NCBI GenBank assembly: GCA_944383035.1
Contig: CALWOE010000008.1
Location: 1-37,878, forward strand
Length of the DNA stretch: 37,878 bases
DNA from: an uncultured Clostridia bacterium
Lineage (GTDB): Bacteria; Bacillota; Clostridia; TANB77; CAG-465
Reading direction: 5' to 3'
A model generated the notes under the pieces. That model saw only the letters and a program-made list of their open reading frames with translations, searched no databases and was not told the DNA's origin. Both the position numbers and the translations under genes were made by a program. Each line of letters begins with the position of its first letter. Positions within the stretch are counted from its first letter, which is position 1. This document shows positions 1-37,878 of this stretch, in pieces.

Positions 1-1
1 C

Positions 2-33
2 AAAAAACCAATACTAGCTTTTACTAGTACTGG
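2..33 (-). terminator. Intrinsic terminator/attenuator of repeat copy 1
   Basis: A 10-bp stem (8-17 with 24-33, one G-U pair, 6-nt loop) is followed on the minus strand by six T (7-2). It is the same structure as in copy 2, where it lies between promoter and gene. Confidence 0.75.
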
Positions 34-94
34 TTTACATTTTTTACATTTTCTTCTATTTTTATATTTTTTACTTTACATTTTTTACAAAATT

Positions 95-133
95 TTACGT
101 GTGTGTGTGTGTGTGTGTGTGTAGTACAATCAT
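95..133 (-). CDS. His-Thr leader micro-ORF, copy 1 (12 aa)
   Basis: The minus-strand ATG at 133-131 follows AAAAGGAG (148-141) by 7 nt. It encodes MIVLHTHTHTHT and stops at TAA 97-95, immediately after twelve CA units (99-122). Copy 2 encodes MIILHTHTHTHT with the same length and ribosome site, which argues for real translation. One CA unit fewer would keep the frame open for 24 more codons and stop at TAG 26-24, the end of the terminator's 5' arm. A leader-peptide role is inferred; no known family matches. Confidence 0.5.
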   Translation of the reverse strand: MIVLHTHTHTHT

Positions 134-190
134 ACTTATACTCCTTTTAGTTTACATATATTAATTTTATTTATTTCCATTTATACTAAA

Positions 191-220
191 ATTATATACT
201 ATTTTACCAAAATTTTTCAA
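191..220 (-). promoter_or_regulatory. Sigma-A promoter of repeat copy 1
   Basis: TTGAAA (220-215), an 18-nt spacer and TATAAT (196-191) on the minus strand. The -35 lies within ACACTTGAAAAA, like the other pilin-type promoters here. It starts 10 bp beyond the ATPase stop codon. Confidence 0.75.
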
Positions 221-230
221 GTGTTTTTTT

Positions 231-1532
231 TTATTTTATACAAAAAGTTGCATATAAAGGAACTGATTTTATATTATTTTCAAATCCAAAATTTTTACTA
301 GAAATTCTTATTGAATATTTTGGTTTATATCTTTTCATATAAAGTTTTAAACTCTTACTTCCTACATTTTCATTTGCTTTTACTTCAATCGGTATAATTC
401 CGTCATCATTATATATCAAAAAGTCGATCTCTGCTTCATTTTCTGATTTCCAATACATTAATGAATGTTTACTTGCTACCAGATGTGTAGCAACATAATT
501 TTTAGCAATTATTCCCTTGTATAATAAAAGATTATCTAAAATAATATCTTTATATTTTATTTCTAACATTTTTAACAAAATTCCAACATCACTTAAATAC
601 AATTTAAAATTATCATCTACAATAAATCCTAAAGGTGGTATTTCTGGTTTTTTTAATACTGGACACTTAAGAACCATAGTACTTGAAAGCAACCAATTTA
701 ATGACGATTCATAATCTCTTTTTCTAGCATTTGAATTTATCTTACCATATTGAAATTTATTACTTATATTTCCAAGTTGTGATGGAATAGATTTATAAAT
801 TGCTTCTATTTTAGTAGCTTCAAATTTATTAGACACATACTTATTCATATCATTTAAATATGATTTATAAATATCTGTAATAATATCACTATCGAATTTT
901 AAAATATCTTTATTATTAGATAATAAATTTTTTACCGCTTCAGGCATTCCACCAACACAAAGATATAATCTATATAAATCCAAAGTTTTCTTATGTAATA
1001 TTAAGTCTAATGGTTCATTTGTCTTATAAGATTTTTTTATTTCCTCTATTAATGGTTTACTATTATTTGCCATTAAAAATTCTTCAAAATCCATAGGATA
1101 CATATTTATCATTTTTACTTTACCTACCGGAAATGAACTATGCATTCTTTTTATTTTTACACCTAATAAACTACCCGCACAAATAATTTTAAATGGTTCA
1201 GAAGATTCATTAAAATATTTTAATGCACTAATTATTTCTTCACATTCCTGAATCTCATCAAAAAAAATAATAGTTTTTTCCAAATCAATATCTTTATCTA
1301 AATATATTTTCATTCTATTAAATTTTTCTTGAGTATTAATTTCCTGTTTGAATATTTTTACAATATCTGCTTGTTCTAATAAATTTATATAAATATATTC
1401 TTCAAACTCTTTCTTACAAAATTCATTAATTATATATGTTTTTCCGATTTGTCTTGCTCCTATAACCATTAATGGTTTATCAATGTTTGTATTTTTCCAT
1501 TCTAATAATTCTTGATATATTTTTCTTTCCAT
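231..1532 (-). CDS. AAA_14/DUF4143-family ATPase
   Basis: A 433-aa protein of the widespread prokaryotic AAA_14 plus DUF4143 family. Walker A is GARQIGKT (residues 25-32). Walker B is TIIFFDEIQE (around 87-96, Asp92-Glu93). GGMPEAV in the middle is typical of DUF4143. Near the C-terminus Asp370, then PIEVK (Glu383, Lys385), resemble the D-(E)xK core of restriction-endonuclease-fold domains. The molecular role of the family is not settled. It has its own consensus promoter and AGGTGA ribosome site, and two 20-bp direct repeats lie just upstream of the -35. It sits downstream of the BspA-type gene and ends at repeat copy 1. Family call is secure; function is not. Confidence 0.85.
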   Translation of the reverse strand: MERKIYQELLEWKNTNIDKPLMVIGARQIGKTYIINEFCKKEFEEYIYINLLEQADIVKIFKQEINTQEKFNRMKIYLDKDIDLEKTIIFFDEIQECEEIISALKYFNESSEPFKIICAGSLLGVKIKRMHSSFPVGKVKMINMYPMDFEEFLMANNSKPLIEEIKKSYKTNEPLDLILHKKTLDLYRLYLCVGGMPEAVKNLLSNNKDILKFDSDIITDIYKSYLNDMNKYVSNKFEATKIEAIYKSIPSQLGNISNKFQYGKINSNARKRDYESSLNWLLSSTMVLKCPVLKKPEIPPLGFIVDDNFKLYLSDVGILLKMLEIKYKDIILDNLLLYKGIIAKNYVATHLVASKHSLMYWKSENEAEIDFLIYNDDGIIPIEVKANENVGSKSLKLYMKRYKPKYSIRISSKNFGFENNIKSVPLYATFCIK

Positions 1533-1549
1533 GCACTCACCTAATATAT

Positions 1550-1578
1550 ATTATATTATAAATTATTATACATGTCAA
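1550..1578 (-). promoter_or_regulatory. Promoter of the DUF4143 ATPase
   Basis: Consensus TTGACA (1578-1573), 17-nt spacer, TATAAT (1555-1550). The start codon is at 1532, so the leader is very short. Confidence 0.8.
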
Positions 1579-1583
1579 TCAAG

Positions 1584-1636
1584 TTTCACGTTTTTGGCAC
1601 TTACTTTAGTAAAAAATTTCACGTTTTTGGCACTTA
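1584..1636 (-). repeat. Two perfect 20-bp direct repeats upstream of the ATPase promoter
   Basis: TTTCACGTTTTTGGCACTTA occurs at 1584-1603 and again at 1617-1636, 33 bp apart start to start, about three helical turns. The near copy ends 6 bp from the -35 hexamer, so an operator or activator site is likely. The regulator is unknown. Confidence 0.8.
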
Positions 1637-1674
1637 AATTAATTTTTTTACATTTTTTATTTTTTTAATAAATT

Positions 1675-3600
1675 CTACTCATCATAAGTTATAACTCTTG
1701 TACCATACACTGCACCCCATGGTTCTCCTGCTACTTCTCCTCTTTTTTTATGTATAATTATTTCTGTTAAATTATTTGCACTTTTAAATGTAGCTGAACT
1801 CATAGTTTCTACACTACTTGGTATTTCAACTCTTGTAAGTTTATTACAACTTTGAAAAATACTACTGTTTAAAGTTTTTACTCCATTTGGTAATATAACA
1901 TTTTTTAAAGATGGACAATATGAGATGGCTCTAGATTCAATAGTTTCTATACTGTTTGGTAAATCATCAATATATTCTACATCTTTTTTTACCCAATATA
2001 ATCTTTTTTGAGCTTTATCTACTAAATACTTATCATTTAATAATGTAAATGTTTGATTTTCCTCTGAAACTTCTATATTTTCTACAAAAATTATTGAAGA
2101 TGAAGATATATTTTTAACATTTTTTGGCAAATATAAATAATTAATACTTGATGGGATAGTAGAAAGACCTGTAATTGCTTCTAAACTTTCTGGCAAATCT
2201 ATAGATGTAACAACACCATTTGTAATAAAAGCACCTCTTTTAATTTCCTTTACTCCTTCTTTTATATCTATATCTCCTGTTTTATTACATTTATACAATA
2301 CTTCATAATTTATTGAGTATAAATCATTATCTAAGCAAGTAAAATATTGATTTTTGCTATCCACAACAATTTTATCTATTTTATGAGTACCAAAAGCCAT
2401 TTCTGAACCAATAGTTTTCACACTTGCTGGTATATATATTTCTTTTATTGATGTATAACCATTAAAAGCATTATATTCTATTTTTTCAGTTAAGGTATTA
2501 ATTGTTATACTAGTCGGACTTCCTATTGCTCCTAATAATGTTTTAAAATCTTTACTATACAGACAATTATTTTCAAAAGAAAAATAATCATTTTTACTTA
2601 CATCTAGATTATTTAATTTAGTGCATCCACTAAATGCTCCTGTCTCTATCGTTTTTATAGACGATGGTATGTTTATATATTCTAAATTTTTACATCCAGA
2701 AAAAACATCTTGAGATATAGTAGTTAAATTTTCCGGTAAATTAATACTTATTATAGAATTACAACCAGTAAAACTTTGTGTTTCTATATTTGTTATACTA
2801 TTTGGTAAATTAATATTTGAAAGTTTTGAGCAATAACTAAAACAACCATTTTTTAACTCTTTAATTGTGTTTGATAATTTTATAGTAGTTAAATTTGAAC
2901 ATCTCAGAAATGCATATTCTCCTATAATTTCAACACCATCTTCCATTATTACCTCTTGCAGTGATGTATTATTTGAAAAAGCATTTTTACCTATTTCTTT
3001 TACACTTCCAGGAATAATTACTCTTGTAAGTCCCTCTAAATTATTAAATACTCCACTATCTATTTTTGTTACGTTATATGGTATTCTTACTGTTCCTGTA
3101 CTATCTAGTAAAAGTAAGTTACTATTTGCAGATATTAAAACTCCATCTACTATTTCATATGGGATTATTCCTATTCCTAATTCTTTTGCCCATATTAGTT
3201 TTTGTTCCACATTTCCTTTATAATATAACTCTCCTTTTATTATCTCAAATTCTGAGTAATATCCTTTCTTTGCTGTTGGTATTACATCATATATATCCTT
3301 TTCATTCTCATTTGTTTTGGTATTGTATGTTAATCCATTATCTGCTGCATTTAAACTTTCTATTTCAAACTTTCCTACACTTTGGGCTGCCTTGGTTTGC
3401 ACAAACATCTCAAATTCTTCTTCTATTACTCTTAAATCATTTTTAAATACTGATTCATTTGCTACTCCAAATATTTTTCCATCTGTTATATTGTATAATA
3501 CTGTTGCTACAAGTATAATTATCACTACTATTGTTACTACTAATACTATTAGACTTATTCCCTTTTTAGTATTTTGTTCTTTTTGTTTTAAACTATTCAT
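1675..3600 (-). CDS. Pilin-like surface protein with BspA-type leucine-rich repeats
   Basis: 641 aa. The N-terminus has a short basic leader, then KKG|ISLIVLVVTIVV, a prepilin-type cleavage site after Gly14 followed by a long hydrophobic helix. The usual Glu at mature position 5 is Val. From about residue 165 to the end it is built of BspA/Treponema-type LRR units (patterns such as IGKNAFSNNTSL, IETGAFSGCTKL, LPNSIETIESRA), with a few non-LRR insertions (e.g. FTCLDNDLYS). LRRs of this class usually bind host or partner proteins outside the cell. The start ATG has GGAGG 12 nt upstream. Its only visible promoter is in repeat copy 2, with an intrinsic terminator in between, so expression is probably controlled by attenuation. 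The C-terminal TYDE gives no cell-wall sorting signal. Confidence 0.85.
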   Translation of the reverse strand: MNSLKQKEQNTKKGISLIVLVVTIVVIIILVATVLYNITDGKIFGVANESVFKNDLRVIEEEFEMFVQTKAAQSVGKFEIESLNAADNGLTYNTKTNENEKDIYDVIPTAKKGYYSEFEIIKGELYYKGNVEQKLIWAKELGIGIIPYEIVDGVLISANSNLLLLDSTGTVRIPYNVTKIDSGVFNNLEGLTRVIIPGSVKEIGKNAFSNNTSLQEVIMEDGVEIIGEYAFLRCSNLTTIKLSNTIKELKNGCFSYCSKLSNINLPNSITNIETQSFTGCNSIISINLPENLTTISQDVFSGCKNLEYINIPSSIKTIETGAFSGCTKLNNLDVSKNDYFSFENNCLYSKDFKTLLGAIGSPTSITINTLTEKIEYNAFNGYTSIKEIYIPASVKTIGSEMAFGTHKIDKIVVDSKNQYFTCLDNDLYSINYEVLYKCNKTGDIDIKEGVKEIKRGAFITNGVVTSIDLPESLEAITGLSTIPSSINYLYLPKNVKNISSSSIIFVENIEVSEENQTFTLLNDKYLVDKAQKRLYWVKKDVEYIDDLPNSIETIESRAISYCPSLKNVILPNGVKTLNSSIFQSCNKLTRVEIPSSVETMSSATFKSANNLTEIIIHKKRGEVAGEPWGAVYGTRVITYDE

Positions 3601-3628
3601 ATATCAAAAATTCCTCCTTTTTAGGTGC

Positions 3629-3661
3629 AAAAAACCAATACTAGCTTTATACTAGTACTGG
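3629..3661 (-). terminator. Attenuator terminator upstream of the pilin/BspA gene
   Basis: A 10-bp stem (3661-3652 with 3644-3635, one G-U pair, 7-nt loop) is followed by six T (3634-3629). The coding start is 28 bp further on, too near for another promoter, so transcripts from the promoter at 3819-3848 must read through this structure to reach the gene. It may also end transcription from the coiled-coil gene. Confidence 0.8.
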
Positions 3662-3722
3662 TTTACATTTTTTACATATTTTAACTTATTTTCTTTTTTT
3701 ACTTTACATTTTTTACAAAATT

Positions 3723-3761
3723 TTACGTGTGTGTGTGTGTGTGTGTGTGTAGTATTATCAT
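3723..3761 (-). CDS. His-Thr leader micro-ORF, copy 2 (12 aa)
   Basis: The minus-strand ATG at 3761-3759 has AAAAGGAG (3776-3769) 7 nt upstream. It encodes MIILHTHTHTHT and stops at TAA 3725-3723, straight after (CA)12 (3727-3750). In the frame that would result from losing one CA unit, translation continues for 24 codons and stops at TAG 3654-3652, exactly at the end of the terminator's 5' arm. A third frame (one unit gained) stops after a few codons. A regulatory leader is inferred from position and from conservation with copy 1. Confidence 0.55.
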   Translation of the reverse strand: MIILHTHTHTHT

Positions 3762-3818
3762 ACTTGTACTCCTTTTAGTTTACATATACTTATTTTAATC
3801 ATTTACAATTATATTAAA

Positions 3819-3848
3819 ATTATATATTATTTTACTAAAATTTTTCAA
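3819..3848 (-). promoter_or_regulatory. Sigma-A promoter of repeat copy 2 (pilin/BspA gene)
   Basis: TTGAAA (3848-3843), 18-nt spacer, TATAAT (3824-3819). The -35 lies in GTACTTGAAAAA. The predicted transcript starts about 50 nt before the micro-ORF. Confidence 0.75.
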
Positions 3849-3873
3849 GTACTTTTTCTTATTTTATAACAAA

Positions 3874-4824
3874 TTACTTAACTTCATTGTTATTATTCCC
3901 AAGAATTTTAACACCACCTGTTGCTTCTACTGTTTTAGTAGCCATTTCTTTTATTTGATTATAAGCTTGATCTAATTTTTCTTGTAAAGAATTCTTTTCG
4001 TTATTTAATTTTTCTAATTCTTCCTTTAATGACGTAATTTTATCTTCTTGTCTATCTATTGTATTTTGAAAATCTTTTTTTAATAATTCAGTTGTATATT
4101 TATGTTCTTTTTCTAATTCAACAGTCGCATCTTTTTTTCCTTTAGCATATTCTTTTTCTAATAAATTTGGGAATTCATTTACTTTATTTTCTAACTCTTT
4201 AGTGTGTTCTACATTTGATTTTGCTTCTTCTAATAATTCCTCTACTTCTAATTCTTTTTTTGCTAATTTACCCTCTCTCTCATTTTTTTCATCTTCCCAT
4301 TTGTTATTACTTATTTCTCTTTCTCTTTTTAATTTATAATTATATTCTTCTATTTCTCTATCTCTTTCCATCTTTAATGATTTTGCTTTTAAATCATATT
4401 CTTTTTCAAGTTCTTCTTTTTTTGATTTGTATTCTTCTTCTAATTTTTTTATACCATTATTCATTTCTTCTGTTTTTATACTTTTTTCTTTTTCAAGTTT
4501 ATTCATATAATCTTTTCCTGCATTAACTACTACGACGATATTACTTAATTCTTTTTCCACTCCGTATAAATCTTTTAGCTTTTCTTCTTCAGCTTTTATT
4601 GCAACTTCCAAATCTTTAAATTTGTTATTCAATTCTTCAGAAAAAACTTTTTGTTCTACATTTTCTCTTGATACTTCTATAGCTTTTTCTATCTTTTGTT
4701 TTTTTTCTTCTTTTTCTGGTTCATATTTCATCTTAGCCATATTTTTTTCTCTTTCTAATGCTTCGTTTAATGCTTCTAGAATTTCTGCTTTTGTATTTTT
4801 TAATGTTATTTCTTCTTTTTTCAT
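3874..4824 (-). CDS. Long coiled-coil protein of unknown function
   Basis: About 316 aa, almost entirely charged Glu/Lys heptad-like sequence, with a short non-coiled segment SNIVVVVNAGKDYMN near residues 97-111 and a non-coiled tail ending TGGVKILGNNNNEVK. There is no signal peptide or membrane segment, so it is probably cytoplasmic. I take the ATG at 4824 (MKKEEITL) because an earlier in-frame ATG at 4836 directly abuts the GGA of the ribosome site. It has its own promoter. It lies just upstream of repeat copy 2 and has no other terminator. No family recognised; a structural or scaffold role is possible but unproven. Confidence 0.75.
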   Translation of the reverse strand: MKKEEITLKNTKAEILEALNEALEREKNMAKMKYEPEKEEKKQKIEKAIEVSRENVEQKVFSEELNNKFKDLEVAIKAEEEKLKDLYGVEKELSNIVVVVNAGKDYMNKLEKEKSIKTEEMNNGIKKLEEEYKSKKEELEKEYDLKAKSLKMERDREIEEYNYKLKREREISNNKWEDEKNEREGKLAKKELEVEELLEEAKSNVEHTKELENKVNEFPNLLEKEYAKGKKDATVELEKEHKYTTELLKKDFQNTIDRQEDKITSLKEELEKLNNEKNSLQEKLDQAYNQIKEMATKTVEATGGVKILGNNNNEVK

Positions 4825-4858
4825 AATAAAAATCATTCCTTTCTTTTAATTTACTTAG

Positions 4859-4887
4859 ATATTAACATATTTTTTTCTAATTGACAA
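4859..4887 (-). promoter_or_regulatory. Promoter of the coiled-coil gene
   Basis: TTGTCA (4887-4882), 17-nt spacer, TAATAT (4864-4859). Confidence 0.6.
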
Positions 4888-4923
4888 GTTTTAATATTTT
4901 AATAGTAACTTATTTACAAAAAA

Positions 4924-4947
4924 AAGATGGATTTTTTTATCCATCTT
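4924..4947 (-). terminator. rpsO terminator
   Basis: Perfect 9-bp stem (4947-4939 with 4932-4924) and a following T-run on the minus strand, 17 bp beyond the rpsO stop codon. Confidence 0.8.
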
Positions 4948-4963
4948 CTTAAAATAACCTTTA

Positions 4964-5227
4964 TTACTTTCTTATATTTAATTTAGAAATAATATCTCTA
5001 TATCTTTCGATATCAGTTCTTACTAAGTAGTCTAAAAGTCTTCTTCTTTTTCCTACCATTATTAATAACCCACGTCTAGAATGATTATCTTTTTTGTGTA
5101 CTTTTAAATGTTCAGTAAGTTCATTAATTCTTTCTGTTAAAAGAGCTATTTGAACTTCTGCTGAACCAGTATCATTTTCAGTTCTAGCATAAGTTTTTAA
5201 TATTTCAGCTTTTCTTTCTTTAGTCAT
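4964..5227 (-). CDS. rpsO: 30S ribosomal protein S15
   Basis: 87 aa, normal length for S15, a primary 16S rRNA-binding protein of the small-subunit platform. Diagnostic stretches are [30 protein letters not shown] and [10 protein letters not shown]. The reading frame is open 16 codons further upstream, but the ATG at 5227 is preceded by AAGGAGGG and matches the family N-terminus ([10 protein letters not shown]). It is monocistronic, with its own terminator and a structured leader. Confidence 0.97.
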
Positions 5228-5255
5228 TTCTTTTCCCTCCTTATTATTTAACTTG

Positions 5256-5301
5256 CCTAAATCTAAGAAACACACGGGAAACGTAATTTCTGAGAAATAG
5301 G
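5256..5301 (-). promoter_or_regulatory. Structured rpsO leader, possible S15 autoregulatory element
   Basis: On the minus strand, CCTA..TCT (from 5301) can pair with AGA..TAGG (to 5256), with inner AGAAA/TTTCT and ACG/CGT helices. It sits about 30 nt before the rpsO start. S15 commonly represses its own mRNA through such leaders; the exact class here is not established. Confidence 0.4.
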
Positions 5302-5308
5302 TGATTTA

Positions 5309-5337
5309 TATATAAATTGTATAATATATATTTACAA
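5309..5337 (-). promoter_or_regulatory. Possible rpsO promoter
   Basis: TTGTAA (5337-5332), 17-nt spacer, TATATA (5314-5309). The region is very AT-rich and other -10 matches exist. Confidence 0.4.
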
Positions 5338-5357
5338 TTTTATATATCTAAATTAGT

Positions 5358-6362
5358 TTATTTTCCTGCAATATATGGATATGGATTTACTGGAACACCA
5401 TTTAATCTTACCTCAAAATGTACGTGAGGTCCAGTAGTGTAACCTGTCATACCAATTTTTGCAATCATTTGTCCTTCTGTTATTTGTTGACCTACTGATA
5501 CTAATAACTGACTACAATGTGCATAAAGTGTTGACATACCATTTCCGTGGTCTACCTTTACATGTAATCCATAACCAGTACCCCAACCAGCAAATGTAAC
5601 TGTACCAGTTCTATATGCATAAATTGCTGTACCAATTGAACCACCTAAATCTATACCAGTATGACCAGCATATCCCATATATGCACAATTAATTCTTCTA
5701 TTTACTGTTGGCCATACACCAGCACCAGTAGCTTGAACTGAAGTTGCTCCTATTGTTTTTACCGTATTTGTAGTATTAGTATTTTTATTCTTATTTACTG
5801 TTACTTTAGGAGTTTCAACAGGTTTATTTCTATCTACAATATCTTTAAGTATTGCATCGGCTCTTTCTATAGTTGTTGTCTCTTTTAATTCGCTAACCTT
5901 TTCTTCTTTTACTTCTGTATTTAACTTTGATACTTCTTGTTTCAAATTCTCAGCATACTTATTTGCTTCGTCTTGTGTAGAGAATGTCATCTTTGTTTCT
6001 CCATCAACAGCGACGTTATATATAGTATACTCTGTTTTTATTTGAGCTCTTAAACTTGTATATACATTTTGATCTTTTAAAAGATTTTCTCTAATATAAC
6101 AAGATTCAAACACAGGCTCACTTTCTAAATACACTTTAACATTTGGATCAATATTTTGCTTTTCAGTAACTAAATCATTGTATACACTATCGAAATGTTG
6201 TTCGTCAGTAAAGTATCCAATGAAATTTCCATTTATATATGCTTTTACAGTTGGCTTATACATATTAAGTACTGTAATAACAACTGCACTAAATATAAGT
6301 ACTAAAGTCACTATTGTAAAAAATATAAATCTTAATGTACTGAGCACACCTTTTTTTTCCAT
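5358..6362 (-). CDS. Membrane-anchored M23 family metallopeptidase
   Basis: 334 aa. An N-terminal signal anchor (about 10-32), a middle region with a likely alpha/beta domain and a charged linker (about 35-200), then a C-terminal LytM/M23 domain (about 215-332). Zinc ligands are visible: His234 and Asp238 in HTGIDLG and His315 of GPHVHFE, with His282 (YAHC) and His313 as further active-site histidines. Such proteins cut or bind peptidoglycan cross-links, outside the membrane. All catalytic residues are present, so it is probably an active endopeptidase rather than an EnvC-like activator, though substrate is not known. It has its own promoter and is divergent from nfeD. Confidence 0.9.
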   Translation of the reverse strand: MEKKGVLSTLRFIFFTIVTLVLIFSAVVITVLNMYKPTVKAYINGNFIGYFTDEQHFDSVYNDLVTEKQNIDPNVKVYLESEPVFESCYIRENLLKDQNVYTSLRAQIKTEYTIYNVAVDGETKMTFSTQDEANKYAENLKQEVSKLNTEVKEEKVSELKETTTIERADAILKDIVDRNKPVETPKVTVNKNKNTNTTNTVKTIGATSVQATGAGVWPTVNRRINCAYMGYAGHTGIDLGGSIGTAIYAYRTGTVTFAGWGTGYGLHVKVDHGNGMSTLYAHCSQLLVSVGQQITEGQMIAKIGMTGYTTGPHVHFEVRLNGVPVNPYPYIAGK

Positions 6363-6409
6363 AATTTTAAACTGCTCCTTCCTCTTATTTTCTTAAAGGT
6401 TACTATTAA

Positions 6410-6438
6410 ATTATAGCATAATCACTGCTTTTTGTCAA
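6410..6438 (-). promoter_or_regulatory. Promoter of the M23 peptidase gene
   Basis: Consensus TTGACA (6438-6433), 17-nt spacer, TATAAT (6415-6410). Confidence 0.8.
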
Positions 6439-6665
6439 ATTTTGTAATAATACTTTAATATTTAAAAGATACAAATCCTATCTTTTTTAACATTTTAGCA
6501 TATATTAAAAAGTATGTCAAGTTAATAAAGAAAGCCTCAATATTTACTAAATTTATTGTTAATTAATGTAATTCATCATAAGTTTAATACTATATTATAT
6601 TATTTTTTTTTAAATATATACTTTTTTATTTTATAACATATTTCGACCAAATTTACATAAATTTG

Positions 6666-6694
6666 TTGTATTTTAAACTAAACTATAGTATAAT
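6666..6694 (+). promoter_or_regulatory. Promoter of nfeD-qmcA
   Basis: TTGTAT, 17-nt spacer, TATAAT; transcript begins about 35 nt before the nfeD start. Confidence 0.7.
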
Positions 6695-6736
6695 CTTATT
6701 AGAGTTATATATTTCAAACAGAAAGGAGGAGTATAG

Positions 6737-7180
6737 ATGCCAACATGGGCTTTATGGCTTATACTTAGTGGTATATTTCTTTTAATTGAAATATTTACTG
6801 TAACTTTTCTTATGTTTTGGCCAGGAATTGGTGCACTTTTAGCATTTGTTGCTTGTGTTTTAGGTGCAAGTTTTGGTGTTCAAGTAGCAGTATTTGCTAT
6901 ATCTACAATTATATTAATATTATTTATGAAACCACTTATAAATAAATTATTTAAACAAAATAATTCAACACCAATGAATAGTAATTCAAATATAGGAAAA
7001 GAAGCTTTAGTTATAAAAGAAATAGATAATATAAATTCAACTGGTCAAGTTAAATTAAATGGTGAACTTTGGTCTGCTGTCTCTTCTAATAATGTTACTA
7101 TAAATGAAGGTGAAACAGTAAAAGTTACCGGAATAGATGGTGTTAAACTTATAGTTGAAAAAATAGCTAAAGAAAATTAA
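6737..7180 (+). CDS. NfeD family membrane protein
   Basis: 147 aa, the short form of NfeD that lacks the serine-protease domain. Three hydrophobic segments span about residues 5-68, followed by an OB-fold domain (about 85-147; IGKEALVIKEI, GELWSAVSS, GETVKVTGIDG). Members work with the SPFH protein encoded next door, probably in membrane microdomain organisation. The ribosome site is AAAGGAGG. The next gene follows after 33 bp. Confidence 0.88.
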   Translation: MPTWALWLILSGIFLLIEIFTVTFLMFWPGIGALLAFVACVLGASFGVQVAVFAISTIILILFMKPLINKLFKQNNSTPMNSNSNIGKEALVIKEIDNINSTGQVKLNGELWSAVSSNNVTINEGETVKVTGIDGVKLIVEKIAKEN

Positions 7181-7213
7181 TCTTACCTAAAAATATTTTA
7201 AGGAGGAATTTTT

Positions 7214-8152
7214 ATGGAATGGTTTTTTATAATACTACTTGTAATCGTAATAGTAGTAGCATTTTGTTCTATTAAAGTTGTAAGACAATCAGAAGTTAGA
7301 ATTATAGAACGTTTTGGTAAATATAATAAGACTGCAGATGCTGGTTTAAACTTCATCCTACCTTTTGTTGATACTGTAAGAGCTGTTGTAAGTTTAAAAC
7401 AACAAACAATGGATGTAACACCTCAAAGTGTTATTACAAAAGATAATGTAACTATAACAATAGATACAGTTGTATTCTATCAAATAATTGATCCAGTAAA
7501 AGCAGTATATGAAATTGAAAGTTTACAAAAAGGTATTGCATATATTGCTATTACAACAATTCGTGATATTGTTGGTAAAATGGATTTAGATAGTACATTT
7601 AGTTCAAGAGAACAAATTAACTCTCAATTAAGACAAATATTAGATGAAGCAACTGATAGATGGGGATGTAAAGTTGAAAGAGTTGAAATAAAAGATATTA
7701 AACCACCTGCTGATGTAAGAGATGCAATGGAAAAACAAATGAATGCTGAAAGAAATAAAAGAGCTATTATTCTTGAATCAGAAGGTAAACGTCAATCAGA
7801 TATAACTCTTGCTGAAGGTAAAAAACAAGCTACAATTTTAGAAGCTGAAGCTGAACGTGAATCTAGTATTAGACGTGCACAAGGTATAAGAGAATCAAAA
7901 ATACTTGAAGCTGAAGGTAATGCTGAAGCAATTAAAAAAGTTGCAGAGGCAAAAGCACAAGAAATTTCTCTTGTATATAATGCAATAATGAATTCTAAAC
8001 CAGATGATAAACTAGTAGCTTTAAAATCTTTAGAATCTTTAGAGAAAATATCAAATGGTCCTGCAAACAAAGTATTTATTCCTTTTGAAGCAACAAAAGC
8101 TTTAAGTGCTTTAGGTACTGCAAGTGAAATGTTTAAACAAGATAAAAAATAA
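7214..8152 (+). CDS. SPFH/Band 7 (stomatin/QmcA-like) protein
   Basis: 312 aa. An N-terminal membrane segment (about 3-20), then the SPFH domain opening RQSEVRIIERFGKY and including TMDVTPQSVITKDNV. A long Ala/Glu-rich coiled coil (about 170-250, EAEAERESSIRRAQG) follows. The family forms large oligomeric membrane cages that scaffold microdomains and modulate membrane proteases. It is co-transcribed with nfeD, the usual pairing, and a strong terminator follows directly. Confidence 0.92.
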   Translation: MEWFFIILLVIVIVVAFCSIKVVRQSEVRIIERFGKYNKTADAGLNFILPFVDTVRAVVSLKQQTMDVTPQSVITKDNVTITIDTVVFYQIIDPVKAVYEIESLQKGIAYIAITTIRDIVGKMDLDSTFSSREQINSQLRQILDEATDRWGCKVERVEIKDIKPPADVRDAMEKQMNAERNKRAIILESEGKRQSDITLAEGKKQATILEAEAERESSIRRAQGIRESKILEAEGNAEAIKKVAEAKAQEISLVYNAIMNSKPDDKLVALKSLESLEKISNGPANKVFIPFEATKALSALGTASEMFKQDKK

Positions 8153-8166
8153 ATATACTAAAATAA

Positions 8167-8201
8167 GCTTAAGACTTTGTCTAGTCTTAAGCCTATTTTT
8201 T
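8167..8201. terminator. Bidirectional terminator between qmcA-like gene and MFS gene
   Basis: Perfect 10-bp stem GCTTAAGACT (8167-8176) with 8183-8192, 6-nt loop and a T-run on the plus strand. Convergent genes end on both sides. Confidence 0.85.
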
Positions 8202-8202
8202 A

Positions 8203-9495
8203 CTATGTATTTATTTTTTCTATTTTTTCTTCTTCTAAATCATAATTAAATATATCTTTTTTTGAATAATTTTCAGGATCTTTTCCAAGATGTTTTTGCA
8301 TAAAATATATAACTATTAAAAGTAAAAATAATACTGAGCTTCCTATAATTATATATGTATTATTTACACCATATATATCAACACAAAATCCTGATATAAA
8401 AAGAAGTGATGATTTTCCAAGGCCTTCACACATATAAAATATTGATAAAATTCTACTAAGTACCGTTTGTGTTGTAAAATTATTCATATATTTTTTTACA
8501 GAAATTCTGTATAATCCTTGGAATAAATTATGAATAATTAAAAGTATTACTGTAATAACTAAAAGTGTTAATCCATTTGGCATATAATTATTTACTATAC
8601 CAATTGCTATAAATATTATTGTTAAAAATAATCCTATTGTTATTAATGTCTTTCTTTTTGTCACCCCTTCATATTTATATTGATATCTAGAACCTATACC
8701 TACACAAAATATAAGTAATGCATAAATTATAGTGTAATGCGATACATCTACTCCAAGTGCTAAAATTGTTGATTTTTGTAAAGTAGAATATACTACTGCA
8801 ATTATTCCAGACATTATAAATACATAGAAAAAAATTGAAAGTATTCTTTTACTATTTAAAACTAATTTAAAACCTTTTACATATTGTTTTATATTAAATT
8901 TTATATTTTCTTTTTTCTTGTTATCAACATTTTCAAAAAATAATGATATTATAAACGATATAATAAGTGTTGTAAGAGTTATATATATTGGTAAATAATT
9001 GTTATATTCAAAAAGTGTTCCGGAAAATATACATCCAATTGATTCTAATAAATAGTACAAAAATACTCCATTTCCCTCTACTTTTGAAAACTTATCTTTT
9101 TTTCTAACCTTTTTTAATGTATTATACAGTACTTGCGTTTCAGTAAGACCTTTAAGACAGGTACCAAATGATGCACATGCCTCAGCAAATACAAACATCC
9201 AAAAGTTATTTGATACTATAACTAAAAGACATTGTATTACCCAAAAAAAGTTTCCAAGACACATACTTTTTTTCAAACCTAATTTTTCTACTATAAATCC
9301 TGTAAATATTTGAAATATCGCACAAAATATTGCACTAAAACCTGCTATAAACATTACTTCTGAGACATCTAATTTCTTTACTATGGTAAAAAATAAGTAT
9401 GAAACAGCATTATAAAATAAGTAATCATAGCCAAACATTCGATAAAATTCATAAAGTACAATATTTCTTCTTACTCTACTTATCTTTTTTATCAT
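8203..9495 (-). CDS. MFS transporter
   Basis: 430 aa with about 12 hydrophobic segments and no large soluble domain, as in major facilitator proteins. The open frame reaches 9600, but I choose the ATG at 9495 (MIKKISRVRRN). It has AGAGGT 5 nt upstream, and a sigma-A promoter lies inside the upstream extension, so the transcript starts about 12 nt before this codon. The closest resemblance is to the macrolide-efflux/permease-like MFS branch, but substrate cannot be read from the sequence. The C-terminal tail is charged (YDLEEEKIEKINT). Confidence 0.8.
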   Translation of the reverse strand: MIKKISRVRRNIVLYEFYRMFGYDYLFYNAVSYLFFTIVKKLDVSEVMFIAGFSAIFCAIFQIFTGFIVEKLGLKKSMCLGNFFWVIQCLLVIVSNNFWMFVFAEACASFGTCLKGLTETQVLYNTLKKVRKKDKFSKVEGNGVFLYYLLESIGCIFSGTLFEYNNYLPIYITLTTLIISFIISLFFENVDNKKKENIKFNIKQYVKGFKLVLNSKRILSIFFYVFIMSGIIAVVYSTLQKSTILALGVDVSHYTIIYALLIFCVGIGSRYQYKYEGVTKRKTLITIGLFLTIIFIAIGIVNNYMPNGLTLLVITVILLIIHNLFQGLYRISVKKYMNNFTTQTVLSRILSIFYMCEGLGKSSLLFISGFCVDIYGVNNTYIIIGSSVLFLLLIVIYFMQKHLGKDPENYSKKDIFNYDLEEEKIEKINT

Positions 9496-9514
9496 ATATA
9501 ACCTCTCATTTTGG

Positions 9515-9543
9515 ATTATAACAAATAAAAAAACTTTTTTCAA
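9515..9543 (-). promoter_or_regulatory. Promoter of the MFS gene
   Basis: TTGAAA (9543-9538), 17-nt spacer, TATAAT (9520-9515); fixes the start codon at 9495. Confidence 0.75.
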
Positions 9544-9631
9544 CAAAAAAATAAAGTAAATTAAAATTCGAATTTGAGTTTTTTTATTAACCTTTAACAA
9601 ATTTTATTTACTTTATATTATATATTATATA

Positions 9632-12600
9632 TTATTTAATTTTTACATTTTCTTCTCCAAAAGCTAAATTTAACTTTTCATTTACTTCATTATTACAAAT
9701 AAGCCACATACTTTTATTCAAAAGTTTTACTTTATTTGTGCCATCATAATATATATATACTGGAGTTGTTCCATTATACTCTTTATTTAAATCTTTTATA
9801 TATCCAATTACTCTTGGTTCTAAATCAAGTTTATCTTTTGGTATTCTTATATATATTTTTTTAGTATTTTGAATTTTTACAACTTCTAAATTGCTAACAA
9901 GTATTTTAGGTAAATCATTTTCTTTTAATGATACTTTACCAGTTATTTTTACTACTGTATCTTTTTGAATTATATTTAGAAATCTTGCATATATATTTGG
10001 AAATATAACTGCTTCAATACTACCATATAAATCATCTACTTTTGCAAATAACATCTGTTTATTTGATCTTGTTGTAAGTTTTCTTATCTCTGTTATCATA
10101 CCGCATATTGTAACTAATTTTGAATCATATTCATTTTTTTCAGTATCAAATTCATTACTATCTATAATATCATTTAATTTTTTAGAAGTAACACTTGAAT
10201 TTTTTAATATATAATCTTTATATTCATCTAATGGATGGCCAGATACATATAATCCTAGCATTTCTTTTTCCATATTTAACATTTCTTTTTTACTTAAATT
10301 TCTTCCTGTCTTTTTTATCTCAATATCGGATTTTTTACTTATAACACCAATATCAAAAAAATTCATTTGATTTACGTAGTTATTTCTTTTTGTATTATTT
10401 ACATTATCTATTATTTTTTCATAAGAGTCTAATATATCATATCTATTTACATCCTTTTCGATTTCATCAAAACATCCAGCCATTACTAAACTTTCTATAC
10501 ATTTTTTATTTACTACATCTAAAGATACTCTTTTACAGAAATCAACAAAACTTAAATATTTTCCATTTATTTTTCTTTCTTTTACTATTTCATCTATTGC
10601 ATTTTCACCAACATTTTTTATAGACTCAAGTGCAAATCTAATTTTACCATTTATTACTGCAAACTTACCATAACTTTCATTTATATCTGGTTTTAGGACC
10701 TCTATTCCAAGTGACTTACACTCTTCTATATATTCTGGTATTTTCTTTAAATTTCCAATCATACTATTCATAGTAGAAGCCATAAATTCTTCTTTAAAAT
10801 GTGCCTTTAAATATGCTGTTTGATAAGTTACAACTGCATAAGCCGCAGCATGTGATTTATTGAATGCATATTTTGCAAATTCTGCCATTTCATCAAATAT
10901 TTTATTTGCACTTTCCTCATCTATATTATTCTTTTTAGCTCCCTCTACAAATATAGCTCTTTCTTTATTCATAACATCTATTTTCTTTTTTCCCATTGCA
11001 CGTCTTACTATATCTGCTCTGCCCAAACTATATCCTGCAAGATCTCTAAATATTTGCATTACTTGTTCTTGATATACCATACATCCATATGTAACATTCA
11101 ATATACTCTTTAAAGATTCATGTGTATATTCAATATGCTCTGGATTATTTTTATTTTTTATATATCTTGGAATTTGATCCATAGGTCCTGGTCTATATAA
11201 CGATATCATAACTACTATATCTTCTATTGTGTCTGGTTTTAACTTCATCATCATTTGAATAAAACCTTTACTTTCCATTTGAAATACTCCAAGAGTTTTT
11301 CCCTCAGTTAACAATTTGTATGTTAATTTATCATCATATTTATCATCAAACTTTACATCTATATTACGTATTTTTTTTACGAGTTTTATTGTATCGTATA
11401 TTACTGTTAAAGTTCTAAGTCCTAAAAAATCCATCTTTAAAAGCCGCAATTCTTCTAATGTAGTCATTGTAAACTGTGTTGAAATCTGATCAGATATCTC
11501 ATATAACGGAACATAATTTACAACCGGTTCTTTTGTTATAACTACTCCAGCTGCATGAGTTGAAGCATGTCTTGCAAGCCCTTCTAATTTTCTTGATATA
11601 TCTATTGTATGCCTTACTTCTATATCTGTATCATACATATTTTTTAATTCTACATTTTGTTCTAATGCTTTATCTATTGTTATTTTTAAATCCCTAGGTA
11701 CTAATTTTGCTATTATATCTGCTTTTTGATATGAAATATCTAACACTCTTGCAACATCTCTTATTACTGCCTTTGCAGCAAGTGTACCAAATGTTATAAT
11801 TTGTGCTACATGATCTTTCCCATATTTTCTTGAAACATAATCAATAACCTCTCCACGTCTTTCATAGCAAAAGTCTACATCAAAATCTGGCATACTAACT
11901 CTTTCTGGATTTAAAAATCTTTCAAATATTAAATTAAATCTTAAAGGATCAATATTTGTTATTCCAATTAAATATGCACAAATAGAACCTGCTCCACTGC
12001 CTCTTCCAGGCCCTACTGGTATATCTTGAGATTTTGCATAATTTATAAAATCAGCTACTATTAAGAAATAATCTATATACCCCATTTTATCAATGACTGA
12101 TATCTCATAATCTACTCTTTTTTTTACTTCATCATATTTATCTTCACTATATCTTTTTTTTATTCCATTATAGCATAATTTTGTAAAATATTCTAAATGT
12201 GTCATATCTTCATTTATTTTAAATTCTGGTAATATAGTTTTACCAAATTCTATTTCAACATTACACATATCAGCTATTCTTTGAGTGTTATACACTGCCT
12301 CTTTAAAATTTGAAAAAGCTTGTAACATCTCCTCTTCACTTTTTACATAAAATTCATTTGTCTTAAATGACATTCTATCTTCTTCATTTAATGTTTTTCT
12401 TGTACCTATACATAAAAGTACCTCATGACTATCGTAATCTGATTTATCTAAATAATGACAATCATTTGTTGCAACTACATTTAAACCATATTCTTTTGCA
12501 AGAGCTATTATATTTTGATTTACGAGTAGTTGTTCTCTTAATTTATTATCTTGTATTTCTAAAAAATATCTATCTTTTCCAAAAATATCTATAAATTCCT

Positions 12601-13075
12601 CTATTGTTTCTTTTGCACCAGTTAAATTTGACATGACAATCTGTCTTGCAAGTTTTCCAGCAAGACAAGCACTTAAACAAATTAAACCTTCATTATATTT
12701 TTTTAATACCTCCATATCAATACGTGGTTTGTAATAAAAACCTTCTGTATAACCAATTGAACATAATTTTATTAAATTTTTATATCCAATATTATTCATT
12801 GCAAGAAGTACTAAATGATTTGGTTCACTATCTATTTTTCCTTGTTTTTCAAATCTGCTTCTTGGTGCTACATATACTTCACAACCAAGTATTGGTTTTA
12901 TATTTTGCTTTTTACATTCTTTGTATAATTCAATAACACCAAACATATTACCATGATCTGTTATTGCAACAGCATTCATAGATAATTTTTTTACCTTTTC
13001 AACAAGTTCTTTTATTCTAATTTGTCCATCTAACAAACTATATTCTGTATGAACATGTAAATGTACAAAACTCAT
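9632..13075 (-). CDS. dnaE: DNA polymerase III alpha subunit (DnaE)
   Basis: 1147 aa from the ATG at 13075; a GTG four codons earlier is possible but the family N-terminus (MSFVHLHVHTEYS) supports the ATG. Order: PHP domain with HLHVHTEYS (5-13), palm with GPGRGSGAGS and catalytic PDFDVDF (396-402, Asp397 and Asp399), thumb/fingers, HhH region, and an OB-fold near the C-terminus. It is the DnaE class (no internal exonuclease, unlike PolC), the replicative or lagging-strand polymerase. It lies downstream of pgsA, separated by a terminator, with a TATAAT at 13097-13092 just upstream. Confidence 0.97.
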   Translation of the reverse strand: MSFVHLHVHTEYSLLDGQIRIKELVEKVKKLSMNAVAITDHGNMFGVIELYKECKKQNIKPILGCEVYVAPRSRFEKQGKIDSEPNHLVLLAMNNIGYKNLIKLCSIGYTEGFYYKPRIDMEVLKKYNEGLICLSACLAGKLARQIVMSNLTGAKETIEEFIDIFGKDRYFLEIQDNKLREQLLVNQNIIALAKEYGLNVVATNDCHYLDKSDYDSHEVLLCIGTRKTLNEEDRMSFKTNEFYVKSEEEMLQAFSNFKEAVYNTQRIADMCNVEIEFGKTILPEFKINEDMTHLEYFTKLCYNGIKKRYSEDKYDEVKKRVDYEISVIDKMGYIDYFLIVADFINYAKSQDIPVGPGRGSGAGSICAYLIGITNIDPLRFNLIFERFLNPERVSMPDFDVDFCYERRGEVIDYVSRKYGKDHVAQIITFGTLAAKAVIRDVARVLDISYQKADIIAKLVPRDLKITIDKALEQNVELKNMYDTDIEVRHTIDISRKLEGLARHASTHAAGVVITKEPVVNYVPLYEISDQISTQFTMTTLEELRLLKMDFLGLRTLTVIYDTIKLVKKIRNIDVKFDDKYDDKLTYKLLTEGKTLGVFQMESKGFIQMMMKLKPDTIEDIVVMISLYRPGPMDQIPRYIKNKNNPEHIEYTHESLKSILNVTYGCMVYQEQVMQIFRDLAGYSLGRADIVRRAMGKKKIDVMNKERAIFVEGAKKNNIDEESANKIFDEMAEFAKYAFNKSHAAAYAVVTYQTAYLKAHFKEEFMASTMNSMIGNLKKIPEYIEECKSLGIEVLKPDINESYGKFAVINGKIRFALESIKNVGENAIDEIVKERKINGKYLSFVDFCKRVSLDVVNKKCIESLVMAGCFDEIEKDVNRYDILDSYEKIIDNVNNTKRNNYVNQMNFFDIGVISKKSDIEIKKTGRNLSKKEMLNMEKEMLGLYVSGHPLDEYKDYILKNSSVTSKKLNDIIDSNEFDTEKNEYDSKLVTICGMITEIRKLTTRSNKQMLFAKVDDLYGSIEAVIFPNIYARFLNIIQKDTVVKITGKVSLKENDLPKILVSNLEVVKIQNTKKIYIRIPKDKLDLEPRVIGYIKDLNKEYNGTTPVYIYYDGTNKVKLLNKSMWLICNNEVNEKLNLAFGEENVKIK

Positions 13076-13129
13076 TTTATTCACCACTTATATTATACAA
13101 AATTTTATTTAAAAAATCTATATAGAAAA

Positions 13130-13156
13130 ATAGTGAACTATAAAAAAGTTCACTAT
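13130..13156 (-). terminator. pgsA terminator
   Basis: 10-bp stem AGTTCACTAT (13147-13156) with 13130-13139, 7-nt loop, then T-run on the minus strand. Confidence 0.8.
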
Positions 13157-13171
13157 AATGTTTATATATAT

Positions 13172-13783
13172 TTATTCTTCCACATTTATATCTTCTTTAT
13201 ACTGAAAAAAGTATATTACCATTGATACTAATGTACATATAACTGCTGCTGTAACTGTAATACTCATTAATACATTTACCATTAATTCAAACATAGGTAA
13301 TGAAACCTCACTAACAAATGCAAAATATGAATTAGTAGTAAATAATATTTTTCCAAGTATTGCTAGTGGAATACTTATAAGCTCAAATATTGTTTTTAAT
13401 TTTCCACTTGGTCCTGCTCCTAAATCTTTTCCTTTATCGACGCCAAACATTCTAAATGCATTAACAAAGAAATCTCTAAATACAATTATAGCTGTTATCC
13501 AAGCAGGTATTACATTTAACCCTGTAAGCATTATAAATCCAGCAGAGATTAATAATTTATCAGCTAAAGGATCCATTATTTTTCCAAACTTAGTAATTAA
13601 ATTTTTCTTTCTTGAAATATGTCCATCAAAAAAGTCTGTAATTGCAGCAACTATAAATATTACAAGACCTGTATAATATGGCCATACCCATTCTTGTGGT
13701 AAACTCATAAATATCACAAAAAATGGTATTAATATAATTCTTAATAAAGTTAATTTATTTGGGAAATTTATTTTTTTTAGCAT
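13172..13783 (-). CDS. pgsA: CDP-diacylglycerol--glycerol-3-phosphate 3-phosphatidyltransferase
   Basis: 203 aa integral membrane enzyme that makes phosphatidylglycerolphosphate from CDP-diacylglycerol and glycerol-3-phosphate. The CDP-alcohol phosphotransferase motif is complete: Asp50, Asp53-Gly54, Arg58, Gly67, Asp71 and Asp75. The usual Ala before Arg is Ser57, a mild change. Several membrane helices flank it, and the N-terminus NKLTLLRIILIP is typical of PgsA. It has its own promoter (TTGACT/TATAAT) and ribosome site AAAGGAG. The sister cardiolipin-synthase family has the same motif, but length and N-terminus favour PgsA. Confidence 0.93.
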   Translation of the reverse strand: MLKKINFPNKLTLLRIILIPFFVIFMSLPQEWVWPYYTGLVIFIVAAITDFFDGHISRKKNLITKFGKIMDPLADKLLISAGFIMLTGLNVIPAWITAIIVFRDFFVNAFRMFGVDKGKDLGAGPSGKLKTIFELISIPLAILGKILFTTNSYFAFVSEVSLPMFELMVNVLMSITVTAAVICTLVSMVIYFFQYKEDINVEE

Positions 13784-13816
13784 TAACTAACCACTCCTTT
13801 ATGTTCTAACATGGCT

Positions 13817-13845
13817 ATTATATCAAAGATATTTTTGTTAGTCAA
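13817..13845 (-). promoter_or_regulatory. Promoter of pgsA
   Basis: TTGACT (13845-13840), 17-nt spacer, TATAAT (13822-13817). Confidence 0.8.
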
Positions 13846-13889
13846 TTGTATGTATAAAATTTCATCAAATTTTCAAACTTATAAATAAC

Positions 13890-14729
13890 CTAAATTCCCA
13901 CAATCGTCGCAAATGTTCCAAAATCTTCATATCCTTTTTGTCTTGAATCTCTTGCAGAAAAGAAATATTTATTATTACATTTTGTACATATATTTGATAG
14001 TATTATATTTTTTTTATTTGCACCTAAATTTATAAAATCTCTTTTTATTAAATATGGCATATCTATATGAAATATTTCTTTATCTTTCTCATAATATAAA
14101 TATTCTTGCTCATTTTCAAACACATCAGTAAATTTTTTCTTAAAACTTTCCTCTTTACTTGTAAAACAACACTTATTAATTGATGGCCCTACACATACTA
14201 TTAAATCTTCTGCATTTGTACCGAATCTTTTTTGCATAATTTTAAAAGCATTTAAATATATCTTCTTTATAGTTCCCATCCAACCACTATGTATATTTGC
14301 ATATACGTTATTTTTTTTATCATATAAAATAATTGGATTACAATCTGCAGTTGTAACAAGTGTATATATTCCTTTTTCATTTACAACATATCCATCATAG
14401 TTTTCATTACAAAAGTTTTCAAATTTATAATTTTCCATATTATCTTTATTTATGACAAGTATCTTGTCCGTATGTGCTTGCATAGCTTTATATATATCAT
14501 TTTTTATATTCGCCTCTTTTTTTATAATATCTAGATTTTTTAGTACATTTTCTTTTGTATCAAGACCTGTATATCTAAAATTTAATGATTTGTTATATTC
14601 AGCACTACTTACACCACCAAATCTTAATGTTATATAATTATTAACACCAAATTCTTTTAAGATTTTAAATGATAAATATTCTACTCCATTTTTTTTAATG
14701 TGTAAAATATCTTTACTTGTAAAATCCAT
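13890..14729 (-). CDS. pgeF: Peptidoglycan editing factor / multicopper-oxidase-like purine nucleoside phosphorylase (YfiH family)
   Basis: 279 aa YfiH/LACC1 family enzyme. Members phosphorolyse adenosine and inosine, and PgeF of E. coli removes wrongly incorporated L-Ser from peptidoglycan precursors. Zinc ligands are all present: His86 (QAHTD), Cys130 (TTADCNP) and His147 (IHSGW). The family GWRGT motif reads GWMGT here. The C-terminal NICTKCNNKYFFSARDS is typical (CTxC, YSxR). Its ATG lies 1 nt after the addA stop and its AGGAGGT ribosome site lies inside the addA 3' end, so the two are translationally coupled. Confidence 0.93.
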   Translation of the reverse strand: MDFTSKDILHIKKNGVEYLSFKILKEFGVNNYITLRFGGVSSAEYNKSLNFRYTGLDTKENVLKNLDIIKKEANIKNDIYKAMQAHTDKILVINKDNMENYKFENFCNENYDGYVVNEKGIYTLVTTADCNPIILYDKKNNVYANIHSGWMGTIKKIYLNAFKIMQKRFGTNAEDLIVCVGPSINKCCFTSKEESFKKKFTDVFENEQEYLYYEKDKEIFHIDMPYLIKRDFINLGANKKNIILSNICTKCNNKYFFSARDSRQKGYEDFGTFATIVGI

Positions 14730-14730
14730 T

Positions 14731-17700
14731 CTATACCTCCTGTAACAAAATTTCTTTATTTAAGTTAAATGAATATATATATACCATATCTACTTTTACA
14801 TTAAGTATGTTTTCTATTGCAATTTTATATATTTGTAATTGTTTTTTATATTTTTCTATAAATTCATTTTCACTTTCAATTCTATCAGTTTTAAAATCAA
14901 CAAGTACTATTTTTGAATCTTTAGTTTTATAATATAAATCTATTACACCTTGAATTGTACTTTTTGATATGTCATTACATTTTAAAACAAATTCTTCTTC
15001 TTTTTTTACATAAACTGCATTTTTTAATTCTAGTCCTATTTTTGATTTTAAAAATCTTAATATACTATATACATTTATATATTTTTTATCTTGTATGTTT
15101 ATAACCTCATCTTTTACTAATTTATCTATATATTGTTTTAAACTATTTATATCATAATCTATACTATAATCTAAATTCTCTAATATAAAGTGAATTAAAG
15201 TTCCTTTTCTAGCTCCTGAATATTTTTTTGTATTTAAAGTTAAACATTCAGGCTTCTTATATTTTTCTTCTATTATATTTTCATTTATATCTTCTAAATC
15301 TTTTTTTTCATCCGTAAAAATACTCTTTATATTTTCATTATTATCTTTTTGTTTTAAATTACTTACACTTACTCTTGTATTGGTTATTGTATCTTCAAAA
15401 TACTTATATTTGAAATTTAATATTTTATTATACTCTTTTTTATATTTTTCAATATCATCTAATGATACATTACTGTTTTTGTATAACATATTAACTGTAT
15501 CTGATATTTTATCTATAGATATCTCATCTTTATTTAAAATATCATTTATTACCATCTTATCTTTTTTTATAATATTAATATTAAATAAGTTTTCATTTTC
15601 ATTATAATCATTTAAAGCTAAAAGTATATTTGAAAGATATGATTTATTATTTGCTACAATACTACTTTCTATCTTACCGTTATCATAAAGTACAAACATA
15701 TCTTTTTTTATTTTATCATAATCTTTTACTGTACCATATATTACAAGTTTTTCTTTTGCACGAGTAAGTGCAACATATAACATTCTTAATTCTTCTGATG
15801 CGATTTCTTTTAAACTTGCAGATTTTATTGCCTCTTTAATTGCACTTGGATATTTAATTTTATAATTATCATCTACTTTATCTATACCTATACCATATTT
15901 ATGATGCATTATAACTGGTTCTGTTAAATCTCTAGTTAGATACTTCCTTGATGTATCACATAAAAATACTACTGGGAATTCAAGACCTTTTGACTTATGT
16001 ATTGTCATTATTCTTACAACATCTTCATTTTCACCTAATACTTTTGCAGAAGACATATCGTCTGATTTATTTTTTAAATTATTAATATATGTAATATATG
16101 AACTTAATGTACTTTTTGATGTACTTTCTATATTTCTTGCATAATCAACTAAAAGTTCAAGATTTGCTTTTTTTACATTTGATTTTTGTTCTAATGCAAA
16201 TTGATAATATATATTTGTATTTTTATATATTCTTACTAAAAGTTCACTTACAGTATATATTTTTGAATATTTATAAAACTTATCTAAAAGATTTAAAAAT
16301 TCATTTATTTTGTTGTATAAAATCTTTTCATTATTATTTATATTAGTATTATTTGATATCTTTTCTTCTAACATTTTTTTTGCATCAATTATACTATCAT
16401 ACATTGTTGATGTTTTGTTGTAACTTCTTATTTTATATATTTCATTTAAAGAAAATTTGCCAATTACACTAAACATAATACTTACTAAATCAATATCATT
16501 ATATACATTATCTAGTACATTTAAAAAAGATAATACAAGTTTTACTTCTTCTCCATCAAATATTGAAACACTTGAATCAGAATACACAGGAATACCAACA
16601 CTTTTTAGTATATCTTCTAAAATATTCCCTCTATTTTTCATACTTCTTAAAAGTATAACTATATCTTTATATTTTAAATTTCTAAACTTTCCATCTTCAT
16701 ATATTTTAAAATTTTGCATTAGATTTTTTATGTTTGATGCAATATATGTAGCTTCTATTTCAAAATCTTTCATTTCATCTAACATGATATCTACTGGTTC
16801 TTGTATATTTTCTTTTTTAATTTCTTTTAAATCTTCATCCTCTTTTAAATCAATTATATTAATATCTGTTTTATAATCATTTGTATCAAAATTTTCAAAA
16901 CTTGTATTACCATGTTTTAATACTTCTAAATTTGAATAATCACAATCTCCTACTTGTTTAGACATTATCTTTTCAAAAATATAATTTATAGATGCAAGTA
17001 CTTCTTTTCTACTTCTAAAATTTTTAGCTAGAATTATTTTACAATCTTCTTTACTTAAAATATCTCCATCAAACAAAGTATATTTATCATATTTTTCATT
17101 AAATATCTCTGGCATAGCTTGTCTAAATTTATATATACTTTGCTTTATATCTCCTACCATAAATCTATTATTTCCTTTAGATATAGCATTTAATATTGCT
17201 TCTTGAACAAAACTTGTATCTTGATATTCATCTGTATAAATTTCTATATATTTTTCTTTTAATGATTTTGCAACATCTGTAAGTTCAATATCTCCATTTT
17301 CATCTTTTTTAATTAAAACTTCTAAAGCTAAATGAGTTATATCACTAAACTCCATAACATTATTTTTCTTTTTTATATTTTTATACTCTCTATCAAATAA
17401 ACTTAATACATCATAAATATATTTTAAATATTCAAAACATACTTTATTATCATCTAATATATTTTTTGAAGTAGTATATACTTTTTTACATATTCTCTTT
17501 ATTTCTTCCTTTAATATTTTATTTCTAAAGTTTTGAACTATAATTTTTAATTCTTCATTATCTCCTGTATATCTTGGAAGTGATTTTAATTTTTTTATAT
17601 TTTCTAAATTATAATATAGTTCATCAAAAGTATTAGAAAAAATACATTTTTTTATTAATTCCATATCTATATCTATAATATTTAAATACTTTTCAAAATC

Positions 17701-18438
17701 TTCTTTTCCTTCTAACATATGTCTTATATTTTCTTGTTTTTTGTATAAAATTTGTAAAGATTTAATGCTATCATCAAAAATAGATTTTCCAAAATCAGTA
17801 TCGATTAAATCACAGTCACAAGATAGGTTGTATTTTTCTATCTGCTCTTCTAAGAAAGAAAATGGATATGAAAAACTTTGAATATAATTATATATTTTAA
17901 ATATACTATTTACAAAATTTTCATCCTTACCAGAAAATAACTCCAATATTTTGTATAGTGATACTGCAGTATTTTGCTTTTCATCTTTATCTAATACATA
18001 TTTTTCTTCTAAAATATTAGTTATCACTTCGTTTTTAAATATTATTGCTTGCGCATTATCACATATTTTAAAATTTGGATCAATAGATAATTTTTCAAAA
18101 TTTGATCTTACAATATCTAAACAAAAAGCATCTATTGTTGTAATTTTAGCTTTATTTATATTTTTAAGTTGAGCTCTTAAAAAAGCATTATTTTTATCTT
18201 CATCTAATTTTTCATAAATCTTTTTTATTAATTTTTCTTTTAATTCTGTTGCAGCTGCATTTGTAAAAGTAACAACTAAGAGCTTATCAATATCTATGTT
18301 TTCATCAATTACCTTTTTTAATACTCTTTCTATTAATACAGCTGTTTTACCACTTCCTGCAGAAGCTGAAACTAAAATATTCGAATTTTTTTTATCAATA
18401 GCACTTTTTTGCTCAACTGTCCATTTTACTTGACTCAT
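14731..18438 (-). CDS. addA: ATP-dependent helicase/nuclease subunit A (AddA)
   Basis: 1235 aa superfamily-1 UvrD-like helicase fused to a RecB-type nuclease. Walker A is SASAGSGKT (24-32). Helicase motif II reads YTDEYQDTS. RIMTIHKSKGLEFPVVFLC and ELRMLYVALTRAKEKL are motifs V and VI. The C-terminal nuclease has GVIDLYY (Asp1167) and LVDFKTD (Asp1181, Lys1183). AddAB resects double-strand breaks for recombination. addB is normally just upstream but here the upstream neighbour is a pilin-like gene, so AddB must be encoded elsewhere or is missing. It has its own promoter and GGAGG site and is coupled to pgeF. Confidence 0.93.
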   Translation of the reverse strand: MSQVKWTVEQKSAIDKKNSNILVSASAGSGKTAVLIERVLKKVIDENIDIDKLLVVTFTNAAATELKEKLIKKIYEKLDEDKNNAFLRAQLKNINKAKITTIDAFCLDIVRSNFEKLSIDPNFKICDNAQAIIFKNEVITNILEEKYVLDKDEKQNTAVSLYKILELFSGKDENFVNSIFKIYNYIQSFSYPFSFLEEQIEKYNLSCDCDLIDTDFGKSIFDDSIKSLQILYKKQENIRHMLEGKEDFEKYLNIIDIDMELIKKCIFSNTFDELYYNLENIKKLKSLPRYTGDNEELKIIVQNFRNKILKEEIKRICKKVYTTSKNILDDNKVCFEYLKYIYDVLSLFDREYKNIKKKNNVMEFSDITHLALEVLIKKDENGDIELTDVAKSLKEKYIEIYTDEYQDTSFVQEAILNAISKGNNRFMVGDIKQSIYKFRQAMPEIFNEKYDKYTLFDGDILSKEDCKIILAKNFRSRKEVLASINYIFEKIMSKQVGDCDYSNLEVLKHGNTSFENFDTNDYKTDINIIDLKEDEDLKEIKKENIQEPVDIMLDEMKDFEIEATYIASNIKNLMQNFKIYEDGKFRNLKYKDIVILLRSMKNRGNILEDILKSVGIPVYSDSSVSIFDGEEVKLVLSFLNVLDNVYNDIDLVSIMFSVIGKFSLNEIYKIRSYNKTSTMYDSIIDAKKMLEEKISNNTNINNNEKILYNKINEFLNLLDKFYKYSKIYTVSELLVRIYKNTNIYYQFALEQKSNVKKANLELLVDYARNIESTSKSTLSSYITYINNLKNKSDDMSSAKVLGENEDVVRIMTIHKSKGLEFPVVFLCDTSRKYLTRDLTEPVIMHHKYGIGIDKVDDNYKIKYPSAIKEAIKSASLKEIASEELRMLYVALTRAKEKLVIYGTVKDYDKIKKDMFVLYDNGKIESSIVANNKSYLSNILLALNDYNENENLFNINIIKKDKMVINDILNKDEISIDKISDTVNMLYKNSNVSLDDIEKYKKEYNKILNFKYKYFEDTITNTRVSVSNLKQKDNNENIKSIFTDEKKDLEDINENIIEEKYKKPECLTLNTKKYSGARKGTLIHFILENLDYSIDYDINSLKQYIDKLVKDEVINIQDKKYINVYSILRFLKSKIGLELKNAVYVKKEEEFVLKCNDISKSTIQGVIDLYYKTKDSKIVLVDFKTDRIESENEFIEKYKKQLQIYKIAIENILNVKVDMVYIYSFNLNKEILLQEV

Positions 18439-18462
18439 ATATCCTCCATTTATATTACAATT

Positions 18463-18492
18463 ATTATATCAAAATGATAACCTAAAAAGCAA
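18463..18492 (-). promoter_or_regulatory. Promoter of addA-pgeF
   Basis: TTGCTT (18492-18487), 18-nt spacer, TATAAT (18468-18463). Confidence 0.6.
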
Positions 18493-18497
18493 GAAAA

Positions 18498-18520
18498 AAA
18501 TAGAGATATTCTCTCTATTT
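18498..18520 (-). terminator. Terminator after the 174-aa pilin-like gene
   Basis: 9-bp stem (18520-18512 with 18506-18498) followed by a run of T on the minus strand; separates the pilin-like operon from addA. Confidence 0.75.
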
Positions 18521-18546
18521 AATTATCATTATTTTTTATTTATATA

Positions 18547-19071
18547 TTAATTTGCTCTTGTTGTTAACTTAGATGATAATGAAAAATAATATTCATCTTT
18601 TACTTCAATTCCTTTTACATAATATACATGCATTGATGGATATGCTATTACATAAACATCATCAGGTGTTTCTTTTGTGCCTTTTGTAATATTTTCTGCT
18701 TCAATCATAGATAAATCTAATTCATAAAATTTAACTTCATTATCTTTTGTTCCATCTTTTACTCTATCACCATTTAATTCAAGTTCATTTGAAAACTCAA
18801 CTTGAGGATTAATATCATTAATCAAAGCAACAACATCTAATTCACTCATTGATGTATTTTGATCTTTTGTTGGAAGTATGTTATTTGCTTGATAATATGT
18901 TTTTACTGCATCTTCAAGTAAAGTCATATCTGTTGCAAAATTTGATTTTACTGTATTATCATATATGTTTTTTGCAGCTACAGTAACAGTTAAAAGCAAA
19001 ATTATTGCTACTACTATAGTTACAACTAAAATTATCATTGTAATTCCACTTTTTAAATTATTATTTTTCAT
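18547..19071 (-). CDS. Short pilin-like protein
   Basis: 174 aa. N-terminus KSG|ITMIILVVTIVVAIILL gives a prepilin-type site after Gly9 and a long hydrophobic helix, without Glu at mature position 5. The soluble part ends with DVYVIAYPSMHVYYVKG and YYFSLSSKL, which closely match the first 150-180 residues of the 406- and 792-aa paralogues. It therefore corresponds to the N-terminal module alone. It lies 17 bp after the 406-aa gene, with AGGAGG, and is the last gene of that operon. Probably secreted or membrane-tethered; role unproven. Confidence 0.8.
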   Translation of the reverse strand: MKNNNLKSGITMIILVVTIVVAIILLLTVTVAAKNIYDNTVKSNFATDMTLLEDAVKTYYQANNILPTKDQNTSMSELDVVALINDINPQVEFSNELELNGDRVKDGTKDNEVKFYELDLSMIEAENITKGTKETPDDVYVIAYPSMHVYYVKGIEVKDEYYFSLSSKLTTRAN

Positions 19072-19088
19072 ATATTATCCTCCTAAAA

Positions 19089-20309
19089 TTATATTTGTAC
19101 TTCAAAATATCTTGCATTTTGAAGATGATCCATTAAAACAAAAGCCATCTTTTTTATACTTTTTGGAACTTGCAATTCAACTACACCATCGTTATTTAAA
19201 TTTGCTTCTTTCCCATTTGCACTTAAATAATCTATATCAAAACTTTTTATATTACTATAATAATCTTGAGTTGGTTTTCCATCTTCTTGGAATACTAAAA
19301 AGTCATATTTTACTTTATATATACCTACTCCATCATCTTTTATTTTAAAACTTATATTTTTGTTTTCACCAACACTAGTAACTAATGGTTCTGAAATTCT
19401 TGTTGGTGCAGTATTATCATAACCAGATAAATTGATTTTTATTCGTGCTATCTCAACACCAGATTGTCTTTTTACAATTTCTATATATTTTTTATCTTTT
19501 TCTAAATTACCAAAATTTTCTACTTCTTCTTGTGTTAAATTTGTAACTTTTATATTTGTTTTACCATTTAATATATCTTCTAAACTATCAAAATAATATC
19601 TATTAGTAGTATTTTGAGTAACAGGTGTAATTTGTTTTAACTCTCCATCAGAAATAGACATATACAATGTTTCATTTGTATCAACATATGTACTAATACT
19701 TATGTTCATTTTATTATACCAATCTTCACTATTTTTTGTTACATTTATTTGATGTGAAGTTTTAGTACTTATTACATAATCAATTTTCTCTTTTAAATCA
19801 TTTGGAAGTCTTGCAATAGATGTAAGTCTTGTAGATAAAGAAAAATATATTTCATCTCCAACAGATGCACCTTTTAAATAGTATACATTAAAAGTAGGAT
19901 ATGCTAACAAAAAAACATCACTTACATTACCAGAATTTGAAAAACCTCTACTTGATCTATCTATATCTAATTTAGATAGATCTATTTTATAAAAATCATT
20001 CTGAGTATCTTTGTTTAACTCCATTTCCTCTTGTAATTTAGCTCTATATTTTGTATCAACCATACTAAGTACATTTGAAGCTGTTTCTTTATCAGTATCA
20101 TCATACTTTGGTATTGTGCCATTCATTGTATAATATAGTGTTGCTTGATCTTGAACCATAAGCAAATCTTCTGTAAAATTTGTTATAACACCATTATTCA
20201 TAACATTACTTGTTACTCCATATGCACTTGCAAGTAATATTAAAGCAACAACTATTGTTAAAACTAGAATAATAAATGAAATACCACTTTTTTTATTAAG
20301 TTTTTTCAT
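19089..20309 (-). CDS. Pilin-like protein with one extra beta domain
   Basis: 406 aa. The prepilin-type start is KSG|ISFIILVLTIVVALILL (cleavage after Gly9, no Glu5). The shared module ends with DVFLLAYPTFNVYYLKG and EIYFSLSTRL (about 140-165). It continues with a region matching the 792-aa paralogue: NETLYMSISDGELKQIT, YYFDSLEDILNGKTNIKV, then an Ig-like beta domain from about residue 300 (APTRISEPLVTSVGENKNIS). It stops after that domain. Own promoter with an ATACTTGAAAA -35; co-transcribed with the 174-aa gene. Confidence 0.8.
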   Translation of the reverse strand: MKKLNKKSGISFIILVLTIVVALILLASAYGVTSNVMNNGVITNFTEDLLMVQDQATLYYTMNGTIPKYDDTDKETASNVLSMVDTKYRAKLQEEMELNKDTQNDFYKIDLSKLDIDRSSRGFSNSGNVSDVFLLAYPTFNVYYLKGASVGDEIYFSLSTRLTSIARLPNDLKEKIDYVISTKTSHQINVTKNSEDWYNKMNISISTYVDTNETLYMSISDGELKQITPVTQNTTNRYYFDSLEDILNGKTNIKVTNLTQEEVENFGNLEKDKKYIEIVKRQSGVEIARIKINLSGYDNTAPTRISEPLVTSVGENKNISFKIKDDGVGIYKVKYDFLVFQEDGKPTQDYYSNIKSFDIDYLSANGKEANLNNDGVVELQVPKSIKKMAFVLMDHLQNARYFEVQI

Positions 20310-20328
20310 ATATTAACCACCTTTATAT

Positions 20329-20357
20329 ATTGTATCGATTAATCAAACAATTTTCAA
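20329..20357 (-). promoter_or_regulatory. Promoter of the 406/174-aa pilin-like operon
   Basis: TTGAAA (20357-20352), 17-nt spacer, TACAAT (20334-20329). The 5' leader is only about 13 nt. Confidence 0.75.
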
Positions 20358-20380
20358 GTATTTTAAGAAAAAAGCCTAAT

Positions 20381-20472
20381 AAAAAAAATAAGAGATATGT
20401 ATAGCATACATATCCCCAATGTTTATAACCAATATATATAAGACAAAACTAAGCCACAAATCTTATATATAC
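20381..20472 (-). ncRNA. Candidate structured small RNA (about 92 nt)
   Basis: On the minus strand an extended -10 (TGATATAAT, hexamer at 20484-20479) predicts a start near 20472. The RNA would open with an 11-bp hairpin (20471-20461 with 20443-20433, 17-nt loop) and end with a 9-bp hairpin (20414-20406 with 20402-20394, 3-nt loop) plus a T-rich tail to about 20381. A separate terminator closes the upstream gene before it, so the unit appears autonomous. There is no good -35 and no open frame. No RNA family recognised. Confidence 0.4.
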
Positions 20473-20497
20473 ATATTTATTATATCATATTTAAAAA

Positions 20498-20527
20498 AAG
20501 TAAAGGAAATAAAAATCTCCTTTACTT
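20498..20527 (-). terminator. Terminator after the 159-aa LPEDxY gene
   Basis: 10-bp stem (20527-20518 with 20507-20498) followed by seven T on the minus strand. Confidence 0.8.
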
Positions 20528-20536
20528 AATATTTAC

Positions 20537-21016
20537 TTAATAAGACAAGTAATTGATTTCCCCTGTGGCTATATAATTTAAATATTCACTATTTAACCAC
20601 TCAGACATTGAATGCAATTTTAACTCAAATACATTATTTTTACGCTTTTGCACTAAAAAAGTCATATAAGTATCTTCTGGTAAAGCAAAAATCAGACTTT
20701 CTGGAAGCAAATTTTTTTTCATTACCTTCATAATATCCGCAATATCAGTAACCACAATATCATCAACTCGCGGAAATGACGGTATTGATTTTTTTATTTC
20801 AAAAGAATAAATTAAAAAACTTTTATTATTTGTACATAAAGCTTTTTGCTTTATGTTTTCTAAAAAATCCTCCTCAAACTTATTTTGATAAAGACTCGAA
20901 GCTAAAACTTTTTTATAGATTCCTTCCCCAATTTCGGTTTTAATACTCAATTTTCTTGATAAAAAATAAATTAAATTTTCATCAAAAAAAATGTCTAAAT
21001 AGAAATTGTACCGCAT
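20537..21016 (-). CDS. LPEDxY-motif protein, single domain, unknown function
   Basis: 159 aa with no signal peptide or membrane segment, so probably cytoplasmic. It carries one copy of a domain shared with the 274-aa neighbour: a helical part with QNKFEEDFLENI, a beta strand SFLIYSFEIKKSIP, then LPEDTY (112-117) and MSEWL (about 136-140). I do not recognise the family. Promoter, 5'UTR inverted repeat and AGGAGG site closely resemble those of the 274-aa gene, so the two arose by duplication of the whole unit. It lies between pilin-like operons on the same strand, with its own terminator. Confidence 0.75.
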   Translation of the reverse strand: MRYNFYLDIFFDENLIYFLSRKLSIKTEIGEGIYKKVLASSLYQNKFEEDFLENIKQKALCTNNKSFLIYSFEIKKSIPSFPRVDDIVVTDIADIMKVMKKNLLPESLIFALPEDTYMTFLVQKRKNNVFELKLHSMSEWLNSEYLNYIATGEINYLSY

Positions 21017-21050
21017 AAAATAATCCTCCTAAATAATTTTCACAGTAACT

Positions 21051-21072
21051 GTTATTATTAAAATATAATAAC
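21051..21072 (-). promoter_or_regulatory. Conserved 22-nt inverted repeat in the 5'UTR (copy 1)
   Basis: GTTATTAT and ATAATAAC arms around 6 nt, about 16 nt into the predicted transcript of the 159-aa gene. The arms are identical to copy 2 at 21998-22019, with one change in the loop. It could be an operator or an mRNA hairpin. Confidence 0.6.
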
Positions 21073-21095
21073 CAAACATTTTAAAATACGTATAT

Positions 21096-21124
21096 AGTAT
21101 ACCATAGCTTAACATAAAAGTCAA
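21096..21124 (-). promoter_or_regulatory. Promoter of the 159-aa LPEDxY gene
   Basis: TTGACT (21124-21119), 17-nt spacer, TATACT (21101-21096). Spacer and flanks are shared with the promoter at 22044-22072. Confidence 0.75.
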
Positions 21125-21138
21125 TTAATGTTTAGGAT

Positions 21139-21963
21139 TTATTTTTTATCCTCTTTAGAATTCATATCTTCATCATTAAGCCATTTTGAAACATCTTCAA
21201 CTGTAATACTATATAAACCACAATTTTCTAGTATACTAAGAGTAATATAAGTGTCTTCTGGCAAGCAGAACTTATCCGTTGGTTTATGTTCAATACCATC
21301 CAAAAGTTTATCCAAATCAACAAATCTAATATTTCCATTTGGAACAATAGGAATTGGATTTTTTAATTTGTAAAAATAAATCAAAGTTTGTTTATCATAA
21401 GCCCTATACATTATATCCAAAAGTAAATTATTTTTAAACTTATTTTTCCAATAAGTACTTACATCATACTCTTTGGAATAACTTACCTTGTAATTAAATA
21501 TCATCCTTAAATTATTTGATAAAATATCAAATATTTTATCTCTAGAAAAATTGTTAAATAACTTAATATGTCTTTTACATGGAAATTTATAGATTTCATA
21601 TCTTACATCTAACCATAACCACCTAGACATATCTTTTAAAGTAATTTTAAATTGATTATCTGTTCTATTTACTTTTAGTACAAAGTAAGCATCTTCTGGT
21701 AAATAAAACTTATCCTCTTTAAAAAGTAAATCTAAATCTACAAATTCAAATTCTTCATTTCCTTTTGGACAAATTTCAACTTTATTTTTACCGTAATAAT
21801 AGCAAAGAATTTTTTCATTTTCTGTTTTGAAAATTTGTTTTTTTAAATTATCAAAAAGTATTGTGGTATCAAAATCATATTTTTGAAATGACTTAATAGT
21901 TTCTAATAAAGCATAAATGTCAAAATCAAAATCAAAATCACAATAAAAATAATAACGTTCCAT
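21139..21963 (-). CDS. LPEDxY-motif protein, tandem domains, unknown function
   Basis: 274 aa made of two copies of the domain found in the 159-aa neighbour. The first ends with FVDLDLL, LPEDAY (88-93) and MSRWL; the second with FVDLDKL, LPEDTY (234-239) and VSKWL. There is no signal peptide or membrane segment. The N-terminus has an acidic/aromatic DFDFDFDI run encoded by a hexanucleotide repeat (about 21921-21938). The family is not recognised; the beta-rich, repeated layout could suit binding or immunity-type roles, but nothing in the sequence proves this. Own promoter, conserved 5'UTR inverted repeat and AGGAGG site. Confidence 0.78.
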   Translation of the reverse strand: MERYYFYCDFDFDFDIYALLETIKSFQKYDFDTTILFDNLKKQIFKTENEKILCYYYGKNKVEICPKGNEEFEFVDLDLLFKEDKFYLPEDAYFVLKVNRTDNQFKITLKDMSRWLWLDVRYEIYKFPCKRHIKLFNNFSRDKIFDILSNNLRMIFNYKVSYSKEYDVSTYWKNKFKNNLLLDIMYRAYDKQTLIYFYKLKNPIPIVPNGNIRFVDLDKLLDGIEHKPTDKFCLPEDTYITLSILENCGLYSITVEDVSKWLNDEDMNSKEDKK

Positions 21964-21997
21964 TTTTTATCCTCCTAAATAATCATTAAAAGTAATT

Positions 21998-22019
21998 GTT
22001 ATTATTAAAACATAATAAC
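21998..22019 (-). promoter_or_regulatory. Conserved 22-nt inverted repeat in the 5'UTR (copy 2)
   Basis: Same 8-nt arms as 21051-21072, at the same place relative to promoter and start codon of the 274-aa gene. Confidence 0.6.
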
Positions 22020-22043
22020 TAAATATTTATAAATACATATATT

Positions 22044-22072
22044 GTTATACCATAAATCAACATAAAAGTAAA
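22044..22072 (-). promoter_or_regulatory. Promoter of the 274-aa LPEDxY gene
   Basis: TTTACT (22072-22067), 17-nt spacer, TATAAC (22049-22044). Confidence 0.65.
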
Positions 22073-22083
22073 TATATTATATA

Positions 22084-22114
22084 AAAATTGAAGTGAAATC
22101 ATCACTTCAATTTT
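22084..22114 (-). terminator. Terminator after the 792-aa pilin-like gene
   Basis: Perfect 13-bp stem (22114-22102 with 22096-22084), 5-nt loop, ending 9 bp beyond the stop codon. The minus-strand tail after the stem is AT-rich. Confidence 0.8.
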
Positions 22115-22122
22115 ATTTTTTA

Positions 22123-24501
22123 TTATAAATAATATACTACTCTAAAGCCGATTTTATCACCTTGTGTATTTATATCATTATCATTAGGCCATTTTGAAAC
22201 AGCACAATGATCAAAGTTTGATACTTGTTCATAATGAGAACCCATTGATATTTGTTTATTAGAATTACTTTCTATAATAAATTCCGATAAGCTACCAGCT
22301 AAATCAAAAATATTATTTTTATTTGTATAATTAGATGCTCCTGTAGTAAATAAATACCCAACTTCTAATGGTTTTGTATAATTACTAAGTCCTGACACAT
22401 TTGAGTAATTTACACCATCACTTGTATACTTAGCATAATCTTTTTCATCTATAGTAAACTGACTATTTCGATAATTTCCCCATGTACTACTATCATTAAT
22501 TACATCTGAAATTTCTATTTGCTCTGTTTTTTGTAACCAGTTTAAAGTTGTAGCATAATTTGATAAACTCATAAGATTACTATGCCCTGGATACAATTCT
22601 TGTGATACAGATAACGCTTTGTCATAAGTTATATAATTCCATGGTCTTACATTTTTCTTTATTGTAGCTGTTGCATTTTGCCAATTTGTTCCATCTTGTA
22701 CTGTAGAAGAATATGTAGCTTCATCATTTAATCCAGTTTCATATCTTCCTATATAAAATCCACCGTATTTTTCAACACTTGCTCTTTCTTCTTCTGTTAC
22801 CGCACTAGTATACATAGATATATCTGAAGGATCGTTATCAATTTGCATTTTAAAATCATTAATATCATCTACCGGAACCCAAACAAACTCATTACCATTA
22901 TTTAAATCTTTTATAACAAAACCAGTATCTAAAGTTCCCTCTAAATATGTAAATCCATCGGGTATATATGGTTCAGATGTGGCAGATAAATTAAATACTC
23001 TTACATCTCTTACCCCAGCTTTATTTTCTGCAGTTACTCTAATATATATATTTCCATTTACATTTGTTAGATTATTATAATCTTTAACTCTTAAAGTAGA
23101 TATTTGAGTTGATGTATTTATATTAAATACAAGTGGATTACTGTAAGTTTTTCCTCCATCAACACTTAATTCTGTTTGTACTGTACTTGTTCCATTTAAG
23201 CTATTTAACAAAATTGTAAAATCTGCATTAGTATTTGTTATACTATTTACTTTACAATCTATATACATTCCTCTATACATAGTTTGAGTTATTCCAATTC
23301 CATTACCAGCTTTATCAAATACAACTATATATACCCCTTCTATATTTTTTGGAAGTGACAAACTTACTTCTCCTGTCTCTGTTACATCCGCTTTTTTACC
23401 TCTTGTTTTCATATATGATAAGTCATAACTATCTACACCTTCATAATACTGAACTCTTTCAGCATTTTCATTAAATTTAGCTAAATATTCATATCTTACA
23501 TCTTTTATACCACATACTGTATCTGATACTTTAAATGTAATTATATTTTCATTTTCACCAGATACAAGTGATGTTTCTGTACTTTTTATAGGGGCAATTG
23601 TATCATAATTTGAAAGATCTATTTTTACTCTTCCTATTTCTTCATCGCCCTTTTTCTTTATAATATCTATTGTTTTTTGTAGTTGTAATACTATTGTTCT
23701 AAAATCTTCATCTTCTTTTTTAGTAAGATCTGGTACTTTAATATTTGCTTTTCCATCTATTATATCTGTTAGACTATCGAAATAAAATGAATTTGCTCCA
23801 ACCTTTGTTGTAATTTGTCTTAACTCTCCACCAGCAACAGACATGTATAAAGTTTCACCACTTGCCATATTCACATCAAGAGTTATCCCCATTTTATTTG
23901 TCCAGTTTTTAGTTTTCTTTTTAACAACAATTCCTGATGATTGTAATTCTTCAACGGAAACATTTTCATTTGCGCTTACATTTGTAAGTCCTGATATTTT
24001 AGATGTAAGTGAGAAAAAATAATCTCCTCTTGCTTTTATTCCTTTTACGTAATATACATTCATTGATGGATATGATACAACGTATACATCTGTGTCATCA
24101 TCATTAGCAAGTATACCTCTTGTTGTTTTTTCTACACCAAGCTCACTTAAATTTATTTTATAAAAACTTCCAAGATTAGTATTTTGGCTATTATCACCAT
24201 TTGCTATCATTTCTGTTTTTAACATATTCTTCTTTGTTTCATCATCTAACATATCTAATACTTGCTGCTCAGACATTACATCTGTTCCACTCAAGATCGG
24301 AAATTCATCATGTTGTAAATAATATTTTTCTGTTGCTTCTTGTATTTTTGATACATCTTGTGCAAAAGAAGTTATAAGTGCACTATCAATTGATCTTGAA
24401 ATAGATACAACTGTAACACTTAGCAAAATTAAAGCTACTACTATTGTAAGTACTAAAATTACAAATGTTACACCACTTTTTGCATTATTATGAATTTTCA
24501 T
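22123..24501 (-). CDS. Large pilin-like protein with C-terminal FGE-sulfatase/C-type-lectin-like domain
   Basis: 792 aa. Prepilin-type start KSG|VTFVILVLTIVVALILL (cleavage after Gly10, no Glu5). It then has the shared module (VYVVSYPSMNVYYVKG, YFFSLTSKI), the ETLYMSVAGGELRQIT region, an Ig-like domain from about 310, a fibronectin-like stretch (about 410-505), and a C-terminal domain (512-792) of the formylglycine-generating-enzyme/SUMF1 fold. The last is shown by GNEFVWVPV, YIGRYETG, FDLAGSLSEF (732-741) and IGFRVV (784-789). On surface proteins this fold usually serves as a ligand-binding C-type-lectin-like tip, and it is the usual fold of diversity-generating-retroelement targets. No reverse transcriptase or template repeat is seen here. 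Own promoter and strong terminator. Confidence 0.85.
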   Translation of the reverse strand: MKIHNNAKSGVTFVILVLTIVVALILLSVTVVSISRSIDSALITSFAQDVSKIQEATEKYYLQHDEFPILSGTDVMSEQQVLDMLDDETKKNMLKTEMIANGDNSQNTNLGSFYKINLSELGVEKTTRGILANDDDTDVYVVSYPSMNVYYVKGIKARGDYFFSLTSKISGLTNVSANENVSVEELQSSGIVVKKKTKNWTNKMGITLDVNMASGETLYMSVAGGELRQITTKVGANSFYFDSLTDIIDGKANIKVPDLTKKEDEDFRTIVLQLQKTIDIIKKKGDEEIGRVKIDLSNYDTIAPIKSTETSLVSGENENIITFKVSDTVCGIKDVRYEYLAKFNENAERVQYYEGVDSYDLSYMKTRGKKADVTETGEVSLSLPKNIEGVYIVVFDKAGNGIGITQTMYRGMYIDCKVNSITNTNADFTILLNSLNGTSTVQTELSVDGGKTYSNPLVFNINTSTQISTLRVKDYNNLTNVNGNIYIRVTAENKAGVRDVRVFNLSATSEPYIPDGFTYLEGTLDTGFVIKDLNNGNEFVWVPVDDINDFKMQIDNDPSDISMYTSAVTEEERASVEKYGGFYIGRYETGLNDEATYSSTVQDGTNWQNATATIKKNVRPWNYITYDKALSVSQELYPGHSNLMSLSNYATTLNWLQKTEQIEISDVINDSSTWGNYRNSQFTIDEKDYAKYTSDGVNYSNVSGLSNYTKPLEVGYLFTTGASNYTNKNNIFDLAGSLSEFIIESNSNKQISMGSHYEQVSNFDHCAVSKWPNDNDINTQGDKIGFRVVYYL

Positions 24502-24522
24502 ATATTAACCACCTTACCATAT

Positions 24523-24551
24523 ATTTTACATATTTTAATTACTTTTTTCAA
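24523..24551 (-). promoter_or_regulatory. Promoter of the 792-aa pilin-like gene
   Basis: TTGAAA (24551-24546), 17-nt spacer, TAAAAT (24528-24523); -35 context GTACTTGAAAAA. Confidence 0.6.
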
Positions 24552-24665
24552 GTACTTTTAATTACAATTTTAAATTATAACTCTAAAATAAATTTTAACA
24601 TTTATGAAATAATTAGTCAAATTTATACTTATCTTAAATATATCTTTTGCAAAAAATAGATAATA

Positions 24666-24694
24666 TTGATATTTTTTGTATATTTTGATATAAT
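24666..24694 (+). promoter_or_regulatory. Promoter of tsaE-tsaB-rimI
   Basis: TTGATA, 17-nt spacer, TATAAT; the predicted start of transcription is only about 9 nt before the tsaE ATG. Confidence 0.7.
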
Positions 24695-24709
24695 TTATTT
24701 GGTGATTAT

Positions 24710-25204
24710 ATGGATTCATTTGATAAAAATTCTATAAAAGAAAAGCTTGAAACTATAGACATCATGAATAAATTTGATATAAAATATATATCCTATGAAA
24801 AAAATGATACAATACTTCTTGGTTTCCTATTTGCAAAACTAGCAAAAAAAGGATCTGTTTTTGTTTTAAACGGAGAACTTGGGAGTGGAAAAACAGTTTT
24901 TATGAATGGCTTTTGTGACTTTTTTGGTATAAAAGATCAAGTATCAAGTCCAACTTTTACCATTGTAAATGAATATAACAGTAAAAATACTGATGATATA
25001 ATTTATCATTTTGATGTATATAGAATAAAAAGCGAAGATGAATTTGAAGCTGATATTGGTCTTGATTATTTCCAAAATGGTATATGTGTTATTGAATGGG
25101 GTAATATTATAAAAAATTTACTTCCACGAAAAACTATATATTTGGATATAACAAAAGATGATAAAAATGAAAATACTAGATATTTTCATATTTATATGAA
25201 ATAA
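24710..25204 (+). CDS. tsaE: tRNA t6A biosynthesis ATPase TsaE
   Basis: 164 aa. TsaE is the ATPase partner of TsaB-TsaD in making N6-threonylcarbamoyladenosine at tRNA position 37. Walker A is GELGSGKT (55-62), followed by SPTFT (80-84), HFDVYR (100-105) and EWG (129-131), all family hallmarks. About 20 extra residues precede the usual N-terminus. I keep the first ATG because GGTGAT sits just upstream and no later Met has a ribosome site. The leader is very short. tsaB follows after 13 bp. Confidence 0.93.
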   Translation: MDSFDKNSIKEKLETIDIMNKFDIKYISYEKNDTILLGFLFAKLAKKGSVFVLNGELGSGKTVFMNGFCDFFGIKDQVSSPTFTIVNEYNSKNTDDIIYHFDVYRIKSEDEFEADIGLDYFQNGICVIEWGNIIKNLLPRKTIYLDITKDDKNENTRYFHIYMK

Positions 25205-25217
25205 AAAGGAGGTCAAA

Positions 25218-25925
25218 ATGAATATACTAGCTATCGATACTACAACAAGAAATGCTTGCGTATTTTTAAAATATAAAGATGAAGTAATTGAAAAAAATAT
25301 TGAAAACAATATTACTCATTCTGAAAAGCTATTACCTTTAATAGATGATGTTTTAACTAAAAAAAACATTACACTTGATGATATTGATATGTTTTTTGCA
25401 ATAAATGGACCTGGTTCTTTTACTGGTATCAGAATTGGTCTTGCAACTATTAAAGCTTTTGCACAAGTAAAGGAAAAGAAAATATTTTGTGTACCATCAA
25501 CAGATTTAATGGCATATTCTATGTATAAGTCTTTAAATACTGATACTCCCCAATATATTGTCCCTATAATAAATGCAAAAAATGATAGGGCATATTATGG
25601 AATATATGAAATTAAAACTTTAAATAAAAAAATAAATATTGAAAAAATTAAAGAAATAAATAATGATTACATTGATTTAGCAAAAGAAGATATTGAAAAT
25701 TTTGCAAAAGAAAATAAAATAAGTAATTTAAAATATATAACTGATACATCAGATTTTGATACATATATTAAAGATAGACTTTTACTTTATCCAAAACCAT
25801 CTATGCTAATCACATTATATGAAGATCTTTTAAATAAAGATAAATATATTTTTGATGCATATACTTTAAATGGATATTATGCACGTAAATCTCAAGCAGA
25901 AAGATTAAAAAATGAACTTAAATGA
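25218..25925 (+). CDS. tsaB: tRNA t6A biosynthesis protein TsaB
   Basis: 235 aa ASKHA-fold protein, inactive partner of TsaD in the t6A complex. N-terminal MNILAIDTTT, HSEKLLPLID (about 34-43) and GPGSFTGIRIGL (64-75) are diagnostic. Ribosome site AAAAGGAGG. Its 3' end overlaps rimI by 14 nt, so the two are coupled. tsaD is not in the window. Confidence 0.93.
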   Translation: MNILAIDTTTRNACVFLKYKDEVIEKNIENNITHSEKLLPLIDDVLTKKNITLDDIDMFFAINGPGSFTGIRIGLATIKAFAQVKEKKIFCVPSTDLMAYSMYKSLNTDTPQYIVPIINAKNDRAYYGIYEIKTLNKKINIEKIKEINNDYIDLAKEDIENFAKENKISNLKYITDTSDFDTYIKDRLLLYPKPSMLITLYEDLLNKDKYIFDAYTLNGYYARKSQAERLKNELK

Positions 25926-26361
25926 TATAAAAATTATACCTATGAGTATAAATAATATTGATAAAGTAAAAGATATTGAAACAGATCAAAATATAAATAT
26001 ATTATCAAAAGAAAGTATTTTAAATGATATAAAAGATGAACATTCTTGCTATTTTGTTGCAATATTAGATAAAGAAATAGTAGGATATATTGCATCAAGT
26101 ATAGTAATTGACAATATGGATCTTGAAAGTATAGTAGTAAAAAAAGAATATCAAAGAATGCATATTGCATCTTACCTACTTGACTTTTTATTTAATCTTG
26201 CAAAAAAGAAAAATGTTGTAAGTATTTTTCTTGAAGTTAGAACATCAAATATTAAAGCACAAAATTTATATAGAAAATATGGATTTGAAATAATAAATAT
26301 TAGAAAAAAATATTATAAAGACAATTTAGAAGATGCTTTTATAATGAAAAAAGATTTATAA
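25912..26361 (+). CDS. rimI: GNAT N-acetyltransferase, RimI-like
   Basis: 149 aa GNAT-fold acetyltransferase; RimI acetylates the N-terminal Ala of ribosomal protein S18 and is often encoded beside tsaB. Seen: GYIASSIVIDNMDLESIVV, the acetyl-CoA loop YQRMHIASYLL (the usual Gly of QxxGxG/A is His), and EVRTSNIKAQNLYRKYGF. Position in the tsaE-tsaB operon supports RimI, but the exact substrate is inferred. Confidence 0.85.
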   Translation: MNLNDIKIIPMSINNIDKVKDIETDQNINILSKESILNDIKDEHSCYFVAILDKEIVGYIASSIVIDNMDLESIVVKKEYQRMHIASYLLDFLFNLAKKKNVVSIFLEVRTSNIKAQNLYRKYGFEIINIRKKYYKDNLEDAFIMKKDL

Positions 26362-26396
26362 CACTTAAAGTAAATTTAGGTGTTATTTTTTATTTT
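26360..26396 (+). terminator. Terminator of tsaE-tsaB-rimI
   Basis: 10-bp stem with two G-U pairs (26360-26369 with 26375-26384) and a T-rich tail; the stem overlaps the rimI stop codon. Confidence 0.7.
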
Positions 26397-26444
26397 ATAT
26401 TATTATTTTATATATTATATTTTTGTTACTTTTTTTAAAAACAG

Positions 26445-26473
26445 TTGAATAATGTTTTTATTTATAATACAAT
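26445..26473 (+). promoter_or_regulatory. Promoter of the Lon-family protease
   Basis: TTGAAT, 17-nt spacer, TACAAT. Confidence 0.65.
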
Positions 26474-26532
26474 ATTTATGAAATATGTAATCATAATTTA
26501 TTACAAAGGAATAAAAGGAGATTGATTAACTG

Positions 26533-28968
26533 ATGAAAAAAATAAAAGAATTAAAACCAAGTGATTTAAAAAGTAATTTTAAAGAAGAACTTTTTGATTT
26601 TAAAGACACATCAAAATTAGAGCCATTTAATGGAATAATTGGTCAAGAAAGAGCTTTAAATGCTATAAGTACTGCTATGCAAATTCCACAAAAAGGATTT
26701 AATTTATACGTAGCAGGTCAAATTGGTATTGGAAAAACATCTTATGCTCTATCTATTGTAAATAAATTAAGTAGTACAAGACCTGTACCTAATGATTATT
26801 GTTATGTATATAACTTTGAAAATCCAAATCAACCTATAGCAATTTCTTTAGAAGCTGGTATGGGCTCTGAATTTAAGCAAGATATGAATAGATTTATAAC
26901 AAAACTTTTAGCAAGACTTTCTAAAGATTTAAGTGGCGATATGTATGAAAAAGAAAAGAAAACTATATTAGATAGATATCATATGACAAAAGAAAAACTA
27001 ATTAAAGAATTTGATAAATCAACTTTTGAACAAGGATTTAAAGTTAGAAATACTGAAAATGGTATATACTTCTCTCCTGTTCATAATGGTGTTATATTAA
27101 ATGAAAAAGATTTTAATTTACTAGATGATAAAACTAAAAAATACTTTGAGGATAAAAGTCCAAAAATCCAAGAACAAACAATGCAACTTTTAAAAGAACT
27201 AGACTCAATAGATAAAAAGTCTGAACAAGTAATTGCACAATGGGAAGAAAATTTAACTACATTTGCAGTAACACAATGTATGAGTGATCTTAAAATAAAA
27301 TACAAGAAAAATTTAAAAATTCAAAACTTCTTGTATTCTGTACAAAGTGATGTTGTAAAAAATGTTGAATTTTTCAAGCAATATGAACAAAACCTAAAAA
27401 AACAAAAAATGCAAAATGATAAACTTCAAAGTCCAAATTCATATATGCAAATGCAAATGTTAAAAAATCAAGCTAAGCCATATGATAATTATAGAGTAAA
27501 TCTACTTGTTGATAATGATAGATTATTCCATGCTCCTGTTGTAGTATGCAAAAATCCAAATTACTTTGATCTTTTTGGTAAACTTGAATTTGAAACAAAT
27601 AATACTGGTGTTAAAACAAATTATATGATGTTAAAACCAGGACTATTCCACAAAGCAAATGGTGGTTATCTAATTATAAACATACGTGATTTATTAAGTA
27701 GTGCTCCTACTTGGGAAGCATTTAAAAGAACAATTAGAAATCAAGAATTATCAATAGATAGCTCCAGAGATATATCTCAACCAGTTACTATTGCAAGTTT
27801 AAAACCAGAAGCTATTCCAATTGATGTTCAAGTAATTTTAATAGGATCTGAATTACATTATCAAAAACTATGTGCATCTGATGTAGATTTCAAAAAATTA
27901 TTTAAAGTAAAAGCTGACTTTGATGAATATTATGTAAGAAATAAAGAAAATACAGAAAAACTTATAAGATTTATTGCATATATTTGTAAAAAACATGATT
28001 TACTTGCCTTTGATCCATCTGGTGTAAAAGAAATAATAGAATATAGTTCTAGATGTGCAAATGATAGAAATAAACTTACTGCTATAATGCAAGATATAAC
28101 TGATTTATGTATTGAATCAAATTTTGTTGCTAAATCAAGTAGAAAAAAAGTAATAACTGAAAAAGAAGTTAAAAAAGCACTTGAAACAAAAATTGTAAGA
28201 TTTTCTAAATACAGTGATCATCTAAACAATATGATCTCAAGAGGAGATATTATAATCTCAACTGATGGTAAAAAAATTGGTCAAATTAACGGTCTAACAG
28301 TAATTGCAACTGGAGATGCAACATTTGGTCATCCAGTAAGAATAACTGCAAATACATTTATAGGTAAAAATGGTGTTGTAAATATTGAACGTGAAGTTTC
28401 AATGAGTGGAACAACACATTCAAAAGGTGTATATATTCTATCTGCATATATTGGTGAAAAATATGCACAAGATATTCCTTTATCACTTACTGCAAGTATT
28501 TGTTTTGAACAACTATACAATGGCGTTGATGGTGATAGCGCTTCATCTACAGAATTATATGCTATCTTATCTTCTCTTGCATCAGTTCCAATTAAACAAA
28601 ATTTGGCTGTTACTGGTTCAGTAAATCAAAAAGGAGAAATACAACCTATTGGTGGTGTTAGTGAAAAAATTGAAGGATTCTTTAAAGTATGTAAAATAAA
28701 AGGATTAAATAAAGAAAATGGAGTTATCATTCCTATACAAAACGTAAAAAATCTAACACTTAGTGATGAAGTATTAGAAGCAATTGAAAATGGTGATTTC
28801 CATATCTACCCTATTTCTACTGTTGATGAAGGTATTGAACTTTTAACTGGTGTTGAAGCTGGTGAAATGGATGAGAATGGTAATTACAAAGAAAATACTA
28901 TAAACTATTTAGTTCAAGAAAAACTAAAAAAATATGCTAAAAAAAGTTTAGAATTTTCTAAAGAATAA
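26533..28968 (+). CDS. Lon-family ATP-dependent protease (LonB/YcbZ type)
   Basis: 811 aa, without the N-terminal substrate domain of classical LonA. Walker A is GQIGIGKT (62-69), followed by a long helical insertion (about 130-310). ANGGYLIINIRDLL is the Walker B region, then the LonB-type lid, then the S16 protease domain. The catalytic dyad is Ser669 (GDSAS) and Lys712 (GVSEKIEG), 43 residues apart as in E. coli Lon. It belongs to the AAA_32/Lon_C group with E. coli YcbZ. Predicted cytoplasmic, as no membrane segment is seen, unlike archaeal LonB. Ribosome site GGAG lies 12 nt upstream. It is monocistronic. Confidence 0.92.
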   Translation: MKKIKELKPSDLKSNFKEELFDFKDTSKLEPFNGIIGQERALNAISTAMQIPQKGFNLYVAGQIGIGKTSYALSIVNKLSSTRPVPNDYCYVYNFENPNQPIAISLEAGMGSEFKQDMNRFITKLLARLSKDLSGDMYEKEKKTILDRYHMTKEKLIKEFDKSTFEQGFKVRNTENGIYFSPVHNGVILNEKDFNLLDDKTKKYFEDKSPKIQEQTMQLLKELDSIDKKSEQVIAQWEENLTTFAVTQCMSDLKIKYKKNLKIQNFLYSVQSDVVKNVEFFKQYEQNLKKQKMQNDKLQSPNSYMQMQMLKNQAKPYDNYRVNLLVDNDRLFHAPVVVCKNPNYFDLFGKLEFETNNTGVKTNYMMLKPGLFHKANGGYLIINIRDLLSSAPTWEAFKRTIRNQELSIDSSRDISQPVTIASLKPEAIPIDVQVILIGSELHYQKLCASDVDFKKLFKVKADFDEYYVRNKENTEKLIRFIAYICKKHDLLAFDPSGVKEIIEYSSRCANDRNKLTAIMQDITDLCIESNFVAKSSRKKVITEKEVKKALETKIVRFSKYSDHLNNMISRGDIIISTDGKKIGQINGLTVIATGDATFGHPVRITANTFIGKNGVVNIEREVSMSGTTHSKGVYILSAYIGEKYAQDIPLSLTASICFEQLYNGVDGDSASSTELYAILSSLASVPIKQNLAVTGSVNQKGEIQPIGGVSEKIEGFFKVCKIKGLNKENGVIIPIQNVKNLTLSDEVLEAIENGDFHIYPISTVDEGIELLTGVEAGEMDENGNYKENTINYLVQEKLKKYAKKSLEFSKE

Positions 28969-28973
28969 AAAAA

Positions 28974-29008
28974 ACAACAAACTATAAATTGCTCTTATAG
29001 TTTGTTGT
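28974..29008. terminator. Strong bidirectional terminator
   Basis: Perfect 14-bp stem (28974-28987 with 28995-29008) flanked by an A-run and a T-run, between convergent genes. Confidence 0.9.
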
Positions 29009-29015
29009 TTTTTTA

Positions 29016-29588
29016 TTACAAGCTATCTATACATTTCTTAATAAAAATATTCATATTTGTTTTTTTGGATTTTTCAAAAAGTTCCAATAATTTCTTTACT
29101 TGATCTAAATCCGTCTCTCCTCTATTGACTGGAAAAATTTCTTCATATATTTTTCCTTTTTCTCTATTATTTGGAATTTTACTTATTAATTTTAAATCAT
29201 ATAATACATAATCTAAATTTATTTCATTCCATATTGGGATTATGTATTGACTTAACCAATGTTTTTTAAACATTTCACCAGATTTGTATTTTTCTATATT
29301 ATCTTGTGTAGTATCATCTAAATCCATTATTGGCATAATGAAAAAATTTTTTAACTTACTTTTTTCTTCTTCTATAATATAATTCTTTTTTAACAAAGTC
29401 TTGTTTTTAAATATGTTATTATTTAATATATTCATTATACTATCAATTTGTATACTAATTTTCCCATTTTTTAATGAATATATTTCTATTGGCAAATGTA
29501 GATTACTTTTTATATGTTCTGCTAGTAAAAGTTCACTTTTACCATGTGCGATAACTACTCCTTTACAGTAGTTAAGTCTCTTTTCCAA
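29016..29588 (-). CDS. TOPRIM-like partner of the AAA ATPase (AbiL/RloB/PARIS-like)
   Basis: 190 aa. VVIAHGKSE (Glu19) and IMPIMDLDD (Asp89, Asp91) resemble the Glu and DxD metal-binding motifs of TOPRIM nuclease folds, as in RloB/AbiLii and the OLD family. TTG start with GGAG 9 nt upstream. It overlaps the ATPase gene by 17 nt, implying coupling. ATPase plus small TOPRIM protein is the layout of the AbiL/RloAB and PARIS anti-phage modules, so a defence effector is likely. Sequence similarity to any one of them is too weak for me to assign it. Confidence 0.6.
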   Translation of the reverse strand: MEKRLNYCKGVVIAHGKSELLLAEHIKSNLHLPIEIYSLKNGKISIQIDSIMNILNNNIFKNKTLLKKNYIIEEEKSKLKNFFIMPIMDLDDTTQDNIEKYKSGEMFKKHWLSQYIIPIWNEINLDYVLYDLKLISKIPNNREKGKIYEEIFPVNRGETDLDQVKKLLELFEKSKKTNMNIFIKKCIDSL

Positions 29589-30939
29589 CTATTTCTTCTC
29601 CTTTTTTATACTCTTCTAGAACATATTTAATCTCTTCAAAATCTACATATGTTGTATTAGGTATTCCTCCAAAAACACCTTTGAAATATAAATCACGAAT
29701 ATTATGATTTTTTTGTATTTTAATCCCATATTCTTTAATTGTATGTATATTTTTGTTTCCTTTAAAATCTGTTGATAAAATATAAATACACTCTTTAGGT
29801 AAAATTTCTAATAATAAGGTATTATGTGTTGTTATTATTAACTGACCAGTTATTTCATCTTTTATGGATAATATAATATTTTTCATTAATAAATCATGTA
29901 TTCCATTATCTATTTCATCTATAATAACAGTCTCACCCATTATTGCACCAATTAAAGTATCAAATTCCTCAATTATTCTTTTTGTACCTTCTGATTCAAA
30001 TTCTATCGGTATGGATTTTAAATTACCACCTATTATTTTATTGAAAAATAGTTTATAATAAATTTTATCTAATTCTTTTTCTTCAATTATATACTTAACA
30101 CTTTTTATATCTGCATATGCTTGAGTAAAAAATATATTTAATACTGTTTCATATTTTTTTATTTCTTTTATTTTATCCTTAGAGACAATTCCAGATTTTA
30201 AATCTAATAATAAACTTTTTTTCATATAGTTATCCGGAAGAAATTTAAAAAACCATTTATTAACATGTACGGTCATAGATATTAATTTATCAATAATATT
30301 AAATAATTTATATGATATATTACTATTAATATATTCTTCATTTTTATCTTTTAATTCAAAATTAAGTAAAGATAAAAATGAATATTTTCCCCAATATTTC
30401 TCAATATTTTCTTCTAATTCTATATTATATTTTTCATTAACAAATATATTATTATTTAATTCTTTTACAATATTTTTCCCTGATTTTAATAATTTAAAAT
30501 AATAACCATTTTGTTTATTTACAAAAAAATATAACTTTTCTTCTACAATTTCTTTATTAAATCTTATATAATAAAATCCTTCTTTATCGCCAATCTTTAT
30601 TCCATACTCTATTTCTGTATCTTCTTTTTCATTTAACATTCTATACTCTTCTAAATTTAAAGTTAATTGCCATATTGGTTTAAAATCTATTGGCACATTA
30701 TCTATCATTTTATTTTTTAATTGAAAAAATTCTTTTGGTAAAGTATTCCAAGTTACATCAAAAGCTCTTGATATAGTTACTTGTTGTAAAAATTTAAATA
30801 ATTCAACTAAATTTGTTTTTCCACTTCCATTTTCACCATATATAGCAATAAAATCGTTTGTTTTTTTCTTTGTCTTTTTCAAATTTAACTCTATATTTTT
30901 TAATGATTTAAAATTCTTAGCCTTAATATATGTAAACAT
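29572..30939 (-). CDS. AAA family ATPase (AAA_21, RloA/AbiLi-like)
   Basis: 455 aa ABC/SMC-type ATPase. Walker A is GENGSGKT (35-42). A long helical insertion lies in the middle. Walker B is VIIDEID (338-344), then TTHN (370-373, H-loop), and FKGVFGGIP near the C-terminus, typical of the RloA/AbiLi group. Its likely role is to sense infection and control the coupled TOPRIM-like protein. It has its own promoter with an inverted repeat over the start of transcription, as expected for an autoregulated defence module. Family call is firm; defence role is inferred from the pairing. Confidence 0.85.
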   Translation of the reverse strand: MFTYIKAKNFKSLKNIELNLKKTKKKTNDFIAIYGENGSGKTNLVELFKFLQQVTISRAFDVTWNTLPKEFFQLKNKMIDNVPIDFKPIWQLTLNLEEYRMLNEKEDTEIEYGIKIGDKEGFYYIRFNKEIVEEKLYFFVNKQNGYYFKLLKSGKNIVKELNNNIFVNEKYNIELEENIEKYWGKYSFLSLLNFELKDKNEEYINSNISYKLFNIIDKLISMTVHVNKWFFKFLPDNYMKKSLLLDLKSGIVSKDKIKEIKKYETVLNIFFTQAYADIKSVKYIIEEKELDKIYYKLFFNKIIGGNLKSIPIEFESEGTKRIIEEFDTLIGAIMGETVIIDEIDNGIHDLLMKNIILSIKDEITGQLIITTHNTLLLEILPKECIYILSTDFKGNKNIHTIKEYGIKIQKNHNIRDLYFKGVFGGIPNTTYVDFEEIKYVLEEYKKGEEIVGKET

Positions 30940-30956
30940 ATAAAATACCTCCTTTT

Positions 30957-30972
30957 TATATCATTTGATATA
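30957..30972 (-). promoter_or_regulatory. Possible operator of the ATPase/TOPRIM pair
   Basis: Perfect inverted repeat TATATCA-TT-TGATATA between the -10 box and the ribosome site. Confidence 0.4.
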
Positions 30973-31001
30973 ATTTTATAACATTTTTAGCTAAAAGTCA
31001 A
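30973..31001 (-). promoter_or_regulatory. Promoter of the ATPase/TOPRIM pair
   Basis: TTGACT (31001-30996), 17-nt spacer, TAAAAT (30978-30973). Confidence 0.65.
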
Positions 31002-31084
31002 ATATATTTAATACATTTTGTATGATTATTATTAAACTTATATATATATATATATTATATGCAATATATATCATCTAATATAAT

Positions 31085-31116
31085 AAAAAATCTTGAAACA
31101 TTTAATTTCAAGATTT
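31085..31116 (-). terminator. Terminator after the 159-aa membrane-anchored protein
   Basis: Perfect 11-bp stem (31116-31106 with 31098-31088) with T-run on the minus strand; a T-run also exists on the plus strand. Confidence 0.8.
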
Positions 31117-31159
31117 TTTTGCTATTATTTTTTATTAAATTAATTTTATTTTACAATGT

Positions 31160-31639
31160 TTACTTAACACTAAAAGAATATGCATTTGCAACATCTAAAG
31201 TAGTTGTAACTTCAACTTCTTTTTCCTCATTTGGTTCTAAATCTGATATATAACTATTTATACTACCATATTCATTACCAGATTCTGTATAAAATACTAT
31301 ATTAATTTCTTTTCCAATATACATCTCATCAGATAAATTTTTAACTTTTAATTTTATTTTTGTTTCATTTGCATCTGATGATAATTCTTCCATATTTATT
31401 GATAATTCTTCATATAATACTTCTTCTTTCATTTTATCTGATATATTTATCTTTTTATCATTTTCTAATTTTACATTTTCTGTATTTGTCATATCTATAT
31501 CATTAGTTACATTTTTTATATCTGTTTCATTTGTAGATGCTTTATAAAACAAAAAGATTAATATACAAACTACAATTATAACTATCAAAGAAACAACAAT
31601 AATTAAATTTTTTTTAGATTTTTGATTACTATCTTTCAT
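31160..31639 (-). CDS. Membrane-anchored protein with extracellular beta-sandwich domain
   Basis: 159 aa. Basic N-terminus, one membrane helix (about 11-32), a polar linker, then a beta-rich domain (about 75-159) with KIKLKVKNLSDE, EINIVFYTESG and SDLEPNEEKEVEV. The pattern 'conserved strand, then (S/D)LxPNExxxV' resembles FxLYD/DUF-type extracellular domains common in Firmicutes lipo- and membrane proteins. Function unknown. Ribosome site AGAGGGG, own promoter and terminator, so it is monocistronic. Confidence 0.75.
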   Translation of the reverse strand: MKDSNQKSKKNLIIVVSLIVIIVVCILIFLFYKASTNETDIKNVTNDIDMTNTENVKLENDKKINISDKMKEEVLYEELSINMEELSSDANETKIKLKVKNLSDEMYIGKEINIVFYTESGNEYGSINSYISDLEPNEEKEVEVTTTLDVANAYSFSVK

Positions 31640-31703
31640 ATAAATCCCCTCTTAAAAAATATATAGTACAATAAAACACATATACTGTTTAATACACATT
31701 TTT

Positions 31704-31733
31704 ATTATACTATATATTTATAATTTTTTTCAA
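31704..31733 (-). promoter_or_regulatory. Promoter of the 159-aa membrane-anchored protein
   Basis: TTGAAA (31733-31728), 18-nt spacer, TATAAT (31709-31704). Confidence 0.65.
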
Positions 31734-31756
31734 TATTTTTAAATAAGAAAATTATA

Positions 31757-32241
31757 TTATAGTTTATTTATCCATTCATCAATTTTTTCCATTGGAATTA
31801 AAAGTTTATCTCTTTCATTAGAATTTGCTGAAAATAACAAATCAAGTTCTCCTTTTATATTTGAATTTTTAAGTAAAGTTTCATAATCTTTAAGAGAATG
31901 TCCTATCCATCCAGCATTTGAACTTGCAACAATAACATCTTTTCCTGATAGATCATAATCTTTTAGAAATCTTTTCATAACAGGTGTTATTGAGTACCAC
32001 CATGTACCAGTGATTAAAACTATTTTATTGTATTGATTTAAATCTTTATCAATATTTTCTATTTCAACATCTCTTTTAATATCATTATTTTGCCACTCTT
32101 CTACAACTTCATCATAATCACTTGAAAATGGAACTTTTGGCTTTAGCTCTAAAATATCAGCATTTAATTTTTTTGTACATAGTCAGCAATTTTTTTACTA
32201 TTTCCTGAGAAACTATAATATATAACTAAAATATTATTCAT
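31757..32241 (-). pseudogene. Flavodoxin, interrupted by a 1-nt frameshift in an A run
   Basis: The minus-strand start MNNILVIYYSFSGNSKKI (ATG at 32241, AGGAGG upstream) is a flavodoxin FMN-phosphate loop of the Flavodoxin_4 type. The frame stops at codon 26 after seven A (32174-32168). With eight A the frame continues (VQKKLNADILEL...) through ITGTWWYSITPVMKRF and ends at the stop at 31757, giving a normal 161 aa. It has a good promoter and ribosome site. It is either a real inactivating or slippage mutation or a sequencing error in a homopolymer. Confidence 0.8.
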
Positions 32242-32263
32242 TTTTTATTCCTCCTATAAATCT

Positions 32264-32292
32264 TTTATATCATATATAATAAAATTTATCAA
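32264..32292 (-). promoter_or_regulatory. Promoter of the flavodoxin gene
   Basis: TTGATA (32292-32287), 17-nt spacer, TATAAA (32269-32264). Confidence 0.6.
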
Positions 32293-32298
32293 AAGAAA

Positions 32299-32327
32299 AA
32301 AGGTATGAAATAAAATCTCATACCTTT
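32299..32327 (-). terminator. Terminator of the small membrane-protein pair
   Basis: 10-bp stem (32327-32318 with 32308-32299) and T-run on the minus strand; overlaps the stop codon of the 70-aa gene. Confidence 0.8.
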
Positions 32328-32538
32328 ATAAACATAAACCTAAAAATAAAATAATAAAAATAATAGTCATACAAATAAATTCAAAATAGCATTTTAACTT
32401 AAATAATGAAACTTCTATTAAAAATATTGATAAAACAAAACAAGTTTTGTTTATTGCTTCATTATCTAAAATAGAAAAAATGAGTAATCCTATACCAATT
32501 AAAAGGATCATTGAATACTTATGTTCTTTGTTGTTCAT
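32326..32538 (-). CDS. Small integral membrane protein (70 aa)
   Basis: Nearly all hydrophobic after a short polar N-terminus; two or three membrane helices. AAGGTGA precedes the ATG, the stop codon lies in an intrinsic terminator, and the 39-aa gene lies 25 bp upstream. These signals suggest a real gene despite its size. Family unknown. Confidence 0.6.
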   Translation of the reverse strand: MNNKEHKYSMILLIGIGLLIFSILDNEAINKTCFVLSIFLIEVSLFKLKCYFEFICMTIIFIILFLGLCL

Positions 32539-32563
32539 ATTTTCACCTTGAATGTCACAAATA

Positions 32564-32683
32564 TTACTTTTTATTTTTTCTTTCTAAAATTTTTGAAACT
32601 AATATAATAGGAATTAAAATTGGTACAACAACAATTGTGTTTGTACTATTGTTTTTCTTTTTTATTTTCTTTTTGTTTTTCAT
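32564..32683 (-). CDS. Lys-rich single-helix micro-protein (39 aa)
   Basis: Encodes MKNKKKIKKKNNSTNT followed by one hydrophobic segment (about 17-29) and a basic tail. ATG at 32683 with a strong AGGAGG site. It lies 25 bp upstream of the 70-aa membrane protein, so the pair probably shares one transcript. A small membrane peptide; role unknown. Confidence 0.55.
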   Translation of the reverse strand: MKNKKKIKKKNNSTNTIVVVPILIPIILVSKILERKNKK

Positions 32684-32804
32684 AAAAACTCCTCCTAAAT
32701 CATTAATAATTTTAAATAAAAAACTGACAATTTATTAAACTTATGTCACAATTTTTATGTAACATATATATTATACCATTACTTATACAATAAATCAAGA
32801 AAAA

Positions 32805-32835
32805 AATAAAGCTAAAGCTAAGCTCTAACTTTATT
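32805..32835 (-). terminator. murE terminator
   Basis: 14-bp stem with two G-U pairs (32835-32822 with 32818-32805) followed by T-run; overlaps the murE stop codon. Confidence 0.75.
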
Positions 32836-34344
32836 ATATTTTTGTATCATTTCTTTTGCAGTTTCTACATCACTTTTATATTCTAATATTTTATTTCCTG
32901 CTTTTTGAGTTTTCTCTCTTCCTTTTCCAAGTAATAAAATTATACTATCATCATTCATATCAAAAGCCATTTTAAATGCTTTTTTTACTGCTTCTTCTCT
33001 ATCTTCTATTATTTCATAATTATCCGTATAATTTTTTACATATTTTGCTATTTCATCACATATATCTAATACTTTTTCGTATCCTGGATCATCTGCTGTT
33101 AAAAATATATAATCTGAATTTCTTCCAGCTATATTTCCTAAATCTTTTCTTCTTTGTACTGCCTTACTTCCAACAGAGCCAAATACACAAATTATTTTTC
33201 TATTTTTATATTCTTTTTGTGCTGTTTCAAAAACTTTACTAAAACTTAATTTATTATGTGCATAATCAATAATAGTAACAACTTTTCTATCAGATGTTGA
33301 ATATACTTCCATTCTTCCGCTTGCTTTTGCTACTTTTAAACCATTATATATACACTCGTATGGAATATTCATAATATCTGCTACAAGTATTGCACAAATA
33401 GCATTTTCAACATTAAATAATCCTGGCATACTAAGAATTATTTCTTTATCAAAATTTTTTGTATGAACTTTAAAAATTGTATTTAAATGATCTTTTTTTA
33501 TATCATAAGCATAAACATCTGCAGTCTTATTTTTTAAAGAATAAGTGTAGACCCTGCTACAATTCTCTTTTGCTTTTTTATATATTTTATCACTAAAGTT
33601 TGAATCTAAATTTACTATTCCTATATTTGATTTTTCAAATATTTTTAGTTTTGAATTAAAATAATCATCAAAATCTTTATGTTCTACGTTACTTATATGA
33701 TCTTCTGATATATTTAAAAAAATACCAATATTAAAATTTGTACTATAAACTCTATGATACTTTAAAGCTTGTGATGATACTTCCATAACTACATTTTTTA
33801 CTTTACTAAAAACTGAATTAAAAAATACATTTTCAAGTTCTAATGGAAGTGGTGTTGTAAGAGATGAAGTATATGTAGATACACCATCATAAGTATCTAT
33901 TGAAGATATTATTGCTGTATCTTTTTGATTATTTACTTTTGCATATTCATCTAGTATTGATTTTATATAATATGCTGTTGTTGTTTTTCCTTTTGTACCA
34001 GTTATTCCTATTACATTTAAAGAAGATGATGGATTTGAAAAATACAAATTACAAATAACACTCATAGCTTTTAATATATCATTTACTATAATTGCCATTG
34101 TATCATTATTATATTTTATTTCAGATACATAACATATACATCCTTTAGTTATTGCATCATTTAAATATTCAACTTTAAAATTATTACCTTTACATATAAA
34201 AAGTGTATTATTTTTTATTTTATTTGAATTATATGATATATTTTCTATATTTGCATCATTTACATCATTTTTATTATATATATCTACAATTAAATTATGT
34301 TCTTTTAAAATTTTAATATAATCTTTTATATTATATATTTTCAA
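32818..34344 (-). CDS. murE: UDP-N-acetylmuramyl tripeptide synthase, MurE family
   Basis: 508 aa Mur ligase that adds the third amino acid to UDP-MurNAc-L-Ala-D-Glu. ATP loop GTKGKTT (116-122), VVMEVSSQAL, NISEDHISNV, GLFNVENA and the C-terminal ligase domain are present. The meso-diaminopimelate recognition motif DNPR reads DDPG (418-421, in ADDPGYE), lacking the Arg, so L-Lys or another diamino acid may be the substrate. TTG start, with GGAGG 7 nt upstream. Own promoter and terminator. A MurE-like paralogue outside main-chain synthesis is possible. Confidence 0.85.
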   Translation of the reverse strand: MKIYNIKDYIKILKEHNLIVDIYNKNDVNDANIENISYNSNKIKNNTLFICKGNNFKVEYLNDAITKGCICYVSEIKYNNDTMAIIVNDILKAMSVICNLYFSNPSSSLNVIGITGTKGKTTTAYYIKSILDEYAKVNNQKDTAIISSIDTYDGVSTYTSSLTTPLPLELENVFFNSVFSKVKNVVMEVSSQALKYHRVYSTNFNIGIFLNISEDHISNVEHKDFDDYFNSKLKIFEKSNIGIVNLDSNFSDKIYKKAKENCSRVYTYSLKNKTADVYAYDIKKDHLNTIFKVHTKNFDKEIILSMPGLFNVENAICAILVADIMNIPYECIYNGLKVAKASGRMEVYSTSDRKVVTIIDYAHNKLSFSKVFETAQKEYKNRKIICVFGSVGSKAVQRRKDLGNIAGRNSDYIFLTADDPGYEKVLDICDEIAKYVKNYTDNYEIIEDREEAVKKAFKMAFDMNDDSIILLLGKGREKTQKAGNKILEYKSDVETAKEMIQKYNKVRA

Positions 34345-34384
34345 AATATTACCTCCAAAATTAATATATGTATTTATACAAAAT

Positions 34385-34413
34385 ATTATATATCAATTAT
34401 ATTAAAAAAGCAA
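34385..34413 (-). promoter_or_regulatory. Promoter of murE
   Basis: TTGCTT (34413-34408), 17-nt spacer, TATAAT (34390-34385). Confidence 0.65.
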
Positions 34414-34420
34414 ATAAAAA

Positions 34421-34444
34421 AGGCTTGAAATGAAATTCAAACCT
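34421..34444 (-). terminator. carD terminator
   Basis: 9-bp stem with one G-U pair (34444-34436 with 34429-34421) and T-run on the minus strand. Confidence 0.75.
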
Positions 34445-34470
34445 ATTATACTTACATAAAAATATTTATA

Positions 34471-35055
34471 TTAATCTAATCTTATCACATTATCTCCTGA
34501 ATCGTTATTATCATCACTTTCATTTAAAATTCCTTTTGAATCCATTTCAGTATTTAATCCTGCTTCATATGATTCTTTTATAATTTCTTCTATCTTATTA
34601 TCTATAACATCATGAGACATATCCTGTGATAATACCATTTCACTAATCAAAATATCTTTAGCTTTGGCAAGCATATTTTTTTCACCTATTGAAAGCCCTC
34701 TTTCCATATGTCTATGTGACAAATCTCTTACTACTTCTGCTACTTCTAAAATATCACCAGATTTTATTTTTTCTACATTTAAATGATATCTTTTACTCCA
34801 ATTTGCATCGTGTACATATGGCTCTTTTGGTTTTTCCAATACTTTATATACTTGCTCTGATATATCTTTATCAGAGATTTCTCTTACTCCTATTGCATCA
34901 GCATTTTTTGTTGGTACCATTAATTTCATACCATCAACAGGCATTTTAATTATATAATAGTTATTTATATCATTTAGCATTTCCTTTTCCTCTATTGAAA
35001 CTATTGTACCAGCACCGTGCATTGGGTATACTACTTTATCACCTACATTAAACAT
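34471..35055 (-). CDS. CarD family transcriptional regulator
   Basis: 194 aa. The N-terminal RNA polymerase interaction domain (about 1-70) is MFNVGDKVVYPMHGAGTI with YYIIKMP and KLMVPTKNA. A helical DNA-binding domain follows (about 85-165, WSKRYHLN, RDLSHRHMERGLS, GEKNMLAKAKDIL). The C-terminal tail is acidic (NESDDNNDSGDN). CarD/CdnL proteins bind RNA polymerase beta and stabilise open complexes. It lies directly downstream of disA but with its own promoter. Confidence 0.93.
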   Translation of the reverse strand: MFNVGDKVVYPMHGAGTIVSIEEKEMLNDINNYYIIKMPVDGMKLMVPTKNADAIGVREISDKDISEQVYKVLEKPKEPYVHDANWSKRYHLNVEKIKSGDILEVAEVVRDLSHRHMERGLSIGEKNMLAKAKDILISEMVLSQDMSHDVIDNKIEEIIKESYEAGLNTEMDSKGILNESDDNNDSGDNVIRLD

Positions 35056-35095
35056 GGTCTTACCTCCCTTTTAAAGACTTATCTAATACATTAAT

Positions 35096-35124
35096 ATTAT
35101 ACCACAAAATGCTTAAAAAGTAAA
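35096..35124 (-). promoter_or_regulatory. Promoter of carD
   Basis: TTTACT (35124-35119), 17-nt spacer, TATAAT (35101-35096). Confidence 0.7.
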
Positions 35125-35175
35125 GGTAAAATCGAATAATATTATGTAAATTTTTTGTATATTTATCTATGTATA

Positions 35176-36258
35176 CTATATATTATATCCTTTTAAAATA
35201 TATTGTTCTTGTAGTCTATTTAAAGATTGATTTATAATTTTTGCACGTATCTCTCCTATACCCTCTACATCATCTAATTCTTCTACTGTTGCAGAACAAA
35301 CATTTTGTAAATTTCCAAATGTTTCGACTGTTTTTTCAATAACATACATAGGCATTTTAGGAACTTTACTTAATATTCTAAATCCTCTTGGAGATACATT
35401 TACATCTAAAATCTCTGGTGTTATTTCATATCCAAGTAATTTTATTATTTTCTCTGCAATTACAAGTTCACTTTTATCAAGTTTACGTATATTGGCTAGT
35501 ATTTCTTCTGCTTTTTGAGAAATTTTAGGAGTTTTCCTTTTTAATTTCATATAGTCTTGAATTATTAATTTTTCTTCATTTTCTACATTAGCAATTATTT
35601 CTTCTAATTGAATATTAACAAGTCTTCCTTCATTACCAAGCTCAATTACATTTTTTGATACTTCTGTTTTCATTCTCATTATAATTTCACTTCTATAAAT
35701 TGAATTTGCAACTGTTTCTAAAGATACAATATCATCAAATTCATGTTCGCTAAGTAAATTTAACATATTATCAAACACAGTTTTATATTTTTCTAATGCT
35801 TCTAATGTTTGATTTGCTCTCATTACAACAGCTGAGATTTCATCTACTACATATCTAAAGTCACCTTTAAATATAGTTATAATACCTCTTCTTTGAGATA
35901 TACATATAACAAGTTCATTTGTTTGTTTTGCAACACGTTCAGCAGTTCTATGTCTTGTTCCTGTTTCTAAAGTTTTTATTTTATGATCTGGAACTAATTG
36001 TACATTTGCCATAAGTATTTTTTTCAAATCTTTACTTACAATAATAGCTCCATCCATTTTTGCAAGCTCATAAATACTTGCTGGTGTAAAATCTTGCTCT
36101 AATTTAAACCCACCATCTACAATATTCATTACATCTTCTGACTCAGAAACAACTATTAAAGCACCGGTTTTAGCTTTTAAAATATTATCTAAACCAGCCC
36201 TTAATGCTGTACCTGGTGCAAGTATTTTTAAAATATTTAAAATTTCTTCTTGTGACAA
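35176..36258 (-). CDS. disA: DNA integrity scanning diadenylate cyclase DisA
   Basis: 360 aa. N-terminal DAC domain with MDGA (68-71) and GTRHRTAE (100-107), the two motifs that form the c-di-AMP synthesis site. A helical linker and a C-terminal HhH DNA-binding domain (DDVEGIGEIRAKII) follow. DisA scans DNA and makes c-di-AMP, stopping at recombination intermediates. TTG start with GGAG upstream; radA ends 13 bp before it, and the two are normally co-transcribed because RadA modulates DisA. Confidence 0.96.
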   Translation of the reverse strand: MSQEEILNILKILAPGTALRAGLDNILKAKTGALIVVSESEDVMNIVDGGFKLEQDFTPASIYELAKMDGAIIVSKDLKKILMANVQLVPDHKIKTLETGTRHRTAERVAKQTNELVICISQRRGIITIFKGDFRYVVDEISAVVMRANQTLEALEKYKTVFDNMLNLLSEHEFDDIVSLETVANSIYRSEIIMRMKTEVSKNVIELGNEGRLVNIQLEEIIANVENEEKLIIQDYMKLKRKTPKISQKAEEILANIRKLDKSELVIAEKIIKLLGYEITPEILDVNVSPRGFRILSKVPKMPMYVIEKTVETFGNLQNVCSATVEELDDVEGIGEIRAKIINQSLNRLQEQYILKGYNI

Positions 36259-36271
36259 AATAACTCACTCC

Positions 36272-37666
36272 TTATTTTTTTAATATATACATAATAGCTT
36301 CTTCTATTGTATTTACTCCTATAAGTTTTGCTTTAATATCACTATTTTTCTCATCATTTTTAAATCTATCAACTTGTTTTTTATTACTTAATATAACATT
36401 ATACCCCATTTTAGATATTTGTCTTACTCTTTTTTCAAAGTTATTTGTACTTCTAACCTCGCCAGTAAGACCAATTTCACCTATAAAAACTGTTTTTTTG
36501 TCAATAGGTATATTTTTATAATTAGATACTATTGAAAGTGCAATAGCAAGATCACAAGCAGGCTCATCTAGTTTTATACCACCTATAACATTTACGTATA
36601 CATCTTGTGCACCCATATTTATATTACATCTTTTTTCTAAAACCGCAAGTATCATATTTAATCTATTAATATCAATTCCATTTGCTACTCTTCTTGGCAT
36701 GTTATAATACGAATGAGATGTTAAAGCTTGAACCTCTAATAATATTACAGAAGTTCCTTCAAGTGTTGGAACAATTGCAGTACCTGGTAAATTTGTGTTT
36801 GTATCACTTAAAAATACTTCTGACATATTAGTTACTTCAACCATACCAATATCCTGCATTTCAAAAACACCAATTTCATTTGTAGAACCAAATCTATTTT
36901 TCACGCCTCTTACAATCCTATGTAAAAAATATCTTTCTCCTTCTATATATAACACTGTATCTACCATATGCTCTAGGATTCTTGGACCAGCTATAACTCC
37001 ATCTTTGGTTACATGACCAATTACTATAACTGTTATTTTCTTTTTTTTAGCAATATACATAAGTCTTGCTGTAACTTCTTTTACTTGAGAAATACTACCT
37101 GGTACTGAAGTTATATCTTCATCATACATTGTTTGAATTGAATCTATTATTATAAATTTTGGTTCTGTATTTGCTATTTTATTTTCAATCTCTCCAAGAT
37201 TTGTTTCATTTAAAAACAATATATTATCAGAATTTACTTTTAATCTATCTGATCTTAATTTTACCTGTTCTTCTGATTCCTCTCCAGAAACATAAAGTAC
37301 TGTTCCATGTTTACTTAAATTATTACATACTTGCATTATTAATGTAGATTTTCCAATACCTGGTTCACCACCAATAAGTGTTAGTGATCCTTCTACTATT
37401 CCGCCACCAAATACTCTATCTAATTCTTCATAGCCAGTTTTTATTCTAACTGTATCTTTTACTATTATTTCATTTAATTTTTTTACTTTTGAATTTTCAT
37501 TAAAGGTATTTGAGAAAGATCTATTAGAAGATGATGATTTTGTTTTGCTTTTATTTACTTTTTCTTCAACAAAACTATTCCAATTATTACATCCTGGACA
37601 TCTACCTAACCATTTTGAACTTTCATATCCACATTCTTTACAAAAAAATACTGTATTTGTTGCCAT
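36272..37666 (-). CDS. radA: DNA repair protein RadA
   Basis: 464 aa. Branch-migration ATPase of recombination. N-terminal zinc finger Cys9, Cys12, Cys23, Cys26. Walker A is GEPGIGKST (100-108). KNRFGSTNEIG is the RadA-specific KNRFG motif, and a C-terminal Lon-like domain follows (about 340-464, no catalytic Ser). The open frame extends 8 codons further, but the ATG at 37666 has AGGAGC upstream and matches the family start. First gene of radA-disA. Confidence 0.96.
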   Translation of the reverse strand: MATNTVFFCKECGYESSKWLGRCPGCNNWNSFVEEKVNKSKTKSSSSNRSFSNTFNENSKVKKLNEIIVKDTVRIKTGYEELDRVFGGGIVEGSLTLIGGEPGIGKSTLIMQVCNNLSKHGTVLYVSGEESEEQVKLRSDRLKVNSDNILFLNETNLGEIENKIANTEPKFIIIDSIQTMYDEDITSVPGSISQVKEVTARLMYIAKKKKITVIVIGHVTKDGVIAGPRILEHMVDTVLYIEGERYFLHRIVRGVKNRFGSTNEIGVFEMQDIGMVEVTNMSEVFLSDTNTNLPGTAIVPTLEGTSVILLEVQALTSHSYYNMPRRVANGIDINRLNMILAVLEKRCNINMGAQDVYVNVIGGIKLDEPACDLAIALSIVSNYKNIPIDKKTVFIGEIGLTGEVRSTNNFEKRVRQISKMGYNVILSNKKQVDRFKNDEKNSDIKAKLIGVNTIEEAIMYILKK

Positions 37667-37694
37667 ATCAACGCTCCTACTTTTTCGCATTATA

Positions 37695-37722
37695 ATTATA
37701 TCATAAATTTAGCAAAAAACAA
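37695..37722 (-). promoter_or_regulatory. Promoter of radA-disA
   Basis: TTGTTT (37722-37717), 16-nt spacer, TATAAT (37700-37695). Confidence 0.5.
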
Positions 37723-37806
37723 TATATACTACTACTTATATTCTACTTATTTAACTTTTCTTATATGTTTTTTAATTTTATATATCTATGTTATAATATA
37801 TATTAA

Positions 37807-37878
37807 ATCGAGTAGGGAAATTTAAATTTTTTTCCCTCTCACACCACCGTACATGCCGTTCGGCATACGGCGGTTCAA
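37807..37878 (-). mobile_element. 3' end of a group II intron (domains V and VI), truncated by the window edge
   Basis: Reading the minus strand from 37878, AACCGCCGTATGCC and GGCATGTACGGTGG form the small bulged hairpin typical of domain V, with a CGAA-type loop and a conserved following GTGTGAGAGGG. Next a GGGAAA/TTTCCC hairpin fits domain VI. The intron would end at CTACTCGAT (37807). The rest, including any maturase gene, lies beyond the window. It is co-oriented with radA and about 85 bp upstream of its promoter. Local GC is far above the surroundings, consistent with an acquired element. Confidence 0.7.

Follow-up and report, generated by a model that had tools for sequence, protein, structure and literature searches.

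The window analysed here is the whole 37,878-nt stretch of contig CALWOE010000008.1 (assembly GCA_944383035.1), derived from an uncultured Clostridia bacterium whose genome is designated G000 below. Two copies of a cassette consisting of a promoter, a short leader open reading frame (ORF) with a dinucleotide tract, and a predicted intrinsic terminator are located on its minus strand. Copy 1 occupies positions 1-240 and comprises the following features:

191-220, minus strand: promoter (-35 TTGAAA at 220-215, 18-nt spacing, -10 TATAAT at 196-191)
131-147, minus strand: leader ribosome site AAAGGAG (147-141) and ATG (133-131), from the sequence
99-122, minus strand: dinucleotide tract (AC)12 (TRF, 12.0 copies, 100% match)
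95-97, minus strand: leader stop TAA in the assembled repeat phase, which is a closed phase (frame analysis)
24-98, minus strand: spacer of 75 nt (frame analysis and translation)
5-36, minus strand: predicted intrinsic terminator hairpin AAACCAGTACTAG..CTAGTATTGGTTT followed by T's (fold)

Copy 2 and the gene behind it are arranged as follows:

3868-3628, minus strand: whole cassette (alignment to copy 1)
3819-3848, minus strand: promoter TTGAAA-18-TATAAT (sequence and alignment to copy 1)
3759-3775, minus strand: leader ribosome site AAAGGAG (3775-3769) and ATG (3761-3759) (sequence, alignment)
3727-3750, minus strand: dinucleotide tract (AC)12 (TRF)
3652-3726, minus strand: spacer, in which the open phase stops at TAG 3654-3652 (frame analysis, locus L009)
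3632-3664, minus strand: predicted intrinsic terminator hairpin (-17.2 kcal/mol, locus L009)
1675-3600, minus strand: gene of a 641-aa protein downstream of copy 2 (Pfam LRR_5, E 3.3e-74)

The ribosome site, ATG, (CA)12 tract and stop that the sequence-only reading had described in copy 1 were confirmed with all their coordinates, the tract at 122-99 being equally written CTA(CA)11C. The copy 1 promoter matches the consensus at 11 of 12 positions and is kept in other copies; since promoter-like matches across the whole region were no more frequent than in shuffled sequence, its support comes from position and conservation. The leader ribosome site and ATG are kept in the copies of G000 and of the related genomes G011 and G027. 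Folding of window positions 1-37 gave a hairpin of -17.8 kcal/mol (z = -6.3), in keeping with the predicted terminator. The gene behind copy 1 lies past the contig end, outside the window, and immediately upstream of this copy an AAA_14/DUF4143 ATPase gene is found (231-1532, minus strand). A search of the window for Rfam leader or riboswitch families revealed none, the sole match being a group II intron domain (RF00029, 49 bits) at the right contig end (37807-37875, minus strand).

The product of the gene behind copy 2 possesses a prepilin-like N-terminus (KKGISLIVLVVTIVVIIILVATVL) together with BspA-type leucine-rich repeats (L009). From this signal and the LRR domains we infer a surface location. 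The gene is the putative target controlled by copy 2.

Removal of one CA unit from copy 1 shifts its leader into the frame VKFCKKCKVKNIKIEENVKNVNQY*, which runs for 24 codons to a TAG (26-24) in the 5' arm of the hairpin; the same change in copy 2 gives VKFCKKCKVKKENKLKYVKNVNQY*, also of 24 codons and also ending with a TAG in the hairpin 5' arm. This hidden frame, noticed earlier in both copies, was reproduced by frame analysis. With one CA added, the leader of either copy stops after 11 nt. As the minus-one-CA phase is long, while the plus-one-CA and assembled phases are short, the long phase is one in three in both window copies.

The genome of the window carries about 20 copies of the cassette with 73-100% identity, and given this number the layout is clearly not a product of chance. 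Some copies have decayed (L010, L016, L017, L019 and L023, with interrupted or short tracts), one of them having ACG for ATG and one lacking the terminator.

The behavior of the three phases was analyzed in 140 regions from 24 genomes of one order, picked by similarity of the tract or cassette and not by reading frame. For each copy with an identifiable terminator (those of G027 and of some G011 copies were located by motif) the stop position of all three phases was recorded, and dinucleotide shuffles of the spacer served as the null. At least one phase was open to the terminator in 107 of 111 copies, as against 41 expected from the shuffled spacers, and in 100 of the 111 (34 expected) exactly one phase was open, with its stop inside the hairpin or within ~10-15 nt of it. 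After removal of a spurious second match in L159, 104/110 copies from 21 genomes had one phase reaching the hairpin and the two others stopping 15 nt or more ahead of it, vs 34.5 expected, although copies within one genome are paralogues and the pooled totals overstate their independence. The second-longest phase stopped at a median of ~50 nt before the hairpin. In 20 of the 21 genomes the majority of copies had a phase that was open as far as the terminator, and the phase rule failed or was ambiguous in 6-7 copies.

This rule holds over spacers of 30-183 nt, with unrelated spacer sequences and different terminators, both of which differ between species. In G038, with spacers of 52-181 nt, the stop of the long phase follows the position of the hairpin. 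The spacers of G083 measure 138-183 nt, and here the open phase extends over 196-235 nt and stops just past the hairpin, for which the null gives ~0.01 per copy. Among the 20 copies of G011, diverging by 16% from their consensus, 19 are open vs 8.4 expected under neutral substitution, and most of the spacer indels in this genome are multiples of 3.

These data bear on the possibility that the cassettes are simply recent duplicates, which inherited the open frame by chance and without function. Copies from one genome are clearly paralogues of each other, and in most genomes about a quarter to a half of the shuffled spacers have a long phase that stops within the hairpin. For G000 the proportion of shuffled spacers with such a single long phase is ~26%, and its copies taken alone give P ~0.006 under neutral substitution; genomes other than G011 are weaker when considered singly (P of all open from 0.006 to 0.35). 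Chance inheritance is nevertheless strongly disfavoured, and we regard it as very unlikely, for the rule persists in species whose spacers and terminators are unrelated, over long spacers and with another repeat unit (see below), and the excess in G011 is contrary to neutral substitution. Considering the frequency of open frames in shuffled G000 spacers and the paralogy, two related copies are weak evidence, and the strong evidence for selection of the open frame comes from the other species rather than from the window copies. The earlier suggestion that selection keeps the alternative frame open is thus supported by the relatives, in which the layout was found and the frame is far from being interrupted as often as chance predicts (104/110 vs ~34), whereas the two copies from which it was first derived gave it, by themselves, a weak basis.

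The tract consists of (TACA)n, 20 to 76 nt long, in G027 and G001, where it occupies the same site after the ribosome site and ATG; these copies also obey the phase rule. The CA and TACA units have in common a length not divisible by three and the absence of stop codons in any frame, exactly what a frame switch needs; the replacement of one unit by the other argues against both His/Thr sensing and binding of the CA repeat. The latter belongs to a group of explanations in which the tract acts by its RNA or DNA identity (via a CA-binding protein, an unusual DNA structure or a site at which cassettes are exchanged by recombination), with a secondary role left for the frame. The purity of the tracts and the many dispersed copies would agree with such a role, as would the tracts of G024 (L118-L130), which are 20-40 nt long and lie within an inverted repeat ACTACA..TGTAGT without a clear terminator, in front of genes for membrane-anchored, prepilin-less proteins. 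It does not, however, predict the phase rule, and with TACA in place of the CA unit in relatives we consider it very improbable as the primary function; recombination between copies in addition to the switch is possible.

The hidden peptides were compared with regard to whether the frame or its product is preserved. Most lineages have a pN/pS ratio of ~1 or higher for these peptides (G103 has 0.65), a value that in itself would also suit chance inheritance, and no peptide common to different species was found among those compared. Hence selection acts on the frame being open to the terminator and not on the peptide sequence. As a test for selection on the peptide, pN/pS was negative. A functional small protein encoded by the long phase, as the conserved open frame and the motifs VKNVN and NLVKGDEFL common within genomes could imply, is very improbable in view of these ratios, of the lack of a peptide shared by species and of the frame ending at the terminator irrespective of how long the spacer is.

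The leader peptides of the his and thr operons contain runs of His or Thr codons. Classical amino-acid attenuation, with the ribosome sensing charged His/Thr tRNA at an HTHTHT run, would suit a CA tract encoding alternating His and Thr in all frames, but it is the least probable of the explanations considered, because a codon run for the sensed amino acid is not conserved (TACA replaces the tract in two relatives, G027 and G001, encoding Tyr-Ile-His-Thr), the downstream genes specify putative surface proteins and not biosynthesis, no antiterminator pairing is predicted in the whole-leader fold, and the open phase is left unaccounted for.

The reading that we favour, and hold to be very probably correct on the grounds of the sequence comparisons, is that the cassettes are phase-variable transcription attenuators, i.e., slipped-strand switches operating via ribosome-blocked termination. 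Transcription would start at the cassette promoter, and a ribosome would translate the leader ORF. Slipped-strand mispairing is expected to alter the number of CA (or TACA) units, and, the unit not being a multiple of three, each change would shift the reading frame past the tract. In two of the three phases the ribosome would halt soon after the tract and far short of the hairpin, the terminator would form and the surface gene would be off; in the third, translation would enter and block the hairpin, RNA polymerase would read through and the gene would be on. Thus, only one of three repeat lengths would carry the ribosome into the terminator, probably opening it. Folding of the whole leader gave the terminator as the sole stable structure and predicted no antiterminator competing with it, which makes an alternative fold of the trp type unlikely; blocking of the hairpin by the ribosome itself would be the simplest model.

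A precedent exists in the pyrBI attenuator of Escherichia coli, where a translated leader ORF overlapping the terminator blocks hairpin formation. The same effect of translation is proposed for the cassettes, which, unlike pyrBI with its UTP-dependent pausing, would be set by repeat number. A closer counterpart is provided by Streptococcus gallolyticus, in which pil1 and pil3 are phase-variable attenuators with GCAGA repeats (Danne et al., 2014; PMC3894217). Expression of pil1 was shown experimentally to depend on leader translation and on the terminator, being low when the leader ends 39-49 nt before the terminator and high when it ends in or near it (PMC3894217). Like these loci, the Clostridia cassettes combine a promoter, a downstream leader ORF that has a ribosome site and start codon of its own and contains a tandem repeat whose unit is not a multiple of three, an intrinsic terminator (here predicted) between leader and structural gene, and a gene for a surface structure, which is the pilus in S. 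gallolyticus and, behind copy 2, the LRR protein with the prepilin-like N-terminus and a presumed surface location. As in pil1, the number of repeats decides whether the leader stops ahead of the terminator or inside it, in the 104 of 110 copies following the rule.

The differences are as follows. The repeat unit is CA or TACA and not GCAGA; in pil1 two of the three phases are high (21 and 23 repeats are both high, and only 22+3n is low; PMC3894217), whereas the cassettes have one open phase in three; and instead of two loci in one species, many species of a single order carry ~5-30 tracts per genome. Additionally, pil1 has been established by experiment, while the cassettes are known here from sequence. 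The mechanism as such is already known, from one streptococcal species, and what appears to be new is its CA/TACA version with one open phase in three and many copies per genome across a bacterial order. Our literature search on repeat-switched attenuators found the S. gallolyticus work alone, and a 2025 review of phase variation makes no mention of the pil1 mechanism.

Tract lengths differ in 30 of 81 copy pairs with near-identical flanks; for instance, L363 and L365 have tracts of 22 and 18 nt, the compared flank being 100% identical. The variation seen is that between paralogues, and such differences are as expected from slippage. Within the window genome the lengths are confined to a narrow range, mostly 11 CA and sometimes 12, and this counts against the switch, as do the tracts of G024 with no clear terminator. 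The open phase is the assembled one in only 10 of 110 copies, while one third would be expected under random phases (P 2e-9 when copies are counted singly, P 0.04 when they are collapsed to distinct combinations of genome and tract length). Selection against the on state at the majority of loci agrees with this excess of closed copies; assembly consensus and shared ancestry could also contribute to it.

Most of the downstream genes begin with a prepilin-like signal, e.g., GISLIVLVVTIVVIIILVATVL or GITLIALVITIIVLLILAGVSI. Matches of their products to Pfam N_methyl are weak, one being just above the curated cut-off, and the window genome possesses a prepilin peptidase domain (PF06750). Judging by the signal and the LRR domains, these products are presumably surface proteins.

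The pattern TRTA(CA)8 was detected in 79/287 genomes and 29/45 genera of the order, and in none of 114 genomes of Clostridia outside it. The named relatives with tracts are uncultured Clostridia MAGs (CANAIR01, CALXBS01 and JAUNGP01). Up to ~30 tract matches occur per genome, with a maximum of 29 in G103. Contigs often end inside a cassette (window position 1; C4, C32, C60 and C68 of G000; many contigs of G011 and G024), from which it follows that the repeats break assemblies and the copy numbers are lower bounds. CA tracts found by pattern in other phyla showed no consistent leader-terminator layout, and a scan of viral contigs for the cassette was negative.

Several variants of the cassette were observed. 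In G050 (L167-L168) the open phase passes the terminator and finishes at a TAATG sequence, in which its stop overlaps the start of the gene; L165 (G038) and L370 (G083) are devoid of a terminator, and their open phase ends in an ATGA overlap with the gene. These overlaps suggest translational coupling as another output of the module. Large ORFs of G151 (L358-L361), G061 (L344-L345) and G239 (L379) have the module [ST][LV]x[AT]V(HT)n as an N-terminal fusion; with the CA repeat directly inside the genes, as in classical in-gene repeats, this would be ordinary translational phase variation. The cassettes share with the translational phase variation of Haemophilus, Neisseria and Campylobacter a slipped-strand frameshifting repeat near a start codon, whereas the repeat of the window is placed in a separate leader and would act via the terminator.

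More tentatively, the surface repertoire of the order might be governed by one evolvable switch with interchangeable outputs (terminator, stop/start overlap, gene fusion), in which one of three phases is on and selection at any given time keeps most loci out of it, a cell displaying one or a few of 5-30 proteins; such antigenic variation by attenuator is a conjecture that we state with considerable doubt.

With regard to attenuation itself, dozens of surface-protein genes in uncultured gut-type Clostridia would stand behind one type of switch, and the logic of pil1 would extend over several families of one Clostridia order, where the copy numbers would make it a main route of surface-protein control. 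As the on or off state of each gene could be read from the sequence, expression of the surface repertoire in gut communities should be predictable from metagenomic reads. The two repeat units, CA and TACA, offer natural replicates for testing ribosome-controlled termination. Finally, in an alphaproteobacterial MAG a CA tract lies near the start of a pilin-like ORF (L211, 5661-5690), and possibly represents an independent case of phase variation.

Follow-up and report, generated by a model that had tools for sequence, protein, structure and literature searches.

A slippery AC repeat in a short leader ORF very probably switches a surface-protein gene through a transcription terminator in an uncultured Clostridia bacterium

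Introduction

Why should a small ORF with an (AC)n repeat as its body stand, together with its own promoter and a predicted terminator, in front of a gene for a putative surface protein? The question arises on the minus strand of the window, by which we mean the whole 37,878 nt stretch of DNA from an uncultured Clostridia bacterium analysed here. In the opa genes of Neisseria and the lic type genes of Haemophilus, slippage at short repeats shifts the reading frame of the surface gene itself. The window differs from this type in that the repeat sits in a leader ORF that is separate from the surface-protein ORF in all three frames, and it is proposed to act via transcription. Judged from sequence and its comparison among relatives, the slippery AC repeat in this tiny leader gene very probably switches the downstream surface protein by controlling the access of ribosomes to the terminator.

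A closely similar device is known from Streptococcus gallolyticus. At its pil1 locus, a leader peptide becomes longer through out-of-frame GCAGA repeats, which places its stop codon in or beside the terminator and raises transcription, and mutations of the ATG and of the hairpin had the effects expected from the model (Danne et al. 2014, PMC3894217). The initial annotation of the window had treated a repeat-driven attenuator micro-ORF as something not known before, which is wrong, as it had been shown for pil1/pil3 (Danne et al. 2014, PMC3894217). The mechanism itself is thus already known, and what is new here is the scale, the repeat units, the lineage and the carriage by phages. Our literature search in open-licence papers found no report of such leaders in uncultured Clostridia.

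Results and discussion

Anatomy of the leader

The elements of the leader are compiled in Table 1. The promoter, the Shine-Dalgarno sequence, the ATG, the repeat, the immediately following TAA, the open spacer, the terminator and the surface-protein gene were found base for base where the initial annotation had placed them. Its description of the tract as (CA)12 was right about the repeat and wrong about the unit, since 12 is the number of AC units and only 11 are obtained when counting CA. The position of the leader stop relative to the end of the tract depends on the repeat number n and is +4 with 12 units, +14 with 13 units and +75 with 11 or 14 units. Reading the frames in this way reproduced exactly the claimed stop of the 11 and 14 unit versions within the terminator's 5′ arm, and no other class enters the hairpin. 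This hairpin appears in the fold of the whole window leader; the rule-based terminator scan of the window did not flag it, and the search against Rfam matched no RNA family over the leader. The 641 aa protein encoded downstream matches PF13306 (E 3e-74). At the contig end, positions 37807-37875 of the minus strand match the group II intron family RF00029 of Rfam (49 bits, gathering 40).

Table 1 Features of the two leader copies within the window, with putative functions as predicted from the sequence.
Feature	Position	Strand	Remarks
Leader promoter, -35 TTGAAA / 18 / -10 TATAAT	3848-3819	-	11/12 consensus matches
Shine-Dalgarno sequence AAAAGGAG of the leader ORF	3776-3769	-
Leader ORF, present (OFF) frame	3761-3723	-	ATG 3761-3759, (AC)12, TAA 3725-3723; peptide MIILHTHTHTHT, then stop
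(AC)12 dinucleotide tract, proposed slippage site	3750-3727	-	TRF: 12.0 copies, 100%
Spacer	3726-3652	-	stop-free only with 11 or 14 AC units (n = 2 mod 3, ON frame)
ON-frame stop TAG	3654-3652	-	inside the 5′ arm of the terminator
Predicted intrinsic terminator	3664-3629	-	hairpin AAACCAGTACTAGTATAAAGCTAGTATTGGTTT 3664-3632 (-17.2 kcal/mol), into T6
Putative controlled gene, 641 aa	3600-1675	-	start 3600; prepilin-like N-terminus and BspA-type leucine-rich repeats
Second leader copy, whole	1-240	-
Second copy, promoter TTGAAA-18-TATAAT	220-191	-	read directly
Second copy, leader ORF	133-95	-	peptide MIVLHTHTHTHT, then stop; (AC)12 at 122-99
Second copy, terminator hairpin	36-5	-	controlled gene lies past the contig end

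The leader recurs throughout the genome

In the genome from which the window originates (G000; 1.28 Mb in 71 contigs), the leader is clearly recognizable about 18 times. The copies mostly lie before near-identical BspA genes; the matches, full or partial, are for the most part 77-92% identical, and the promoter motif TTGAAA-18-TATAAT is visible in most copies. At least 12 genes share the same N-terminal 139 aa at 91-100% identity, and the leader is present wherever the contig and the search allow. Because the arrangement recurs about 18 times in this genome, and also across the order, it is beyond chance.

Leaders and N-termini are near-identical among these copies and the leucine-rich parts differ, which would fit a leader that serves mainly as a recombination anchor, offering the homology by which copies of the surface genes undergo gene conversion, with the tract being incidental. 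As the main role we consider this very improbable, because it leaves unexplained four features described below, namely the rule of one open frame, the avoidance of stops, the spacer lengths in steps of three and the swap of the repeat unit; a role as recombination anchor may exist alongside attenuation.

One copy in this genome, C40 (L051:200-1000) with n = 12, precedes, according to the reading of its sequence, a polysaccharide/capsule-type sugar transferase-like protein instead of BspA, and its spacer sequence is unlike those of the other copies.

Distribution in the genus, the order and the class

Tracts of the type D(AC)8, nearly all of them preceded by T, number 27 in the congener G002, 28 in the congener G011 (deposited as uncultured Clostridium sp. 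SRR15194757_bin.8) and 51 in the 1.7 Mb genome of the congener G024. T(AC)9 was detected in 63 of the 191 genomes and in 25 of the 39 genera of the order. Elsewhere in the class it was absent from all 114 genomes (among the 118 scanned, two matched, and both belong to the genus of the window).

Contigs of metagenome-assembled genomes (MAGs) often end in or near the leader repeats, as would be expected if the leaders were an assembly or low-complexity artefact of AT-rich MAGs. The same organized structure is, however, present in assemblies made independently from many species and from phages, and the tract is lacking in all 114 genomes outside the order. These comparative data refute an artefact as the main explanation, and we regard its probability as negligible.

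One repeat class reaches the hairpin

Of the 65 genus leaders that bear a terminator, 61 have exactly one repeat class (mod 3) that reaches the hairpin, and none has two. For 45 leaders of other genera, one class reaches the hairpin in 43, two classes in one and no class in one, compared with exactly one class in about 34% when the spacers were shuffled; these counts, with leaders drawn from many genera, include paralogs, which are treated as if independent. Both the sequence of the hairpin and the identity of the open class vary between species, while the rule is kept.

The spacers themselves point in the same direction. In G011 they measure 62, 71, 74, 77, 80, 83 or 89 nt, all of which equal 2 mod 3, and the sole exception, 87, shifted together with the edge of the tract. 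Stops in the open frame were fewer than expected under neutral drift in G011 (2 observed, 7.6 expected, P = 0.0016) and in G000 (0 observed, 3.2 expected, P = 0.012), with paralogs taken as independent in both calculations; in the open frame of G002, the avoidance of stops was not significant. The open-frame pN/pS was not below 1 in G000 and G011; amino-acid changes matched silent ones in frequency in G011 and exceeded them in G000. For these two genomes we therefore rejected the idea that the spacer peptide is under selection, and only the openness of the frame is kept. Avoidance of stops combined with an unconstrained peptide is the pattern expected if the presence of the ribosome matters and not the peptide that it makes.

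Variation of repeat number and repeat unit

The repeat number varies among paralogs, from 6 to 13 in G000, from 9 to 14 in G011 and from 8 to 20 in G024; the species of the window is represented by a single genome. It also varies among near-identical phage contigs, as found for contigs with LEAV-type leaders from IMG/VR. Over 9,836 bp, a single AC unit is all that distinguishes L305 from L314, two units are the only difference between L307 and L309 over 405 bp, and L307 and L311 differ by three units and 3 mismatches over 1,095 bp. A one-unit difference in a single contig could be due to a PCR or assembly error; because the pattern is repeated, assembly error is unlikely to be the whole story.

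The distribution of repeat numbers is strongly skewed. Twelve of the 16 tracts of G000 have n = 12, no intact copy in this genome belongs to the ON class, and 23 of the 25 tracts of G002 have n = 11. The ON class accounts for only 3 of the 65 leaders of the genus and 3 of the 45 from other genera, whereas random repeat numbers would give one third. Such numbers lend some weight to a fixed leader, in which the tract length is effectively constant, the terminator keeps the gene low and read-through into the conserved open frame is regulated by another signal, such as ribosomal frameshifting within the repeat. We consider this unlikely given the span of 8-20 units in G024 and of 5-19 among tetranucleotide copies and the near-identical phage contigs that are 1-3 units apart; moreover, the exchange of a dinucleotide for a tetranucleotide unit is what selection for slippage predicts. 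The bias toward OFF fits a repertoire with few of its members expressed, but also a recent homogenization, and the uniformity of G000 at n = 12 could stem from infrequent slippage, from gene conversion in the recent past or from an assembly that shows the majority allele only.

The unit swap itself was observed in the congeners G001 and G027, in which the tract is (ACAT)5-19, encoding Y-I-H-T, within the same architecture. Nine of the ten ACAT leaders with a scored hairpin obey the frame rule, and the tenth was scored from a wrong start. This finding bears on the classical alternative, amino-acid attenuation, in which the HTHTHTHT peptide would sense the charging of His- and Thr-tRNAs and a stalled ribosome would remodel the hairpin. 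As in the attenuators of the his and thr operons, the translated leader is full of His and Thr codons and lies upstream of a terminator. Unlike in those operons, the identity of the codons is not conserved, and the ACAT tracts argue strongly against a His/Thr codon sensor. The window sequence also offers no alternative antiterminator fold, its leader folding no better than shuffled sequences (z -0.45), a ribosome stalled in the tract would be approximately 60 nt away from the hairpin, and the downstream genes encode surface proteins and not biosynthetic enzymes. On the basis of the unit swap and the lacking antiterminator we rejected this explanation, which now appears highly improbable; the setting would be given at the window by the repeat number in the DNA and not, as in amino-acid operon attenuators, by tRNA charge.

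Proposed mechanism and comparison with the pil loci

With high probability, then, the window element is a phase-variable leader-peptide attenuator. Transcription would start upstream of the small ORF. In two of the three repeat classes the ribosome would stop right past the tract, far short of the terminator, so that the hairpin forms and transcription ends (OFF). Slipped-strand mispairing would shift the repeat number into the third class, in which the ribosome would cross the otherwise neutral spacer and halt in the hairpin, blocking it and allowing the BspA-type gene to be transcribed (ON). With its 12 units, the window copy would be OFF, and 11 or 14 units would turn it ON. About 18 such leaders in G000 would make many surface genes switch independently, with most of them OFF at any time.

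The anatomy, the occurrence in multiple copies, the frame rule and the variation of the tract in paralogs and related phage contigs are direct observations. From these we infer terminator function, ribosome-dependent read-through, an effect on expression and switching in this species. The earlier proposal that slippage switches the surface gene via translation of the leader gains support from the frame rule, the stop-free spacer, the unit swap and the variable repeat number, with read-through and expression as its predicted part. Evasion of immunity or of phages may be the purpose of the switching.

The likeness to pil1/pil3 of S. gallolyticus is extensive. In both cases, a simple repeat lies in a leader ORF and an intrinsic terminator precedes a surface-protein gene (an adhesin operon in S. 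gallolyticus), the leader ORF has a ribosome binding site and a promoter, the repeat unit is not a multiple of three, and a short OFF-frame peptide is opposed to a longer ON-frame peptide with its stop in or next to the hairpin. The OFF-frame stop of S. gallolyticus lies ~39-49 bp short of the hairpin. The systems differ in the unit, which is the pentanucleotide GCAGA there and AC (in most species) or ACAT (in two congeners) here, in the number of ON classes (two of three there, one of three here, the latter known from sequence alone) and in extent, with two loci of a single species there and, here, 15-51 tracts in each genome of several species and a spread over an order and into phages. By its anatomy, the window element would work like the S. 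gallolyticus device; common descent is not claimed and need not apply.

The mechanism, demonstrated earlier for two pilus loci in a single streptococcus, appears here as the principal wiring of large families of surface proteins in an uncultured order, and also in phage tail genes. This should make a combinatorial ON/OFF repertoire readable from repeat counts in metagenomes, without cultures. The order also represents a natural experiment in the evolution of repeat-driven attenuators, in which the unit changes and the peptide drifts while the frame and the terminator stay.

Leaders with other outputs in the order and in phages

In G024 (L138-L159, L185-L193), nearly all leader copies were read without a convincing terminator. 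An AT-rich hairpin directly follows the tract in many of them, and in every copy whose downstream sequence could be read, one repeat class runs into a stop at +7. Leader tracts without terminator exist also in several other genera of the order, and therefore not every tract works as an attenuator. In other families of the order (L200, L204-L220, L231-L268), a conserved ESLEAV/ETLVAV/TLGAL-like stretch, with DNA close to CCTTGNGGCTGT, stands just before the repeat. In L262, L263, L269, L270, L212, L213, L210 and L216, the tract is fused to a long open frame in one repeat class, an arrangement resembling ordinary coding-frame phase variation with a similar 5′ element. Because in-frame fusion of the tract to the main ORF occurs at some loci of the order, both modes, attenuator and coding-frame, use one kind of 5′ element.

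Whether all this amounts to an order-wide switchboard in small-genome, gut-type Clostridia and their probable phages is, in our judgment, evenly balanced. Such a switchboard would combine one 5′ element, made up of a start, a short peptide and a slippery repeat, with three outputs (terminator opening, translational coupling and direct protein fusion), and each genome would have dozens of surface genes that switch independently of one another and are strongly biased toward OFF.

The leaders of the phage contigs L305, L307, L309 and L311-L314 are of the form M..SLEAV/ETLVAV(HT)n and have no obvious terminator. One repeat class brings their stop into overlap with the start codon of the following gene, as TAATG or ATGATG in L307-type contigs, an arrangement suggestive of translational coupling that is phase-variable. 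The gene after a further phage leader (L303:3380-3979, minus strand) matches tail and tail-fibre families (PHROG 6465, E 2.6e-20); therefore, phages may vary their host-contact proteins in the same way.
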